The notes under the pieces were generated by a model. It saw nothing but the letters and a program-made list of their open reading frames with translations. It ran no database searches and was not told the origin of the DNA. 64,000 bases of DNA, from NCBI GenBank assembly GCA_002711845.1, contig PASF01000011.1:248001-312000 (forward strand), in the 5' to 3' direction. This DNA is from Gammaproteobacteria bacterium. GTDB taxonomy: Bacteria; Pseudomonadota; Gammaproteobacteria; Pseudomonadales; Pseudohongiellaceae. Below are positions 1 to 64,000 of the stretch, piece by piece. Each line of letters begins with the position of its first letter. The first letter of the stretch is position 1. The position numbers and the translations under genes are program-made.

Positions 1-188
1 ACCGGTTCCAGCGGATCGTTCACTGGCAGCCAGTCGGCAAACACTGCGCACAACGCTACCAGCACAAGCCAGCCGGCGGCAACCCAGAATCCGGGCCCGA
101 AACCGCGCCCGAACACCTGTCTCGCGGCGGCCGAAAAGCCCTGTGCCCGACTGCGTACAACGCCAGTGTCCGTCAGTTTACTCCGCAT
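1..188 (-). CDS. ABC transporter permease, DppC/OppC-like (partial, N-terminus only)
   Basis: This is the second inner-membrane permease of a peptide/nickel-type ABC importer, cut by the left edge of the window. Translating the minus strand from the ATG at 188 gives 62 residues: a basic cytoplasmic start (MRSKLTDTGVVRSRAQG), one hydrophobic segment (residues about 34-50, FWVAAGWLVLVALCAVFAD) and the start of a periplasmic loop (VNDPLEP). An N-terminal tail plus a first helix ending in FADW..P.DP is typical of the DppC/OppC branch. The start overlaps the stop of the DppB-like gene by 11 bases, so the two are translationally coupled. The rest of the gene, and probably the ATPase genes, lie to the left. 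The assignment rests on context as much as on these few residues. Confidence 0.75.
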   Translation of the reverse strand, partial: MRSKLTDTGVVRSRAQGFSAAARQVFGRGFGPGFWVAAGWLVLVALCAVFADWLPVNDPLEP

Positions 189-1125
189 AACGCACCCGAG
201 GATCCAGCAGCGAGTAACACAAATCCACCAGGAAATTGACGACCACGTAGGCGGTGGCAATAAACAGCACAATGCCCTGCACCATCAACAGGTCGCGCTG
301 CAGAATCGATTGATACAAAAGCCGGCCCACACCGGGCAGGGCAAATATCTCTTCAACAATAATGGCACCGCTGATGACGCCACCCAACTGCAACCCTACC
401 ACCGTCATCAGGGAAAACGATGACGGGCGCAACGCATGACGCGTGAGAATCAGCCAGTTGGGCAGGCCTTTGGCACGTGCCAGGGTAATGTAGTCCTGTT
501 GCAGGGTATCAATCAGGTCAGTGCGCAGCAGGCGCATGTACAGCGCCAGCTCAATCATTGCCAGTGACATGGCGGGCAGGATGGCACTGCGCAGGTTCGC
601 CGTCGGGGAAACAGACAGTGGCACCCAGCCGGTGGCTGGAAACCAGCCCAGGCCCACGGCAAAAATCAGAATCAGGAAAATGGCCATCATGAACCCGGGC
701 ACGGACATCAGCGCAAAACCGACACCACTGATGCTGCGATCCAGGCGGCTGCCGGCAAAATAGGCGGACACCATGGCCAGCGGAATGGCCAGCACCAGGG
801 CGATTAAAATCGCCATGACACCAAGCTGGATGGTAACCGGCAGGCGACTGAGGATGGCATCGGTGACCGACTGCCCGGTCATTGGCGAGCGCCCCAGATC
901 CCCGCCCAGCGCATTGCCCAGCCAGTCGAAATAACGAACCAGCAACGGTCGATCCAGGCCGAGCTCCAGACGCAACTGGGCCACCGCCTCGGGCGAAACC
1001 CCGCCCGCCCCCAAAATCATGACCGCCGGATCACCAGGCAGTAACGAAACCAGCATGAAGGTAAAAAACGAAACCGCGAACAGCGTGCCGAGTAACCACG
1101 GTAGCTTTCTGGTCAGTAACCTCAC
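178..1125 (-). CDS. ABC transporter permease, DppB/OppB family
   Basis: Integral inner-membrane permease of a peptide/opine/nickel-type ABC importer; 315 residues, the usual family length. It has a first helix at residues about 9-30 (WLLGTLFAVSFFTFMLVSLL followed by PGDPA, the family's N-terminal signature), a periplasmic loop with VRYFDWL.N.L.GDLG.S, and further helices up to residue 305. The cytoplasmic EAA-type loop that contacts the ATPase is visible as ARAKGLPNWLILTRHALRP. Translation starts at a GTG two bases after the stop of the substrate-binding protein gene. The order binding protein, DppB, DppC is the standard order of this transporter class. The substrate cannot be read from the sequence. 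Confidence 0.9.
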   Translation of the reverse strand: MRLLTRKLPWLLGTLFAVSFFTFMLVSLLPGDPAVMILGAGGVSPEAVAQLRLELGLDRPLLVRYFDWLGNALGGDLGRSPMTGQSVTDAILSRLPVTIQLGVMAILIALVLAIPLAMVSAYFAGSRLDRSISGVGFALMSVPGFMMAIFLILIFAVGLGWFPATGWVPLSVSPTANLRSAILPAMSLAMIELALYMRLLRTDLIDTLQQDYITLARAKGLPNWLILTRHALRPSSFSLMTVVGLQLGGVISGAIIVEEIFALPGVGRLLYQSILQRDLLMVQGIVLFIATAYVVVNFLVDLCYSLLDPRVRYAE

Positions 1126-1127
1126 GC

Positions 1128-2822
1128 TTATTCAACCGCCCCCTGTTCGGCCTGCCAGGCCGCATCATCCAACATCCACACCTGGGCCCAGCTGACCTGG
1201 GCCACCGGCATGCCATCACCCAGCGTGCCATCCGGGAAGGTCCAGCCCATGATATTGCGGACTCTGGGCTGCACCGCAACAGCCGCCGGGGTGGAGCCGG
1301 TCCAGGTATTGGGTACCTGCTCGGTGAGCAGCATCATGATGTCTTCAACTGCCGCATAGCGGGCATCGAAGTCCGGCTCCAGGCGCAGGATTTCCACGTT
1401 TTCATCAATGACCGGGTGAGTAAAATTGGTGTAGTTCAGCGGCTGGACATCGGGCTGGCCAAAGTCGTTGCTCAGGATGATATAGGGATCCTGTTCATTA
1501 CTGGTACGCCAGCAACTGATCATGTAATCACCGCTGATCACACTCTGAATCTGTGTCGCCTGCTCTATCTGCCGAAGCCTGACATTAACGCCAACTGCTG
1601 ACCAGAATGCCTGGTACATCTGCGCCAGGTCGATCAGACTTTGCTCGGGCAGACACATCATTTCCACCGACACCGGTTCACCGGGCGCCAGACCGTCGGA
1701 GCGGAGCGGGTCATTGATGTACTCCTCCAGCAATTGGCGGGCCCGCGCCTGGTCGGCCTGAGGCCATGCCGCGGCGACTCGTGGCGAGTACCAGACGCTG
1801 GTTTCATTAAAATACTGCGTCTGCACCGGCGATATGCCGCGCCCGCCCAGGACCTCGACCAGCGCTTCCGGGTCCAGTGCCCAGGCCAGCGCCTGGCGCA
1901 CGCGATAGTCATCAACCGGCGGTACCTGGGCATTGAAGATGGCGCTACCACTGCTGTTGCCAATCTGTTCATACAGATGGATGTCAGACAGGCCTCGCAG
2001 CCGCGTCACGATATGCTGCCTGAGCGTCTGGATCACATCCATGTCACCGGAAATCAGACTGGCCAGCCGGGCATCTTCGTCGGGTAGAGGCCGGAAGGTG
2101 ATACCATCGAGATAGGGCAAGCCTTGCTGCCAGTAGTTTTCGTTGCGCTGCAACTCCATGCGGTCGTCACGACGCCACTCCACCAATTTGAACGGGCCGG
2201 TGCCAACCGGGTAAAGACCGGCTTCATCGCCCAGCCTCTCCACCGCTGTTGGTGACACCGGCCAGCCAACCGCGCGGGTCAGCATGTCCGGAAACGGCAC
2301 AATACCTTTGGCCAGGTGATAAACCACTGTCAGGTCATCCATGACCTCTACCCTGTCAATGTCCCGGATAGAGCCAAATGTCACAGAACCCTGACGCTTG
2401 TGCAGGTTATCAAAGTTCCACTTGATGGCGGCGGCATCCAATGGCGTGCCATCATGAAATACGACACCAGGCCGCAGACGCAGGGTCCACTGATCGAACG
2501 TAGCATTGGGCGTCACGGATTCGGCGAGAAACGGTCGAAAGCGACCCTCATGATCGAGTTTTACCAGAGGGTCAAACAGCGCCATGGCAACTGTCAGGGC
2601 GGCTGGCGCAACGTGATTGCCACGCCCGGGCAGCCAATTGTTGGTCTCACCTTCCAGCGCGACACGAAGCTGGCCCCCATGAACAGGGAGGCCGGGATCG
2701 ACCGGCGGCTGGTTATCACCCACCACGATCGATTCGTTTGCGGGGGAACAGGCAACGATCAGCGTCGCCAGGACGACGGCGCACCAGGCGGATAGTGTAG
2801 GATTCGACACGTAGCTCCCCAT
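1128..2822 (-). CDS. ABC transporter substrate-binding lipoprotein, family 5
   Basis: Periplasmic solute-binding protein of the peptide/nickel family (SBP_bac_5), 564 residues. A lipoprotein signal is visible: a hydrophobic stretch ends in LATLIVAC, so the mature protein should begin at Cys25 and be lipid-anchored. Family features include FDPLVKLD, the WTLRLRPGVVFHDGTPLDA.... region near residue 110-130, VGTGPFKLVEW and a late W..P..R. segment. It is the first gene of the importer operon and is followed two bases later by the DppB-like permease. Its start codon lies just after a strong inverted repeat (2828-2867), which may affect translation or transcription. Substrate unknown: oligopeptides, glutathione, nickel chelates and opines are all possible for this family. 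Confidence 0.9.
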   Translation of the reverse strand: MGSYVSNPTLSAWCAVVLATLIVACSPANESIVVGDNQPPVDPGLPVHGGQLRVALEGETNNWLPGRGNHVAPAALTVAMALFDPLVKLDHEGRFRPFLAESVTPNATFDQWTLRLRPGVVFHDGTPLDAAAIKWNFDNLHKRQGSVTFGSIRDIDRVEVMDDLTVVYHLAKGIVPFPDMLTRAVGWPVSPTAVERLGDEAGLYPVGTGPFKLVEWRRDDRMELQRNENYWQQGLPYLDGITFRPLPDEDARLASLISGDMDVIQTLRQHIVTRLRGLSDIHLYEQIGNSSGSAIFNAQVPPVDDYRVRQALAWALDPEALVEVLGGRGISPVQTQYFNETSVWYSPRVAAAWPQADQARARQLLEEYINDPLRSDGLAPGEPVSVEMMCLPEQSLIDLAQMYQAFWSAVGVNVRLRQIEQATQIQSVISGDYMISCWRTSNEQDPYIILSNDFGQPDVQPLNYTNFTHPVIDENVEILRLEPDFDARYAAVEDIMMLLTEQVPNTWTGSTPAAVAVQPRVRNIMGWTFPDGTLGDGMPVAQVSWAQVWMLDDAAWQAEQGAVE

Positions 2823-2827
2823 CTTTT

Positions 2828-2867
2828 TGTTAAGTTTTGGTGCAGGCTATCGCAACCAAACTTAACA
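2828..2867 (-). promoter_or_regulatory. Inverted repeat immediately upstream of the binding-protein gene
   Basis: The arms TGTTAAGTTTGG... and ...CCAAAACTTAACA (minus-strand reading) pair over about 15 bases with one bulge, and the loop is about 8 bases. The right arm ends only five bases before the ATG at 2822. On the minus strand the hairpin is followed by AAAAAG rather than a T run, so it does not look like a terminator for the upstream gene. It could be an operator or a leader hairpin that covers the ribosome-binding region. No ordinary Shine-Dalgarno sequence is visible in front of this ATG. Confidence 0.5.
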
Positions 2868-2911
2868 GCAAAATGGTTTCGGTGACAAGCGCGAACGCGC
2901 GCCAGCTGCGG

Positions 2912-3547
2912 TCAATGCAAAGTCGCGTGCGGTGGACGGATCAGACCGCCGGCAAAATCCGGATGTAACAGATCGGTTTGCTTGACCATCAACAGATCAT
3001 GCCGCACCAACTTGTCGTATTCACCGACCGACACCACATCGACTTCTTCGAGCAGAACACAGACCACATCCTCACCGTCCATGTCGACTACGACACAGCG
3101 CTTGAAGCCATCGACGGTATTCAGAGAGGCGAAGCTGCCGATATCACAGGCTTGTGGCGGATAACGTCCTACCGAATTATTGAGCATGCCGTGAGACGAG
3201 TAGGCGGTACCGAATCCGGCGGCCGCCACCACATGAATAATTTCAATGATTTCCGGGTCAGTCAGGTCGACGCGCACCGACTCGGCGACCGGCGCGGTCT
3301 CGCCCTGCTGCTGGCAGGTGACCAGTTTCAGGAACAGATTCATGTCATCCTGGTTCCATTCCAGCATTTCTTCACGCTCGGAACGGGTGCTGTCCGACGA
3401 AAAGCTGACAACGCTGGTCTCAATGGTCAGGTCGTTGCGATCGTCCTCGGACTCGAAGGGCACAACCATGGACACCATACAGAAACCTTCGCTTGATTCT
3501 GCACTGAGGCGCCAGAGAAAAGGAATATTGCCGGAGAGTTCAACCAT
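2912..3547 (-). CDS. Hypothetical protein, 211 residues
   Basis: I do not recognise this family. The product is acidic, with no signal peptide and no membrane segment, so it is probably cytoplasmic. It has an acidic, serine-rich middle (about residues 30-65), a segment LTDPEIIEIIHVVAAAGFG near residue 95-112 and a valine-rich C-terminal part with DMDGEDVVCVLLEEVDVVSV near residue 155-175, which looks like alternating strands. The given start has no clear ribosome-binding site. An ATG at 3478 (MVSMVVPFES) is preceded by AAGG at good spacing and is a credible alternative start. A 172-residue reading frame on the opposite strand covers most of the gene; the minus frame has the more protein-like composition, but this choice is not certain. 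Confidence 0.55.
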   Translation of the reverse strand: MVELSGNIPFLWRLSAESSEGFCMVSMVVPFESEDDRNDLTIETSVVSFSSDSTRSEREEMLEWNQDDMNLFLKLVTCQQQGETAPVAESVRVDLTDPEIIEIIHVVAAAGFGTAYSSHGMLNNSVGRYPPQACDIGSFASLNTVDGFKRCVVVDMDGEDVVCVLLEEVDVVSVGEYDKLVRHDLLMVKQTDLLHPDFAGGLIRPPHATLH

Positions 3548-3800
3548 GATGCGTAAGACCCACGAAAAAGCTGGTATTGGTACGATAGCACTTGCGTCTG
3601 GATTTCACCAGTGGAAATCCGGTGCCTGCTTTGCTGTCAAAGCACTATATGTGGGCACGGGGGTAACATTTCAAGACCCGAATTGGGTCATCTCTTCTCA
3701 CTTCACGGCAGATACGCAACCCCCTGTCGACTCGTGCACCCGCAAGCGTCAGTTGTGGTTGACGGCGTACAACCTGTGTGCTGTTTTTTTGGCCTGGATG

Positions 3801-3823
3801 TTGTCCACAGAATCTGTGGATAA
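3801..3823. promoter_or_regulatory. Paired inverted DnaA boxes (23-base near-perfect palindrome)
   Basis: TTGTCCACA at 3801-3809 and TGTGGATAA at 3815-3823 face each other. The second is an exact match to the consensus DnaA box TTATCCACA on the minus strand; the first differs from it by one base. With the bases between them they form an 11+1+11 palindrome with a single mismatch. Binding by DnaA is inferred from the consensus only. Confidence 0.6.
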
Positions 3824-3982
3824 GTCTGGTGATAACTTGCGAAGAAAAGCCTAAACCACTGGTAAAATGGTAGTTTGACTTAACTTGATCAAAATTTAAC
3901 CAATTATTTTATCTATGTATATCAATTAGATAGCATATTTTAAAGCGCTAATTTTAAATTTTGCAAACTTTGACACAATTGA

Positions 3983-4011
3983 TTGACAGTACTGACACCG
4001 ATGTGCATAAA
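3983..4011 (+). promoter_or_regulatory. Candidate sigma-70 promoter
   Basis: A perfect -35 hexamer TTGACA at 3983-3988 is separated by 17 bases from CATAAA at 4006-4011 (four of six matches to TATAAT). It points toward the gene at 4132. Another TTGACA lies at 3970-3975. Confidence 0.4.
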
Positions 4012-4081
4012 ACCGTGTGCTTTTCACAGGCGACTGCAATTGGTGCCGTTTTCCCTATGTTTTTTCAGGGATTTTTTTGCC

Positions 4082-4087
4082 TATAAT
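4082..4087 (+). promoter_or_regulatory. Perfect -10 hexamer upstream of the 4132 gene
   Basis: TATAAT at 4082-4087, preceded by a T run, lies 44 bases before the ATG at 4132. No good -35 is seen at 16-18 bases spacing, so it may depend on an activator or on the T-rich upstream DNA. Confidence 0.45.
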
Positions 4088-4131
4088 ACCGGCTCGCCCA
4101 CGCACCTCGAAAATGGACATCCTGGACGCTC

Positions 4132-4587
4132 ATGAAGCCCGTACTGATCATCATCGCGGTTATCACCAGCCTGGGGGTTGCCGGCCTGTTTGCGCACGAC
4201 TATTACCAGCGTCAGCTGGCCGTTGAGAACACCAGCGAACTGGTCATGTCCGTCACGACTGACATGCTCGTCAACTGGAACCCGGACATTGTCCGTCAGC
4301 ATGCCAGTGACTCGCGGCTGGCTGGTGACACTGAACCACCAGAGGCCACACAGCGGGCTTATACCCGGCTTAGCCGGCGCCTGGGCGCTCTGCAGGAGAT
4401 TTACGATATCCGGTACAATGTCGACATGCCTGGCTGGTGGCAATCAGGCAGAACGGCCCGGGCAACCTTCACGATGCGCGCCAGATTCGAAACCGAGACG
4501 GCAACGATTCAGGTCGAGTTGACCCGGCCACAGGACCAGTGGCAGATCATTGGCTTCAACATCCAGCCGCCCGCCATTGCCTCGTGA
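4132..4587 (+). CDS. Membrane-anchored or secreted hypothetical protein, 151 residues
   Basis: The product begins with a short hydrophobic segment (MKPVLIIIAVITSLGVAGLF) that is either an uncleaved anchor or a signal peptide, so the rest should be periplasmic. The C-terminal half reads like an NTF2-like or DUF4019-type domain: a helix-rich part (residues 60-100), then strands with TARATFTMRARFE and the ending W.IIGFNIQPP, a pattern common where such domains close. I could not assign a named family. It is a single-gene unit, with promoter elements in the region before it and a GGA-containing ribosome site, and it converges with the minus-strand run that ends at 4640. Confidence 0.7.
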   Translation: MKPVLIIIAVITSLGVAGLFAHDYYQRQLAVENTSELVMSVTTDMLVNWNPDIVRQHASDSRLAGDTEPPEATQRAYTRLSRRLGALQEIYDIRYNVDMPGWWQSGRTARATFTMRARFETETATIQVELTRPQDQWQIIGFNIQPPAIAS

Positions 4588-4639
4588 GCCTGGCGCCCGT
4601 GCGGCACCGGCTTTGAAGACAAATGACACACTGACAGCG

Positions 4640-4960
4640 TCAGGGGCGATCCGGGTCATGCGGATCAGTATCGGGGCCCTGACGGCGACTGTTGACGTCC
4701 TGGGTCACGTCAGGCCCGGGATCCTCCTGCGATAGCAATCTGCGCCAGATCATACCCAGGCCCTTGATCACCAGTACCAGGCACAGCGCGGCCAGCATGG
4801 CGGACAGCAACACCAGTGCGCTACCGACCAAAAACCACAACAGTTCCGCGCCCGGAATATTGTAGGATACCGCCAGGGCATAAATTGACCCCAACGCAAT
4901 GATCAGACCGCCTATCACGGCCCGATTGCGCCGGGAAATTCTGAATCGGGATTTACTCAA
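4640..4960 (-). CDS. Small two-helix membrane protein, 106 residues
   Basis: I do not recognise the family. The protein has a basic start (SKSRFRISRRNR), two hydrophobic segments (about residues 15-33 and 38-67) and a hydrophilic, Asp/Pro-rich tail (QEDPGPDVTQDV...), so it is a small inner-membrane protein. The chosen start is a TTG at 4960 that overlaps the stop of the zinc-ribbon gene (TTGAGTAA). A longer frame beginning at 5077 would run deep into that gene in another frame and its extra residues look like shadow sequence. The overlap implies translational coupling with the zinc-ribbon protein, and the pair may work together. Confidence 0.65.
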   Translation of the reverse strand: MSKSRFRISRRNRAVIGGLIIALGSIYALAVSYNIPGAELLWFLVGSALVLLSAMLAALCLVLVIKGLGMIWRRLLSQEDPGPDVTQDVNSRRQGPDTDPHDPDRP

Positions 4961-5456
4961 AACCGGGTCCTTTGGGCTTGCCGCCCATGTCGCTGAAACT
5001 TGCTGTGCACAAAGGATACTGGCTGCAGCCCCAGAACACACCATTCTTGCCGCGACGCTGCTTAAGCAGATGACCACAGCGCGGACAGCGCCAAGCGTCA
5101 GCCGGCTTGCCGTGATCGTCGGGCAGGGTCACTTTACAGCCCTTATTGTATCCCGTGCAGTACCAGTAATTGCCTTTTGCTCTGTCCGGGCCCCTGTCCG
5201 GGCCCCTGTCCTCGCCGGTTTTGGTCTCTGCGCGCACCAGCGGCCGGGTGCAAACCGGGCATCGATACCGCTCATCAGGCGTGTCAGACGGCTTGCCGTC
5301 CAGATCGTACAGCTTTTTATCGCAGGCTGGATAGCTCGTACAGCCCCAGAACGGCCCCATCTTGCCAATGATGCGACGCATCGGGTTACGACACCTGGGG
5401 CAGTAGTGTGTGCGCGGCTGAGTCTCGTCCGGTTTGTCAAACAGATCTGCACACAT
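4953..5456 (-). CDS. Protein with three topoisomerase-type zinc ribbons
   Basis: A 167-residue soluble protein made almost only of three zf-C4_Topoisom repeats. Each carries CP.C...(M/L)...........FWGC..YP.C or a variant: residues about 19-45 (CPRCRNPM ... WGCTSYPAC), about 66-107 (CPVCTRPL ... WYCTGYNKGC) and about 123-150 (CPRCGHLL ... WGCSQYPLC). In topoisomerase I such ribbons bind single-stranded DNA at the C-terminus. Stand-alone versions are known but poorly understood; single-stranded nucleic-acid binding is the likely activity. It follows hisC by 49 bases on the same strand and overlaps the next membrane protein gene. Residues 83-92 hold a short direct repeat (RGPDRGPDR). Confidence 0.8.
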   Translation of the reverse strand: MCADLFDKPDETQPRTHYCPRCRNPMRRIIGKMGPFWGCTSYPACDKKLYDLDGKPSDTPDERYRCPVCTRPLVRAETKTGEDRGPDRGPDRAKGNYWYCTGYNKGCKVTLPDDHGKPADAWRCPRCGHLLKQRRGKNGVFWGCSQYPLCTASFSDMGGKPKGPGFE

Positions 5457-5505
5457 GCCTGTCGCCTCAATGTCAGCCTGAGTGTATCAGGCCCTGGTCT
5501 TGTCT

Positions 5506-6624
5506 TCACACGTCTTGCTGAACCCGCTCCAGTCTTGATTTCAGGCTCTGCAATAACAGGGTATTCTCCTGGGCAGTGCCTACCGTAATCCTCAGCTTGT
5601 CGCGTAATCGCGGCTGATCAAAATAGCGGATCAGGATGCCGTCTTCCTTCAAGCCCTGATACAGGGCAAGCGCCAGCCGATCCCGCCCTGTCTGCGATAC
5701 GGCCGGTTCCCCGGGTACGGTTGCCAACACAAAATTGCTCTCGCTGGGCAGCACACTGAATCCCATGCCGGACAATGCCTGACTGAGACGGGCGCGCTCA
5801 TCCCGTACTTTCTGCCAGTTCACTGCCGCCTCGTCCCGGGCCGCCAGAGCCGCCGTTGCCAGGTGTTGTGACAGAGCATCCGTATTGTAGCTGTCCCGGG
5901 TTTTGTACAGCATCGGCGCGAGCAGCGAAGCCGACGCAATACCGTAGGCAAACCGAAGCCCGGCAAGCGAATAGCCTTTGCTCATGGTCCGCAGGAACAT
6001 GACATTATCAAATTCCCGGATCAGGGGTATGGCGTCGTATTCACAGGCCGGATCAATAAAATCGACGTAGGCTTCATCTATCACCAGCACGCCCTTGAAT
6101 TCTGCCGCGATATCGCGCAAACGCGAGACCGGCATCAGTTGACCGGTCGGTGCGTGCGGATTCACCACAAAGGCCAGTCTGGCATCCACTGCATTCAGCT
6201 GTGCCGCAAAATCCAGTGGTAACGACCAGTCTTCCTCGAGGTTGACCCGGCTCACCCGGCAACCCTGAACCGCCGCCAGAACCGGATACAAAGAATAGCT
6301 GGGCTCAGCCATGCCCAGTGTCTGCCCGGCATCCACAAACGTGGTAATCGCCAGGCGCAGTAACTCGTCGCCACCATTGGTCGCCATGATATTGTCGCGT
6401 GACACACCATGTGTGGCGGCCGCGACATCGCGAAAAGCGTTGGCAAATGGCTGTGGATAACGTCGCAGCTCATCTACCCGCAACCCTTGCAGAGCATTCG
6501 CGACCGATGCTGTGGCCGGATAGGGGTTTTCATTGGTATTGAGCTTGATCACCTGCTGTTGCGCAGGCTGCTCGCCCCAGGTGTAGCCCGCCATGTCACG
6601 GATATTCGCTCTTTCATAAGTCAT
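5506..6624 (-). CDS. hisC: Histidinol-phosphate aminotransferase
   Basis: PLP-dependent aminotransferase of histidine biosynthesis, converting imidazole-acetol phosphate and glutamate to histidinol phosphate and 2-oxoglutarate. Visible landmarks are KLNTNENPYP near the N-terminus, NGGDELL, PSYSLYP, VNPHAPTG, VIDEAYVDF and the PLP-lysine motif SKGYSLAGLR. About 372 residues from the ATG at 6624 (MTYERANIRDMAGY), the normal length. The reading frame stays open to an ATG at 6726, but that would add unusual residues and overlap the upstream gene by 46 bases. The gene is not in a his operon; it follows a secreted orphan and precedes the zinc-ribbon gene. HisC-like enzymes can also act on aromatic substrates, so the precise substrate is likely but not proven. 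Confidence 0.85.
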   Translation of the reverse strand: MTYERANIRDMAGYTWGEQPAQQQVIKLNTNENPYPATASVANALQGLRVDELRRYPQPFANAFRDVAAATHGVSRDNIMATNGGDELLRLAITTFVDAGQTLGMAEPSYSLYPVLAAVQGCRVSRVNLEEDWSLPLDFAAQLNAVDARLAFVVNPHAPTGQLMPVSRLRDIAAEFKGVLVIDEAYVDFIDPACEYDAIPLIREFDNVMFLRTMSKGYSLAGLRFAYGIASASLLAPMLYKTRDSYNTDALSQHLATAALAARDEAAVNWQKVRDERARLSQALSGMGFSVLPSESNFVLATVPGEPAVSQTGRDRLALALYQGLKEDGILIRYFDQPRLRDKLRITVGTAQENTLLLQSLKSRLERVQQDV

Positions 6625-6680
6625 ACCGGGTGTTACCTGTGTCAATGTGTCTGTGTGTGTCGCCGGCCCATGAACGCGGG

Positions 6681-7499
6681 TCACGGGACATAGGTCAATG
6701 TGCGGTTGTTCCAGCCTTGTCGCCAACGCTCCTCACCCCGTGCTGCCGGCGCGTTCTCGATGCGCTGCGCGAGGACATGCCGCGCCGCCGCCGCAAATTG
6801 CTGCAGCACCGTGCCGGTCGGAGGCAGCGCCTGCATGGCTTCCAGCACCTGCAACAGCCCCCACCCCTGATCGTTGTAGCGCTCACTGAGTGCCGTGCCT
6901 TCACCCTTGAAATTGACATAATCAATCAGGGCGTACATGCCATGTGGCACCTCACTGTGCGCAACCCGGTAAAACGTCGCAGCAACGGTGTCGGGCTGTG
7001 CACTGGCAGCCATCAGGTCGGGCAGACTGCGCTCGAGCCGTTGCACAATAAAGTCGGCCTGGATGCCCCGGGTGTCGCTGAGAAACTCACGCAGGCCCTG
7101 CATGCGATCACTGTCGACGTCAGCCAGAAAGGTTTCGCGATCAGGCCAGGGGGACGCCCACTCAGGCAAACCGGCTATCCAGTCCGGCAAATCCACGCCA
7201 CGTGCCACATAATAACCAAGCAGGTCGGGAAAACTCTCCACAAAGCGCTCCTGCTGCCCCTGCCGGTACCAGATAAAATGGCCGATGCCCAACGACGGAA
7301 AATCTTCGCCCACATTCCAGCTGGTCAGGCAGGACAGCTGGCGGTTGCATTCGTTCTGAAATATCCGGTCGGCAACCCAGCTCGCCTGCGACGCATCCAG
7401 TGCCGGAAGCCGATCACTGCCAGCTGCGCTGACCGACAGAATCAACAACATCAGCGATGCCAGCAGACCAGCGGTCCTCCTGCACGCATAATGGCACAT
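6681..7499 (-). CDS. Secreted conserved protein, possible lysozyme-like fold
   Basis: The 272-residue product starts with a signal peptide (MCHYACRR followed by GLLASLMLLILSVSAAG) and should be periplasmic or envelope-associated. The start at 7499 is favoured because AAAGGAG stands six bases before it; a longer frame to 7535 lacks this. Conserved-looking segments include FQNEC, LGIGHFIWY (near residue 70), FPDLLGYY, YALIDYVNFKGEG and ERYNDQGWGLLQVL. An early Glu followed by G.GH, then a helical C-terminal domain, is reminiscent of lysozyme-like folds. This is a weak analogy and I cannot name the family. It lies between rimI and hisC, 28 bases after rimI. Confidence 0.7.
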   Translation of the reverse strand: MCHYACRRTAGLLASLMLLILSVSAAGSDRLPALDASQASWVADRIFQNECNRQLSCLTSWNVGEDFPSLGIGHFIWYRQGQQERFVESFPDLLGYYVARGVDLPDWIAGLPEWASPWPDRETFLADVDSDRMQGLREFLSDTRGIQADFIVQRLERSLPDLMAASAQPDTVAATFYRVAHSEVPHGMYALIDYVNFKGEGTALSERYNDQGWGLLQVLEAMQALPPTGTVLQQFAAAARHVLAQRIENAPAARGEERWRQGWNNRTLTYVP

Positions 7500-7527
7500 A
7501 CATCGCTCCTTTTTCAGACCACACAGA

Positions 7528-8007
7528 TCAATCAAGCTGACAGGATAATATCAGCGCATCTTCGCGAAACGCACTGCCAGTCTCACTGGGGTAATAGTGC
7601 CTGCGTTCGCCAACCTGCACAAACCCCATTGAATAATACAACGCCCGTGCCGCTTCATTGGAGGGACGGACTTCCAGAAAACAGTTTTCAGCGCCGAGCT
7701 TGCGCGCCTCAGCCAGAAGATGTTGCAGCAATCGACGCCCGTACGCATGACGGCGGAATGCGGGATGGACGCACAGCGTCAGCACATGACTTTCACCTAC
7801 GGCAGCGCTGAGCACGCCATGCGCCACAATGCGGTCACGTGTCGCCAGCACCCAACACTCATAGCCCGCTCGCAGGCAATCAAGGAAGATACGTTTACTC
7901 CAGGGGTTCGGGTAAGACACTTCCTCGTTATGCACCACAAAATCGAGATCGCTGGGCCGCATTCGGCGGCAAATCACCTGGCTTGGGTCGCTGATAGTCT
8001 GAAACAT
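7528..8007 (-). CDS. rimI: Ribosomal-protein-alanine N-acetyltransferase RimI
   Basis: GNAT-fold acetyltransferase of 159 residues that acetylates the N-terminal alanine of ribosomal protein S18 in Enterobacteria. Family features are the start RRMRPSDLDFVVHNEEVSYPNPWS, the acetyl-CoA loop HPAFRRHAYGRRLL (R.....G..L pattern), the LEVRPSNEAARALYYSMGF motif and YY after RRH. It follows the holD-like gene by 30 bases, an arrangement shared with E. coli holD-rimI, which supports both calls. Confidence 0.9.
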   Translation of the reverse strand: MFQTISDPSQVICRRMRPSDLDFVVHNEEVSYPNPWSKRIFLDCLRAGYECWVLATRDRIVAHGVLSAAVGESHVLTLCVHPAFRRHAYGRRLLQHLLAEARKLGAENCFLEVRPSNEAARALYYSMGFVQVGERRHYYPSETGSAFREDALILSCQLD

Positions 8008-8037
8008 TGAATCCGGATTCTTGTCCTTGGTAATGGA

Positions 8038-8820
8038 TTATCCAGCACCGCGCTGGAGGCGGTCCCGTATTGACTGCATGGCCTGCCAGGCTGAGCGCTT
8101 CAGCGCACCATCGGCCTCCATGGCATGCAGGGAGTGTGTCCGCAGCATGGCAAACCCAAACTGTCGATGCGCAATCAAGTGGCCGTGCTGGTCCTCGCCG
8201 TCAGCGCTGTTATCGCCATACAGAAATGGTGGTGTCTCGTCGGCCAGTATCAACAGCAGCGCAGACGGTTGCTCACGCCGTCGCCTCGCGACAAATCCGT
8301 CCACTGCCTGACGGGCCGCCCGGTGCCCGGTGGGCAACCCCAGATCTCCCGGAAACGGCCAGTGAAAGGTATGCTCATGACCAACAGCCTCTTTAAACTC
8401 GGCATTCAGGGCCACCAGGATGCGCTGCAACATCTGCCGGCAGGCACTTGTCAGACAATCCGCGCCGGCTGGCAACATGGCCAGCACGGACAAGCGCGGG
8501 TCAACATTGAACCAGCTGAAGGCGAACGCCGGGGCGGGCTCGTCCTCGACAACAGGGACACTCACGGACGGCGCGACTGGCGGGTTGAACGACGCCTTTT
8601 GCTGCGTCTCGGATGGCAACGCGGCTCTTAGCGCGTTAGGTACCCGCCCGCCCCCGGCTTTCCGGACATCGGCAGGCTCGACCAAGGTTGGCCGGGATGG
8701 CGCCGGCACCGCGACATCAAGGTGATGTGACGCGCCAGCGCCGGCCAGCGTTGTTCGCGGAAACCAGCACGGAATGCCCATTTCCTTAAGTAGTGCCTGT
8801 CTGCGTATCTCCGTCGCCAT
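8038..8820 (-). CDS. DNA polymerase III psi subunit-like protein (HolD-like)
   Basis: A 260-residue protein whose first 20 residues (RRQALLKEMGIPCWFPR) match the pattern of psi: a short N-terminal helix ending in the LGI..W.(L/P)R motif that binds the chi subunit. The middle is low-complexity and rich in Ala, Pro and Val (residues about 45-95). The C-terminal part (residues about 120-235) has FHWPFPGDLGLP and LLLILADE, a globular domain of the kind seen in the longer psi proteins of pseudomonads. Position directly before rimI supports HolD. The long form is much larger than the 137-residue E. coli protein. Confidence is moderate because psi proteins diverge quickly. Confidence 0.65.
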   Translation of the reverse strand: MATEIRRQALLKEMGIPCWFPRTTLAGAGASHHLDVAVPAPSRPTLVEPADVRKAGGGRVPNALRAALPSETQQKASFNPPVAPSVSVPVVEDEPAPAFAFSWFNVDPRLSVLAMLPAGADCLTSACRQMLQRILVALNAEFKEAVGHEHTFHWPFPGDLGLPTGHRAARQAVDGFVARRRREQPSALLLILADETPPFLYGDNSADGEDQHGHLIAHRQFGFAMLRTHSLHAMEADGALKRSAWQAMQSIRDRLQRGAG

Positions 8821-8984
8821 CTAAGGCTCCAATTACGTCCAGTGATTCCGATCGTCTCATTCGCGGCATTATAAAGCAGAGGGGACCCTATGCACCAAAG
8901 CTATCTTGCGGGCAGCCCACAAACAATTGTACGGTTACGGCAAACATGTTTGAATCTGAAGTTTTAAGGATAAGGTACGACCCT

Positions 8985-9968
8985 ATGAAAGCGTTGCTAT
9001 GTAAGTCCTATGGCCCTCCTGAAAATCTGTCGCTGGAAGAGGTCGCTGACCTGGAGCCCCTGCCGGGTGAGGTCATTGTCGATGTATATGCGGCATCATT
9101 GAACTTTCCCGACACTCTGCAGATTCAGGGCAAATACCAGTTCCAGCCGCCGATGCCGTTTTCACCGGGCTCGGAAGTCGGCGGCATCATCTCCGCCGTC
9201 GGTAATGAGGTTGACGGTTTTGCGGTCGGCGACCGGGTCATGGCCACGCCCTCTATCGGCGGTATGGCCGAGCAGGTAAAGGTGCAGCCCACCGGCCTGC
9301 GCAAGATTCCTGACAGCATGGATTTCAAAACAGCAGCTGGCTTTGCCATGGTGTACACCACCTCCTATCACGCACTGAAACAGCGAGCCAATATCCAGCC
9401 CGGCGAAACCCTGCTGGTTCTGGGCGCCAGCGGGGGTGTCGGCATGGCCGCCGTTGAACTGGGCAAACTCATGGGTGCACGCGTTATCGCCGCAGCCAGC
9501 AGCGATGACAAACTGGACTTTGTCAATCAAGCCGGCCCCGACGAGCTTCTCAACTACGGTGACGGCGAGTTGAAGGAAAAGGTCAAAGCACTCACCGACG
9601 GCAAGGGCGCTGACGTTATTTACGACCCGGTCGGCGGCGATCTGTTTGATCAGGCCACCCGTTGCATTAACTGGAACGGCCGACTGCTGGTGGTGGGTTT
9701 CACCAGCGGCCGCATCCCATCTTACCCAGCCAACCTGGCATTGCTCAAGGGCAGCGCCATGATGGGGGTCTTCCTGGGTCGCTTTCGCAAGGAAGAACCG
9801 GAGGCCTATGAGCAGAATTTCCGGGAACTGTTCGATATGTACACGGCTGGCAAGATCAAACCCATTGTCACCAAGTCGTTCGACTTTGAGGACTACGTGG
9901 CCGCGTTCAACGTATTCCGCGAACGCAAGGTCATGGGCAAGGTCACCTTCGAGATCCGCACGGAATAG
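8985..9968 (+). CDS. NADPH:quinone oxidoreductase family protein (zinc-free MDR)
   Basis: Medium-chain dehydrogenase/reductase of the quinone-oxidoreductase class, 327 residues. It starts at ATG 8985, behind TAAGG, with MKALLCKSYGPPENLSLEEV. The N-terminal GroES-like domain has NFPDTLQIQGKYQ and PFSPGSEVGGIISAVG; the Rossmann domain has GASGGVGMAAVELGKLMGA (about residues 138-156) and ends with VMGKVTFE. Zinc-ligand cysteines of alcohol dehydrogenases are absent. These enzymes reduce quinones, enones or enoyl/acryloyl-CoA using NADPH. The acyl-CoA synthetase gene downstream on the same strand suggests a role in acyl-CoA metabolism, but 523 bases with two repeat elements separate them. An in-frame ATG far upstream (8793) would overlap the divergent holD-like gene and is not used. 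Confidence 0.85.
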   Translation: MKALLCKSYGPPENLSLEEVADLEPLPGEVIVDVYAASLNFPDTLQIQGKYQFQPPMPFSPGSEVGGIISAVGNEVDGFAVGDRVMATPSIGGMAEQVKVQPTGLRKIPDSMDFKTAAGFAMVYTTSYHALKQRANIQPGETLLVLGASGGVGMAAVELGKLMGARVIAAASSDDKLDFVNQAGPDELLNYGDGELKEKVKALTDGKGADVIYDPVGGDLFDQATRCINWNGRLLVVGFTSGRIPSYPANLALLKGSAMMGVFLGRFRKEEPEAYEQNFRELFDMYTAGKIKPIVTKSFDFEDYVAAFNVFRERKVMGKVTFEIRTE

Positions 9969-10011
9969 TTTCCAATTGAAATACTCTGGTCACGGGGGTT
10001 TCGATCCGAGC

Positions 10012-10130
10012 GCAGGCTGGAAGTGGGTGACATCTTCCGGAGACGCCCGTGAACCCATCCATGGGGGGCTCGGTGGCAACCATCCAAGGGTTGCCAACGC
10101 TCCTCCAGATGTCACCCACTTCCAGCCAGC
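10012..10130 (+). repeat. Hairpin repeat element, copy 1
   Basis: A 119-base imperfect palindrome. Outer arms 10015-10035 and 10107-10127 are exact complements over 21 bases and extend to 24 with one mismatch. Inside lies a 33-base core (10041-10073, beginning AGACGCCCGTG and ending GGGGCTCGG), then an inner hairpin: TGGCAACC (10074-10081), loop ATCCAAG, GGTTGCCA (10089-10096), then ACGCT. The core recurs exactly, in the other orientation, in copy 2. It starts 44 bases after the stop of the oxidoreductase gene. No transposase lies nearby. Confidence 0.85.
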
Positions 10131-10198
10131 TTGTGCCAGAACCAAGCTGCACCAAACCATTCACGCATCCAACAGAAGCTATTCGGCTGGCACGAGCT

Positions 10199-10313
10199 CT
10201 TCGAGTGGTGGATGGCGGCTTGAGTAGCGTATGCGACCCTTGGACGGTCGCATCCGAGCCCCCCATGGATGGGTTCACGGGCGTCTACGAAAGCCGCCAT
10301 TCACCATCCGAAG
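10199..10313 (-). repeat. Hairpin repeat element, copy 2 (opposite orientation)
   Basis: A 115-base imperfect palindrome with the same architecture as copy 1, read on the minus strand. Outer arms 10291-10313 and 10199-10221 pair in 20 of 23 positions. The 33-base core (10285-10253 on the minus strand) is identical to copy 1. The inner stem is ATGCGACC/GGTCGCAT with loop GTCCAAG, followed by the shared ACGCT. Three base pairs of the inner stem differ from copy 1 and all three changes are compensated on the other arm. Confidence 0.85.
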
Positions 10314-10394
10314 GGCGACCCGATCCGAGAGAAATACTGCGACGATGATCACTCCGTTACCGAGCGGTTGCGCACTAGCTCAGCAATGATGCGG

Positions 10395-10414
10395 CCTGCC
10401 GACCGATCGGCAGG
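10395..10414. promoter_or_regulatory. Perfect 8-base inverted repeat upstream of the acyl-CoA synthetase promoter
   Basis: CCTGCCGA (10395-10402), four bases, TCGGCAGG (10407-10414). It ends ten bases before the -35 hexamer at 10425. Its position fits a regulator-binding site. There is no T run, so it does not look like a terminator. Confidence 0.4.
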
Positions 10415-10424
10415 ACAACCGCTC

Positions 10425-10452
10425 TTGATTCCCCTCCCCGCCTCCGTATAAT
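10425..10452 (+). promoter_or_regulatory. Sigma-70 promoter for the acyl-CoA synthetase gene
   Basis: TTGATT at 10425-10430, 16-base spacer, perfect TATAAT at 10447-10452. The start codon is at 10492, leaving a leader of about 33 bases. This is one of the best-looking promoters in the window. Confidence 0.65.
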
Positions 10453-10491
10453 GCTGCTCTTTCGTTTTCAGCATTCCGGCGACAAAAACCT

Positions 10492-12225
10492 ATGCTCACA
10501 GCCCAACAAATCGAACAAGACCTGGCAAAACTGAAAGACATCGTCATCACGATGCGGGATCCCGCCGAACCACTCGGCGTCAAGACTGTCACCATCGACG
10601 GTATCGAACAGACCGTTTTCGCCAACGTGCCGCAGAATCTGCGTGACATCTACCGCCTCGGGCTGAGCGCCGCGGAGAAGGATTTCCTGGTATACGAAAA
10701 CGAACGCTATACCTTCGCCCAGACCCTCGCCATTGCCGAAAACATCGCCCAGGCCCTGATCGGCCAGTATGGCATCGAGAAAGGCGACCGCGTTGCTGTC
10801 TGTTCGCGCAACAACCCCGAATGGTGCATGGCGTATATGGCCGTCACCATGATCGGTGGCATCGTGGTGCCCATGAACTCATGGTGGCAAAGCAGTGAGC
10901 TGGTGTATGGCCTCAAGGACAGTGGTGCCAAGGTACTGTTTGCTGACCAGGAGCGCATCAACCAGCTGGTACCTGTGCAGGACAACATCAACGTCAGCAT
11001 CATTGCCATCAAACCTGATGTTGGCACCACCGACTTCCCAGAATTTCACGCACTGGCTCAGACCGCCGGCAAGGGCCCACAAGTCGACCTGAACGGCATT
11101 ACCCTGGCACCGGAAGACGATGCCTCCATCATGTACACCTCCGGCTCCACCGGCACGCCCAAGGGTGTTCTGTCCACCCATCGCAACATCGTCAACGCGC
11201 TGTACAGTTGGGTTTTCGGCAAGGAAGCTACCGATACACTGCGTCCCGAACTGGTCGAGAACGACCCGGAATTTGATCCGGGCATCCTGTCCAATGTGCC
11301 ACTGTTCCACGTCACCGGCAGCCACGCACAGTTTCTGGTGAGCTTCGTCTACCTGCGCAAGTTTGTCATGATGTACAAATGGAATGCGGAAAAAGCACTC
11401 GAACTGATCGAGACGGAACGTTTATCGGTTTTGCATGGGGTACCCACCATGACCTGGGAAGTCATGCATTCCCCCATGTTCGACAAGACTGATTTACGCA
11501 GTCTGCGGACCGTGCAAAGTGGCGGCGCTTCACGGCCGCCGGGGCACCTGTCCATGATGCAGAAAAAATTCGATGCGATCGTCCAGCCGGGACTGGGTTA
11601 CGGGCTGACAGAAACCAATGCCATTGGCGCCACCATTACCGGCGCTTTTTACCTGGCAAAGCCGGAAAGTACCGGTCGCCCGACACAACCCGTGACACAA
11701 ATCCGCATTGAAGACCCCGACGGTAATGTCCTGGAACATGGCCAGACAGGCGAAATCTGCATCAAGGGCGCGACAGTGATGAAAGCTTACTGGCAACGAC
11801 CCGGGGAAACGGCAGACGCCATCAGGAATGGCTGGTTCCACACCGGTGATATTGGCCTGCTTGATGAACACGGCTTTCTGGTCATCAAGGATCGCGCCAA
11901 GGACATCGTTATCCGGGGAGGCGAAAATGTCGCTTGCGCCGAGGTGGAATATGCCCTGTCGGAACACCCGGATGTATTCGAGGCGGCTGTGTACGGACTG
12001 CCCGATGAGCGCCTGGGCGAGATCGTCGGCGCCACGGTGATGGTCAAACCCGGCGCCAAGTTGAGTGAGGCAGACCTGCAGGGCTTTCTGCGCGAACACA
12101 TCGCTCACTACAAGGTACCCAGTCATATCTGGTTCGAGACAGAACAACTGGAACGTATCGCCTCAGGCAAAATTGCCAAGAAGATCCTGCGCGAACAGGC
12201 TATTCAACGCTTGCACGGGGCCTGA
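10492..12225 (+). CDS. Acyl-CoA synthetase (AMP-forming), class I adenylate-forming enzyme
   Basis: A 577-residue enzyme that activates a carboxylic acid as acyl-AMP and transfers it to CoA. The AMP-binding motif YTSGSTGTPKGV (about residues 214-225) is intact. Later motifs are GLGYGLTETNA (A5), the hinge region GWFHTGDIGLLDEHGFLVIKDRAKD, RGGENVACAEVE and the C-terminal catalytic lysine context ASGKIAKKILRE. The chain length preference cannot be read; it is closest in style to medium- or long-chain and o-succinylbenzoate-like ligases. The first 50 residues (LTAQQIEQDLAKLKDIV...) form an extra N-terminal helical part. It has its own promoter and no close downstream partner. Confidence 0.88.
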   Translation: MLTAQQIEQDLAKLKDIVITMRDPAEPLGVKTVTIDGIEQTVFANVPQNLRDIYRLGLSAAEKDFLVYENERYTFAQTLAIAENIAQALIGQYGIEKGDRVAVCSRNNPEWCMAYMAVTMIGGIVVPMNSWWQSSELVYGLKDSGAKVLFADQERINQLVPVQDNINVSIIAIKPDVGTTDFPEFHALAQTAGKGPQVDLNGITLAPEDDASIMYTSGSTGTPKGVLSTHRNIVNALYSWVFGKEATDTLRPELVENDPEFDPGILSNVPLFHVTGSHAQFLVSFVYLRKFVMMYKWNAEKALELIETERLSVLHGVPTMTWEVMHSPMFDKTDLRSLRTVQSGGASRPPGHLSMMQKKFDAIVQPGLGYGLTETNAIGATITGAFYLAKPESTGRPTQPVTQIRIEDPDGNVLEHGQTGEICIKGATVMKAYWQRPGETADAIRNGWFHTGDIGLLDEHGFLVIKDRAKDIVIRGGENVACAEVEYALSEHPDVFEAAVYGLPDERLGEIVGATVMVKPGAKLSEADLQGFLREHIAHYKVPSHIWFETEQLERIASGKIAKKILREQAIQRLHGA

Positions 12226-12534
12226 AAACGGCCCCGCTATGCCACGGCAAAGCCAGTAAAGCCCCAATTTACACCTCGATGTGACCCCCGCCACATGGCT
12301 TGAAAAAAAATTTTCAAAGCTATTGCATTCTGCGAGTTTATAACCATAATCCGCATCGTGAAGGCTGGTCTGGTCGAATCGCTCCACAAGGGCTGTTTGA
12401 CGGCATAAAACCTGCTTCATGCAATCTGCTATCCCGCCGATAACCAGATTGCTGGATGGTGACTGACGCTGTAATCCAACGCGGTCACCTGCTCATAAGG
12501 ATTCCGCAACCGGAGTTTACGAGAGAGGTTTCAC
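12226..12534. other. 309-base intergenic region with two hairpins
   Basis: GGGGCC/GGCCCC around the synthetase stop codon (12217-12235) forms a short GC hairpin, without a T run, that may serve as a terminator. At about 12298-12320 an AT-rich hairpin (GCTTGAAAA, four A, TTTTCAAAGC, one bulge) lies next to TATAACC/ATAATCC-like sequence near 12340-12350, which may be part of the promoter for the gene at 12535. I see no gene here. Confidence 0.45.
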
Positions 12535-12810
12535 ATGAAAAGTCATTCGTGGGACGAACTGAACGACAGTGCCAAGGATTTTTTCGATGCCGGCGCATTC
12601 CTGCCAGAGGCCGAGTTTGATGAAGAGCCTCAGGACAAACACGGCCAGCGCCGCCGCCTGACCGAGCTGCGACGTCGGACTGAAGAGCGCCTGGACTGGA
12701 AGCGCATGTATGGCGATCTGCAGTTTGATGAAATGGAAGACCGACGTTTCTCGGGCGACAGCTTCAGCGCCGATTACTCTGATGATGCGGACGATCTGAT
12801 CGACGATTGA
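12535..12810 (+). CDS. Small acidic protein, PA3496-like
   Basis: A 91-residue, highly charged soluble protein. The middle is basic (RRRLTELRRRTEERLDWKRM, about residues 40-59) and both ends are acidic, finishing in DDADDLIDD. An arginine-rich helix followed by acidic residues is the pattern of the PA3496-like family of small proteobacterial proteins, whose function is unclear (an envelope-integrity role has been proposed). A ribosome site GAGAGG precedes the ATG. It lies 70 bases before the Anbu gene on the same strand and may share its transcript. Confidence 0.65.
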   Translation: MKSHSWDELNDSAKDFFDAGAFLPEAEFDEEPQDKHGQRRRLTELRRRTEERLDWKRMYGDLQFDEMEDRRFSGDSFSADYSDDADDLIDD

Positions 12811-12880
12811 AGGCACACACGGTGACAGAAGATCGTCATCTGACGTCCTTACACACGCCGCTTTTACAAGCCGGGAAAGT

Positions 12881-13648
12881 ATGACTTATTGCGTAGCAAT
12901 TGCGGTAGATGCAGGCCTGGTGTTCTGCTCTGATTCACGCACGAATGCCGGTATCGACCGGGTCAGTACGTACAGCAAAATGTTCCGTTTTGGTGTCGAC
13001 GGCCAACGGCAATTCGTGATTTTGTCCTCCGGTAACCTCGGCACAACGCAGGCTACCATCAGTCGCGTCAAACGTGACATCAAGGAGCGTGCCATCCAGA
13101 GCCTGCTCACTGTGGAAACGATCAGTGAAGCAGCAGACTATCTGGGCAGCATCAGCCGGACCGTGCAGGAAAAGCACGACGCACATGGCACCGGCTTTGA
13201 GGCAAGTTTTGTTATCGGCGGCCAGATCGCCGGCAAAAAACACCGCATCATGATGGTCTATCCCGAAGGCAATCACATCACCAGTTCGCACGATACACCC
13301 TATCTGCAGATCGGCGAAAGCAAATACGGCAAACCTATCCTCGACCGCATCCTGACCCGCGACCTGAATCTGGACACCTGCGCCTTGTGTGCCCTGGTCT
13401 CCATGGACTCGACCATGCGCAGTAACCTGAGCGTGGGACCACCCATTGAAATGCTGGTCTATCGCACCGACACACTGACGCTGGATACCCCGCTGCGCTT
13501 TGATGAGGACAGTGAGTTTCTGCGTGAAGTAAAACGTAGCTGGGATCAGCGCCTGAAGGAAGCCTTCCGGCAGATGCCACCCTTCGCCTGGGCGGCCGCC
13601 TGGGACAAAAATCCCGGTCGCGCGGTCAACAGCGACGACCTGGATTAA
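12881..13648 (+). CDS. Anbu, proteasome/HslV-like peptidase
   Basis: A 255-residue Ntn hydrolase of the ancestral beta-subunit (Anbu) family. Removal of Met1 exposes Thr2 as nucleophile (MTYCVAIAVDAGLVF). The supporting residues are in place: Asp18 in CSDSRT and Lys33 in TYSKMF, corresponding to Thr1, Asp17 and Lys32/33 of proteasome beta subunits. Further family segments are SSGNLGTTQA and SFVIGGQIAG. Anbu forms ring or helical assemblies and its substrates are unknown. Genes for Anbu are commonly found with circularly permuted ATP-grasp, Alpha-E and transglutaminase genes; here those genes lie 14 kb downstream rather than adjacent. Length is typical. GGGAAAG precedes the start. Confidence 0.9.
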   Translation: MTYCVAIAVDAGLVFCSDSRTNAGIDRVSTYSKMFRFGVDGQRQFVILSSGNLGTTQATISRVKRDIKERAIQSLLTVETISEAADYLGSISRTVQEKHDAHGTGFEASFVIGGQIAGKKHRIMMVYPEGNHITSSHDTPYLQIGESKYGKPILDRILTRDLNLDTCALCALVSMDSTMRSNLSVGPPIEMLVYRTDTLTLDTPLRFDEDSEFLREVKRSWDQRLKEAFRQMPPFAWAAAWDKNPGRAVNSDDLD

Positions 13649-13839
13649 ATCAACCTGCTGAACAGCTGAAGATATGTGGTTATCGATTGGCAACGCCACC
13701 AACCTCGAACAGGACGGTCCGTTGTCGGTGGACGTCTGACCGGTGGTGCGGGATGTCCGTCGAGGAACAATCAGGGCGCCAAGGGCGACCGTTCCGAGAC
13801 CGACTCCCGTGTCATCGGGCAGGCGATGCACTGGCCAGT

Positions 13840-14721
13840 TTAACGAGCCTGTTTCAGGCGCGCGATCCGCTCATCCAGCGGCGGATGCGTCATGAACAGT
13901 TTGGTAAAGGCGTCACGCGCCTTGTTGTTGATGCCAAACGCCACCAGCTCATCCGGCAGATGATTCGGCTGCCCTGCTTTGAGGCGCTCCAGTGCCGCAA
14001 TCATGTTCTGGCGGCCGGCCAGCGTTGCGCCGCCGGCATCTGCCCGGTATTCACGCTGGCGACTGAACCACATCACGATGGTTGATGCCAGGATACCCAG
14101 CACCAGCTGCGCCACAATCGAGGTGATCCAGAACGCCGGGCCGTGGCCCTGCTCGGTCTTGAATACCACCCGATCGACAACATGGCCAATCACCCGGGAC
14201 AGAAATATCACAAAGGTATTGACCACGCCCTGAATCAGGGCCAGCGTTACCATGTCACCATTGGCGACGTGGCTGATTTCATGGGCCAGCACTGCTTCGG
14301 CCTCCTGTTTGGTCATTTTGCCTAGCAAACCGGAACTTACGGCGACCATGGAACTGTTTTTGGTCGCCCCGGTAGCGAATGCATTGACGTCCGGGGAGGG
14401 GAAAATGGCGACCTCCGGCATGGCGATACCGGCCCGCTTGGCCTGGTCGGCGACCGTGGTCAGCAACCATTGTTCTGTCGCATTACCGGGTTGAGTAATG
14501 ACCTGGGCGCCGGTGGAGCGCTTGGCAATCCATTTGGACATGGCCAGTGAGATAAACGAACCACCAAAACCGATCACTGCAGAAAACACCAACAACGCGT
14601 TCAGATCCAGGCCGCTGCCACTTTCGTCCAGAATACGCTCAACACCCAGCAGGCGCAGAACGATACTCAGAACCAGCACGATGGCCAGGTTGGTCAACAG
14701 AAACAGCGCGATTCGCTTCAT
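13840..14721 (-). CDS. htpX: Membrane zinc metalloprotease HtpX
   Basis: Inner-membrane M48 protease of envelope quality control, 293 residues as usual. Two N-terminal helices (about residues 4-24 and 42-60) and two central ones (about 158-178 and 190-212) flank the zinc site HEISH at 147-151; the third ligand region is [13 protein letters not shown]. It ends with [12 protein letters not shown], the family ending. Here it is the last gene of a run beginning with acnA, ten bases after the QEGLA metallopeptidase gene, which is not its usual setting and suggests co-transcription of two metallopeptidases. Confidence 0.95.
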
Positions 14722-14731
14722 AGGAAAATCC

Positions 14732-16069
14732 TCAATCTACTGCCGTAGCAATTACTTTATCGTAGATCGGGGCTACCTTGGGCATGTCCTTGAACAGGGA
14801 GTGGAAGTGTTTTTGCACCCGCGCCATGTTGATCACAGAAATACCACTGGCAAACCCGAACCATACATAAAGACCGTTCAAATCACGAAACATCGCAGGG
14901 ATATAATGGGGACCGGCAATGGTTCCTTCAAGGTAATGCTGGTAAAGGGTCGGAATATCATCCAGCGTGACCTTGCCCACAAACAGCATGGGCAGAATTT
15001 CCGGCACCCCCGAATGGATGGCGCTCCGGATAAAGTTTACATTTTCCACGAAACCACGCAGATAAGACAAGTCTTTGGTGAAAACTGAACCGCCCCGCAG
15101 GGTGCCGCCCCGAAAAACCCGCTGGGTGATCTTGTAGGCGTCCTTGCGGGGCATGCCGCGCTCACCGAAAAAGCGGTAAACTTCGATGAAATCGGCCCCC
15201 TGCTCGGCCATATCAACCGCCACGACACGGTCACTGACTTTAAGCGCCCGTCGCGGATACGAGCTGAAGGTCAGCGTTTCCATCAGTACTGCGAGGCCCT
15301 CCTGGCATGCGGTTACCCGCGGCGAACCGACGCTGAGCCAGCTTGCCCAGGGTTGCCTGCGCCCATTGAGGGTGGTGCCAACGTGGACCCAGCCCTCGTG
15401 TACTTCCAGTACCTGCAGGTCAAACTCGGTAAACTCAGCGTCCTGGTTAATCTTGATGTAATCGCCACCGGCGGCGGCGTCCGACACAATACCATCACTG
15501 AGAATGACACGTATGTCACCGGGCTGGAAATAACTGCCCAGCCGTTGCTGCAGAATGTCGACCGCCGCGGGTGCCGTGATGTGCTTGAGATAGGGGCGTG
15601 TCAGATGCTCGGCCGCTGGCAGGGAAAAAATGTCACACAGTTTCTCACCCAATTGCCGCAGCGATTTGCGGTCCCCACGCAAATGATCGCGGGCCGACCC
15701 GTACAGCTCGCGGCTGTAACGACCAAAATCGACGGTTCCGCGAGTCCGTAACAGCTCGATCACCAGCAAATACTGATCAATGGTGTCACACAGGATGCCA
15801 CCCAGACCGTCTTTGCGGCCCAGTGTGCGCTGCACCTCACGACGCAGCCCCAAAAACCGGTCTCGCAACAGGGCCGGATCAAAATCCAGTTTGATACGCT
15901 CGTAGTAGGCCTGGTCCATGTCCGGCATTTTGCTGCCATTGTCGGCCAGAAACTTTGATTGAGCGGACACCGGCCACTTGATGGCATCCAGAATCCGAAT
16001 GGGTCGCTGCAGTTCGATCAGCTGGTCAGACAGGGTTTTTACGCGCCGCTGATAATCAGCCAGGCTCAT
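14732..16069 (-). CDS. QEGLA-motif zinc metallopeptidase-like protein (TIGR02421/DUF1704)
   Basis: A 445-residue protein of the family once named for flavohemoglobin expression-modulating QEGLA motif. The signature [13 protein letters not shown] is at residues about 255-267. Upstream is [14 protein letters not shown] with His224, Glu225 and His229, an HExxxH zinc site. The same fold is found in animal tyrosine carboxypeptidases of tubulin (MATCAP), so a carboxypeptidase-type activity is plausible for the bacterial members, but their substrate is unknown. No signal peptide, so cytoplasmic. The start ATG overlaps the stop of the aldehyde dehydrogenase gene by four bases (ATGA), and htpX follows ten bases later. 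Confidence 0.85.
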
Positions 16070-17457
16070 CCGTTGCCGTCCGCTTCACCACTGACCACCA
16101 CCGCTTTGATGTTAACGAACTCGTGGATGCCGAAACGGCCCAGTTCACGTCCATAGCCGGAATCCTTTATGCCACCAAAGGGCATGCGGGGATCAGACTT
16201 CACAAAGTCGTTAACGGCGCAGGCGCCAGCCTGCAAACGCTCCACGGCAATCCTGGTGCCACGTTCGCTGTCACGGGTGAACACAGCAGCACCCAGCCCG
16301 AACCGGCTCTGGTTCGCCAGAGTGATCGCCTCCTCATCGTTACGGGCACGAATCAGTGCCGCCACCGGCCCGAACAGTTCCTGGTCAAAAGCCGGCATCC
16401 CGGGACGCACGTCACCCAGCACAGTGGGCGAATAGAAAGTGCCGTCGCGTTCACCGCCGCACATCAACACAGCGCCTAAACGGATGCTTTCGGAAACCTG
16501 CTCAGCCAGATCCTTGCACAGATCCTCCCGCGCCTGTGGCCCAACATCGGTGTCTTTGTCCAGCGGGTCACCCATGACTTTCTTTTTCATGGCCGAGGTC
16601 ATTTGTTCTGCAAACTCGCCATACAATTTACTGTGCACGATGAAGCGCTTGGCGGCGATACAGCTTTGCCCGTTATTCAACAGGCGGCTGGTCACACACT
16701 TTTCAACAGCCTGCGGAACATCGGCATCTTCCAGCACCACATAGGCATCGCTGCCGCCCAGCTCCATCACGGTTTTTTTCAGCACGTTGCCGGCAGTCGC
16801 GGCAATCTTGCGGCCAGCGTCGGTGCTGCCGGTAAATGTCACCGCTTTCACCACCGGATGTTCGATCAGCGCCTTGGCTTTTGAACCTGGCACGAGCACT
16901 GTACGCATCAGATTTTCAGGCAACCCGGCATCGAGCAGGACCTGCTCGATGGCCAGCGCACAATCTGGCACATTGGACGCATGTTTCAGCAACGCGGCAT
17001 TGCCTGCCATCAGGGCCGGCGCCAGAAAGCGGAATACCTGCCAGTACGGAAAATTCCATGGCATGATGGCCAAAACCACACCCAGAGGCTGGTAGGCAAC
17101 AAATCTTTGTACGCCGTCATTGTCGTCATCGGGCAGATACTCGTCGACCAGCATGGCGGGGCCCTGCTCGGCATAGTAGTCACACACCCATGCACATTTC
17201 TCGACCTCCGCCTCTGCGCTGGCCAGGGTTTTTCCCATTTCCTCGGACGCGAGTTTTGCCAGTTTGCCTTGCTGCTTGCGCAGCTGTTTCGCCAGATCGC
17301 TTAACGCCTGCGCCCGCTCCTGCAGACTGGTTTTGTGCCACTGCTGTTGGGCATGCTCAATACTCTCCAGTACGGAATCAAGACGGGTCAGGTCAAACGC
17401 CTCATGGGTTGCCCGTGTTTTGCCGGTATACGGATTGATACTGCTGATCTTGCTCAC
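16066..17457 (-). CDS. NAD(P)-dependent succinate-semialdehyde dehydrogenase-like enzyme
   Basis: Aldehyde dehydrogenase of 463 residues, closest in style to the Sad/YneI branch of succinate-semialdehyde dehydrogenases. It starts with SSINPYTGK, has MPWNFPYWQ (cofactor loop), FTGSTDAGRKIAA, the catalytic Glu in MELGGSDAYVVLED, the catalytic Cys in NNGQSCIAAKRF, and ends with FGGIKDSGYGRELG. The short C-terminus and NPY start are typical. Placement behind acnA and fumC suggests feeding succinate into the TCA cycle. It overlaps the next gene by four bases. Confidence 0.85.
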   Translation of the reverse strand: MSKISSINPYTGKTRATHEAFDLTRLDSVLESIEHAQQQWHKTSLQERAQALSDLAKQLRKQQGKLAKLASEEMGKTLASAEAEVEKCAWVCDYYAEQGPAMLVDEYLPDDDNDGVQRFVAYQPLGVVLAIMPWNFPYWQVFRFLAPALMAGNAALLKHASNVPDCALAIEQVLLDAGLPENLMRTVLVPGSKAKALIEHPVVKAVTFTGSTDAGRKIAATAGNVLKKTVMELGGSDAYVVLEDADVPQAVEKCVTSRLLNNGQSCIAAKRFIVHSKLYGEFAEQMTSAMKKKVMGDPLDKDTDVGPQAREDLCKDLAEQVSESIRLGAVLMCGGERDGTFYSPTVLGDVRPGMPAFDQELFGPVAALIRARNDEEAITLANQSRFGLGAAVFTRDSERGTRIAVERLQAGACAVNDFVKSDPRMPFGGIKDSGYGRELGRFGIHEFVNIKAVVVSGEADGNG

Positions 17458-17494
17458 GTTTACCTCTCCTTAAATTGTCTGGAAATCTGGCAGA

Positions 17495-18877
17495 TCAACC
17501 TTTGGGCGCCAGCATCTGGCGCGGGTCTACCTGCCTGTCAAATTCATCACCGTCCAAATAGGACAGTGCCAGCACTGCTTCGCGCAGGCTCAGCTGATTG
17601 TCATCAGCATAACGGGCGGCCTTGGCCGCTTTTTCATAACCGATCGCCGGGCTCAAGGCGGTCACCAGCATCAATGAACGCGAGACATTGGCTTCCAGCT
17701 GCTCGCGGTTGGCCTCAAGACCCCGCAGACAGTGTTGTTCGAAACTGAACATGGCATCCCTGAGCAAATCTGCTGACTCCAGAACCGCATGAATAATCAA
17801 GGGTTTGAATACATTCAACTGGAAGTGCCCCTGGCTGCCAGCCAGGCCTACCGCGGTCTGGTTCCCCATCACGCGAACGCAGACCATGGTCAGCGCTTCG
17901 GCCTGCGTCGGGTTAACCTTGCCTGGCATGATCGAACTGCCCGGTTCGTTTGCCGGCACGCGCAGCTCTGCCAGCCCGCAACGTGGGCCACTGTTCATCA
18001 GACGAATGTCATTGGCCATTTTGAACAGTGACGTAGCCAGGGTATTCAGACGTCCGTGCAGATCCACCAGCGCATCGTGCCCGGACAAGGCCATGAACCT
18101 GTTTTTTGCCGGCGTGAATGCGATCCCGCTCAGCTCACTGATACGCTTGACCACGGTGGCTGCCCAGTCTGGATGCGTATTCAGCCCGGTCCCCACTGCA
18201 CTGCCTCCCAGCGCCAGCGCCTGGATGGACGGCAAGCTTGCCAGCAGCTGTTCGCGCGCGAATGTCAGTTGCGCACTGAACGCCGAGAACTCCTGTCCCA
18301 GCGTGATCGGCGTGGCGTCCATCAAATGCGTGCGGCCACTTTTCAGGATGTCACCAAACGCCTGCACTTTATCATCAATGCCCGCAATCAGGATATCGAG
18401 CACTTCCAGTAAGCCACGTATCGACTGGGCGGCCACCACATGCATGGCTGTGGGAAAAACATCGTTGGAGGACTGCGACATGTTGACATGATCATTGGGG
18501 TGCAGCGGCTGATATGACCCACGCGCATGCCCGGCCAGTTCATTGCCGCGGTTGGCAATCACCTCATTCAGATTCATGTTGGTTTGTGTGCCGCTGCCGG
18601 TTTGCCAGACCGACAATGGAAATTGATCGTCATGCCGGCCGCTGGCGATTTCGTCACACACCGCGGCAATCAGCTCTGCCTGATTTGCAGACAGCTTGCC
18701 AAGCGATTGATTGGCCTGGGCAGCTGCCTTTTTTACCAGTGCAAACGCGTGAATGAAATCGACTGAAAACTGATCCCGGCCAATTTTGAAATTATGCAAA
18801 GAGCGCTGAGTCTGGGCGCCCCAGAGCACATCATCGGCCAGTTCCACGTCGCCCAGGCTGTCGTGCTCGGTTCTCAT
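17495..18877 (-). CDS. fumC: Fumarate hydratase, class II
   Basis: Oxygen-stable fumarase, 460 residues, interconverting fumarate and malate. Landmarks include GDVELADDVLWGAQTQRSL near the start, QTGSGTQTNMNLNEVIANR (about residues 91-109), HPNDHVNMSQSSND and the superfamily signature GSSIMPGKVNP with its catalytic serine. It starts 13 bases after acnA and ends 37 bases before the aldehyde dehydrogenase. FumC is iron-free and often serves under oxidative or iron-poor conditions; here it may be the main fumarase, since no class I enzyme is seen in the window. Confidence 0.95.
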   Translation of the reverse strand: MRTEHDSLGDVELADDVLWGAQTQRSLHNFKIGRDQFSVDFIHAFALVKKAAAQANQSLGKLSANQAELIAAVCDEIASGRHDDQFPLSVWQTGSGTQTNMNLNEVIANRGNELAGHARGSYQPLHPNDHVNMSQSSNDVFPTAMHVVAAQSIRGLLEVLDILIAGIDDKVQAFGDILKSGRTHLMDATPITLGQEFSAFSAQLTFAREQLLASLPSIQALALGGSAVGTGLNTHPDWAATVVKRISELSGIAFTPAKNRFMALSGHDALVDLHGRLNTLATSLFKMANDIRLMNSGPRCGLAELRVPANEPGSSIMPGKVNPTQAEALTMVCVRVMGNQTAVGLAGSQGHFQLNVFKPLIIHAVLESADLLRDAMFSFEQHCLRGLEANREQLEANVSRSLMLVTALSPAIGYEKAAKAARYADDNQLSLREAVLALSYLDGDEFDRQVDPRQMLAPKG

Positions 18878-18890
18878 GGCAACCTCCGGT

Positions 18891-21539
18891 TCAGGCCATT
18901 AATTTATCAGCAACAAACGGCATGATGCCGCCGCTGTTGTAATAGTGCACCTCTTCGGCGGTGTCCAACCGGCACAGCAGATCCACTCGCTGTTCGCTAC
19001 CATCCTTGCGTGTCACCACCATGGTGACTGTCATGCCGGTGGAAATCTTGTCCAGCCCCTGCAAAGCGATGGTTTCGCTGCCATCGATCTTCAGGCTTTT
19101 GCGATCTTCGCCCTCCGGAAACTGCAATGGCAGCACGCCCATACCCGCCAGGTTGGACCGGTGGATACGCTCAAAACTCTCAGCCACCACCGCGCGCACA
19201 CCCAGCAGTCTTGTGCCTTTGGCCGCCCAGTCGCGACTGGACCCGGTGCCATACTCCTTACCGGCAATAACGACCAACGGCTTCTGGCGCTGCTGATAGA
19301 CCATCGCTGCATCATAAATACTCATTTGCTCGCCATCAGGCATGAGGCGGGTAAAACCGCCTTCCACGTCATCCAGCATCTCGTTACGAATACGGACATT
19401 GGCGAATGTGCCACGCATCATTACTTCATGGTTGCCCCGACGCGAGCCGTAGGAATTGAAATCCTCCTGTTTGATACCCTTGTCCAGCAGGTACTTGCCG
19501 GCTGGCGTATTGCGCCCGATGGCACCGGCCGGAGAGATGTGGTCGGTGGTGACTGAGTCACCCAGCAGCGCCAGGATGCCCGCATCCTTGATATCGCCGG
19601 GTTCCGGCAGCAGATCGGGTGAGAAAAACGGGGGATTCTGGATATACGTCGAATCATCGTTCCATTGATAGGTCGCGCCTTCCGCCGTCGGCATGGCGTT
19701 CCACTCTTCATTGCCGCTGAACACATCCGCGTAATCCTTGGCAAACATGTCGCGACTGACAGTCGCCACCGCCTCGGCAATGGTCCTGGTATCCGGCCAG
19801 ATATCGCGCAGATAGATGTCTTTGCCATCCTTGTCGGCACCCAGAGGCTCGGTGCTCAGATCAATATCAGTGGTGCCGGCCAGCGCGTAGGCAACCACCA
19901 GGGGCGGAGATGCCAGCCAGTTGGCGCGCACACGCGGGTGAATCCGACCTTCAAAATTGCGGTTGCCGGACAGCACCGACGATACCGTCAGCTTGCCTTT
20001 TTCTACCGCTTCGTCAATTATCGCCGGCAATGGCCCAGAGTTGCCTATGCACGTCGTACATCCGTATCCAACCAAATGAAAGCCCAGGTCATCAAGCGCA
20101 TCCTGCAGGCCGGCTTTCTCCAGATAGTGGGTAACAACCTTGGAGCCAGGTGCCAACGAGGTTTTGACCCAGGGCTTTACCTTGAGCCCGACCGCCAATG
20201 CTTTCTGTGCCAGCAACCCGGCTGCCATCATGACTGCCGGATTGGAGGTGTTGGTGCAGGAGGTAATCGCGGCAATGACCACATCGCCGTCACTGAGTGA
20301 CCAGTCCTGACCGGCCACTGAGGCTGACTTTTTGCTGCCGGAGAACTGTGCCCGTGTGGCATCACCCAGTTTCGGCAGGGCCACACGATCCTGTGGCCGG
20401 TGCGGGCCAGCCAGGCAGGGTTCCACGGTATCCAGATCAAGCACCACCTCACTGGTATACACGGCAGTAGGCTCGTTACTGCGCCACAAACCCTGCTGCT
20501 TGCTGTATTGCTCTGTCAGCGCGATGGTTTCCTCGTCACGGCCGGTCAAGGCGAGGTAGCGCAGGGTTTCATCATCGACGGCAAAGAAGCACGCAGTGGC
20601 GCCGTATTCGGGTGACATATTGGCGATGGTAGCCCGATCGGCCAGGGTCAGGTCATCCAGGCCGGCGCCAAAGAATTCGACAAATTTGCCGACCACCCCG
20701 TGTTTGCGCAGCATTTCAGCGACCGTCAACACCAGGTCTGTTGCCGTCACACCTTCCCGAAGCTGGCCATCTAGGCGCACACCCACGACCTCGGGGATGC
20801 GCATGGTCAACGGTTGACCCAGCATCGCCGCTTCGGCCTCGATACCGCCAACGCCCCAGCCCAGCACGGCCAGGCCGTTTACCATGGTCGTGTGGCTGTC
20901 CGTTCCCACCAGGGTGTCGGGATATGCCTGCCATTTGCCATCGCGCTCAGTCGACCACACACAGCGTGACAGAAACTCGAGATTGACCTGATGGCAGATG
21001 CCCGTGCCCGGCGGTACCACACGAAAATTGTTAAATGCCTTCTGGCCCCAGCGCAGAAATTCGTAACGTTCACGGTTGCGCTCCATCTCGATGCGCACAT
21101 TGTCGGCATAGGCACTGTCACTGGCGAACTTGTCGACCATCACCGAGTGGTCGATGACCAGGTCCACCGGGTTGACCGGATTGACGCGATCAGGGTCGCC
21201 GCCCTTGCTGGCGACAGCATCACGCATGGCAGCCAGATCGACCACCGCCGGTACTCCGGTAAAATCCTGCATCAGGACACGCGCCGGTAAAAATGCCACT
21301 TCATGATCGGACGTGCGGGTCTCCGGCCAGGCGAGCAGGGTTTTAATGTCCTGCTCGCTGGCGAAGCCCTGGTCCTGGTGCCGAAGCAGGTTTTCCAGCA
21401 GAATTTTAAGCGTCACCGGCAGTTTCTCCACACTGCCATAACCGGCGTCAGCCAGTGCCGACAAGCTGAAATATTCGAATGTCCGGTCGCCTACAATGAG
21501 TTCTCTGCGGGTATTTGTCATGGCTTGATCTGTGGTCAT
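18891..21539 (-). CDS. acnA: Aconitate hydratase A
   Basis: Iron-sulfur enzyme of 882 residues converting citrate to isocitrate through cis-aconitate. Family features: MQDFTGVPAVVDLAAMRDA, GTDSHTTMVNGLAVLGWGVGG, the cluster ligand region AAITSCTNTSNPAVM (first Cys) and GYGCTTCIGNSGPL (two further Cys), and in the swivel domain YGSRRGNHEVM and KEYGTGSSRDWAAKG. Length matches AcnA of proteobacteria rather than AcnB. It heads a five-gene minus-strand run with fumC, aldehyde dehydrogenase, QEGLA peptidase and htpX. Confidence 0.95.
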   Translation of the reverse strand: MTTDQAMTNTRRELIVGDRTFEYFSLSALADAGYGSVEKLPVTLKILLENLLRHQDQGFASEQDIKTLLAWPETRTSDHEVAFLPARVLMQDFTGVPAVVDLAAMRDAVASKGGDPDRVNPVNPVDLVIDHSVMVDKFASDSAYADNVRIEMERNRERYEFLRWGQKAFNNFRVVPPGTGICHQVNLEFLSRCVWSTERDGKWQAYPDTLVGTDSHTTMVNGLAVLGWGVGGIEAEAAMLGQPLTMRIPEVVGVRLDGQLREGVTATDLVLTVAEMLRKHGVVGKFVEFFGAGLDDLTLADRATIANMSPEYGATACFFAVDDETLRYLALTGRDEETIALTEQYSKQQGLWRSNEPTAVYTSEVVLDLDTVEPCLAGPHRPQDRVALPKLGDATRAQFSGSKKSASVAGQDWSLSDGDVVIAAITSCTNTSNPAVMMAAGLLAQKALAVGLKVKPWVKTSLAPGSKVVTHYLEKAGLQDALDDLGFHLVGYGCTTCIGNSGPLPAIIDEAVEKGKLTVSSVLSGNRNFEGRIHPRVRANWLASPPLVVAYALAGTTDIDLSTEPLGADKDGKDIYLRDIWPDTRTIAEAVATVSRDMFAKDYADVFSGNEEWNAMPTAEGATYQWNDDSTYIQNPPFFSPDLLPEPGDIKDAGILALLGDSVTTDHISPAGAIGRNTPAGKYLLDKGIKQEDFNSYGSRRGNHEVMMRGTFANVRIRNEMLDDVEGGFTRLMPDGEQMSIYDAAMVYQQRQKPLVVIAGKEYGTGSSRDWAAKGTRLLGVRAVVAESFERIHRSNLAGMGVLPLQFPEGEDRKSLKIDGSETIALQGLDKISTGMTVTMVVTRKDGSEQRVDLLCRLDTAEEVHYYNSGGIMPFVADKLMA

Positions 21540-21773
21540 GCGACTAACTCCTTGAGATCCGATTGCGGTCCGTCATGCGTATCACGGACGAGGGAAATTA
21601 CCTGAAGTATACCTCACAGCTTGAGATCAGGCTAACCGGCGCCGGCTGGTTTGTCATGCCGATTCACGTTAAGCTGTCCAGTTCAGAGCGCGTCATGGGC
21701 GCGCCTTTGCAAGCAGCAGAAACCTGCTGTCTGAGATCCAAAAACACACAGCCAGAGTGATTCAGGAAAGGTT

Positions 21774-23597
21774 TTGAGCAACGTAGTAACGAAAGTCGTC
21801 ATCAATGTCGTCACGGTGACCGCAACCATCCTGCTGTGCTGCACCGCCCCGTTTGCGGGCATGGCCCATGCCCAGCCCACCGGCACTGAGCCACAGGTCA
21901 ACATCTCGGGAGCTGATGACGCGCTCGCCAACAACATCCGGGTCCATGTCGGCACGCCCGATTTACGTTGCGACAGCGGCCAGCGGCGTCTCAACCGGAT
22001 ATTGCCGGCCGTGCGACGCGATGTCGACCGTGCCGCACAGGCTCTGGGATACTATCGTGCCACGCATGACATACAGATTGCAGCGGCGGCACCCGCCGGC
22101 ACGGCTGCGGAAGCGACCGAAACCGAAGGCTGCTGGACCCTGTCCATCAGCGTCACGCCAGGCCAGCCAGTTCTGGTGGGCGAGATCAACGTCACGCTCA
22201 GCGATGACCGTTCTGCCTACCTGTTCACCGAGGTCATGGAAGCAGTAGACATTCAGCCCGGTGATCGCCTGGTGCACAGCCAGTATGAGCAATTGAAGTC
22301 GAGACTGAGTTCACAGGCCGTCGACCATGGATTCTTCTCTGCCCGCTTCACGCGCTCCGAACTGGCCATTGACCTGCAGCGCAATCGGGCTGATATCAAC
22401 CTGGCATTCGAACCCGGTGAGCGTTTCAGTTTTGGCCAGATTCACATCAACCCCCTGGAAGGCCTGTCAAATACTTTTGTGTCCCGTTTCCTGACCTTCG
22501 AAGAGGGCAGTGACTATTCATCAGACGCGCTTATCGAGTTGCGCGAAAACCTGAATGACAGTCAGTATTTCAGCCAGATCGCTGTCACCCCGCAGTTGTC
22601 TCAGGCCCAGAACAATGCGGTGCCGGTGAATATCGCGCTGGCGACCCGACCACGCCGCTCTTATTCAGCAGGTGCGGGCGTCAGCACGGATATCGGGCCA
22701 AGGCTGCGGCTGGCCTACGAAGACCGCTTTATCAATCGCCGCGGCCACCGGCTGAACGCGGACCTGGGTCTTTCCACGCTGCAGCAGGAGCCCAGCGTCA
22801 GCTATGTCGTTCCGCTGCGCGATCCGGTTAACGACAGCCTGCGGTTTTCCGGCGGCTTTCAGCGGCTGGAAACCGACAGTTACATCACCAACACCTACCG
22901 CGCTGGCGCAACCTGGCGTTCTGTGGTCTGGGACAGCTGGGTACAGAATGTGTTTGTGAATTATCAGGCCGAACGCTCGGAGTTGACCGATTTTGCCGTC
23001 GCCGATCGTGTCGAAGAGCAGATCAACTCGACGATTTCCGGCATCAACTGGGCGCGCACCCGCGCCGACGACCCCATCCTGCCCAGCCAGGGTTGGCGGG
23101 TGTTCGGGCAGATCAGCGGGGCAGAACAAAATCTGCTGTCGGATATCACCTTTGCGCAGCTCTATGGCAGCGCCAAGCTGATCCACAGCATCGGACCCGG
23201 CCGGGTGCTGCTGCGCGCCGAAGCGGCGACCACCATTGCTGATGAAGTCCTTGAGCTGCCGTTGTCGGTGCGTTTCTTTACCGGTGGCGATCAGAGTGTC
23301 AGGGGGTATCAATTTGGCGGACTGGGTGCCACCAATGCCGATGGCGAAGTGGTCGGCGGCAAACATTTGCTGGTCGGCAGTGTCGAATACGACATTCCGG
23401 TCATGGGCGGTTGGCATGCCGCCGTGTTTTACGATACCGGTAATTCATTCGCGGATTTTGACAACATGCAACTCCGTGACAGCGCGGGTATTGGTGTGCG
23501 CTGGCACTCACCGATTGGCCCGATTCGCCTGGATGTTGCCCGCAATCTTGATGATGGCCAATTCCGCCTGCACATTACTATGGGGCCGGATCTGTGA
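21774..23597 (+). CDS. tamA: Outer-membrane assembly protein TamA
   Basis: Omp85-family outer-membrane protein, 607 residues, that with TamB moves lipids or autotransporters across the envelope. The start is a TTG at 21774 behind AGGAAAGG. A signal peptide ends in GMAHA. Three POTRA domains follow (about residues 40-270), then a 16-strand barrel. The conserved barrel/L6 segment is RFFTGGDQSVRGYQFGGLG near residue 500 (the VRGY motif). It overlaps tamB by four bases. The POTRA1 region has a Cys pair (CDSG...GCW), as in many TamA proteins. Confidence 0.92.
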   Translation: MSNVVTKVVINVVTVTATILLCCTAPFAGMAHAQPTGTEPQVNISGADDALANNIRVHVGTPDLRCDSGQRRLNRILPAVRRDVDRAAQALGYYRATHDIQIAAAAPAGTAAEATETEGCWTLSISVTPGQPVLVGEINVTLSDDRSAYLFTEVMEAVDIQPGDRLVHSQYEQLKSRLSSQAVDHGFFSARFTRSELAIDLQRNRADINLAFEPGERFSFGQIHINPLEGLSNTFVSRFLTFEEGSDYSSDALIELRENLNDSQYFSQIAVTPQLSQAQNNAVPVNIALATRPRRSYSAGAGVSTDIGPRLRLAYEDRFINRRGHRLNADLGLSTLQQEPSVSYVVPLRDPVNDSLRFSGGFQRLETDSYITNTYRAGATWRSVVWDSWVQNVFVNYQAERSELTDFAVADRVEEQINSTISGINWARTRADDPILPSQGWRVFGQISGAEQNLLSDITFAQLYGSAKLIHSIGPGRVLLRAEAATTIADEVLELPLSVRFFTGGDQSVRGYQFGGLGATNADGEVVGGKHLLVGSVEYDIPVMGGWHAAVFYDTGNSFADFDNMQLRDSAGIGVRWHSPIGPIRLDVARNLDDGQFRLHITMGPDL

Positions 23598-26500
23598 CTG
23601 CCGATAACGGAACACCTGCACGACCACCTGAACCGCGACTGCGGCGCGTCCTGCGCTGGCTGCTGCGAGGCCTGGCCGCCGTCTTTCTGCTGGTGCTGAT
23701 CACGCTCAGCGCCATCAGCGCCGCCCTGGGCACCCACCGGGGCAGCCAATGGGTGCTCGCACAGGCCAGCGAGCTGCTCAACAACAACACGATGAGCGTC
23801 AGTTTTGACCATGCGGAAGGCACTTTCCTGCGGGGCATCGACCTGTATGGCGTCAGTTATCGTAGCGGTGACAATCAGGTCACCGTCGCGCAGCTGCACA
23901 GCCGCTGGAACCCGATGACGCTGCTGGAAGGTGAATTCCATCTGCAATCCCTGCGGATAGCAGGCGTGCAGGTTGACTGGCATAGCGACCCCGACGCCCC
24001 TGCCGGTCCGCCCCTGGTGCTGGATGAGCTGCTTGCGTCCATCCTGCCGTTGCCGATATCGGTGCGCCTGTCCAATGCGCGCCTGGACGGCGCCACCATC
24101 AACTATGATGATGCCAGCTATACCATCAGTTCTCTTGGCCTGGATATGTCACTTCAGGGCCGTACTTTGGCTATTCAGGATCTGTCCTTTGATGCAGAGC
24201 CCCTGACACTGAGCGCAGGGCTGACGCTGGAACTGCAATCTCCGTATGGGGTGACTGCAGACGCCAGCTGGCAACTGGATGACAGCCTCCTTGAGGGCAC
24301 GCAGGCACCCGGTGGCACGCTGTCCCTTCAGGGCAACCTGGATCGGTTGCAAATGGAGCATGACCTGCGCGGGCTCACGGACGTGACATCCCGTGGTGAA
24401 ATCCAGCTGGGCCTTGCCCGACTGCTGAACGCACAAGGCGATGCGCTGGATCTGCGCGTCGACCTGCAGCATACACTGGCTACGCAGACCCTGCCGGGAC
24501 CCGGTATGGAGATGTTTACAGTGCAGGCATTGACGCTGCGTACCCAGGGTTCACCGGAAGACCTGGCGCTGTTTGCCGCAGCGCGGCTGGACATAGACCT
24601 GGCCGACGATTTTGTCCTGGAAACCGACCTCAACCTGCGCGCGGCACTGCGCGGCAGCCGATTGCAGGTTGACGAGCTGGCCATGCGAACTGCGACTGGC
24701 CTGCTGGCCATTGCTGGCAACGTCGACTGGGCTGACGGCGTCTCGGCCAACCTGGACTATCGCCTCGACGAACCGGCGCCGGGCGATTACATACCCGGAC
24801 TGCCCGATAGCATGATTATCGAAAATCTCCGCTCCAGTGGCCAGCTATCGTTCAGCCAGGCCGCAACAGGCCCGGCGGGAGAACCCGGCGCGCAGGTGCT
24901 GTCGTTCAGCATTGACAACCTCCAGGCAAGCGTCAACGACTACACCTTCACCGGCGATGGCGGCTTCGATTACGACGGCGACACCTGGACGGTCGATTCG
25001 TTTGCTTTGCAAACCGGCGAAAATCGCCTGGCATTGACCGCGTCACTCAGAGACGGCAACCGTATCAATGCCGATGCCAGTATTGATGCACCTGCGCTAA
25101 GCGTCATCTATCCAGACCTGGAGGGACGTCTGCGCGCAGACGCAACCGTCACTGGCAGGCTCGATGAGCCGGTAATCGATCTCGACCTGACTGCCAGCAA
25201 TGTTGTGTTCGGGGCTATCAGTGTCCCGGAACTTGTGGTGACAGGACAGAACCGTGGCGGCATGAACGAAATTGAACTGACCACCGGCAACATCCGGGTG
25301 CCAGTAGGCGAAACCACCGAAACTGTCAGCGATGTGTTGCTGCGCTTGCGCGGGCAGCCTGACGCGCACAATGTGCTGCTGCGCATGGACAGTTCCCTAG
25401 TCAATATCCGTCTGAATGCCGATGGCAGCTTAGCCAATGGCGGCTGGCGCGGACGCCTGCTAAGCAGTGAAATCAACTCCGACTACGGACGTTGGCAACA
25501 GAGCCAGGCAGCAGATATCTCGCTGGCCACCGAACAGATGAACATGGAAACGCTGTGTTGGGAAATGGTGGCGACCAACCTGTGCATCAACGCAGCCTTG
25601 TCCGGTGATGACCAGTTGGAGGCGCGCCTGACCCTGCAGGACTACCCACTGACAGCACTGAACCATGTCCCGTCCGAGCAACTGATTGCCCGGGATCTGG
25701 ACGCCAGCTTCCATGATGGCAACAGCGCCACCGCCGACATCCGCCTGCCTTTCACACTGCCTCCGGACACCGCACTGCAAGGCACAGTTTCGCTGGAGGC
25801 GACGGCTAGCGGCGTCATCTCCGACATTAACGGGTTGAACATCACCGTCAACGCCGGCAGCGAGAACGGCAACTTTTATGTGCGCTCGGAGCCGCCTGTC
25901 GATGATTTGACCGACATGGATATCCCCGAACCGGTTGTCACGCATTTTTCCTGGTCGAACATCGCGCTGAGCGCGAGTCAGCAGAATCGTGAATGGCAGG
26001 CCACCAGCCGGCTCAGGTTTGTGCAGGAAGACCCGGACAGTGCGGTGGCAGCCATGCGGGGTTCCGCCGATGCCAACTTGCGCATGACTGAGGCTCGCGA
26101 GATTGCCGGCAACGTGCAGCTGGACTTTGATGACCTGGGCTGGGTGGAGGCACTGGCCCCGCAGCTGAGCAACGTCACCGGCGAACTGGAAGGACAACTG
26201 AACCTGCAGGGGACATTGCAACAACCCGTCATCGGCGGCGACTTGATACTCAGCGATGCGGCCTTTGTCATGCCGTCACTGGGCCTGGACATGCGAGCCA
26301 TCGACGTGACCCTGAGTAGCGATGATGCCAATGCATTCTCCCTGGCCGGTTATGCCGAGTCCGGCGATGGTTCACTGGAATTCAGCAGTGACATCCTGCG
26401 GCCCTTTAGTGAAGAACGCAGCCTGACCATGCAATTGGCCGGCAGTAATTTTGTGATCGCCGATATGCCGGATCTGTCCGTTGCCATCAGCCCGGATCTG

Positions 26501-27394
26501 CGTGGAACCGCCAGCATGGCTGGCATAGACATCAATGGCCAGTTGCTTATTCCGCATGTTGATGCGCGGATTACCACATTGCCGGAGAGCGCCGTCGATG
26601 TCTCAAGTGACACCGTGATTGTGGCTGCAGACGACGGCAGTAACATCCGCAACGCAGCGCAGACCAATCGCGGCATCCTTGCCGACACCCCTGTTTCGGG
26701 CAATATCCAGCTGATTCTGGGAGAGGACGTCAACATCGCCGGATTTGGCCTGAACGCCCAGTTAAGCGGCCAGCTCGACATCGACCAGCGGCCCATGGCG
26801 TCGCCGCTGACGTACGGTGAACTTGAAGTGGCTGAAGGCAGCTTTGAGCTCTACGGGCGTACGCTCAATATCGAGCAGGGGAAACTGTTGTTCATGGGTA
26901 GCTACGACAACCCGGCCATTGACATCCGCGCTGTGCGGACAGTGGAAAACATGCGTGTCGGTGTGCAGATGAATGGCACCATTCGCGACATCCGCAGCAG
27001 CCTGTTCTCAACCCCGACCCTGCCCGACGGTGATATTCTCGCGGTGATGATTACCGGACGCCCGATCGCCGAAATCGGCACCGAGCAGGACGGCAATGCC
27101 CTGGTGGGTGCCATCACCGCACTGGGCATCAATCAGGGCCAGGGACTCACCGACCAGATTCAGAGCCAGCTGGGACTGGACACCTTTGCCATCAACAGTC
27201 GCGGCGATGTCAATGACAGCAGCCTGATGCTGGGCAAGTACATCACGCCGCGTATATTCATTCGTTATGCAGTAGGCCTGTTCGAGACCGAGAACAGCCT
27301 GGAAATTGACTATACGGTCAATGACCGGATCAAACTGGAAGCAACGTCAGGGCAAAGCCAGAGTATTGATCTGACCTACACCGTCGAGCAATGA
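23594..27394 (+). CDS. tamB: Translocation and assembly module protein TamB
   Basis: Large inner-membrane-anchored periplasmic protein of 1266 residues. It starts at a GTG overlapping the tamA stop (GTGA). One anchor helix lies at about residues 20-45 (LLRGLAAVFLLVLITLSAISA), followed by a very long beta-rich, taco-shaped repeat region predicted to bridge the periplasm and shield lipids, and the C-terminal DUF490 domain (about 930-1266) with RTLNIEQGKLLFMGSY, NPAIDIRAVRT and the ending TSGQSQSIDLTYTVE. The pairing with tamA is the standard arrangement. It converges with the transglutaminase gene, leaving only nine bases and no terminator that I can see. Confidence 0.93.
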   Translation: MTADNGTPARPPEPRLRRVLRWLLRGLAAVFLLVLITLSAISAALGTHRGSQWVLAQASELLNNNTMSVSFDHAEGTFLRGIDLYGVSYRSGDNQVTVAQLHSRWNPMTLLEGEFHLQSLRIAGVQVDWHSDPDAPAGPPLVLDELLASILPLPISVRLSNARLDGATINYDDASYTISSLGLDMSLQGRTLAIQDLSFDAEPLTLSAGLTLELQSPYGVTADASWQLDDSLLEGTQAPGGTLSLQGNLDRLQMEHDLRGLTDVTSRGEIQLGLARLLNAQGDALDLRVDLQHTLATQTLPGPGMEMFTVQALTLRTQGSPEDLALFAAARLDIDLADDFVLETDLNLRAALRGSRLQVDELAMRTATGLLAIAGNVDWADGVSANLDYRLDEPAPGDYIPGLPDSMIIENLRSSGQLSFSQAATGPAGEPGAQVLSFSIDNLQASVNDYTFTGDGGFDYDGDTWTVDSFALQTGENRLALTASLRDGNRINADASIDAPALSVIYPDLEGRLRADATVTGRLDEPVIDLDLTASNVVFGAISVPELVVTGQNRGGMNEIELTTGNIRVPVGETTETVSDVLLRLRGQPDAHNVLLRMDSSLVNIRLNADGSLANGGWRGRLLSSEINSDYGRWQQSQAADISLATEQMNMETLCWEMVATNLCINAALSGDDQLEARLTLQDYPLTALNHVPSEQLIARDLDASFHDGNSATADIRLPFTLPPDTALQGTVSLEATASGVISDINGLNITVNAGSENGNFYVRSEPPVDDLTDMDIPEPVVTHFSWSNIALSASQQNREWQATSRLRFVQEDPDSAVAAMRGSADANLRMTEAREIAGNVQLDFDDLGWVEALAPQLSNVTGELEGQLNLQGTLQQPVIGGDLILSDAAFVMPSLGLDMRAIDVTLSSDDANAFSLAGYAESGDGSLEFSSDILRPFSEERSLTMQLAGSNFVIADMPDLSVAISPDLRGTASMAGIDINGQLLIPHVDARITTLPESAVDVSSDTVIVAADDGSNIRNAAQTNRGILADTPVSGNIQLILGEDVNIAGFGLNAQLSGQLDIDQRPMASPLTYGELEVAEGSFELYGRTLNIEQGKLLFMGSYDNPAIDIRAVRTVENMRVGVQMNGTIRDIRSSLFSTPTLPDGDILAVMITGRPIAEIGTEQDGNALVGAITALGINQGQGLTDQIQSQLGLDTFAINSRGDVNDSSLMLGKYITPRIFIRYAVGLFETENSLEIDYTVNDRIKLEATSGQSQSIDLTYTVEQ

Positions 27395-27403
27395 CCACAG
27401 AGC

Positions 27404-28315
27404 CTAGATCAGCAAACGCTCACTGGCGACATCAATGACCGGGAGCACGTCCACGGCAACGGTAAGCTTGTGCTCGCCGCCGCCGGTCATGACGCCCTTG
27501 AGCGGCGTCACGTCGGCAAAATCACGCCCCCAGCCAAGCACGATATAGCGTTCATCGGGTACGCAGCCGTTAGTAGGGTCCACTTCCTGCCATCCCCAGC
27601 CCGGAATAAACGCGGCTACCCAGGCATGTGTCGCATCCGCACCCAGCAACTTTTCCTGCCCCGGTGGTGGCGACGTTTCCATGTAGCCGCTAACGTAACG
27701 CGCGGCCAGTCCCATGGCGCGCAGACAGCCAATCAGCAAATGGGCAAAATCCTGACACACCCCGCGTTTGTGCTCCAGCACCTCCTGCAGCGGGGTTGCC
27801 AATGTGGTTGAGTCCTCGTCATAAGTAAACTCGTTGAAAATGCGAACATTCAGCTCCAGCAGCGCATCCCGCAACAGTCGACCGGGCGCAAAACTGGCCA
27901 GCGCGTACTCTCGCAGCGCCGGTTGCCGCATGACAAACGGCGAGTCCAGCACAAACAGTCTGGCCGCGATACTGTCGCGGTTGCCAGTGCGAACCGCTCT
28001 CGACATTTCTGCCGCAGCATCTTCCCAGGCGGTTCCGGAAAAAAAATCCTGAGCCGGCCGTGGAAACGTCTCAACATCACTGGAAACGACAACCTCCAGG
28101 CTATTGTGCACCGCCTCAATGGCGAAGTACGCGACCCGATTGCCAAAAAAATCCTGCCGCTCCGACAGCCCGATGGCATCCGGGCTGATAATCAGCTGTG
28201 TGTTACTGCAGGTTTGCCAGGGCAACTGGCGCGGCAGAATGCGCGCTTCATTGTGGCTGAGTGTGGCCGGTCCGCTGTACTGATAATGTGTCAGGTGCCT
28301 TAATTTATATTTCAT
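27404..28315 (-). CDS. Transglutaminase-like protein (short form, 303 residues)
   Basis: Cysteine-protease-fold protein with the bacterial transglutaminase N-terminal beta domain (KYKLRHLTHYQYSGPATLSHNEARI...) and a transglutaminase core at about residues 160-240. The catalytic set is visible: Cys in HKRGVCQDFAHLL, His in DATHAWVAAFIPG and Asp in WQEVDPTNGC. No signal peptide, so cytoplasmic. Such proteins probably hydrolyse amide or isopeptide bonds rather than cross-link. It is the last gene of the minus-strand unit; its ATG overlaps the stop of the ATP-grasp/Alpha-E fusion by one base (TGATG), so the three genes are co-expressed. Confidence 0.9.
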   Translation of the reverse strand: MKYKLRHLTHYQYSGPATLSHNEARILPRQLPWQTCSNTQLIISPDAIGLSERQDFFGNRVAYFAIEAVHNSLEVVVSSDVETFPRPAQDFFSGTAWEDAAAEMSRAVRTGNRDSIAARLFVLDSPFVMRQPALREYALASFAPGRLLRDALLELNVRIFNEFTYDEDSTTLATPLQEVLEHKRGVCQDFAHLLIGCLRAMGLAARYVSGYMETSPPPGQEKLLGADATHAWVAAFIPGWGWQEVDPTNGCVPDERYIVLGWGRDFADVTPLKGVMTGGGEHKLTVAVDVLPVIDVASERLLI

Positions 28316-30906
28316 CAGTGCGCCACGTCCATGGTTACCAGTTGTCGGGAAGCTTCGACATGGCTGAAATGACTGTGCGACACCGCATCAGATAATTCGG
28401 CCATGGGCTCGATCAGGTCGTCAAGCAGCGCCATCAGAATGTCGCGAGCATCCTCCGAATGCTGCAGATCGGCAAGGCTGTCGATGTCGACCAGATGCAG
28501 GGTACTGGTGGCCTGAATAATCAATCGATTCTCAAGGTTGCGATAGGACGTATTTTCACTGGTGGATGGCAGCCTTGCCACCTGCCGCCCAAGACGCTTG
28601 AGCATGTAGCCGACCGAGCGCGGATTGCTTTCATCGAACAGCAACAGATCGAGTATAGCAGAAGGGTGCAACTGCGACCGGTAACGGCGGCGGTAAACGG
28701 TGAAATTGTCGGTGGTCGCCAGCACCACTTCCCACAATGGGATGCCCGGCTGATTGGCCGTCAGTAACGCCAGCTTGAGTAGCTGCAGTGTGCCCAGCAC
28801 ACGTTCGATAAACCGGCCGATATCGAGGAAGCGCCAGCCATAATGATGCGGCATGGTTTCATTACACAAGCCGAAAAATGCCGCCAGGTCAATCACGATG
28901 GCCTCCAGCAATCGCTGCCCGGCCACAACGCCTTTGGTCCGCGAGATGGCATTGCACCGCTGGCGAATACTGCTGACCGAACGCCAGGCATCGTCACCCA
29001 GATGATCGCGCACCGCGCGGCTGTTGCGCACAAAATGACTGAATGTCATCGGCAACCCATCCGGGGCCTGATCTGTGAGCAGGTTTAACAGGCGATCGCG
29101 CGCCAGCAGATACTCTGGGGAAAACCGGGGATGCTCGCCGATTGCCGCCAGCTCATCTGCCAGCTCTTCCTCATCGGGTGCCACACCCAGCGCGGTGAGC
29201 AGATCAGGCAGCAACGTCACCACTGCCTCCTGCGGACTTTCCTGCAACAATCGCCCGAGCGCTTCGCGCAGCAAGCGCGCGCGGATATCCAGACGCTCAC
29301 CGTAGCGTCCCATCCAGAACAGGCTTTCGGCAACACGACAGGGCAAATCCTTGCCATCACGGGTGACCAGAATGGGGCCCTGGGCCTGCCGCAGCATGCT
29401 GACATGGGGCTGCGGAGCTTGCGCCAACACCCAGATATCCTTGACCACGCGGCTTTTCATCAGGGGTGCGCCAGGCTCGCCGACCCATGCCAGCCCGCCG
29501 GGCATGATCCGAAACGAGTGTTCGTTGACCGGCTTGTTGATATCGTCTGCCTCGATGGCGGAAAAGAACCGTAACGTTGTGGTCTGCCGCTCCACGGTCT
29601 TGCTGGCCGGGTTAAACCCCGGTGTTACGCCCGCCTGCAAGGGCTTTTGTGCCGTAAACAGATGCGGCCGCGACTGCAGATCAAGGCGCAGTGACTGCAC
29701 CGCGGCCAGCCCCATCTGGTCAACACGGAACGTCTTGCCGGGGCGGGTGATGTCGCGCAACACCCACTCATCCATCGAGCCTCTGATTTGCTCCAGGGCC
29801 TGAAGATCACCGCACCAAAGCGCATCACGGCCACGCAACATCAGGGTTTCACCCAGCAGACGCTGACACAGATTGGGCAGAAATGCTGCCAGTGCCGGAT
29901 GCTCCAGCACGCCCGCGCCCAGCGCATTGACGATATGCACATGACCGCTGCGCGCAGCCTGCATCAGACCCGGCACACCCAGCAGCGAGTCCGGACGCAG
30001 CTCCAGCGGATCACACCAGGGGTCATTGATCTGGCGCATGATGACATCAACCTGGTGCAGACCGCCCAATGTCCGCACGGCAACCTGGCCATCGCGCACG
30101 ACCAGATCGTCGCCTTCGACCAGCGGAAAATTCATGTAGTTGGCAAGCCAGGCATGTTCGAAGTAACCGGGACTGCCCGGACCGGGTGTCCACAGCACAA
30201 TATTGGGTTCCTGACGCTGACTGCCGGCCAGACTGGCCAGACAGCGGTGCTGTGCCTGCAGAAATCCGGCCAGGCGTTTGATCGGTGCATCACGATAAAC
30301 ACCGGGCAGCGCCCTCGAAAGCGTAATCCGGTTCTCCAGGGCATAGCCGACACCGGCCGGCGACTGGGTCCAGTCGGCCAGCACCTGCCACTGTCCATGT
30401 TCATCGCGGATGACATCAGTGCCGTGAAAAATGAGTAATGGCCGATGGACCAGCGAAGGCACGTCGGCTGCCGAGAACAGAAATCCGGGATGAGTATAGA
30501 CCAGCTCCGGTGGCAGCAGCCCTTCGTCGATCACCTGTCGCTGGCCATAAAGATCGTCAAGCAGCAGGGCCAGCAAACGGCTGCGCTGACGCAGGCCAGC
30601 CTCAAGATAGGACCAGTCTGCATCACTGATGACACAGGGCATGCAATCCAGACGCCATGAGCGCAACTGGCCCGGATCATCTTCGTAGGGATTGAAGGTG
30701 ACACCGTTTTCGTGCAGCAGGCTTTGTGCTTCTTCGCTGCGCGCCACCAGGGTGTCTGCCCCCATGGCCACAATTTCAGCCAGCAATGGCTGCCAGTGGG
30801 CACGGGGCTGCTGGTTCGGGCTAAGCAGTTCATCGTGGCCGCTGTGGCCCGGATAGTCGCCAAGCAGGTCTCTCAAGGCAGGATCTTTAGTGCCCGAAGG
30901 CTGCAT
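28315..30906 (-). CDS. Fused circularly permuted ATP-grasp and Alpha-E domain protein
   Basis: An 863-residue fusion of the two proteins that occur separately at 34487 and 35979. Residues about 40-515 align with the circularly permuted ATP-grasp (LLDDLYGQRQVIDEGLLPPEL, ILTPG-like VLWTPGPGSPGYFEHAWLA, VEGDDLVVRDG, VDVIMRQIND). Residues about 525-850 are an all-helical Alpha-E domain starting LPCRVAESLFWMGRYGERLD. Compared with the stand-alone ATP-grasp, motifs around the nucleotide site differ: VLEDNLRVPSG becomes VLADWTQSPAG, and the KPANESGGYG loop is replaced by VLRDITRPGKTFR. The ATP-grasp half may therefore have changed chemistry or lost activity. Predicted amidoligase, substrate unknown. 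Confidence 0.88.
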   Translation of the reverse strand: MQPSGTKDPALRDLLGDYPGHSGHDELLSPNQQPRAHWQPLLAEIVAMGADTLVARSEEAQSLLHENGVTFNPYEDDPGQLRSWRLDCMPCVISDADWSYLEAGLRQRSRLLALLLDDLYGQRQVIDEGLLPPELVYTHPGFLFSAADVPSLVHRPLLIFHGTDVIRDEHGQWQVLADWTQSPAGVGYALENRITLSRALPGVYRDAPIKRLAGFLQAQHRCLASLAGSQRQEPNIVLWTPGPGSPGYFEHAWLANYMNFPLVEGDDLVVRDGQVAVRTLGGLHQVDVIMRQINDPWCDPLELRPDSLLGVPGLMQAARSGHVHIVNALGAGVLEHPALAAFLPNLCQRLLGETLMLRGRDALWCGDLQALEQIRGSMDEWVLRDITRPGKTFRVDQMGLAAVQSLRLDLQSRPHLFTAQKPLQAGVTPGFNPASKTVERQTTTLRFFSAIEADDINKPVNEHSFRIMPGGLAWVGEPGAPLMKSRVVKDIWVLAQAPQPHVSMLRQAQGPILVTRDGKDLPCRVAESLFWMGRYGERLDIRARLLREALGRLLQESPQEAVVTLLPDLLTALGVAPDEEELADELAAIGEHPRFSPEYLLARDRLLNLLTDQAPDGLPMTFSHFVRNSRAVRDHLGDDAWRSVSSIRQRCNAISRTKGVVAGQRLLEAIVIDLAAFFGLCNETMPHHYGWRFLDIGRFIERVLGTLQLLKLALLTANQPGIPLWEVVLATTDNFTVYRRRYRSQLHPSAILDLLLFDESNPRSVGYMLKRLGRQVARLPSTSENTSYRNLENRLIIQATSTLHLVDIDSLADLQHSEDARDILMALLDDLIEPMAELSDAVSHSHFSHVEASRQLVTMDVAH

Positions 30907-30951
30907 ATCGTTTACCGCGGTGTGGTTTGCTGTTGAAGTATCAGGCCTGCA

Positions 30952-33900
30952 TTATAGACCAGTGCTGGCAACGCCGGCACGTCTTAGATCCAGCGTATGC
31001 GGATAGTCCTGTCCAGGTGCCTGCGGGATATGCTCAACTTTGCCGTGGCTGTGGCCATGCGCCCAGAAGCGGGCCATGCGCCGGGCTTCCGCCTCGTTGG
31101 CGTTGACCGGGAACGTCTCGTAGTTGCGACCGGCAGGATGCACCACATGGTAGGTACAGCCACCCATGGAGCGCTGATGCCAGGTGTCCACCAGGTCAAA
31201 CACCAGCGGTGCATGCACCTTGATGCGCGGATGCAACGCCGATGGTGGCTGCCAGGCCCGGTAGCGCACTGCGGCCACCGCCTCCCCCGGCACGCCGGTG
31301 GCCTGCAGCGGCACTTTGTAGCCATTGCAGGTCAGGACATGCCGCGAGGGATTGAAGTCAGTGAGTTTAACCTCCAGACGCTCAACAGACGAGTCCACAT
31401 AACGCGCAGTACCCCCGCCACTGGCCTCTTCCCCCAGCACATGCCAGGGTTCAATCGCCTGACGCAGGCTCAGATGCGTGCCTTCGTACCTGACCTCACC
31501 GATCATCGGGAAGCGGAACTCCAGGAACGGCGCGAACCAGGCCAGGTCAAAATCAAAGCCATGCTCGCGCAGATCAACCAGCACATCGGCCAGATCCTGC
31601 CAGATAAAATGGGGCATCATCCATTTGTCGTGTAGCGCAGTGCCCCAGCGCACCAGCGGTTTACGATAGGGATCCTGGTAAAAACGCGCAACCAGTGCCC
31701 GGATCAACAACTGCTGCATCAGACTCATTTCCGCGTGTGGGGGCATTTCAAAACCCCGTAGCTCGAGCAGGCCAAGGCGCCCGGTTGCCGAATCCGGGGA
31801 ATACATCTTGTCCACGCAGAACTCGGCGCGATGGGTATTGCCGGTGATATCCGTGAGCAGATTGCGTACCAGCCGGTCTACCAGCCAGGGTTCCCGGACA
31901 TCGCCTTTGGGCATTTGCGACAACGCAATTTCCAGTTCATACAGGGCTTCGTGACGGGCCTCATCGACCCGCGGCGCCTGACTGGTCGGCCCGATAAACA
32001 TGCCGGAGAACAGATACGACAGACTGGGGTGATGCTGCCAGAAGGTCAGCATACTGCCCAGCAGATCCGGACGGCGCAGAAATGGCGACTCCTCCGGTGT
32101 GCGTCCGCCCAGCGTAACGTGATTGCCGCCGCCGGTGCCGGTATGGCGACCGTCGAGCATGAATTTTTCCGTACCCAGGCGCGTCAGCCGGGCCTCCTCA
32201 TAGAGTACGCGCGTGTTGTCGACCAGATCCGGCCAGGACGACGCCGGCATGACGTTAACTTCGATGACGCCCGGATCCGGGGTGATCATGAATTTTTCCA
32301 GACGCGGATCCGATGGTGGCGGATATCCTTCTATGCACACCGGCATCTGCAATGCAGCGGCCGTGTGTTCAACAACTGCCAGCAGACTCAGGTAATCTTC
32401 CAGCAGGTTCAACGGCGGCAGAAATATAAACAGTTTGCCTTCGCGCGCTTCAATACACAGCGCCGTGCCAATAACGCCCTCGTCGGCGATATCGATCAGC
32501 TGCTCCTGCCAGTTCTGCCCGGCCCCCTGATGATGATGCCCGGGTGTTCCTTCGGTGTCGGCAGGCACATGATTGTACATGCGCGCCACTTCGCCGGCCT
32601 GGCCAAGCAAATCGTCCAGTTCCGGTAACTCGGCAAACGGCGAGCGCGGTGGAATTTCCTCACGCTTTTTGATGGGCAAAGACGACAGCGGCAGGCGAAG
32701 TCCCATGGGCGAGTCGCCCGGGATCAGGAACAGGTGGTCACGCTTCAATGGCCAGTGCCCGGTCATCCAGCGACCGTTTTCGCGCGTCAGCGGCAAGGTC
32801 AGCCCGACCGGTTTGTCCAGGCCCCGTTCCAGCACACGGGCCAGCCGTGCACGGTTGATGTCATCACTGAGATCTTCCGCGTGCAGGTCCAGATCCGCCG
32901 GTTGCTGTTGCTCGAGCCACAGATAATAATAGGCGTCTTCGTGACACGGGATCAGGAAACGGGCAGGCACCTTGAGTGCTGTCACCAGCGCATTGGCAAA
33001 CCCCCTGGCTTCCTTCTCTCCAAAACCGTAATCCGTGTCGATGTCAGCCAGCCATTGATCGTCCCGCCACATTGGCTTGCCATCGCGACGCCAGTAACAG
33101 GCCAGTGCCCAACGCGGCAGCACTTCCCCCGGATACCATTTGCCCTGTTGATACTGCAACAGGGAATTGGGCGCATAATGCGGTCGCAGGCGCCGCATCA
33201 ACTGTTCCGACAATTTGCGTTTGGTGGGACCCTGCGCGGCAATGGTCCATTCTGGTGCATCCATGTCATCCACTGACACAAAGGTGGGCTCGCCACCCAT
33301 GGTTAACCGCACATCCAGCGCTTCCAGTTGCCTGTCCACCACATCGCCCAGGGCATCAATGCGGGTCCATTGTGATTCGGTATAGGGTTTGGTAACCCGT
33401 GGATCTTCATGCACCCGGGTGACACTCATTTCAAAACCAAAGGTGACCTCGGTAGGCTCTGTGGCACCGGTTATCGGCGCTGCACCGGCGGGATCGGGCG
33501 TGGCCGCCAGTGGCAGATGTCCTTCGCCGGCAAACAGACCCGAGGTAGGATCAAGACCAATCCAGCCCGCGCCTGGAATGAAAACCTCACACCAGGCGTG
33601 CAGATCGGTAAAGTCCTTGTCAGTGCCGGATGGCCCATCAAGCGCCTTCACATCAGCCGTCAGCTGGACCAGATACCCCGACACAAACCGCGCAGCCAAA
33701 CCCAGGCGACGCAGAATATGTACCAGCAGCCACGTTGAGTCACGGCATGACCCACGGGCCAGCTCAAGTGTTTCCTGGGGTGTCTGCACCCCAGGCTCCA
33801 TACGAATCAGGTATTCAATGTCCTGCGCCAGTCGCTGATTCAGTCCGACCAGGAAGCCGGTGATGTCAGTATGGTCACGTTTGACACTGCTCAGCCACTT

Positions 33901-34284
33901 GTCCAGCAAGGGCCATGATTGACTGCTCTCCAGGTAGGGCGCCAGCTCTTTTCGAAGCGCCGGCGTGTAGTCAAAGGGGAAATGCTCAGCGTACTCTTCG
34001 ACAAAAAAGTCAAAGGGGTTGACCACGGTCATCGGGGCGATCAACTCGACATCAATATGCAATCGGGAAATCTTCTCCGGGAACACCAGCCGCGCGATAT
34101 GGTTGCCAAACGGATCCTGCTGCCAATTGATGAAGTACTCGCCGCCGGTAATTTTCAGACTGTAGGCATCAATTGGCGTACGGCAATGCGGTGCCGGCTT
34201 CAGGCGTATCTGGTGGGCACCCACCTCAATGGGTCGGTCAAATTCATAACGGGTGGAATGTTTCAGTGCTACGCGGATGGTCAT
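30952..34284 (-). CDS. Large transglutaminase-DUF2126 protein
   Basis: About 1110 residues from the ATG at 34284 (MTIRVALKHSTRYEFDRPI); the open frame to 34341 adds residues with no homology character. The N-terminal 290 residues are a transglutaminase unit: beta domain, then Cys in LARGSCRDSTWLL, His in FTDLHAWCEVFIPG and Asp in WIGLDPTSG. The remaining 800 residues are DUF2126, with DALGDVVDRQLEALDVRLTMGGEPTFV, GRHTGTGGGNHVTLGG and ESPFLRRPDLL. DUF2126 resembles a glutamine synthetase/ATP-grasp-type amidoligase fold in published comparisons, so this protein may join and cut amide bonds. First gene of the minus-strand unit, 45 bases before the fusion gene, behind its own promoter. Confidence 0.9.
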   Translation of the reverse strand: MTIRVALKHSTRYEFDRPIEVGAHQIRLKPAPHCRTPIDAYSLKITGGEYFINWQQDPFGNHIARLVFPEKISRLHIDVELIAPMTVVNPFDFFVEEYAEHFPFDYTPALRKELAPYLESSQSWPLLDKWLSSVKRDHTDITGFLVGLNQRLAQDIEYLIRMEPGVQTPQETLELARGSCRDSTWLLVHILRRLGLAARFVSGYLVQLTADVKALDGPSGTDKDFTDLHAWCEVFIPGAGWIGLDPTSGLFAGEGHLPLAATPDPAGAAPITGATEPTEVTFGFEMSVTRVHEDPRVTKPYTESQWTRIDALGDVVDRQLEALDVRLTMGGEPTFVSVDDMDAPEWTIAAQGPTKRKLSEQLMRRLRPHYAPNSLLQYQQGKWYPGEVLPRWALACYWRRDGKPMWRDDQWLADIDTDYGFGEKEARGFANALVTALKVPARFLIPCHEDAYYYLWLEQQQPADLDLHAEDLSDDINRARLARVLERGLDKPVGLTLPLTRENGRWMTGHWPLKRDHLFLIPGDSPMGLRLPLSSLPIKKREEIPPRSPFAELPELDDLLGQAGEVARMYNHVPADTEGTPGHHHQGAGQNWQEQLIDIADEGVIGTALCIEAREGKLFIFLPPLNLLEDYLSLLAVVEHTAAALQMPVCIEGYPPPSDPRLEKFMITPDPGVIEVNVMPASSWPDLVDNTRVLYEEARLTRLGTEKFMLDGRHTGTGGGNHVTLGGRTPEESPFLRRPDLLGSMLTFWQHHPSLSYLFSGMFIGPTSQAPRVDEARHEALYELEIALSQMPKGDVREPWLVDRLVRNLLTDITGNTHRAEFCVDKMYSPDSATGRLGLLELRGFEMPPHAEMSLMQQLLIRALVARFYQDPYRKPLVRWGTALHDKWMMPHFIWQDLADVLVDLREHGFDFDLAWFAPFLEFRFPMIGEVRYEGTHLSLRQAIEPWHVLGEEASGGGTARYVDSSVERLEVKLTDFNPSRHVLTCNGYKVPLQATGVPGEAVAAVRYRAWQPPSALHPRIKVHAPLVFDLVDTWHQRSMGGCTYHVVHPAGRNYETFPVNANEAEARRMARFWAHGHSHGKVEHIPQAPGQDYPHTLDLRRAGVASTGL

Positions 34285-34344
34285 TGGGCTCAGCTTCCGA
34301 AGAGTATGGCAAGAGGATAGCAACGCCTGTGCCAAAAGCAAGGT

Positions 34345-34374
34345 ATCATAATTTTATTCGCTAACGGTTGTCAG
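34345..34374 (-). promoter_or_regulatory. Sigma-70 promoter for the DUF2126-transglutaminase operon
   Basis: On the minus strand CTGACA (34374-34369) is followed after 18 bases by TATGAT (34350-34345), five of six matches to each consensus. The ATG at 34284 is about 55 bases downstream. The plus-strand ATP-grasp gene starts at 34487, so both units diverge from this 200-base region. Confidence 0.55.
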
Positions 34375-34486
34375 TCCGCGCAAGCCGTGAAAAGATACAG
34401 GCACAGGAGAGGGCCAGCAAAGCTGGTACACTGATTGCTTCAGCTAGTTCCAGACAGTTCAGGACACAAAGCCATATCGAGGGTGA

Positions 34487-35977
34487 ATGAGCCACATCAA
34501 CTGGGAAGAATACAAAGCTAGCGGGTTCTATGACGAATTGATTGCTGCCGACGGCAAACCGCGACCCGAAGCACACAGGCTATGCCAGTATCTGGCCAGT
34601 CTGGATGCCCGCGAACTTCAGGAACACAAGACTGCCGCCGAAGTTGCCATCCAGCTGATGGGCATTACCTTTACCGTTTATACCGAAGGCACCATGATTG
34701 ACCGTGCCTGGCCTTTTGATATCGTGCCCCGCATCATCCCGCTGCAGGAATGGCAAAAAACCGAAGCCGGCCTGAAGCAACGCGTGCAGGCATTGAACAT
34801 GTTTATCGATGACCTGTATCACGACCAGAAGATCATCAAGGACGGTATTTTCCCCAAAGAACTGCTCTCGCATTCGGTCAATTTCCGTCCACAGTGCGTG
34901 GGCATCAAGACCCCCCACAATGTCTGGGCACACATCTGTGGCTCCGACCTGGTGCGCGACAAGGATGGCGTGCTCTATGTACTGGAGGACAATTTGCGAG
35001 TTCCCTCGGGCGTGTCTTACATGCTGGAGAATCGCAATGTCACCAAACGCATCATGCCCGAGCTGTTCGCTTCAGGCCAGATCCAGCCGGTGGATGATTA
35101 CACCTCGCAGCTCTATGACATGCTGGCATCCATGTCACCGCGGCCGGGTGATGATCCTTCCATTGTGATACTGACGCCGGGCATCTACAACTCCGCGTAC
35201 TACGAGCACGCGTATCTCGCCCAGCAGATGGGCGTCCAGCTGGTGGAAGGCTCGGACCTGGTAGTCGGAGACGATGACTGTGTGTATATGCGCATGGTTG
35301 ACGGACTGTCCCGCGTTGATGTGATCTACCGCCGTGTCGATGACATGTTTCTTGACCCGGAAGTTTTTAACCCTGAGTCAGCACTGGGCTGCCGCGGCCT
35401 GATGCGGGCCTGGCGCAAAGGCAATGTCGCGCTGGCCAATGCGCCGGGGGCCGGTGTGGCCGATGACAAGGTGGTATACGCCTTTGTCCCCAAAATCATC
35501 AAATACTACCTGGATCAGGAAGCACTGCTGCCCAACGTGCCCAGTTACCTGTGCATGTTTGAAGATGATCGTAACTACGTACTCGACAATCTCGACAAAC
35601 TGGTGGTAAAACCGGCCAACGAGTCCGGCGGTTATGGCATGATGATAGGGCCGCATGTCAGTAAAAAAGAGCGCAAGAAGTTTGCTGAACTGATCAAGGC
35701 GGATCCGCGCAATTACATGGCGCAACCGACGCTGGCGCTGTCCACATCGCCGACCCTGATAGACCATGGCATGGAGTCACGTCACGTCGACTTACGCCCC
35801 TTCATACTGTCAGGGGAATCGACCTTCGTCACCACCGGCGGACTCACCCGGGTGGCACTCACCAAGGGGTCCCTGGTGGTGAATTCATCCCAGGGCGGCG
35901 GCAGTAAAGATACCTGGATCGTCGATGCCGACGGTCTCAATGAGCTCCCGGGCCTTTCACAGAGAGCAGGAAACTAG
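34487..35977 (+). CDS. Circularly permuted ATP-grasp protein (stand-alone)
   Basis: A 496-residue amidoligase-like protein (DUF404/DUF407 type). Motifs expected of an active enzyme are present: FIDDLYHDQKIIKDGIFP, YVLEDNLRVPSGVSYMLENR (about residues 164-183), ILTPGIYNSAYYEHAYLA, LVEGSDLVVGDD, NAPGAGVADDK, KPANESGGYGMMIGP (about 376-390, phosphate-binding loop in the permuted order) and SRHVDLRPFILSG. It should use ATP to form an amide bond between a carboxylate and an amine, on an unknown small molecule or peptide. First gene of the plus-strand unit; the Alpha-E gene starts one base after its stop. Confidence 0.92.
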   Translation: MSHINWEEYKASGFYDELIAADGKPRPEAHRLCQYLASLDARELQEHKTAAEVAIQLMGITFTVYTEGTMIDRAWPFDIVPRIIPLQEWQKTEAGLKQRVQALNMFIDDLYHDQKIIKDGIFPKELLSHSVNFRPQCVGIKTPHNVWAHICGSDLVRDKDGVLYVLEDNLRVPSGVSYMLENRNVTKRIMPELFASGQIQPVDDYTSQLYDMLASMSPRPGDDPSIVILTPGIYNSAYYEHAYLAQQMGVQLVEGSDLVVGDDDCVYMRMVDGLSRVDVIYRRVDDMFLDPEVFNPESALGCRGLMRAWRKGNVALANAPGAGVADDKVVYAFVPKIIKYYLDQEALLPNVPSYLCMFEDDRNYVLDNLDKLVVKPANESGGYGMMIGPHVSKKERKKFAELIKADPRNYMAQPTLALSTSPTLIDHGMESRHVDLRPFILSGESTFVTTGGLTRVALTKGSLVVNSSQGGGSKDTWIVDADGLNELPGLSQRAGN

Positions 35978-35978
35978 G

Positions 35979-36941
35979 ATGCTTTCACGTGTTGCAGAAA
36001 ACATTTACTGGCTGGCCCGCTACATAGAGCGCGCTGAAGACACCGCACGCCTGCTCAGCGTCAACAGCAACCTGATGCTTGACCTGCCCCGTGCCACACA
36101 GCTGGGCTGGGCTGAAATCATTGCCATTACCGGCCATGGTGACCTGTTTGACGAGCTGTACCCCCATCGCGACGAAGCCAGTGTGCTGTCGTTTATCTGC
36201 AGTGATCAGCGTTATTCAGGCTCCATTATCAGCTCTCTGTCGGCTGCTCGTGAGAACCTGCGTACGACGCGCGACATCATCCCACGCGAAATATGGGAAG
36301 AGATCAATCAACTTTATCTTGGCGTCCGCGACCTTGTCGACTCCGGCGTCACACCACGCAAACGAGATGCCTTTCTCAGCCGTGTCATTCGCAGCTGCCA
36401 GACCGTCAACGGTCTGATTGAAGGCTCTCTGAGCTACACCCAGGTAAGGACGTTCTTGATGCTCGGACGCCAGCTCGAGCGCGCCGACATGACCACCCGC
36501 ATCATTGATGTGCGTTCCGCCAACCTGCTACCACGCAGCCCGGGCGAGCTGACCCCGTTTGAAAACCTGCAATGGATGAGCGTTCTCAAATCACTCAGTG
36601 GTTACCAGATGTATCGACAGCACGTGCGCCTGCGTATTCGCGGTCCGGATGTACTCAGCTTCCTGCTACAGAACCGTCATTTCCCGCGCGCAGTGGCCTG
36701 CAGCCTGGAGCGACTGGCCAATGCACTGACCACGTTGCCGCGCAACGAAACGGCGCTGAACGAAGTCGAAACCTGTCGCCAGCATCTGGCTGATGCGGAA
36801 ATTGCCGTGCTGGCTGCCGAGCCCGATCGCCTGCATGCCTTTGTGGATGAAATCCAGGTTGATTTTACCGATCTGCATGAGGCCATCCGGCAAACCTATT
36901 TTAACGGCCCGGCCGGGATATCGCAGCAGCAGAGCCAATAG
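35979..36941 (+). CDS. Alpha-E domain protein
   Basis: All-helical protein of 320 residues that nearly always accompanies the circularly permuted ATP-grasp. It starts at ATG 35979 with MLSRVAENIYWLARYIERAEDTARLL, the family's opening motif; AACTAGGATG places the start directly after the ATP-grasp stop, behind an AGGA-type site. An earlier in-frame ATG (35925) lies inside the ATP-grasp gene and is not needed. Later blocks are REQ-like RENLRTTRDIIPREIWEEIN and LGRQLERADMTTRIIDVR. Function unknown; a partner or acceptor-binding subunit of the ligase is inferred from constant association. Confidence 0.92.
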   Translation: MLSRVAENIYWLARYIERAEDTARLLSVNSNLMLDLPRATQLGWAEIIAITGHGDLFDELYPHRDEASVLSFICSDQRYSGSIISSLSAARENLRTTRDIIPREIWEEINQLYLGVRDLVDSGVTPRKRDAFLSRVIRSCQTVNGLIEGSLSYTQVRTFLMLGRQLERADMTTRIIDVRSANLLPRSPGELTPFENLQWMSVLKSLSGYQMYRQHVRLRIRGPDVLSFLLQNRHFPRAVACSLERLANALTTLPRNETALNEVETCRQHLADAEIAVLAAEPDRLHAFVDEIQVDFTDLHEAIRQTYFNGPAGISQQQSQ

Positions 36942-38057
36942 GTGCAAACGTTGGCAGGAAAATCTTACGGTCATGTCCATCATTGCCAGTGCGGCCAGTT
37001 ATTGTTCTTTGATAATTCAGTCTGCTTGCGCTGTGGCGCAGCGGTTGCCTATCAGCCCAATCTGGGGCAGGTCAAAAGCCTGGAACCGGCCGGCACGCAA
37101 AACAAATGGTACATCCATGGTGACGCTGCCAGTACCCGGCGCGGCTACGCGCGCTGTGCCAACCTGCATTCCCCGGCTCAATGCAACTGGCTGGTCACCG
37201 ACACGCGGACGGGCGATCTGTGTACCGCCTGTGCGCTCGACATTACCATTCCGGATTTGAGTCAGGCTGATAACGCAAGCTACTGGCAGGCATGTGAAGG
37301 CGCCAAACGCCAGCTCATTGCGCAGCTCATCATGCTCGGCCTGCCAGTGAATAATCGCAAGATAGACCCGTACCGCGGCCTGGGTTTTGAACTGTTGCGC
37401 TGGCAACAGGGGGAGCCGCCGGTCATGACCGGCCACAAAGATGGTGTCATTACGCTTGACATCATGGAGGCCGACCCGGCGCACCGCGAGCAACTGCGCC
37501 AGCAGATGCATGAGCCCTATCGCACCCTGCTCGGCCATTTCCGTCACGAGTCTGGTCATTACTATTGGGACCTGCTGGTGCGAGACACGCCCTGGCTGAG
37601 CGCCTGCCGCCGGCTGTTCGGAGATGACCGCGCAGACTACAACAACGCGCTGCAGCAGCACTACCAGAATGGCCCACCCGCAAACTGGCAGCTTAATTAC
37701 ATCAGCAGTTACGCCGCTTCCCACCCCTGGGAAGATTGGGCGGAAACCTGGGCGCATTACCTGCACATGACCGACACTCTGAATGCCGCTGCCCAGTTTG
37801 GCATTAACGCCAACGCTATCGCCGTGCACACGGACCCCTTTACCCGGGAGCAGATTGCCGATGCGCCCAAGGCGGATGACAGCACTGGCAAGGCTGCCGT
37901 TGAAGACACCTTTCTTAACATGGTCAATGACTGGGTCCGCCTGAGCAGCGTACTCAATGTGCTGGCCCGAAGTATGGGCCAGCCTGACAGCTATCCGTTT
38001 GTGTTAACGGTGGCCAGTCTGCGAAAGCTGTTTCTGGTGCATCAGGTCATTGGATAA
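36942..38057 (+). CDS. Zinc-ribbon and HExxH metallopeptidase-like protein
   Basis: A 371-residue protein of the putative zinc-binding metallopeptidase family often found beside Alpha-E and ATP-grasp genes. The N-terminus has a zinc ribbon (CQC at 15-17, CLRC at 28-31), with further Cys at 72, 81, 94 and 97. The gluzincin-like site HESGHYYW is at residues 202-209, followed by WEDWAETWAHYLHMTD (about 242-257), where the Glu or His may be the third ligand. Translation starts at a GTG directly after the Alpha-E stop, so it belongs to the same operon. Predicted cytoplasmic peptidase. It may process the product of the ligase or the small peptide encoded 94 bases downstream; this is inference. Confidence 0.88.
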   Translation: MQTLAGKSYGHVHHCQCGQLLFFDNSVCLRCGAAVAYQPNLGQVKSLEPAGTQNKWYIHGDAASTRRGYARCANLHSPAQCNWLVTDTRTGDLCTACALDITIPDLSQADNASYWQACEGAKRQLIAQLIMLGLPVNNRKIDPYRGLGFELLRWQQGEPPVMTGHKDGVITLDIMEADPAHREQLRQQMHEPYRTLLGHFRHESGHYYWDLLVRDTPWLSACRRLFGDDRADYNNALQQHYQNGPPANWQLNYISSYAASHPWEDWAETWAHYLHMTDTLNAAAQFGINANAIAVHTDPFTREQIADAPKADDSTGKAAVEDTFLNMVNDWVRLSSVLNVLARSMGQPDSYPFVLTVASLRKLFLVHQVIG

Positions 38058-38150
38058 ATCGAAGCAGCGACCGTTTCCTTCTACTACACTTCTATCGTCA
38101 GGGATGAAATCCCCGACATTCCCAAGACGATAAAACAAGGAGTGTTTACA

Positions 38151-38297
38151 ATGCAAGAGTTGACGCAAGCAGAAATTTCGCAAGTCAGTGGCGGCCTGGG
38201 ACCGCTCGCCATCATTGGCATCGACCTGGCACTAAATGGTGTCTTGATTGCTTATGCCTCATTCATGACATCCGATTACATGAACGGCGACTCGTAA
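38151..38297 (+). CDS. Double-glycine leader peptide (microcin/bacteriocin-like precursor), 48 residues
   Basis: A small gene behind an excellent ribosome site (AAGGAG at 38137-38142, eight bases before the ATG). The first 15 residues, MQELTQAEISQVSGG, carry the full double-glycine leader pattern: Leu at -12, Thr at -11, Glu at -8, Ile at -7, Val at -4, Ser at -3 and Gly-Gly at -2/-1. This aligns position by position with the microcin V leader, which is also 15 residues. The core is 33 residues, hydrophobic for about 22 (LGPLAIIGIDLALNGVLIAY...), with a polar end TSDYMNGDS and no cysteine. Such leaders are cut and exported by C39-peptidase ABC transporters; none lies in this window. It follows the zinc peptidase gene by 94 bases and is followed by a long hairpin. 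Not recognised as a named family. Confidence 0.72.
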   Translation: MQELTQAEISQVSGGLGPLAIIGIDLALNGVLIAYASFMTSDYMNGDS

Positions 38298-38302
38298 TGG
38301 CA

Positions 38303-38341
38303 AATGTCCATCTGCTGCGAGGCACAAGGCAGATGGACATT
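38303..38341. terminator. 13-base perfect hairpin after the leader-peptide gene
   Basis: AATGTCCATCTGC (38303-38315) and GCAGATGGACATT (38329-38341) are exact complements, with a 13-base loop. It begins five bases after the stop of the small gene and lies ten bases before the stop of the convergent membrane protein gene. There is no T run, so it may end transcription inefficiently or protect the short mRNA. Confidence 0.5.
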
Positions 38342-38350
38342 CCGGGTCTA

Positions 38351-38587
38351 TCAGCCGCGAAGATGTATTAACAGCGACACGCCGACCAGGATAAGGCCAC
38401 CGACAATGCTCCAGGTAACGGGCCCGCCGTTTAGCAGCATTTCCGGATCGTGCAAACTGACGACCAGAGCCGCAGCAGATATCATCAGGGCGCCGAGCAG
38501 GCCACCGGCTCTGCGAACCTGCATCCAGGCTGTCGAAGACAAATCATGTGTTGCAGATGGTTTGTTGCATTTATGGTTTTTAGTCAT
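38351..38587 (-). CDS. Small two-helix membrane protein, 78 residues
   Basis: A hydrophilic start (MTKNHKCNKPSATHDLSS) leads into two hydrophobic segments (about residues 28-45 and 57-75), joined by HDPEMLLNGGPVT, and a basic end LIHLRG. An inner-membrane helical hairpin is likely. AGGGGGGTG stands about seven bases before the ATG. It converges with the double-glycine peptide gene. Small membrane proteins next to bacteriocin genes are often immunity proteins, and this is a candidate, although it is on the opposite strand, which is less usual. I do not recognise the family. Confidence 0.55.
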   Translation of the reverse strand: MTKNHKCNKPSATHDLSSTAWMQVRRAGGLLGALMISAAALVVSLHDPEMLLNGGPVTWSIVGGLILVGVSLLIHLRG

Positions 38588-38700
38588 GACACATCACCCC
38601 CCTAAACCGCGACCAGCATAAGTCGATTTAAACGCCTCACTGACGTTATAGTAGGTAGCACGCGATTTCGCCATCTAGATTTGATTGCCCCACCGCCTGG

Positions 38701-39420
38701 TCAGCGGCGGGCAGACAGTTCGAATCCCTTCTCAATGGTAGGCTTGACTATCCGGAAGTACGGCGACAGATCAAAATCGCCCGGTACATAATGGGTAAAA
38801 TGCCGCGCAACGGATACCACCTCGCCCTTTTTGTCTTCTACCTTGATCAATTCTGGCAGAATGGGATACGCCACCGTCTGGAAGGCCTCGGCAATCAGTG
38901 TTGAACAGATAGCCTGGGTCGGCTCTCCGCTACCGAAGGCAATCATGTCACGACGATACCTGACAGGCACCGCGGGGCTCTGAATCAGGTATCTGGCCAG
39001 ATCAAATATGTTTTTCAGATCATAAACATGCCCGACCCTGTCGCGAGCAAAATTCATGACGGCTTCCTTGTCGGCGGCGCTCAGCCCCACCGGTCGGCAG
39101 ATACGGATATTGAACTGTTCATATTTGCGCAGCGGGACAACTGTGACACCTTCAGTCAGGTCGGCTTCAATCAGGCATGGCTGTCCCACGTCGCTCTGCT
39201 GCGCACCGACATACAGACACGCGTGCGACCAGGTCGACTGCGTCAGATACTTGATGGCGGTGCTGATGTGGCTGTTGCCGTCCACCAGCACGATATCGGC
39301 CGGTTGCAGGGTATCCATGATGTCCTGCAACGGCAAGCGGCTCAGGCGCTCGTATCCGGGACGGGGCTTGCTCAGATAGGCTGCGAGGCGGCGCCCTAAC
39401 GCACGGGAGATGGAGTCCAT
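38701..39420 (-). CDS. Permuted papain-like amidase, YaeF/YiiX C92 family
   Basis: About 239 residues from the ATG at 39420 (MDSISRALGRRLAAYL); the open frame to 39525 adds Cys-rich sequence with no family character. The circularly permuted NlpC/P60-type core shows LQPADIVLVDGNSHISTAIKYLTQSTWSHACLYVG in pieces: the His of TWSHACLYVG and, later, the catalytic Cys in TQAICSTLIAEAF. The order His before Cys is what defines the permuted C92 group. YiiX-type enzymes cleave amide bonds in lipid- or peptide-linked substrates. It is the first gene beyond the amidoligase/peptide region, and an amide hydrolase there fits the theme, but a functional link is unproven. Confidence 0.82.
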   Translation of the reverse strand: MDSISRALGRRLAAYLSKPRPGYERLSRLPLQDIMDTLQPADIVLVDGNSHISTAIKYLTQSTWSHACLYVGAQQSDVGQPCLIEADLTEGVTVVPLRKYEQFNIRICRPVGLSAADKEAVMNFARDRVGHVYDLKNIFDLARYLIQSPAVPVRYRRDMIAFGSGEPTQAICSTLIAEAFQTVAYPILPELIKVEDKKGEVVSVARHFTHYVPGDFDLSPYFRIVKPTIEKGFELSARR

Positions 39421-39625
39421 CGTAATCGGCTCTCTTGTTTGTTCAGTATAAAACCAGCAACGCATGCCGTCACCGGCGTTCTGCGACAGCCGAAGAGTAT
39501 CGCACCCTTTACTTTCTGTCTCCAACAGCCTGACCCGATGGTGGCTGCAGAGGGCGGGTCAACAATGTTATTGTGTGAAAATGCACCGTCCGGTGACATC
39601 ACCCGACTATCAGGAGGTCATCAAC

Positions 39626-39814
39626 ATGCTGACTGACGTTGCCAGCCTGCAATGCCCCTACTGCTGGGAAAGCATCGAAATCGTCGTGGACTGCTCGGTC
39701 GACGAACAGGAATACACCGAGGACTGCAGTGTCTGCTGTCGTCCCATTATCATCACGGCGACGGCCGAGGGCGGAGAACTGCAGGCAGTCGAGGCGCGAT
39801 CGGAAGATGATTGA
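39626..39814 (+). CDS. CPXCG-motif cysteine-rich protein
   Basis: A 62-residue protein with two metal-binding pairs: CPYCWE at residues 10-15 and CSVCCRP at about 35-41. This is the small CPXCG family common in gammaproteobacteria, of unknown function. The ATG at 39626 is fixed by AGGAGG nine bases upstream; the frame is open further upstream but without family character. The middle (ESIEIVVDCSVDEQEYTEDC) is acidic. It converges with the amidohydrolase gene. Confidence 0.85.
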   Translation: MLTDVASLQCPYCWESIEIVVDCSVDEQEYTEDCSVCCRPIIITATAEGGELQAVEARSEDD

Positions 39815-39838
39815 GGCGCCGCAACTGTCCTTGGACGG

Positions 39839-41557
39839 TTACCGCCCCTGATAAGTAATTTGACCACCGACCACAGTCATCACCGTTTTGGCATCCAGTA
39901 TTTCGGGCGGATCGACGGTCATGAAGTCGCGGTCAAACACCGTCAGGTCAGCATATTTGCCCACTTCAACAGAACCCCGCAGGTGCTCCTGAAAAGCGCC
40001 GTGCGCTGGCCAGATGGTGAACATTTTTAATGCCGTGTCCCGCGATACCGCCAGCTCAGGGTGCCAACCAGCATCGTCGGTGCCGTCCAGGCGTTTGCGC
40101 GTGATGGCGGCATAGAACTCGATACGGGGATCGCCGGCTTCCACGGGCGCATCAGATCCCCCCAGAATCATCAATCCCTGATCGACCAGTTGCTGCCAGG
40201 GATAGGCGTAACCAAGGCGGTCAGCGCCCAGCCGGGCTGGCGCAAAATTCAGGTCGCCAATACCATGGCTGGGCTGCATTGACGGCAACACCCCCAACTC
40301 GACAAAACGCTGCTGATCACTGGGCGGGATAATCTGCGCGTGCTCCATGCGCCAGCGCAGATCTTCACTGGCCCATTCGTTCCGGGGCACCGCGTTGTAG
40401 GCCTCGTCGTACCAGTCCAGCAACGTGCGTACCGCGCGATCACCGATCACGTGAGTTTCAATCTGAATTCCCTGCCGCAGGGCGGCATGGAGCACGGGCA
40501 CCAACTCTTCCTGACTGGTGCGATTCATGAACCCGTTGTGGTCAGCGTCCGAATAATTTTCGATCAAGGCGGCGCCACGCGATCCCAGCGTGCCGTCGAT
40601 AAAGACTTTGATACCACGCACATCAAACATGTCGTCGGGCGTTGTCTCGCGGCCGCGGGCGAGCATTTCGCTGGCTTCGGCAATCGGAATGGCGGCATAC
40701 ACGCGGTGCGCCATGGCGTTTTCGGCATGTATCTCCTTCATCAACTCCACCAGCCGATAGGACATTCCGGCATCCTGGGTCTGCGTCCAGCCCATGGCAG
40801 CATTGGCCTGCAGGCCACGCAGCAGATTGTCCTTCAGGTATTCGTCCGTCTCTGGCGGCAGAATGTCACGAAACACATTCATGGCGTTCGCCAGCACGTA
40901 ACCGGTCGGGTTGCCGTCCAGGTCACGCTCGAAACGCCCCCCAGCCGGATCCGGCGTATCACGGGTTACCCCGGCCAGTTCCAGCGCCCGGGAATTGACC
41001 AGCGCCGACACACCATCGGCACGCGGCATGTACAGGGGTTTACTGGCAGTAAACGCATCCACGTCGCTTTTGTTGAGAAAACGCTGCGCGTCGGTCCATT
41101 CGCGCTCAATCCAGCCACGCCCCAATATCCAGTCACCTTCAGGGATGGTTTGTGCCCAGTCCTCGATGGTTTGCACGGTCTCCTGCAAGGTAGGGATACC
41201 AAACAGGCTCAGCGTTTTGGTGCGGCGCCCAACGCCTTCCAGGTGCTGGTGACTGTCGGTAAAACCGGCGTAGACAGTATTGCCGGCCATGTCCAGGACA
41301 TTGGCACCGCCACACATGTAAGCTTCTGCCTCGTCGTTGCTGCCGACAAATACGATTCTGCCATCCTTGCTGGCCACAGCCTGGGCTGTCCACTGGGCAT
41401 CATTGGCTGTGTAGATCGTGGTGTTGTGCAGCACCAGGTCGGCAGCCTGGCAAGGCGCATCGCCCGCAGCCACCTGTGCTGCCGGGGTCGTCGGATAGTC
41501 ACTGCAGGCCGCAGCCAGCACGCTGATACCACAGGCCAAAAGAGCAAATTTGTTCAT
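39839..41557 (-). CDS. Amidohydrolase lipoprotein, YtcJ-like (amidohydrolase family 3)
   Basis: A 572-residue exported metal-dependent hydrolase. The lipoprotein signal ends in GISVLAAAC, giving lipidation at Cys18. The composite beta domain (VLHNTTIYTANDAQWTAQAVA) is followed by the metal motif AGFTDSHQHLEGVG (HxH, about residues 103-106). IKVFIDGTLGSRGA, the later HVIGDRAVRTLLDWYD, MEHAQIIPP and GGSDAPVEAGDP motifs match the family. It ends with a second composite strand (GKYADLTVFDRDFMTVDPPEI). Substrates of YtcJ-like enzymes are mostly unknown amides or imides. It is transcribed away from serB. Confidence 0.88.
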   Translation of the reverse strand: MNKFALLACGISVLAAACSDYPTTPAAQVAAGDAPCQAADLVLHNTTIYTANDAQWTAQAVASKDGRIVFVGSNDEAEAYMCGGANVLDMAGNTVYAGFTDSHQHLEGVGRRTKTLSLFGIPTLQETVQTIEDWAQTIPEGDWILGRGWIEREWTDAQRFLNKSDVDAFTASKPLYMPRADGVSALVNSRALELAGVTRDTPDPAGGRFERDLDGNPTGYVLANAMNVFRDILPPETDEYLKDNLLRGLQANAAMGWTQTQDAGMSYRLVELMKEIHAENAMAHRVYAAIPIAEASEMLARGRETTPDDMFDVRGIKVFIDGTLGSRGAALIENYSDADHNGFMNRTSQEELVPVLHAALRQGIQIETHVIGDRAVRTLLDWYDEAYNAVPRNEWASEDLRWRMEHAQIIPPSDQQRFVELGVLPSMQPSHGIGDLNFAPARLGADRLGYAYPWQQLVDQGLMILGGSDAPVEAGDPRIEFYAAITRKRLDGTDDAGWHPELAVSRDTALKMFTIWPAHGAFQEHLRGSVEVGKYADLTVFDRDFMTVDPPEILDAKTVMTVVGGQITYQGR

Positions 41558-41720
41558 CGCGGGTTTCCGTTTTAATGATCAGCTCCGGAGTATACCTGCC
41601 TTTGCCATGGCTGCAAGACTGAACCCTGGCGTCTCTGTGAGGCAGGCGCTTTTGCAGGTACAATACGCGCCTTGTGTTGCCGGCCAGGTTGCCGGCACTT
41701 GGATTCCGGAGTGGCTCACC

Positions 41721-42932
41721 TTGAAGCAGATCGTCCTTATCAACATTACCGGCCCTGATCGCCCGGGCCTCACGGCAGCCATAACCGGCATACTGGCGCG
41801 ATCCGATGTGAGCATTCTGGATATCGGCCAGGCGGTCATTCATGACACGCTGTCTTTCGGTATCCTGGTCGATATTGAGACGCAACAAGCGCATTCCCCG
41901 GTGCTGGACGCTGTGCGTTCCCGCGCAGTCCAGCTCGATCAGCAGGTGCGGTTCACGACGGTAAGCGCGGAGGACTACGAGCAATGGGTGACCGGCCAGG
42001 GCAAGTCACGGCACATTGTGACACTGCTGGCGCGCCGCATCACCGCTGACCACATTGCCCGCGTCAGCGCCATTACCGCCCGGCATGGGCTCAACATTGA
42101 TCATATTGACCGACTGTCCGGCCGCATGGCACTGGGCCTGGCCGGAGACCAGGGCAAAGGCTGTATCGAGTTCTCGGTTCGTGGCGAACCGGCAGACCCC
42201 GAGGCCTTGCGCGCCGAGTTCCTGACCATTGCCCAGGAACTGAATGTCGACATTGCCTTTCAGCAGGACAATATTTTTCGTCGCAATCGACGCCTGGTGG
42301 TTTTTGATATGGATTCCACGCTGATCGATGCCGAGGTCATTGACGAGCTTGCCAAGGCTGCCGGTGTCGGCGAACAGGTTGCCGCCATTACCGAGCGAGC
42401 GATGCGGGGCGAGCTGGACTTCCAGGCCAGTTTCCGGGAACGGATGGCGCTGCTCCGGGGTTTGCCGGAGTCCACCCTGGAAGCCATTGCCGCACAACTG
42501 CGCCTGACCGAGGGTGCTGAAACCCTGATCAGCCAGCTGCGCCGCCTCGGGTACAAGACAGCCATCCTGTCAGGCGGGTTCAGTTATTTTGCCGAACGCC
42601 TGCAAAAAACCCTGGGCATTGACTATGTATATGCCAATACCCTGCTGGTCCGCGACGGACTGGTCACCGGCGAGGTGCATGAACCGATTGTTGACGGACA
42701 GCGCAAAGCTGACCTGCTGCGCGAACTGGCACAGCGCGAAGGCATCAGCCTGGAACAGACAATTGCGGTCGGTGACGGTGCCAATGACCTGCCCATGCTG
42801 TCTATTGCCGGTCTGGGGGTGGCTTTCCGCGCCAAACCACTGGTCAAAAAGTCCGCCAAACAGGCCATCTCCACGCTGGGCCTTGACGGTATCCTCTACC
42901 TGCTGGGCTTCCGCGATCGCGACGGCTTCTGA
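41721..42932 (+). CDS. serB: Phosphoserine phosphatase with tandem ACT domains
   Basis: HAD-family phosphatase of serine biosynthesis, 403 residues from the TTG at 41721 (MKQIVLINITGPDRPGLTAAI). Two N-terminal ACT-like domains (about 1-80 and 90-175) precede the catalytic domain (about 185-395). HAD motif I is VVFDMDSTLIDAEVID with the two catalytic Asp; motif II is ILSGGFSYF; motifs III/IV are VGDGANDLPML. Two ACT domains are usual in pseudomonad-like gammaproteobacteria, and serine feedback is likely. The frame is open to 41550 but those residues overlap the divergent gene's start. A TACAAT hexamer at 41659-41664 may be its -10. Confidence 0.92.
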   Translation: MKQIVLINITGPDRPGLTAAITGILARSDVSILDIGQAVIHDTLSFGILVDIETQQAHSPVLDAVRSRAVQLDQQVRFTTVSAEDYEQWVTGQGKSRHIVTLLARRITADHIARVSAITARHGLNIDHIDRLSGRMALGLAGDQGKGCIEFSVRGEPADPEALRAEFLTIAQELNVDIAFQQDNIFRRNRRLVVFDMDSTLIDAEVIDELAKAAGVGEQVAAITERAMRGELDFQASFRERMALLRGLPESTLEAIAAQLRLTEGAETLISQLRRLGYKTAILSGGFSYFAERLQKTLGIDYVYANTLLVRDGLVTGEVHEPIVDGQRKADLLRELAQREGISLEQTIAVGDGANDLPMLSIAGLGVAFRAKPLVKKSAKQAISTLGLDGILYLLGFRDRDGF

Positions 42933-43049
42933 ATTTGTTCAGCTTTTTGTCACAACTGGCCGAATCGCACTTTACAAGCGTCAACGACAGGGATACCGTT
43001 AGGTTCATATTTAAATTCGTTTTCCGAGTACAGCAACAGGAGCCCGGAC

Positions 43050-44087
43050 ATGATCAAGGCACGTCAGCACGTCGCTAACCTCACCCTCCTTGGCCTGGCG
43101 ATGGCGATGACCTCATCGCCCAGCTTCGCACAGGACGCCGAACGCCCGGATCTGAGCGGCCTGTGGAGCAACGCATCACTGACCAGTCTCAACCGTCCGC
43201 AGGGCGTGGATAAACTGGTGGTCACGCCGGAAGAGGCACAGATGATCGTTGCCAACACCTCGGTGGCCGGCCTGCCCATCAACGAAGTCGATGCCCCGGA
43301 AGCCCGCACGCCCGGAGAGGCCCCGCCTGCCGGCAGTTTTGACTTTGGTCTGCGCGGTTACAACGATTTCTGGATCGACCCGGGCTCCAACCTGGCGCTG
43401 GTCAAAGGCGAATTCAGAACCTCTTACGTGATTGATCCGGAGAACGGCCGCGTACCTCGTCTGGAAACGCCGAAAGTGCAGATCCAGAGAAGTTTTGGCG
43501 CCCGCTATGTCACGGGTGAAGGGAATGCTGACGGCCCGGAAGCACTGCCGCTGGCTGAACGATGTTTTATCGGGTTCGGCAATACTGCCGGGCCGGGCAT
43601 GATGGGCACGTTGTACAACAGTACCTACCAATTTGTGCAAACCGACGATTATTTCACCATTCTGGTGGAGATGAATCACGACGCCCGGATCATTCCCGTT
43701 TACGACAATGCACAGGAGGCCCGCGCCAATGCCCGGCCTGCCGAGCTGAATCAGTGGTTTGGTGACTCACGCGGCTGGTATGAGGACGGCTGGCTGATCG
43801 TGGAGACCATCAATCTTAATCCCCAGCAGATTGCCGAAAGCTCAGTGCCCATCACGCGCGACGGAGTCATCACCGAGCGTTTCATGCGTTATTCGGACAC
43901 CGAGATCGTTTACCAGTTCACCGTCGAGGATGACAACCTGTACAGCCAGCCCTGGACAGCAGAATTGAGCTATCACGCCACTGACGGCCCGATGTACGAA
44001 TATGCCTGCCACGAGGGCAACTATGCCATGCCGGGTATCCTTGCCGGGGCTCGACGTGCCGAAGCGGAAGCCGCTGGCGAACTCTGA
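43050..44087 (+). CDS. Secreted conserved hypothetical protein, 345 residues
   Basis: The N-terminal signal peptide ends in SSPSFA, so the protein is periplasmic or outer. CAGGAG precedes the ATG. It opens with ERPDLSGLWSNAS, a start seen in many secreted proteins of soil and marine bacteria. The C-terminal half has RFMRYSDTEIVYQFTVEDD, YSQPWTAELSY and YEYACHEGNYAMPGIL, a set that recurs in that same family. I know of no function. It converges with the TonB receptor gene and ends in a shared hairpin. Confidence 0.85.
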   Translation: MIKARQHVANLTLLGLAMAMTSSPSFAQDAERPDLSGLWSNASLTSLNRPQGVDKLVVTPEEAQMIVANTSVAGLPINEVDAPEARTPGEAPPAGSFDFGLRGYNDFWIDPGSNLALVKGEFRTSYVIDPENGRVPRLETPKVQIQRSFGARYVTGEGNADGPEALPLAERCFIGFGNTAGPGMMGTLYNSTYQFVQTDDYFTILVEMNHDARIIPVYDNAQEARANARPAELNQWFGDSRGWYEDGWLIVETINLNPQQIAESSVPITRDGVITERFMRYSDTEIVYQFTVEDDNLYSQPWTAELSYHATDGPMYEYACHEGNYAMPGILAGARRAEAEAAGEL

Positions 44088-44119
44088 TCGGCAACGCTCC
44101 TTGCTCACCGTTGATGACC

Positions 44120-44144
44120 TGAACGCCCCAACGCGGGGCGTTCA
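44120..44144. terminator. Hairpin between convergent genes
   Basis: TGAACGCCCC (44120-44129), loop of five, GGGGCGTTCA (44135-44144). The ten-base stem lies 32 bases after the plus-strand stop at 44087 and overlaps the stop codon of the minus-strand TonB receptor gene. No strong T run is present on either side. Confidence 0.5.
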
Positions 44145-46361
44145 AAATGTGGTTTGAACGCGCAGCGTGAGGCGTCGATAGCGCGTGCTGCAGGAATCCT
44201 CTATCTCATTGATACTGCCGTCAATTGTGGTGCCAGCAAAACGGCGACGCTCACGGCAGCGTGACTGATCCAGTGTATTGTCTGACTCCAGCCTCACAGT
44301 GATGTCGTCAAAGATGACCTTCGATACAAACATATCCAGCGAGGGCTGATTGTCGTTGCGGGTCACGGTGGTGATATCGATGTCATACTCGCCGCCCGCA
44401 AAGGGATAGTTATATTCAATACCGTAGTTGAGCGCGTATCGGGTGACATCGTGGCGGAACTCCAGGGAAGCTTCACCGCGACGATTGATGCGCTGCCGGG
44501 TGCCCAGAAACGGGTCGGTAATGCTGGAGTCGAAAATATTGAGCTCTCCCGACACGATGGCATCGGGCAAATCAAAATAGGTCAGGCGCGTACTGAAGTC
44601 ATTAAATACTCCCCAGCGCTCTGCATCACCGACATTACCAACGGCCGAGATCGGCTGTGCCGGATCCGTGGTGGCGTTGATCCTGCCAATATAATCTTCA
44701 ATGTCGCGATAGAAAAACCGCGTATTCAGAACACCGTTGTCATTCGGCAACCGGTACTCAAACCCCAGTTCGTAGCGAACCTCCTGCTCTGGTTCAAGCC
44801 CGGGGTTACCGGCATCAGCATCCTGCTCGCGATCGGAATTGTTTGCCGTGGCGGCAAAATTGGCGAAACTCAATTGGGACACACCACGCTCAATGGTCGC
44901 GCGAATCTGGAATGAGTCAGTCAGATTAAAGCGGTAGTCTACTGATGGGCGCACAAAGTCAAAGCGTCGGCTATTATTCACTGTGCCGGACTGGGAAATT
45001 TCCGACGTTTCATACACCACACTGCTTTCCAGCGTCATCCTGTCATTCAGGGTCCAATTGTGAAACACAAAACCCTCGTAGCGGATTTCCTGAACCTCAG
45101 TGCCAGGGTTGGAAATACCCAACAACGGTGACAAGCCACCGTAACGTTCGCTGACAGGCCCGGTCCCGCCAGAACTGCCGATAAAAAGGCTTGAATCAAG
45201 CTGCGTATCTGCGCTTTCCAGGCCTACCCGCAGGTCCTGATTCGCCGCGATGGGGAAACTGTAATTACCCTGAACAATGCGCTCCCGGGTACGCTGATTG
45301 GACTCAATGAAAAGTGTCTTGTCTCGCCGGGCATTGACCGCGTCGGTGCCGTTACCGGTGGCGACGTCAAATCGCTCGCGCACATCGTCGCGCGTCTGGT
45401 CGTTGGCTATAAACAACAGTTGCAGACGATGATCATTGCTAAACGTGTACTCATAGTCGCCACCGACTTCCCAGTTGAAATGATCGTTTTCAACTCGCTC
45501 TTCTTCCGCACGAGCGACAGCACCATCACCCTGAAACTCGAGAAAATTACGGCGAATCCGTCGGGGATATCCCGAGTCCCCGTAGAGTGCATTGAACTGC
45601 ATGCGATGTGAACCCGTGCGATAACTCATATTGCTGGTCAGTTCCAGCTCGTCCTGATCACGGACATTGGACTCAAACAGTGAACCGATAGGCTGACCAC
45701 GGGCATTGAACTGGGTTTCCCGGCTTTGCCGGTTTTCATAATTAGGGCGGGCCTGCAGGCTGAGCAGTGCCTGAAAGTTGCCAATCTGCCGACTGTGAGA
45801 CACCTCCGCGCCGGTTTCAAACACATCATCGTGATTGAGCCGGGCAACCAGCTCCGCCGAGGTGCTGGCGCGGCTATCAACATCAGTGAGCACAACGTTG
45901 ACCACCTGACCGGCGCCACGCACGGCCAGATCACCGGACGTGCCGCGAATGATTTCAATACGCAACACCTCGCTGGCCGCAATCCGACTCAGCTGGTCAC
46001 GGGGGGAGTTGTCCTTGCCGGCAATGCGCTGACCATTGATCAGCAGGTCACCGCCGGTGCCCAGACCGCGGCCACCGCCACGCCCGCCGCCAATCGAAAC
46101 GCCGGGAATACGATCAAGCATGTCGTTGGCGGAAACCGGATTATAGGGTTCAAAGAAAACCGCCGGGTATACCACTGTTGAATCTTCGACATCATCAACA
46201 TCGACGCTGGGTTGCATCTCAATGGCTGACTGCTCGGGGCTGCCGTTATCGCTGCTGGTTTCTGCCTGCCGCGTGTTCGTTGCCAGCGCAGTCGTTGATA
46301 CCAGCGCCAGTAACATCGCCGCGTTGGCCCGCAGTCCCGCAACCCTGCTCATAAATTTCAT
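44142..46361 (-). CDS. TonB-dependent outer-membrane receptor
   Basis: A 739-residue outer-membrane receptor. A signal peptide ends near STTALA. The plug domain (about residues 65-165) contains NPVSANDMLDRIPGVSIGGG, a glycine-rich stretch GGRGGGRGLG, DLLINGQRIAG and LRIEIIRGTSGDLAVRGAGQVVNVVL in pieces, all typical of plugs. The barrel follows, with many short aromatic strands, and ends in the terminal Phe (TLRVQTTF), the barrel-assembly signal. No TonB box can be read with certainty after the signal peptide. Ligand unknown; a glycine-rich plug of this type is common in receptors of marine gammaproteobacteria. Confidence 0.88.
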   Translation of the reverse strand: MKFMSRVAGLRANAAMLLALVSTTALATNTRQAETSSDNGSPEQSAIEMQPSVDVDDVEDSTVVYPAVFFEPYNPVSANDMLDRIPGVSIGGGRGGGRGLGTGGDLLINGQRIAGKDNSPRDQLSRIAASEVLRIEIIRGTSGDLAVRGAGQVVNVVLTDVDSRASTSAELVARLNHDDVFETGAEVSHSRQIGNFQALLSLQARPNYENRQSRETQFNARGQPIGSLFESNVRDQDELELTSNMSYRTGSHRMQFNALYGDSGYPRRIRRNFLEFQGDGAVARAEEERVENDHFNWEVGGDYEYTFSNDHRLQLLFIANDQTRDDVRERFDVATGNGTDAVNARRDKTLFIESNQRTRERIVQGNYSFPIAANQDLRVGLESADTQLDSSLFIGSSGGTGPVSERYGGLSPLLGISNPGTEVQEIRYEGFVFHNWTLNDRMTLESSVVYETSEISQSGTVNNSRRFDFVRPSVDYRFNLTDSFQIRATIERGVSQLSFANFAATANNSDREQDADAGNPGLEPEQEVRYELGFEYRLPNDNGVLNTRFFYRDIEDYIGRINATTDPAQPISAVGNVGDAERWGVFNDFSTRLTYFDLPDAIVSGELNIFDSSITDPFLGTRQRINRRGEASLEFRHDVTRYALNYGIEYNYPFAGGEYDIDITTVTRNDNQPSLDMFVSKVIFDDITVRLESDNTLDQSRCRERRRFAGTTIDGSINEIEDSCSTRYRRLTLRVQTTF

Positions 46362-46647
46362 GGCTCTCCCCGCTTGATCCTGTATTCAAGGTGCATTCCA
46401 AACCGGCGCAATGCGCACGTCAATTACCCCTAACCGTATGAGCAACTTAACAAATCCTGCCACAGCAGTCATCCGCTCCCCCGGTACAAACGTACCCACA
46501 ATGAACAAAACCCGCATTGCTGGTGGTCTTGAGTTGTACGACAGGTGGAGACACACGGATTTTTTTTTCGAAACCCGTAGTCAAAACTTAAAATTCTGAT
46601 ACTTTAGCGCTGCCGAAAATGGATACACGGTTCAACCGGAGTGAATC
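46362..46647. other. Divergent intergenic region (TonB receptor / opgG)
   Basis: 286 bases between divergent starts. There is a nine-T run inside CGGATTTTTTTTTCG at about 46557-46571 and AT-rich DNA (AAAACTTAAAATTCTGATACTTTA) from 46580 onward that probably holds the opgG promoter, with GATACT as a possible -10. I cannot place a -35 with confidence. Confidence 0.35.
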
Positions 46648-48177
46648 ATGCAATCAAGGCAAACCGCCTTCCCCTTTTGTACCTTTTTGCCCCGGGCTAC
46701 TTCAGCCATACTGACCACCCTGCTGGTACTGACTGCGTCCTGGGCACAGGCTCAGGATCAACGCTTCACCCACAGCGTCGTCATTGACGCCGCCCGTACT
46801 TTATCGGAATCCCGGTACCGGCCCCTGGAGGCAGTTCCGGATGCGCTTTTGTCCCTCAACTATGATCAGTACCGCAGTATTCGCTATCGCAAAGGAGCAG
46901 CCATCTGGGGGGGCACACCAACACGTTTTTCCATTGAATTTTTTGCCCCCGGCAATCTGTACGATACCGGGGTCGATATCTCCATCGTCGAGAACGGACA
47001 GGCGCTACCGATTCCACTGACTGAAGACGCCTTCGAAGGCGTGTCCGATGAAATCGGTGAGATTCTGACCTCCATCGCCAAGGTTGCAGGCTTTCGGCTG
47101 CACTATTCGTTCAACGAGGACTATCAGGACGAGTTCGTGGTATTTCAGGGCGCCAGCTACTTTCGCGCAGTCTCCGAAGGCCAGTCCTATGGATTGTCCG
47201 CACGTGGCCTGGCCATCGATGTGGCAGAGCCTTCGGGAGAAGAATTCCCCATTTTCCGCGAGTTCTGGATTGAGCGTCCCTCTTCGCGCGCCGACAGTAT
47301 CGTTGTGCATGCCTTGCTCGACAGTCCTCGGGTGACCGGTGCTTACCGCTTCGGCATATACCCCGGAGCGCCGACCCGCATGGATGTCGAAGCCACGCTG
47401 TTTGCGCGCAGTCAACTCAATCACATCGGCATCGGCACACTGACGTCAATGTATACGTTCGGTAGCATGGACGCCCCTGATGTGCCGGACTACCGGGATG
47501 CGGTGCACGATTCCAACGGCCTGGCGATCATCAACGGACAGGGTGAATACATCTGGCGGCCACTGAACAATCCCCGTGCCTTGCAGATCAGTGCATTTAT
47601 GGACTACAACCCGCAGGGGTTCGGACTGATGCAACGGCACCGGGAACTTCGCGATTATCAGGATCTGGAAGCTGGCTATCACCGTCGTCCGTCAGCCTGG
47701 ATCAGGCCGGTCGGCAACTGGGGAGAAGGTCACGTGGTCTTGACGGAAATCCCGACACCGTCTGAGTTCAATGACAATATTGTCGCCTACTGGCGACCGG
47801 CAACACCGCTGGTCCCGGGTGAGCCGTTTCGCTTCGCCTACCACATGAGCTGGCCGGATGAACGACCTCTGCCTCCAGAGTTTGGCCGGGTGGCGCGCAG
47901 CGCGTATGGCATCAAGCTGGCCGAGCCCTATCCACAGATGGTCATTGATTACAGCGATATGCCTGCCGGCATCCATGTAGATGACATCGTTTTCAACGTC
48001 AGCCTCAGCAGAGGCCGCGTCATCGAAACTGTGGCACAGGCCAATCATCTCAATGGCGTCCGGGTCGTGCTGACGTTCGACCCACAAGGTTCACAACTGA
48101 GCGAACTCAGTATACGACCCACTTACCAAGGAGAGGCAATTGGCGAAACCTGGCTTTACCGATGGACCAACGGCTGA
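46648..48177 (+). CDS. opgG: Glucan biosynthesis periplasmic protein OpgG
   Basis: Periplasmic protein of osmoregulated periplasmic glucan synthesis, 509 residues. A Sec signal ends in WAQAQ near residue 35. The body shows LNYDQYRSIRYRKGAAIWG, VFQGASYFRAVSEGQSYGLSARGLAI in pieces, EFPIFREFWIERP, DAVHDSNGLAIINGQGEYIWRPL and ISAFMDYNPQGFGLMQR, all MdoG family blocks. OpgG is thought to act on the glucan backbone, probably as a beta-1,2-glucan-active enzyme making branches or trimming. It overlaps opgH by 38 bases, which is longer than usual. Confidence 0.95.
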   Translation: MQSRQTAFPFCTFLPRATSAILTTLLVLTASWAQAQDQRFTHSVVIDAARTLSESRYRPLEAVPDALLSLNYDQYRSIRYRKGAAIWGGTPTRFSIEFFAPGNLYDTGVDISIVENGQALPIPLTEDAFEGVSDEIGEILTSIAKVAGFRLHYSFNEDYQDEFVVFQGASYFRAVSEGQSYGLSARGLAIDVAEPSGEEFPIFREFWIERPSSRADSIVVHALLDSPRVTGAYRFGIYPGAPTRMDVEATLFARSQLNHIGIGTLTSMYTFGSMDAPDVPDYRDAVHDSNGLAIINGQGEYIWRPLNNPRALQISAFMDYNPQGFGLMQRHRELRDYQDLEAGYHRRPSAWIRPVGNWGEGHVVLTEIPTPSEFNDNIVAYWRPATPLVPGEPFRFAYHMSWPDERPLPPEFGRVARSAYGIKLAEPYPQMVIDYSDMPAGIHVDDIVFNVSLSRGRVIETVAQANHLNGVRVVLTFDPQGSQLSELSIRPTYQGEAIGETWLYRWTNG

Positions 48178-50323
48178 GAGGGAATCTCCTGGTCACACGG
48201 GTAGCGCCCGCCTGGCGCTTCCCCCCGAACAGCCCCTGGCAATGCCCCGTCAGAGCATGCATGCGGCAAAAATCAGGCTGCGAAGCCCTTGGTCGTTGGC
48301 GCGTGGCTGGACCTGGCTGGTCCGGCTGGCGCTCTTCTCTCTGACCCTGGCCGTTGCGCAATACGGCGTGCGCGAAATGCACGATGTCATGGCTGGAAGC
48401 ATCACCGTCCTGCAGTGGATTTTCCTGGTATTGTTTGCGATAAACTTTACCTGGATCAGTTTCGCCGGCTGTCAGGCATTGCTGGGCTTTGTAAAGATCC
48501 TCGGCCGTGATCTCATCGGGCGGCGCCGCATTCATGACAATTTGCCTGGCATTCGCACGGCGGTGCTGGTGCCAGTTTACAATGAAGACCCCGTACGGGT
48601 TTCTGCAGCTATTGATGCCATGGCGCAAGGGCTGGGCAGTCAAGCGCCAGGTAACTTTCATTTTTTCATCCTCAGTGACAGCAACGATCCGGGCGCCTGG
48701 ATAAACGAAGAGCGGGTTTTCAGCAGACTGGTGACCGAGCGAGACGATCACTGCCCGGTATACTACCGGCACCGCCGGGATAACAGGGAACGCAAGGCTG
48801 GCAATATTGCCGACTGGGTACAACGCTGGGGAGGTGGCTACCAGGCCATGCTGGTGCTGGATGCCGACAGTATCATGAGCCCGGCAACCATGGTCGAGAT
48901 GGCGCGCCGGCTGGAAGCCGAACCGGGCCTGGGATTACTGCAGACATTGCCATCAATCGTTTGGGGCAACACACTTTACGCCAGACTCCAGCAGTTCGCC
49001 AATCGCCTTTACGGGCCGGTATTTGGCAACGGACTGTCCGTCTGGCATGGCGAAGGCAGTAACTTCTGGGGCCATAACGCCATCATCCGCACCAGAGCAT
49101 TCGCAGATGCCGCGCATCTGCCCGTGCTCAAGGGCAAGGCACCGTTTGGCGGCCATGTCATCAGTCACGACTTCATTGAGGCGGCGCTGTTGCGACGGGC
49201 AGGCTGGAGCGTGCGACTGGACAGCGACCTGGACGAAAGTTTCGAGGAACCACCGCCTTCGATTACTGACGTCCTGGTCCGTGATCGTCGCTGGTGCCAG
49301 GGCAATCTGCAGCACTCGCGGTTTCTGTTTGCCCAGGGACTGGCTTTTACCAACCGCCTGCATATTCTGTCCGGCATCATGGCCTATATCAGCGCGGTAT
49401 TCTGGCTGATGCTGCTGACCACCGGCCTGGCGCTGGCCATTCAGGCAGACCTGACCCGCCCGGAGTACTTCAGGCAACCTTCGCTGTTCCCGACCTGGCC
49501 GGTATTCGACTCAGCGCGAGCCATTGAACTGTTCATACTGTCCATGGCCATCGTATTGCTGCCCAAGGTCCTTGGCTGGCTGACTGCCATGATCAACCTG
49601 CGTCGCTGTTTCCGTTATGGCGGCCCGATCCTGGTGACCCTGAGTGTGGTCATCGAAATACTCCTGTCGGCGCTGGTCGCCCCGGTCATGATGCTGGCGC
49701 AGAGCCGCATGGTCTGGGAAATCTTTACCGGCGGGGACAGTGGCTGGAAACCACAACGGCGTGACGATGGATCGATTACCCTGAAAGACGCCATGCGCAA
49801 GCACAGATGGCACATGATCACAGGTTTTGCGGCATCCGGTCTGACGTGGTATCTGCACCACGATCTGTTTCTGTGGACCCTGCCGGTCACCGCCGGGCTG
49901 ATGTTATCAGCGCTGCTGTCATGGGTCAGCGGTAAACGCGGCCCGGGACAGTTCCTGCGCGCACTGGGCGTTTTACGGACGCCGGAAGAGCGCCACCCGC
50001 CGCAGATTCTGGCAGTCGTCAAAGAACGCCTTGACAATGCCTGCCCGCGGACTGGCGGCCGGCCTGACTCCCCAATCACCACGCTGCGGAGCGACACCCG
50101 TTTGTGCGATTGGCACTGCGCGCAGTTATCTGACGTCGCCGAGCACCACGAGGACTTTGACCCGAATCTTGTGCTGGCACGCGCAAAGGCCAGACGCTCA
50201 GCAACAGTGCCCGCACTTGAGCAATGGCTGACCAGACCCGAACTCATGGCTTTCATGCACAGTCCGGCGCTTATCCGAAGTGTCGACCCGGAAAACCCGG
50301 TTGCCTTTATTCAGCAAAAATAA
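48140..50323 (+). CDS. opgH: Glucans biosynthesis glucosyltransferase OpgH
   Basis: Inner-membrane GT2 glucosyltransferase, 727 residues, that makes the beta-1,2-glucan backbone from UDP-glucose. The start is a TTG at 48140 behind AAGGAG, inside the end of opgG. After a cytoplasmic tail and two helices (about residues 58-75 and 90-115) comes the GT2 domain: TAVLVPVYNEDPVRV, VLDADSIMSP (DxD), SHDFIEAALLRRAGW and the product-binding RDRRWCQGNLQH. Five or six further helices follow up to about residue 600. OpgH also links cell size to nutrient state in E. coli; the N-terminal tail here is long enough but unrelated by eye. Confidence 0.95.
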   Translation: MAKPGFTDGPTAERESPGHTGSARLALPPEQPLAMPRQSMHAAKIRLRSPWSLARGWTWLVRLALFSLTLAVAQYGVREMHDVMAGSITVLQWIFLVLFAINFTWISFAGCQALLGFVKILGRDLIGRRRIHDNLPGIRTAVLVPVYNEDPVRVSAAIDAMAQGLGSQAPGNFHFFILSDSNDPGAWINEERVFSRLVTERDDHCPVYYRHRRDNRERKAGNIADWVQRWGGGYQAMLVLDADSIMSPATMVEMARRLEAEPGLGLLQTLPSIVWGNTLYARLQQFANRLYGPVFGNGLSVWHGEGSNFWGHNAIIRTRAFADAAHLPVLKGKAPFGGHVISHDFIEAALLRRAGWSVRLDSDLDESFEEPPPSITDVLVRDRRWCQGNLQHSRFLFAQGLAFTNRLHILSGIMAYISAVFWLMLLTTGLALAIQADLTRPEYFRQPSLFPTWPVFDSARAIELFILSMAIVLLPKVLGWLTAMINLRRCFRYGGPILVTLSVVIEILLSALVAPVMMLAQSRMVWEIFTGGDSGWKPQRRDDGSITLKDAMRKHRWHMITGFAASGLTWYLHHDLFLWTLPVTAGLMLSALLSWVSGKRGPGQFLRALGVLRTPEERHPPQILAVVKERLDNACPRTGGRPDSPITTLRSDTRLCDWHCAQLSDVAEHHEDFDPNLVLARAKARRSATVPALEQWLTRPELMAFMHSPALIRSVDPENPVAFIQQK

Positions 50324-50470
50324 CAGTTAACAACCACTGCTCAGGTCTATACAATCGTGCCGCGATGCCTGCTGTGCGCCCTGCTTTCCGTCAAGTCTGG
50401 CCATGAAAAATCTGAAGCATCCCGTATTCTGTAACACAAAGACAACACGACAATCCTGGGGGGAATGCCA

Positions 50471-51937
50471 ATGAATCTGGCTGGCGTGACTATCATCGTC
50501 TATCTGGCACTTATCGCGCTGGTAAGTGTCTATCTGACCAACCGCAACAAGAATTCGGCTGACTGGGCCATTGGCGGCGGCGGCATGGGCCTGTGGCTGA
50601 TTGCTGCCGGTATTGCCGGCACCCGGATCGGCGGCGCCGGCACCTACGGTGTCGCAGGCGACACCATGAACACCGGCGTCTGGAATATGTGGTACGGCGT
50701 CAACTCGTTTCTGGCGCTGGCCCTGGTGGGCCTGCTGTTTGCGGTGCCCTACCGTCGTTTGCGCCTGACAACGATCAGTGAGCTGTTCGTCAAACGTCAC
50801 AACAGTTCACGCAATGGCTGGCTGACCAGCCTGTGTGTGCAGACCGAGTACCTGATCATCAATATTCTGGAACCACTGCTGGTGGGCATCATCATCAGTG
50901 CCGTGTTTGGCATCAACCGCGAAGTGGCTATCATGCTGGGCGCCGTGATCATCATCATGTCGACCACGTTTTCAGGCCTTCGCGGCGCATCAGCAACCAA
51001 TGTCATTCACGTGCTGGTGGTCATGTTCGGGCTCGGCGCAGTGGCCATCATTGCCGGCAATGAGCTTGGTGGCATCAGCGGCATCAGGGAAAAAGTGGAT
51101 GTAGCCCTGCTGGGTTCTGACATCGAACCCGCCAGCTGGTGGAGCTTTGTCGGTCTGGGCTGGTTCCCCATTATTGCCATGTTTTTCTCAGCGGTTATCC
51201 ACACACCGGCTGCATCCGTCTATGTCAACTATTCCAGTTCCGCCCGTTCAGAAAACCTGTTGATTCCGGCCTTTCTGATTGCCGGCGTGCTGGCAGCGAT
51301 CATGCCGATACTGGCCTCGATCATCGGCATAGAAGCGGTCGCCCGTTATGGCACAGAGAGCGGCATCAGCAGTTATGCAACCATTACCCAGATTGCCACC
51401 GATACCGGCCCGATTATCGGCGGCATCGCCATCGCTGCGGTACTGGCGGCCCTGATTTCCTCCGGTGGCCCCATCCTGCTGTCCAGCGCTACGCTGTTTG
51501 TCAATGACTGGATTCCCGGTTCGGCAGACTTCGAGCCGGCACGCAAACTGAAGACCTATCGTATCACCAGCGTCATTTACGGCCTGTTTGCTGGCGTGCT
51601 GGCGTGCCTGCTACCCATAACCTCCGTGCTGCAATTGTTACTGTTGGGCTTCGCCATGGTGGTGCCGCCAGCGCTCGCCATCGGCTTCATCTTCTACTGG
51701 CGCAAAACGACCGAGCAAGGGGTGTTCTGGGGAATAGCGCTGGGGTATGGTCTGGGCCTGCTGGCCTGGGCGATAAACACCCTGTTCCTGCACCTTGAGA
51801 ACGACGTCGCCGCCTACTTCACGACGCTCGTGCCACTGGTGGTCATCCCGGTTGTATCGCTACTGACACAAAGCCCGGAGAATCAGGGCGAGAAATGTGA
51901 GAGCTTTTACCGGCAACTGAAAACACCCCTGTCATGA
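50471..51937 (+). CDS. Sodium:solute symporter family protein
   Basis: Secondary transporter of 488 residues with about 13 membrane segments (LeuT-fold SSS family). It starts with NLAGVTIIVYLALIALVSVYL and has the family's early glycine-rich GGGGMGLWLIAAGIAGTRIGGAGTYGVAG, the helix 5-6 region with TFSGLRGASATNV and the SSGGPILLSSATLFVNDWI segment (residues about 335-353) that carries the sodium-site serines. The ATG at 50471 is preferred to 50465 because the GGGGGG ribosome site is too close to the latter. Substrate unknown. It converges with the diguanylate cyclase gene. Confidence 0.9.
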   Translation: MNLAGVTIIVYLALIALVSVYLTNRNKNSADWAIGGGGMGLWLIAAGIAGTRIGGAGTYGVAGDTMNTGVWNMWYGVNSFLALALVGLLFAVPYRRLRLTTISELFVKRHNSSRNGWLTSLCVQTEYLIINILEPLLVGIIISAVFGINREVAIMLGAVIIIMSTTFSGLRGASATNVIHVLVVMFGLGAVAIIAGNELGGISGIREKVDVALLGSDIEPASWWSFVGLGWFPIIAMFFSAVIHTPAASVYVNYSSSARSENLLIPAFLIAGVLAAIMPILASIIGIEAVARYGTESGISSYATITQIATDTGPIIGGIAIAAVLAALISSGGPILLSSATLFVNDWIPGSADFEPARKLKTYRITSVIYGLFAGVLACLLPITSVLQLLLLGFAMVVPPALAIGFIFYWRKTTEQGVFWGIALGYGLGLLAWAINTLFLHLENDVAAYFTTLVPLVVIPVVSLLTQSPENQGEKCESFYRQLKTPLS

Positions 51938-51943
51938 TGACAG

Positions 51944-51978
51944 GTGACCCGGGGGCGTCACGCACTTCCCCGGGTTAC
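51944..51978. terminator. Hairpin between convergent symporter and cyclase genes
   Basis: GTGACCCGGGG (51944-51954) and CCCCGGGTTAC (51968-51978) pair over 11 bases including one G-U. It lies six bases after the symporter stop and nine bases past the cyclase stop. No T run; a smaller palindrome CTGTCAT/ATGACAG covers the symporter stop. Confidence 0.45.
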
Positions 51979-51987
51979 TCAGAACAC

Positions 51988-53550
51988 TCAGGGGCCGATT
52001 CTTTCCAGTTTTTCACCTCGTGCCACGCTGACGCCGTTGCGACCGGTATGCTTGCTCAGATACATCGCCCGATCGGCGCGCACCACCATCGCGTCCGGCG
52101 ATGCGTCCTGGGCTTCCCTGCCAGCAACGCCAAGACTGACAGTCACCGAAAAACGCGCGCCACTGACATCTGTGTAAAGAAGTTCCGACAGTGCCCTGTG
52201 CACTTTGCCGGCGACGTCGATGGCCTGTTCCAGCGACGTCTCCGGCAGCAGCAGGGCAAACTCCTCACCGCCGTGACGGGCCGGCAGGTCCGCGGGCCGG
52301 GTAACCTCCCGGAGTTTGCGGGATGCCTGCCGTAACACCTCATCGCCCGTTTGATGGCCGTAATGATCATTGACCTCTTTAAAGCAATCGAAATCGAACA
52401 GCACAATGGATAAGGGCCGCTGGTAGCGCTCCGACCTTGCCCATTCCTGACTCAACACATCATACAGCCGACGCCGGTTTGCCAATTCGGTCAGGTCGTC
52501 GGTGTTGGCAATCGTGCGCAACTGTTCATTCAGTGCCCGCATTTCTTCTTCGGCTACCATCAATTTGCGCTGGCCATCACGCTCCTGGGTGACATCACGA
52601 AGCAGAATGACCTGCCCCGTTCTGGCATGACTCTGGGTAGTGACGTCTGAAACCCTGACATTGAGACAGCGTCCGTCAGCCAGGGTAATATCCGACTGCG
52701 CACTGCCGGGCCACTTCAGTTTTTCCGCCAGCATGCCTGGCAGTGCCTTACCTATGTAAATGCGTTTATCGCCCAGCATGTCCCGCGCGACGGGATTGGA
52801 ATCAACAATATTGCCAACATTGTCGATGACAATGACACCATCGCTGATATTGTCCATGGTCAGGCGCCGCGCCACCGGCGCGGCCGAGAACAGTCGTCGG
52901 CGGGTGGCCAGCAGCATCAGGGCGGCGGCCAGCACGAACCCTATCGGCGTGGGGTCAATCGGCAGGTACCGCCCGCCTGTGACGAACGGCAAGTTGATGG
53001 CCACGACTATCAGTGGCGCCATGACGGCTGCGACCAGCTGCATGCGATACAGGGGAGCCAGACCGATGCGCATGCAGATGAGTAAGGTGCCTGCCAATAC
53101 TGCCATATAGGACCAGGCAAGATTGACACGAAACCAGGGTCCATAATCAATCAGCAGACCAGGCGCATTGGGAATGAGCTCAAAACGCTGCCATAACAGG
53201 CCATGGAATTCATTGGTAATCGCCATGACCACGGTCATCACCGGGAAGATCCATAACAAGGCAGACCATCGAGACAGGAACGCGTGGCGTCCGCTGTAGG
53301 ACAGGGCAATGGCGAGCCAAAGCACAGGCACTGTGGCGATACCGATGTACTGCAACTGGGCAAACAGGTAACGATAATCGAGGTTCTGCCACAGCATGCC
53401 CGCCCACTGCATGGCACACCACCAGGCCACAGCGACAGAGAACGCCGCCACGTAGGCACCGGTGGGCGCTGGAATGCGCCGCACAGCGTACACCAACATA
53501 TAGAGTGAAATGCAGGTTCCCAGAAAGGAAGGAATGGCCCACAACAGCAT
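51988..53550 (-). CDS. Membrane-bound diguanylate cyclase with 7TM sensor and PAS domain
   Basis: Makes cyclic di-GMP from two GTP. Starting at the ATG at 53550 (MLLWAIPSFLGTCISLYML; AGGA seven bases upstream), the protein has about 520 residues: seven membrane helices resembling the N-terminal 7TM region of histidine kinases (about 1-220), a PAS domain (about 235-340, starting TMDNISDGVIVIDNVGNIVDSN), a short coil and a GGDEF domain (about 370-520). The active motif is RHGGEEFALLLPE. RPAD stands five residues before GGEEF, the inhibitory I-site RxxD, so product inhibition is likely. The frame stays open to 53652, but that start lies in a tandem repeat and adds unlikely residues. Confidence 0.9.
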   Translation of the reverse strand: MLLWAIPSFLGTCISLYMLVYAVRRIPAPTGAYVAAFSVAVAWWCAMQWAGMLWQNLDYRYLFAQLQYIGIATVPVLWLAIALSYSGRHAFLSRWSALLWIFPVMTVVMAITNEFHGLLWQRFELIPNAPGLLIDYGPWFRVNLAWSYMAVLAGTLLICMRIGLAPLYRMQLVAAVMAPLIVVAINLPFVTGGRYLPIDPTPIGFVLAAALMLLATRRRLFSAAPVARRLTMDNISDGVIVIDNVGNIVDSNPVARDMLGDKRIYIGKALPGMLAEKLKWPGSAQSDITLADGRCLNVRVSDVTTQSHARTGQVILLRDVTQERDGQRKLMVAEEEMRALNEQLRTIANTDDLTELANRRRLYDVLSQEWARSERYQRPLSIVLFDFDCFKEVNDHYGHQTGDEVLRQASRKLREVTRPADLPARHGGEEFALLLPETSLEQAIDVAGKVHRALSELLYTDVSGARFSVTVSLGVAGREAQDASPDAMVVRADRAMYLSKHTGRNGVSVARGEKLERIGP

Positions 53551-53630
53551 GCAAAAATCCTGAGAAGGACGCCCATCGTCCGAAACCGCCGCAAGCATAC
53601 CGTGCCGGTGTACCCGCAGCAACATCAAAC

Positions 53631-53678
53631 CGGCATACAACTTCATCGGCATACAACGTCACCGGCATACAACGTCAC
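53631..53678. repeat. Tandem repeat, three units of 16 bases
   Basis: Three adjacent copies of CGGCATACAACGTCAC; the first copy has three differences (CGGCATACAACTTCAT), the other two are identical. A partial fourth (CGGCA) follows. It lies 80 bases upstream of the cyclase start used here and contains extra in-frame start codons on the minus strand. Confidence 0.85.
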
Positions 53679-53788
53679 CGGCACAGCAATTGTCGGGGCT
53701 GTGTGAAAGTTGACGTTATCAATGTCACACAGTACTCTGACCCGATTGTGAGGCGCGGGAGCCGATATGATCAATCTGACGATGCAAT

Positions 53789-54748
53789 GTGGTCTGCCGT
53801 CATGACTGGCTCATTGCGGGATGTGACCGCTTGACGCCAACTGCCCCTCGCCTGCCCGCCGACGTGATAGCACGCTTTCAGACGCCAGCCGTTCGCCATC
53901 TGGCCTGGCTCTGCCAGACGTCTCAGCTCATCAACAGCCCGCTCAGCTTCCGGCCCGAGCACTGGTTGCCGGACGACCTGCTGAAAACCCTTGAACATTG
54001 GGATGAACACCCGGAGACCGGACCGGACGTGTTATGTGAGACGCCGCACTACCGGCTGGGTCTGTACACGGAGCAGCTCTATGATTGCCTGTTGCGCGAC
54101 CTGCTGGGCTGGACCGTCGTCGCCAGAAACCTGCCCATCCGTGCCCACGGTAAAACCCTGGGGGAGCTCGACTTTGTTGTCCGCAACCCTCACACCGGTA
54201 ACAATGAGCACCATGAAATTGCAGTAAAATTTTATCTGGGATACCGGCACCGTAACGCCGCTGGCATTCGCTGGTACGGCCCCAACGCGCGCGACCGGCT
54301 TGACCTCAAATCCGAACGCATGCTGCACCTGCAAAGTCAGCGCTGTCGGCTGCCGGAGACTCTCGATACGCTGGCTGCTGCAGGCATCGAAGCACCATCT
54401 GTGAGCCGCGTATTTATGCCCGGCTATCTATTCTACCCTGTTGACGCCGCGTTGCCGGCACCGGCAACAGCAGACGCCAGTCATCTGCGCGGACACTGGT
54501 TGTCACTGACTGATGCGGGCAATCGCCAGGATACGACAAACTGGGTGGTGTTGCGCAAGCCTCACTGGCTGGGCCCCTGGTCGCAGGTACAGGCGCCCGA
54601 GGTAAATGCCGTGCAATCAGTCTTTCGGGAAATCGCAACCAGTGACACCCCGAGGCTGATGGCAACATTGGCATTTGATCGTGCGGCAGGTTTGTGGCGG
54701 GAAGTTGACCGCTGTTTTGTGGTGCCTGACAGTTGGCCTGGATGCTAG
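53789..54748 (+). CDS. DUF1853 family protein with nuclease-like motif
   Basis: A 319-residue cytoplasmic protein of the DUF1853 family. The family start FQTPAVRHLAWLCQTSQLI is clear. At about residues 126-155 the segment GELDFVVRNPHT...EIAVKFYLG has the spacing E-x-D ... E-x-K that marks PD-(D/E)xK nuclease folds. Later come LDLKSERML and SVSRVFMPGYLFYP. The first start is a GTG at 53789; a TTG at 53831 (MTPTAPRLPADV) would remove 14 residues of doubtful character and is a good alternative. The gene converges with the LysM protein, ending three bases before it. Confidence 0.82.
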   Translation: MVCRHDWLIAGCDRLTPTAPRLPADVIARFQTPAVRHLAWLCQTSQLINSPLSFRPEHWLPDDLLKTLEHWDEHPETGPDVLCETPHYRLGLYTEQLYDCLLRDLLGWTVVARNLPIRAHGKTLGELDFVVRNPHTGNNEHHEIAVKFYLGYRHRNAAGIRWYGPNARDRLDLKSERMLHLQSQRCRLPETLDTLAAAGIEAPSVSRVFMPGYLFYPVDAALPAPATADASHLRGHWLSLTDAGNRQDTTNWVVLRKPHWLGPWSQVQAPEVNAVQSVFREIATSDTPRLMATLAFDRAAGLWREVDRCFVVPDSWPGC

Positions 54749-54751
54749 TGG

Positions 54752-55672
54752 CTAAGAACCATCCAGCACGACGCGAAGCGTCTGCCCAATTTGCAGGAAG
54801 TCACCGGCCAGATCATTCTGGCGGCGCAAAACATCAACACTGGTTTCGTACCGACTGGCGATGCGCCAAAGCGTCTCGCCCCGCTGCACTTTATGAGTCA
54901 CTTCGCGCATCGCCGGCGCCGCATTGGCACTGGCAACAGTTGCTGCGGACGATCGACCCGAGTCGGCCGGCACCGACAACCGCTGGCCGATATGAATCAG
55001 ATCACTGCGCAGACCATTGGCGACCCGCAGCTGCGCAACGGTGGTATTCATGCGGGCTGCGACCGCTGTCAGAGTATCGCCACGCCGCACCGTATATTCC
55101 CGGCTCTCGCCGGTCATGGCCGCCAGATATTGGGTGTAGTTTTCCGGAAACACAGCAACATGATAGTGCGGCGGCCTGCGCTCGCGGGTGACATCCAGTA
55201 CGTAGTTTCTCTCCAGCGACAGCAGCGTGCTTTCCAGCCAGGCACGGCACCGGCCATTGGACGGTATACGCAGATCCACCGCCATGCCGGCCGGGTGTAC
55301 CGACTCATCGGACGCATTGGCGGGCTGACGGGCAATCGGCCGGGTCAGGCTGGTCACGGTGAGCTTTTCTCCACAGGCATTGAAGTACTGTGCGCTCAGT
55401 CGTTCGACCAGGGTTCGCACAGCCGGGCGCGCATAGGGATAGGATACATTGTGCAGGACCATGGTTCTGCTGGGGTTTACCCGCACCAGCTCCCCTGAGT
55501 CAACCAGTTGGGCGACCTGACTGGACGTCTGCACGAATGTATAGCCATGCGTGACGGCATGCTGGTTCTGCTGAGTAATGGACTCCCGCGATCCGCGCAT
55601 GGTCTGTGCATGCGCGGCATTGACCGCGGCAATCAGGAGTATTGCTACGAGTGCTGGTGTCAGGTTCCGCAT
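54752..55672 (-). CDS. Secreted DUF5715/LysM protein, probable peptidoglycan peptidase-like
   Basis: About 306 residues from the ATG at 55672 (MRNLTPALVAILLIAAVNAAHA, signal peptide). The N-terminal domain (about 30-190) has SVHPAGMAVDLRIP and HYHVAVFPE: a His-x(6)-Asp pair and a late H.H that are the zinc ligands pattern of M15-type D,D-peptidases (DUF5715). Two LysM domains follow (about 193-237, YTVRRGDTLTAVAARMN; about 260-304, HKVQRGETLWRIASRYE) and should bind peptidoglycan. A periplasmic cell-wall enzyme is the likely role. It converges with the DUF1853 gene. Confidence 0.82.
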   Translation of the reverse strand: MRNLTPALVAILLIAAVNAAHAQTMRGSRESITQQNQHAVTHGYTFVQTSSQVAQLVDSGELVRVNPSRTMVLHNVSYPYARPAVRTLVERLSAQYFNACGEKLTVTSLTRPIARQPANASDESVHPAGMAVDLRIPSNGRCRAWLESTLLSLERNYVLDVTRERRPPHYHVAVFPENYTQYLAAMTGESREYTVRRGDTLTAVAARMNTTVAQLRVANGLRSDLIHIGQRLSVPADSGRSSAATVASANAAPAMREVTHKVQRGETLWRIASRYETSVDVLRRQNDLAGDFLQIGQTLRVVLDGS

Positions 55673-55929
55673 ACCGTCTGCCCCACTGGTTGTCATCATT
55701 ATTTTTCGACTGCTGATGCATTCTCACGTTAATTATTGAGTTTGTCCAGCACCAACATGATTTTGTTAACAAATATTTTCATTTTTTGCAAATTCGGCGG
55801 CACACGGCAAGCAGACCGCATGACAGATATGACTCGCGTCGGTACCCGCGCATCGATCAAAATCATGGTCACGCCGTGCCCTTTGAGCCCAGGATGGTGG
55901 TAAGGTAAGCCATACACAGGAGGATCACC

Positions 55930-57555
55930 ATGAATCGTCAGCCCAGAACGCTTGTTGTTGCCCTATTAACGCTGGTCCTGAGCCCGTTTGCAGGCGCTCA
56001 GCATTCAGGTCAGAGCTCGCCACCTGCCAGCCAGGTCGGCAGTGACAACGTAGATTTCCGGACGTCCTGCGCAGCATCGACGGCCGACGACTTCAACCGT
56101 GCCGTGGCGCTGATGCACTCTTTCTGGTTTGCGGAAGCCATTGATGCGTTTAATGAAGTACTGACCGAGGACAGCAACTGCGCGATGGCACACTGGGGCA
56201 TCGCGCTCAGCCACTGGGGCAATCCCTTCGCGGGTCAGCGCAACGCCCGTCAGCTTGAGCGCGGCCAGGCCGCGGTGCAACTGGCACAACAGACAGGCTC
56301 GCCGACAGCCCGAGAGGCGCTGTACATTGCTGCGGTCGGACAACTGTTTGCTGACGGCCAGTCCGACACCCAGTATCAGCGCACGGTAGCCTATGAGAAT
56401 ACCATGCAAACGCTGACTGATCGCTACCCCGACGATCGCGAAGGCCAGATATTTTACGCCCTGGCCATCAACCAGAACGCGCAGGCCAGTGATAAGACCT
56501 ATGCCCGGCAGTTGCAGGCTGCCGCCATTCTGGAGCCCTTGTTTGAGGCGCACCCGGCGCACCCCGGACTTGCCCACTACATCATTCATGCCTATGATCA
56601 CCCGCCTCTGGCAGAGCGGGCGCTGCAGGCCGCCGAGGTCTATGCATCGCTGGCGCCCGACGCCCCGCATGCTTTGCATATGCCGTCACACACCTTCACT
56701 CGGGTAGGCAGGTGGCAGGCATCCGTGGATACCAACCTGCGCGCTGCGCAAGCCGCCCGCAGTGACAATGATGCTGGCTCCGAACTGCATGCACTGGACT
56801 ATCAAATCTATGCCTATCTGCAGATGGGCCGCGACCAGGCAGCGTCTGCGGTTGTGGAGCGTGCCCTGTCGCTGACCGAGCAGATCAACATCACCGCCGT
56901 TGGCGCAACCCAGGCCGGCGCATTTGCCATCGCCGCCATTCCGGCACGCTACGCGCTGGAGCGCGAGGATTTTGCCATGGCAGCCAGCCTCGCTGTCCGT
57001 CCGGCAGAGTCCACTCCCCACACGCAGGCCATGACCCATTTCGCACGAGCACTCGGTGCGGCACGGAACGGCGACCCGGAAGCCGCACAAACAGACCTCG
57101 ACATGCTGGCGGTGCTGATGGAGCGCGCAGACACCCACAGTGATGCCTACTGGCATGAGCAGATAGACATTCAACGGCAGGTCGCGCAGGCCTGGGTAAC
57201 CTTTGCCCGGGGGGATCGGGACCATGCCATCGCGCAACTGCGTGCAGCCGCACAAGCCGAGGACGGTACCGACAAGTCCGCGGTTTCGCCCGGACCTTTG
57301 GCACCCGCGCGGGAGCTGCTGGGCATGATGTTACTGGCGGCGGACCAGCCGGCGCTGGCCCTGGTCGAATTCCAGACCACCATGCAGAAAGAACCTAACC
57401 GTTTCCTGGCACTCAAGGGCGCGGCACAGGCAGCCGATGCCGCTGGCGATACGGAGGCAGCGCGCGGCTACTACCGAAACCTGCTGCAAGTGGCTGCCAC
57501 TGCCGATTCAGACCGCCCGGCACTGACGCGGGCCCGAGCCTATCTGGTCAACTAG
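55930..57555 (+). CDS. Secreted tetratricopeptide-repeat protein, 541 residues
   Basis: A signal peptide (MNRQPRTLVVALLTLVLSPFAGA) leads to a periplasmic, helix-rich protein. TPR-like pairs are visible: FNRAVALMHSFWFAEAIDAFNEVLTEDSNCAMAHWGIALS in pieces at about residues 50-95, later EVYASLAPDAPHALHMPSHTFTRVGRW and a C-terminal set GMMLLAADQPALALVEFQTTM. HYIIHAYDHP and HMPSHTF are conserved in this family of secreted TPR proteins, where HxxHxYD could bind a metal. No enzyme activity is known. AGGAGG precedes the ATG. It stands alone. Confidence 0.85.
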   Translation: MNRQPRTLVVALLTLVLSPFAGAQHSGQSSPPASQVGSDNVDFRTSCAASTADDFNRAVALMHSFWFAEAIDAFNEVLTEDSNCAMAHWGIALSHWGNPFAGQRNARQLERGQAAVQLAQQTGSPTAREALYIAAVGQLFADGQSDTQYQRTVAYENTMQTLTDRYPDDREGQIFYALAINQNAQASDKTYARQLQAAAILEPLFEAHPAHPGLAHYIIHAYDHPPLAERALQAAEVYASLAPDAPHALHMPSHTFTRVGRWQASVDTNLRAAQAARSDNDAGSELHALDYQIYAYLQMGRDQAASAVVERALSLTEQINITAVGATQAGAFAIAAIPARYALEREDFAMAASLAVRPAESTPHTQAMTHFARALGAARNGDPEAAQTDLDMLAVLMERADTHSDAYWHEQIDIQRQVAQAWVTFARGDRDHAIAQLRAAAQAEDGTDKSAVSPGPLAPARELLGMMLLAADQPALALVEFQTTMQKEPNRFLALKGAAQAADAAGDTEAARGYYRNLLQVAATADSDRPALTRARAYLVN

Positions 57556-57759
57556 CTGAATGAATGCCGGACATAGAGTGGAGATGTTGTGCGATCACGC
57601 CAATTATTGGTTTCGGAAACCAGACGCCAACCAAAGCATGTCAATTAAACTTTATTTATCAATAACTTAAAAACTGGCACAAACACTGCTTGATTATCTG
57701 CACTGAGAGCGTCAATTCGACGGTCTTATTGTCTAACCGGAATCTTCAGGAGCGTCACT

Positions 57760-58110
57760 GTGCAGTTACCCACACCCCATTTTAGTCCGCTGCCGCTGTA
57801 TGCCAAGGTCATTGCCCTTGTCGTCATTGCCGGCTTTGTACTGATCGGCATTATCGGGCTTGTCCTGCCCATCATCCCGGGCGTACTTTTCCTGTTTCTG
57901 GCCGCACTGCTGTTAACCCGGGTTTCGCGTCGCGCCTCTGTTTATGCGCATAACCACCCGTGGTTCCGCAAGCAGTTGCAATCCTGGCGTGCCAGTGCCG
58001 GACTGTCTTGGGGGCAGCGGGCACGGCTGTCCTTCTGGGTTGCAGCGAAGGCGCTTGTTCAGGGCATGGGCGCGGCAGTCAATCGTGTCGGTAGAGCACG
58101 GCGCCGCTGA
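57760..58110 (+). CDS. DUF454 (YbaN-like) inner-membrane protein
   Basis: A 116-residue membrane protein with a GTG start behind AGGAG. Two close helices (about residues 15-33 and 37-52) contain the family motif GIIGLVLPIIPGVLFLFLAALLLTRVSRR in pieces, followed by HPWFRKQL and a basic amphipathic tail. This is the YbaN/DUF454 or PGPGW-like pattern; no function is established. It converges with the zinc-ribbon/Smr-like gene, 15 bases apart. Confidence 0.8.
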   Translation: MQLPTPHFSPLPLYAKVIALVVIAGFVLIGIIGLVLPIIPGVLFLFLAALLLTRVSRRASVYAHNHPWFRKQLQSWRASAGLSWGQRARLSFWVAAKALVQGMGAAVNRVGRARRR

Positions 58111-58125
58111 GTTGAGGCACACAGT

Positions 58126-58509
58126 TCATAACAGAGGCTTTCGGATACGCACGAGAACGGCGCCGCGGTTTTCTTCAAGGTAGTCCAGAATCGTGGCCTT
58201 GCTGTGCATGAAGTGAAGCTCACCCAGGACAGCATCCCTGATCAGCCCCCCGCCCACAATAAGTCGTACATTTTCTGCGTGGCTTTGCCGCCAGCTACGG
58301 TCAAGTGCGTCATGGAATTTCATCAGCGCCTGCGACACGGTTTCGCGTTGGTGAGCGATATCAACTGTCCGGGTGGAACCATCACTCTGACTCCACAACG
58401 GACTGTCACACTTGGCACAAAACGGTTCGAGATGACGATCCGCAATCGCCCCGGTTGGCTGCGCGTGCAGCAGGCCGCAATAAAGACATTCTCGGGCTTT
58501 TGACTTCAC
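58126..58509 (-). CDS. Zinc-ribbon protein with Smr-like C-terminal region
   Basis: About 127 residues from a GTG at 58509 (MKSKARECLYCGLLHA), seven bases after the AI-2E permease stop. The N-terminal zinc ribbon has CLYC and, 22 residues later, CAKC. The C-terminal part VRLIVGGGLIRDAVLGEL....ILDYLEENRGAVLVRI has the hydrophobic strand, glycine turn and helix order of small MutS-related domains, but the HGxG motif is not exact. The frame is open back to 58617, inside the permease gene, where the residues look like shadow sequence. A nucleic-acid role is possible; not certain. Confidence 0.65.
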   Translation of the reverse strand: MKSKARECLYCGLLHAQPTGAIADRHLEPFCAKCDSPLWSQSDGSTRTVDIAHQRETVSQALMKFHDALDRSWRQSHAENVRLIVGGGLIRDAVLGELHFMHSKATILDYLEENRGAVLVRIRKPLL

Positions 58510-58516
58510 AGGCAAC

Positions 58517-59671
58517 TCATGCGCGGGTTTCGATAATCCGGATCCAGTGCCCGGGGACGCCAAGCTGGCTGGCGGCAAGCTTGATGCACACCAGCAGTGG
58601 TACCGCCAGCAAGACACCCACGACCCCCCACAGCCAGGCCCAAATAATCAGCCAGATCATCAGCACCAGCGGATTGAGACGCATGTGCTTGCCCAGCACG
58701 GTGGGTGTTACAAACTGCGCTTCGACGCCATTAATCACAAAGTACACCAGCGCCGGCACTACTGCGAACGCCACGAAACCATATTGTGCCAGCCCTGCCA
58801 GCGACAACAGACTCAAACCAATAAACATGCCGACGTAGGGTGCGAAATTAAGCAGGCCGACCAGCACTCCCCAGAGCAGCGCATCCTCGACGCCAATCAA
58901 CCAGAGCGCAGCTGCCGTGCTTAGCCCCAGCAAGGCATTGATGACACTGACAGTCAGGATGTAGCGCGACAGCTCGCGTTCAATGGTGTCAATCAGGCCG
59001 TGTGCACTGTCTTTGTCTGATACCTGCGGCATATACCGAATGGCCGAATCAAACAGCCGCGCACCGAAAACCAGCAGGAAGATGGTCAGTGTCAGGCAGG
59101 TCACCAGCTGTGCCAGAAATATCGGGGTCGCGGCAAGCATATAGACCATGAGTTCGACTCCCCCCTGGGTAATACGTTCGGTGACCGCATTATTGTCGCC
59201 TGTCAGCTCTTGCGCAGCCTCCTCGCTGCCTCCAAACAGGCGGGAAAAAAATGCTCGCGACGGATCTTCCTGTTCCTCTTCCGGCGACATACTCCAGGCA
59301 GAGGTCATGGTATCGATCTGTTGCGTGAACGTTGCCGACAGCTCGGGTAAACGTTGCGCCCATTTTTGTATCGGGCCTGCCAATTCCATGCCCAGCAAGG
59401 TAAACGGTACCGCTATCGCGCACAGCAACAAAATGGCCGACACGGCACGGGGGACATGATAGCGCCGAAAAAAATTGACGGCGGGAATAAGCAGCAGCGT
59501 CAGCAGCAGAGCCACCACGATCGGTACCAGCAGGGTCTTGGCAAAATACAGGGTATACAGCAGGGCAAGTGCCAGCAGACCCTGCAGTATTCGAGTCACC
59601 AACCTGACGGGCAATACTGGCTGACGGGTATCCTGATCATCCTGTTGCGGGTTCATCCCTGTCCTACTCAC
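58517..59671 (-). CDS. AI-2E family transporter (PerM/YdiK type)
   Basis: A 384-residue inner-membrane protein with about eight helices: two pairs at the start (about 28-62 and 80-100), a periplasmic loop, and four to five from about 175 to 365. Family segments are FAKTLLVPIVVALLLTLLLIP, GLIDTIERELSRYILTVSVINALLG, GVLVGLLNFAPYVGMFIG and RLNPLVLMIWLIIWAWLWG. Members export autoinducer-2 or act as ion antiporters; specificity is not readable. The loop at residues 125-165 is acidic (MSPEEEQEDPSRAFF). It lies in the minus-strand envelope run. Confidence 0.88.
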   Translation of the reverse strand: MSRTGMNPQQDDQDTRQPVLPVRLVTRILQGLLALALLYTLYFAKTLLVPIVVALLLTLLLIPAVNFFRRYHVPRAVSAILLLCAIAVPFTLLGMELAGPIQKWAQRLPELSATFTQQIDTMTSAWSMSPEEEQEDPSRAFFSRLFGGSEEAAQELTGDNNAVTERITQGGVELMVYMLAATPIFLAQLVTCLTLTIFLLVFGARLFDSAIRYMPQVSDKDSAHGLIDTIERELSRYILTVSVINALLGLSTAAALWLIGVEDALLWGVLVGLLNFAPYVGMFIGLSLLSLAGLAQYGFVAFAVVPALVYFVINGVEAQFVTPTVLGKHMRLNPLVLMIWLIIWAWLWGVVGVLLAVPLLVCIKLAASQLGVPGHWIRIIETRA

Positions 59672-59717
59672 CTTTCCTACTCACCTTTTTTCCTGCTCAA
59701 ATGTTGTTGACCCGTGA

Positions 59718-59981
59718 CTATCCGAACTTCAAAAACCGCGCGACGACCGGTTGCAGCCGGCTTGCGGCCAGCACCGTCGACAACAGGGCCGATATCGTCG
59801 TCCGGCCCGTGGCACTGCCTGCGATGCAGCCAGCGGTAAAACCGCATACGGGAATGATCCAGCCCCGATGACGCCGAAAAGTGCTGATCGGACGCCGGCC
59901 AAGTTGCTGGCTACGCAACTGCTCCCGCTCGACAGCCCGGGCCGCGGCAATGACCCTGAGGACCAGATCTTCACGGGCCAT
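59718..59981 (-). CDS. Small hypothetical membrane-associated protein, 87 residues
   Basis: Starts at the ATG at 59981 (MAREDLVLRVIAAARAVERE), overlapping the end of the holin-like gene by 11 bases; an ATG at 59999 is also in frame. The first half is a charged helix, then RRHRGWIIPVCGFTAGCIAGSATGRT gives one weak membrane segment (about residues 45-65). I do not recognise it. Its place between the holin-X and AI-2E genes, with overlap, indicates a small member of the DUF883/holin-X envelope set. Confidence 0.6.
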   Translation of the reverse strand: MAREDLVLRVIAAARAVEREQLRSQQLGRRPISTFRRHRGWIIPVCGFTAGCIAGSATGRTTISALLSTVLAASRLQPVVARFLKFG

Positions 59982-60399
59982 GTTTAATGTCCTCGACAAT
60001 TTCGTCCAGATACCGCCGGGTCATGGGCAACGTCAGGCTACGACTGTATTTTTTCAACAGCAGCGCTATCGTCATTGTTGCACCTGCCTGTATCGCAAAA
60101 AAAGTGAACAATCCGGCACCGGCCATGCCGCTCTGGCTAAACACCAACCAGGAGACAAAAACCGACAGGCCCAACCAGGTAAAAACAAGTATGGGAAGCA
60201 TCAGCAGCGAAAGCAGCAGCAGACGGCGCAGGTCGCCACTGGCAAGCCGAATCTCAGCCGTTGCCAGTGTCGACAGCGCACCGCCCAGCACGCCAAGCTG
60301 TCGCAACCAGCTCAGCCATGCACTGAGTTCGTCCTGCGCACTGCCGCCCGCCTTGTTTGTGTCAGGCATGACCGGCGGCTCGCGTTGTTCTTCGCTCAT
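59971..60399 (-). CDS. Phage holin-like (holin-X/DUF1469) inner-membrane protein
   Basis: About 142 residues from the ATG at 60399 (MSEEQREPPVMPDTNK). After a soluble start and an amphipathic helix (about 20-50, LSAWLSWLRQLGVLGG) come two membrane segments (about residues 63-88 and 95-118). This is the DUF1469/holin-X pattern found with DUF883 genes in proteobacteria; despite the name there is no phage link here. It starts ten bases after the DUF883 gene stop. Confidence 0.75.
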   Translation of the reverse strand: MSEEQREPPVMPDTNKAGGSAQDELSAWLSWLRQLGVLGGALSTLATAEIRLASGDLRRLLLLSLLMLPILVFTWLGLSVFVSWLVFSQSGMAGAGLFTFFAIQAGATMTIALLLKKYSRSLTLPMTRRYLDEIVEDIKHGP

Positions 60400-60409
60400 C
60401 TCGCGTGCT

Positions 60410-60700
60410 TCAGTTTTTGGAGAAGATCTTCGACAGAACATACCCACCAATAAACGCTATTGCCAGCGCCTGCGCGGGTTTCTCTTTGGCATACTCGATG
60501 GCCGTGCGGGTCATGTCATCGGCCTTGTCTTTGCCCTTGACCAGTTGATCCAGCGCTTCCGCCTTGACATCGAGACCGGCTATTTCTGCGGCGTGGCGAA
60601 AATGCTCTTTTGCCTCAAGCAACTTGTCCAGCGCCTCGCGAGCGGCCTCTCTGCTTGCTTCCAGTTCTGCTTCTGATCCCTGTTTCTTTGCAGTTGCCAT
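60410..60700 (-). CDS. DUF883 (ElaB/YqjD-like) membrane-anchored protein
   Basis: About 96 residues. A long charged helix (EASREAAREALDKLLEAKEHFRHAAEIAG in pieces, residues 8-70) is followed by KEKPAQALAIAFIGGYVLSKIF, the single C-terminal membrane anchor with the family's GG. ElaB/YqjD proteins sit in the inner membrane and bind ribosomes in stationary phase. The second ATG (60700) is preferred because CAGGAG is seven bases before it. Adjacent to the holin-X gene, as usual. Confidence 0.85.
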   Translation of the reverse strand: MATAKKQGSEAELEASREAAREALDKLLEAKEHFRHAAEIAGLDVKAEALDQLVKGKDKADDMTRTAIEYAKEKPAQALAIAFIGGYVLSKIFSKN

Positions 60701-60833
60701 ATCCATTCTCCTGTTGCGGTGAGTCTAACAGTATTGCACTCAATGCCTGTCTTATACTAAAGAAACTCACCTGTACTGGCAAATACCCGACCTCCCGGCA
60801 ACGCTGAAACACCGGTGCCGCCCCCAAACCTCC

Positions 60834-61463
60834 TCAAAGCAGGTTCGTCACGATAATCGCCATCAGGACGCCGGCCAGACAGTAGCCCAGGAGCGCGAGC
60901 AGGCCGTCACGGGTAATCAATGCCAGGCCAAACAATGTCCAGATAAGACCGGCGCCATTGGCGCTGAACGGGACGAATTCCATGGCCGGCGTCAGAAACG
61001 CGGTAGCACCACAGGCCAGCGCCACGGCGTATCGTGACGGTCCCCGTACCAGCATGGCCAAACGTGGCTTCAGCAACCTGTCAACAAAGCCTGATGGTTT
61101 CCTTAAAGCATTCACCGCCTTGCGCATTTTGGCGGCGGAGGCCGATCGCGACAGCAACCACCCGGGCAACCAGAGATGTTCTTCGCGTAACGCCAACTGC
61201 CCGACGGTCAGCAGGACGATAAGGCCCATGACGGTAGGTACGCCCGGCACATCACCCACGATCGGCGCGAGCGTGACCAGGCCTGCCAACAACACCACCG
61301 GACCGAACGACCGTCGACCAATGGTATCCAGCACATCTCCCACCGTCACCGCGCCATCGCCGGACGCGACATCACACAACAGATCGAGCATGGCTTCCAG
61401 ATTGGCAGGCGATTGTGGCTCCGGGTTGTTGTGATGGCTGCCCTGTTGCTCATCTCCGCTCAT
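60834..61463 (-). CDS. ExoD family membrane protein
   Basis: About 209 residues from the ATG at 61463 (MSGDEQQG), fixed by AGGAGGTGAA just before it. After a soluble start come the family segments GDVLDTIGRRSFGPVVLLAGLVTLAPIVGD in pieces (about residues 42-72), PTVMGLIVLLTVGQL and WLPGWLL, and later FVPFSANGAG and three hydrophobic helices up to the end. ExoD was named for exopolysaccharide synthesis in rhizobia; its molecular role is unknown. Confidence 0.85.
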   Translation of the reverse strand: MSGDEQQGSHHNNPEPQSPANLEAMLDLLCDVASGDGAVTVGDVLDTIGRRSFGPVVLLAGLVTLAPIVGDVPGVPTVMGLIVLLTVGQLALREEHLWLPGWLLSRSASAAKMRKAVNALRKPSGFVDRLLKPRLAMLVRGPSRYAVALACGATAFLTPAMEFVPFSANGAGLIWTLFGLALITRDGLLALLGYCLAGVLMAIIVTNLL

Positions 61464-61533
61464 TTCACCTCCTGTGCGACCCACGCCGTAGACATGTGCG
61501 GAATCGCGAACCTGGAAAGGTCACATGGCACTT

Positions 61534-62004
61534 TTAGATATTGTTCAATTGCTGCAGCAAATCGTCAATCTGTCGTTGCAGCGAAGAATCGTCACCGGCA
61601 TGACTGAGTGCCCTGGCCGCCAGCCCCCGGGCGTCAGCATAGCGCTGTTGCTGGTAGCGGATACGTGCCAGCCGATACCAGATCGTGGCATCTCGCGGGC
61701 TGATTCTCAAAGCACGTTCACTGATCGCCGCGGCGCGCTCCAGATCACCCGCCGCGATGGCGGCATCAACCGAGGTCAGCAGTGTTGCAGATGCAGTCGC
61801 TGGTGCAGTTGCCGGTTGCCGCGCCGAGGGCGCTGAACGCGCGGGCGGCGGTGGTGGACCGACCATCCCGGCAGCCTGCCCATGGGTGTCACCGCGGTCC
61901 GGCTGGCTGACCTCAACGGGCGCCGGCTGCCGATTTGCCGGGACATAACTGGCGCAGGCAGGCAGCAGGATCACCGTGGTCAACAACAGCACGCGCAAGG
62001 TCAT
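61534..62004 (-). CDS. TPR lipoprotein, 156 residues
   Basis: The lipoprotein signal MTLRVLLLTTVILLPAC gives lipidation at Cys17. A proline- and alanine-rich linker (about residues 20-75, including GPPPPPARS) precedes two TPR units (about residues 78-150: AIAAGDLERAAAISERAL, RISPRDATIWYRLARIRYQQQRYADAR). Its ATG overlaps the stop of the PBP1b gene by four bases (ATGA). Small TPR lipoproteins beside mrcB are common and may help PBP1b, but this one is not a clear LpoB. Confidence 0.82.
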   Translation of the reverse strand: MTLRVLLLTTVILLPACASYVPANRQPAPVEVSQPDRGDTHGQAAGMVGPPPPPARSAPSARQPATAPATASATLLTSVDAAIAAGDLERAAAISERALRISPRDATIWYRLARIRYQQQRYADARGLAARALSHAGDDSSLQRQIDDLLQQLNNI

Positions 62005-64000
62005 GGATTCGGGCTCCGGAAGCGATCAAATACTCTGTTCAATAACGACTCATTCTGCAGACATTCGGTGACCGCAGCGGGCAACTGTCCTTCACGGAAC
62101 GGCAGCAATCGGGTGGCCTGGCAAGCCTCCGACGTCGGATGCAACGTCGCCTGCACGGGCACTTCCTCCCATACAATATCACCGGGAGCGCGCGTCTGTC
62201 TGGGCTGAATCGCCAACGCTTGCATGACCACTGCCCATACCTGCAATGCGCCGGTGGCGCCGCTCAGGCCCGTACTCCTGTTGTCATCATAACCCAGCCA
62301 CACGACGCCGGTCAGATCATCACCGTAACCGGCGAACCAGCTGTCCCTGAAGTCATTGGTGGTGCCCGTCTTGCCCGCCAGTGGCAGGTTGTCAGCCAGT
62401 GCCCCGGCCACGCTGCGCGCGGTGCCATCGGAGAACACCCTTTGCAGCGATTGTTCGAGCAGAAACACCGAAGTAGCGTCCACGACCTGCTCGGTTTCGA
62501 CGCCATACCGTTGCAGTCGATCACCCTCGCCTGTCGTCACCGCCTCGACAGACCGCAGCGGGGTGCGAAAACCATTGCTGGCCAGCGTCTGATAGAATCG
62601 CGCGACCTCCAGAGGCGCCATGTCTACCGCACCAAGCAGCAAGGACAGGTACGCTGGCACTTGCCGCGAGTGACCCAGCCGGTTGAGCATATCAACCACA
62701 TTGTCGACACCTGTTTCCATGCCCAGGTTCACGGTTGCCAGATTCAGGGAGCGGGCCAGCGCATCATGCAGGTAGACATCACCGTAGGTCAGATTGTCAT
62801 AGTTGCGCGGCGACCAGCGTTGCCCGTCCTCTGTGGTCAGCTCGACGGGGCGGTCGGACAACACTGACACCAGCGTATGGTTGCCCGACTCAAGCGCCGC
62901 CAGATAGACGGCGGGCTTGACCAGGGAGCCAATGGGCCGCACGGCGTCCAGGGCGCGATTGAAACCAACGGCACCGGGCCGCCGTGAACCGGCCAGCGCC
63001 CGCACCTCGCCGGTATTGCTATCAGTGATGACCATGGCTGCCTGTAATGGGGCACCATCATCCGCAGGGACTTCCACAGCAGCCACAGCTGGTGCCAGTG
63101 TGGCATCCATGGTCTGCTGCACGCGCAGGTCCAACGTGGTGAAAATTCGTAACCCTTCTGAACGCAGGGCGTCGGCATCGTAATCCCGTGCCAGGTCAGC
63201 CCGCACCAGATCCATGAACGCCGGATAAGCCCGGTTGCGTCTGGTAGGCCGCGGACTGATATGCAGTTCAGCCGTGCGGGCAGTTTCATACTCGGCTGCG
63301 GTGATATAACCCTGTGCGTGCATGCTCATCAGCACGGTGTTGCGCCGGTTGACAGCGCGCTCGGGGTTTCGCCTTGGATTGTAATAGGATGCACCACGGG
63401 GCAAGCCGGCCAGCAAGGCCAGTTCCGCCAGCGAAAGCTCTGCCAGCGGGCGTGCAAAATAATATTGTGCTGCGAGCGTAAAACCATGAATGGCACGATT
63501 GCCATCCTGCCCAAGAAAAACTTCGTTGAGGTAGGCGGCCAGGATGTCATCCTTGCTAAAATGCAGTTCCAGTGCCAAAGCCATGGCGGCTTCTTCGATT
63601 TTGCGCCGCAGCGTCCGATCCTGGGTCAGGTAAAGGTTCTTCACCAGCTGTTGCGTCAGTGTGCTGCCGCCCTGAGCAACTTCGCCCTGGCGCATATTGA
63701 CCCAGAGGGCCCGCAGGATACCTTTGGGGTCCACACCCCAGTGCTGGTAAAACCGCTGATCCTCAACCGCGATGATAGCGTGCACCAGCGACGCGGGCAC
63801 ACTCCCCAGCGATACCGGCAGCCGGTCCTCCCCGGTGTCAGGATTAATCTGGGCGATTTCCACTGGCTCCAGCCTGACCAGTGGCAACTCGCCGGCGGGT
63901 GCCGGGCCCGCCGCACTGACTTGCCTGATTTGCTGTTCTTCAAAGTCCAGCTGCGCATGAACGCTGGGCTCTCGCCCATCCCAGAACTGGAAACCGCGGG
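62001..64000 (-). CDS. mrcB: Penicillin-binding protein 1b (partial, C-terminal about 666 residues)
   Basis: Bifunctional peptidoglycan synthase cut by the right edge. The frame runs open to 64000; upstream of 63887 it reads FWDGREP and other PBP1b residues, so the gene starts beyond the window. The glycosyltransferase domain has EDQRFYQHWGVDP, GGSTLTQQLVKNLYL, RKIEEAAMALALE and NEVFLGQDGNRAIHGF. The transpeptidase domain has the SxxK motif GSLVKPA, SLN in ARSLNLATVNLG and KTGTTNDFRDSWFAGY. It ends with a polar tail after WEEVPVQATLHP. Inner membrane, periplasmic active sites. The four-base overlap with the TPR lipoprotein implies one transcript. Confidence 0.93.
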   Translation of the reverse strand, partial: RGFQFWDGREPSVHAQLDFEEQQIRQVSAAGPAPAGELPLVRLEPVEIAQINPDTGEDRLPVSLGSVPASLVHAIIAVEDQRFYQHWGVDPKGILRALWVNMRQGEVAQGGSTLTQQLVKNLYLTQDRTLRRKIEEAAMALALELHFSKDDILAAYLNEVFLGQDGNRAIHGFTLAAQYYFARPLAELSLAELALLAGLPRGASYYNPRRNPERAVNRRNTVLMSMHAQGYITAAEYETARTAELHISPRPTRRNRAYPAFMDLVRADLARDYDADALRSEGLRIFTTLDLRVQQTMDATLAPAVAAVEVPADDGAPLQAAMVITDSNTGEVRALAGSRRPGAVGFNRALDAVRPIGSLVKPAVYLAALESGNHTLVSVLSDRPVELTTEDGQRWSPRNYDNLTYGDVYLHDALARSLNLATVNLGMETGVDNVVDMLNRLGHSRQVPAYLSLLLGAVDMAPLEVARFYQTLASNGFRTPLRSVEAVTTGEGDRLQRYGVETEQVVDATSVFLLEQSLQRVFSDGTARSVAGALADNLPLAGKTGTTNDFRDSWFAGYGDDLTGVVWLGYDDNRSTGLSGATGALQVWAVVMQALAIQPRQTRAPGDIVWEEVPVQATLHPTSEACQATRLLPFREGQLPAAVTECLQNESLLNRVFDRFRSPNP

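Follow-up and report, generated by a model that had tools for sequence, protein, structure and literature searches.

The 64,000-nt stretch of DNA analyzed here (the window) carries at 38151-38297 a gene for a conserved precursor peptide of 48 amino acids. We consider it likely that the product is a bacteriocin of the class II microcin type, with a probable immunity gene convergent to it and its exporter encoded elsewhere in the genome. The coding, conserved precursor, its companion gene and the presence of an exporter, a membrane-fusion protein (MFP) and outer-membrane factors in the genome are directly supported. In favor of a bacteriocin are the match to the bacteriocin family TIGR03949, the C39 exporter with its MFP, the small companion with two transmembrane helices, the purifying selection on the peptide against the fast divergence of its partner, and the varied contexts in which the cassette was found.

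According to this reading the precursor would be made from its own promoter, and the C39-peptidase ABC exporter encoded on contig C9 would recognise the leader and cut after the double glycine. The core of 33 residues, presumably membrane-active, could then leave through the adjacent MFP and an outer-membrane channel and would inhibit related cells, while the convergent two-helix protein (38351-38587) would shield the producer.

The window lies on contig C11 of the host genome (G000), which is 3.59 Mb in size and whose assembly is listed with 4.33% contamination. Compared genomes are given as G numbers and fetched loci as L numbers, L061 being the locus of one further homologue. The genus sample consisted of 15 genomes of the window's genus including the own one, two of them under 90% complete, and protein-versus-genome searches were run on 144 genomes, again with the own one included. 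The features of the region are as follows:

36942-38057, plus strand: Peptidase_Mx/zinc-ribbon gene, last of the ATP-grasp operon; a neighbor, not a partner (Pfam; distribution)
38085-38090, plus strand: putative -10 box TACACT (TAHACT in 6/7 loci)
38139-38142, plus strand: GGAG ribosome site (position common to 7/7 homologous loci)
38151-38297, plus strand: precursor peptide gene, 48 aa (translation, TIGR03949 above cut-off, homologues, dN/dS)
38151-38195, plus strand: double-glycine leader, 15 codons (invariant residues in seven sequences; AlphaFold helix 6-12)
38196-38294, plus strand: core of 33 residues, a hydrophobic helix (residues 17-40) and then a polar tail ending in Ser (AlphaFold)
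38303-38341, no strand assigned: hairpin of 13 bp, probable two-way terminator (strong hairpin in 5/6 loci)
38351-38587, minus strand: two-helix membrane protein, 78 aa, convergent, probable immunity protein (companion in 6/6 close loci, alignment, AlphaFold)
38701-39525, minus strand: C92 (YaeF/YiiX-type) amidase gene, right flank of the cassette (Pfam PF05708; flank common to G013)

The precursor peptide and its relatives

The initial annotation had read the 48-codon ORF as a real gene with a strong ribosome site, a double-glycine leader of 15 residues and a core of 33 residues lacking cysteine. Leader and core were confirmed by translation, and the gene itself by the TIGR03949 match, the homologues, the purifying selection and the ribosome site. 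The GGAG starts 12 bases ahead of the ATG in the window and 10-13 bases ahead across all seven homologous loci. Within the leader E3, L4, T5, E8, Q11, V12, G14 and G15 were invariant in the seven sequences. AlphaFold predicted one helix in the leader (6-12) and one in the core (17-40), whereas the tail, which reads SDYMNGDS, is loose. The mean pLDDT was 76 for the whole precursor, 90 for residues 21-30 and 87 for residues 31-40. Structurally solved relatives were not found at E values up to 1.

The TAHACT motif was located at -60 to -66 in six of the seven loci, the exception being L061, and the upstream genes differ between the loci. It occurred by chance in 104 of 5000 random 60-nt stretches. 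A consensus promoter scan of the window listed no promoter upstream of the peptide gene.

The search against precursor families, which had been proposed beforehand, assigned the peptide to TIGR03949 (class IIb bacteriocin, lactobin A/cerein 7B family; NCBIfam) with 27.4 bits against a curated cut-off of 21.5, and with 25.6 bits in a whole-genome search. The match covers the leader and the beginning of the core. A Pfam search of the precursor gave no match, and the model of ATP-grasp-modified RiPP precursors (TIGR04497) stayed at 12.1 bits against a cut-off of 32, with leader residues 3-15 aligned only. A strict leader pattern hit the window once and none of 100 Markov-random windows. The likeness to the lactobin A/cerein 7B family thus lies in leader and core start scoring above the cut-off; in contrast to that family, the peptide has no second double-glycine peptide alongside, its exporter gene is not adjacent and its companion is convergent. 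A two-peptide class IIb bacteriocin was rejected, since neither the strict nor a loose pattern found a second double-glycine leader within the window. A pattern scan of L039-L042 and L061 found no second leader as well, in a scan that also missed the known peptide in L043.

A second TIGR03949 peptide is encoded in the own genome at C1:521683 (L044:9684-10069), and a near copy of it is present in G013. The ORF directly behind it, on that strand, is small and hydrophobic.

Six homologues of the 48-aa peptide with 56-92% identity were found in Pseudohongiella and related Gammaproteobacteria, the named records being Pseudohongiella sp., P. nitratireducens, Pseudomonadales bacterium and Gammaproteobacteria bacterium. 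Among the 144 genomes 43 matched at E values up to 1 and six, including the own one, at 3e-14 or better. The strong matches in the five other genomes (E 1e-23 to 3e-14) were those of G011 (92%), G014, G001, G012 and G020 (60%), the last being a carrier from another genus of the family. A scan of 84,980 species genomes yielded 111 pattern stretches, of which seven were confirmed, namely the same five, L061 and the leader-only match L062. Of 369 genomes drawn from the class, nine matched at E values up to 0.01: the own genome and eight with a leader-only or partial match. Searches of 72,556 plasmid records and 50,697 phage records gave no match of the peptide, and none of 37 pattern stretches from viral contigs was confirmed. 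A mobile element as carrier of the peptide was rejected on these grounds.

The peptide gene is under purifying selection. Between the window and G011, dN was 0.05 and dS 1.45. The remaining pairs likewise had dS values above 1.4 or at saturation, except for G014 and G001 (dN 0.01, dS 0.26).

The convergent membrane protein

All six close loci carried an ORF on the opposite strand right behind the peptide gene, of 63-78 codons (82 in G011 if counted from the first start codon) and with two hydrophobic helices. Such an ORF was found in 44 of 4000 random 360-base stretches on one strand (about 1%) and in 88 of 4000 on either strand, the stretches being taken from the window and from fetched loci of over 8 kb. 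Locus L061 had instead a two-helix ORF of 73 codons on the peptide's own strand. The alignment of the partners from the six loci revealed the motif P-x-x-(L/V)-L ahead of the second helix, which five of them continue with x-G, and identities of 24-39% to the window's protein. With the latter as query, tblastn recovered only three of the five relatives. For the 78-aa partner AlphaFold predicted helices at 13-46 and 56-77 with low confidence (mean pLDDT 67).

Class II microcin immunity proteins are described in the accessible text of PMC10233263 as adjacent, small (51-216 aa, median 82) and with predicted inner-membrane helices. Because the partner matches this description in position, size and helices, we regard the convergent 78-aa protein as probably the immunity protein of the peptide. 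Two points speak against a bacteriocin at this place: the partner matched no known family and no sensor domain above cut-off in profile searches, and the convergent order is unlike the overlapping peptide and immunity genes that the same text describes for class II microcins.

The partner diverges fast (dN 0.57, dS 0.87 between the window and G011), and the peptide is far better conserved. This is compatible with a signalling peptide as well, a pheromone exported by the C39 transporter for which the small membrane protein would act as sensor or regulator. A weak similarity of the leader to BlpC (11.5 bits, cut-off 70) and kinase-like and receiver-like ORFs, judged by eye, 3-6.5 kb upstream of the peptide in G014 point in the same direction. 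However, that pair sits among restriction genes, a sensor/regulator pair did not recur beside the peptide in the other loci (ORFs judged by eye), the partner shows no sensor domain above cut-off, and the core is predicted to form a long hydrophobic helix that ends in a polar tail. Signalling therefore appears improbable to us, and the bacteriocin with its immunity protein is preferred.

The initial annotation had also placed a 13-base hairpin behind the peptide gene. Its arms, 38303-38315 and 38329-38341, are indeed exact over 13 bp; what had to be amended is its setting: genes converge on it from both sides, and no run of T comes after it. The folding z-score was -2.7 on the plus and -3.0 on the minus strand. 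A strong hairpin of different sequence lay between the convergent genes in five of six loci and was absent in G012. It is probably a two-way terminator.

The ATP-grasp operon and the cassette surroundings

The genes at 34487-38057 upstream of the peptide encode a circularly permuted ATP-grasp protein (CP_ATPgrasp_2), an Alpha-E protein and a Peptidase_Mx with zinc ribbon, so that Pfam agreed with the initial description of these genes on the peptide's strand. It had further been suggested that the peptide could be a substrate of this operon, and that homologous small genes might recur beside such operons. In the window the peptide gene follows Peptidase_Mx on the same strand after 93 bases, it is adjacent in G011 too, and in G001 it lies 4.2 kb off on the same strand. 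Yet the two adjoin in only two of the seven homologous loci, and no operon homologues were seen in the flanks fetched for G014, G012, G020 and L061 (roughly 8-10 kb per side). Peptidase_Mx was present in 14 of the 15 genus genomes (E up to 1e-20), whereas the peptide was found in five; ten genomes encode the peptidase but lack the peptide; conversely, in G012, a carrier of the peptide, no Peptidase_Mx match reached 1e-20. Given these distributions and the peptide's own promoter-like box, we rejected the link to the operon and consider a role as its substrate extremely unlikely. A wrong lead to a peptide substrate of the ATP-grasp/Alpha-E operon is thereby removed.

The surroundings of the peptide and its partner vary, with restriction genes beside them in G014 and an HNH nuclease gene in G001. 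In G013 both flanks of the window's cassette (37905-38047 and 38723-39420) could be aligned, but other DNA lies in between. The two genes are best read as an accessory cassette whose chromosomal location varies, the site behind the ATP-grasp operon being just one of several.

At the cassette's place G013 carries, between the Peptidase_Mx and C92 genes, an open frame of 223 codons (L185:2689-3357; stop to stop, clipped by the stretch shown), which by eye resembles a biotin transporter. On the minus strand of the window, 27404-34341 hold a divergent set with a transglutaminase-like ORF (by eye), an ORF of 863 aa that resembles ATP-grasp as well as Alpha-E proteins, and an amidoligase of the transglutaminase-DUF2126 kind with 1129 aa. 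The Anbu protease is often accompanied by ATP-grasp, Alpha-E and transglutaminase genes, as stated in the accessible part of PMC5666114. In 24000-28400, four ORFs reach at least 150 aa, and by eye none of them is such a protease.

Export genes, acyl genes and C-terminal serine

A C39-peptidase ABC exporter with an MFP elsewhere in the genome had been named beforehand as a point to check, and both were found on contig C9. The own genome encodes one full transporter of this kind (C9:190215, E 2e-34, 702 aa), which is not linked to the peptide, with a HlyD-type MFP of 428 aa directly upstream. In addition, three strong and one weak outer-membrane factors of the PF02321 family were detected, as candidates for the TolC-type channel. 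In 13 of the 15 genus genomes a full C39 exporter with a fusion protein next to it was recorded, the C39 matches there being strong and located in frames as long as a transporter. Double-glycine peptides are encoded directly behind the homologous exporter gene in G014 (L104:5039-5372), G001 (L105:5150-5480), G004 (L130:2217-2477) and G039 (L170:4442-4738), which ties this exporter family to such peptides. All six peptides read behind these four exporters end in Ser.

In the two remaining genus genomes, G002 and G012, C39 matches were weak and confined to short frames, and the ABC proteins that the transporter matched best there align behind the peptidase domain. G012 keeps the peptide and its partner, yet no C39-ABC exporter was detected in it. 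This is the main counter-evidence to the bacteriocin reading. It would fit an orphan precursor whose export was lost and which is kept mainly because the partner confers immunity, as would the few members known (seven loci). Against such an orphan stand the purifying selection on the peptide and the retention of the leader's double glycine and the ribosome site in seven of seven loci and of the -10-like box in six of seven, and we hold it to be very improbable. A bacteriocin remains our preferred interpretation.

The likeness to class II microcins (microcin V type, Enterobacterales) consists in the 15-aa double-glycine leader, the adjacent small membrane protein and the C39-ABC transporter, MFP and outer-membrane factor in the genome. 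The leader of 15 aa ending in GG falls within the signal length of 15-18 aa given in the accessible text of PMC10233263. Judged from sequence, the five published components of class II microcins (PMC9746304 and PMC10233263, accessible parts) appear to be present in form, though scattered. The differences are the unlinked exporter, which stands in a cluster with acyl genes, the convergent partner and the other bacterial group. Ten class II microcins had been verified by 2022, from E. coli and Klebsiella (PMC9746304, accessible part). The kind, a microcin-type bacteriocin, is already known and the peptide is a new member; from the Pseudohongiella group, distant from these two hosts, it adds a conserved microcin-type peptide and a probable, so far unnamed immunity family. 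Outside the Enterobacterales a bacteriocin accompanied by secretion genes and by an immunity factor has been described for Moraxella catarrhalis (PMC2761928, accessible part); the two are likened by description only, and in contrast to our peptide that bacteriocin is plasmid-borne with its own secretion genes. A Pseudohongiella bacteriocin was not found described in the literature, as covered by titles and abstract openings with few subscription journals.

The exporter cluster on contig C9 (L045:4762-11291) comprises genes for a fatty-acyl-AMP-ligase-like (FAAL) protein, a small ACP, an LpxL-like acyltransferase, the MFP and the C39-ABC transporter. All five genes were present in nine of the 13 genus exporter loci. 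Those of G004 and G010 are cut by contig ends; no ACP was found in G005, and neither ACP nor acyltransferase in G003. Nine of 14 further family loci, picked for an acyltransferase match, contained all five genes as well. G020, a carrier of the peptide, had two exporter stretches without acyl genes, and acyltransferase and ligase on another contig. A profile of the acyltransferase matched 50 of 144 relatives, where the six lowest-ranking matches were weak (E between 1e-7 and 1e-5), and a single-sequence search matched one of 274 class genomes, the own one.

The acyltransferase has 420 residues and an LpxL-type domain (Lip_A_acyltrans). LpxL proteins carry the motif HX4D/E; in its place the cluster enzyme has H-M-G-D as the invariant motif. 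Since FAAL, ACP and acyltransferase genes stand in the exporter cluster and are conserved in relatives, the peptides might be fatty-acylated. The double-glycine peptides of the family, the window's included, would then be lipidated microcins: a dedicated cluster would load a fatty acid, transfer it to the peptide, perhaps to its C-terminal Ser, and export the lipopeptide after leader removal, one exporter serving several scattered peptide/immunity cassettes. We put this forward as a tentative and rather unlikely proposal. If the cluster does acylate peptides, it would be a new route to ribosomal lipopeptides built from parts of the lipid-A acyltransferase type. In titles and abstract openings, with few subscription journals covered, we found no description of a C39 exporter cluster that includes FAAL, ACP and LpxL-like acyltransferase.

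Within the genus all 12 double-glycine peptides that were read in the acyltransferase-positive genomes G000, G001, G004, G011, G013 and G014 end in Ser. The ending was absent from both peptides of G003 and G010, which have the exporter and no acyltransferase match, and present in G002 and G012, which have neither. The C-terminal Ser as a covariate of the acyltransferase, clean-looking in the genus, failed in the family-wide tally, where it was found in 21 of 27 peptides from acyltransferase-positive genomes, four of five from negative ones and three of six from genomes of unknown status. Because the ending does not follow the presence of the acyltransferase across the family, we propose acylation of the peptides with reserve.

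What remains is a Ser bias of the whole family. Inside the family 28 of 38 double-glycine peptides ended in Ser, and outside it one of 14. These sets were gathered by several different leader searches and a single regular expression, and some of their rows are doubtful ORFs; in one set of 35 candidate rows, 31 were translated. Open frames longer than 160 codons were left out with the peptides in them, apparently including those of G512, G052 and G074, which end in Ser. By clusters, crudely formed and with the window peptide's family split over two of them, the ratio was 10 of 14 against one of nine (Fisher P 0.009).

Among class IIb (siderophore) microcins Ser is likewise known as the C-terminal residue. 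According to the accessible text of PMC10233263 their C-terminus is an eight-residue motif rich in Gly and Ser, whereas the tail of our peptide is not Gly/Ser-rich over eight residues. With regard to possible fatty acylation of a ribosomal peptide there is a likeness to two other groups. Selidamides are fatty-acylated RiPPs, and so are the nostolysamides, as far as the accessible part of their description goes. The candidate enzyme here, suggested by gene content, differs in being LpxL-like, with FAAL and ACP in the exporter cluster.

Finally, identical C39-like scores and frame lengths were recorded in the own genome at C6:281511 and C14:81602, and a second such pair at C6:292195 and C14:71212, as if one stretch were perhaps present on two contigs.
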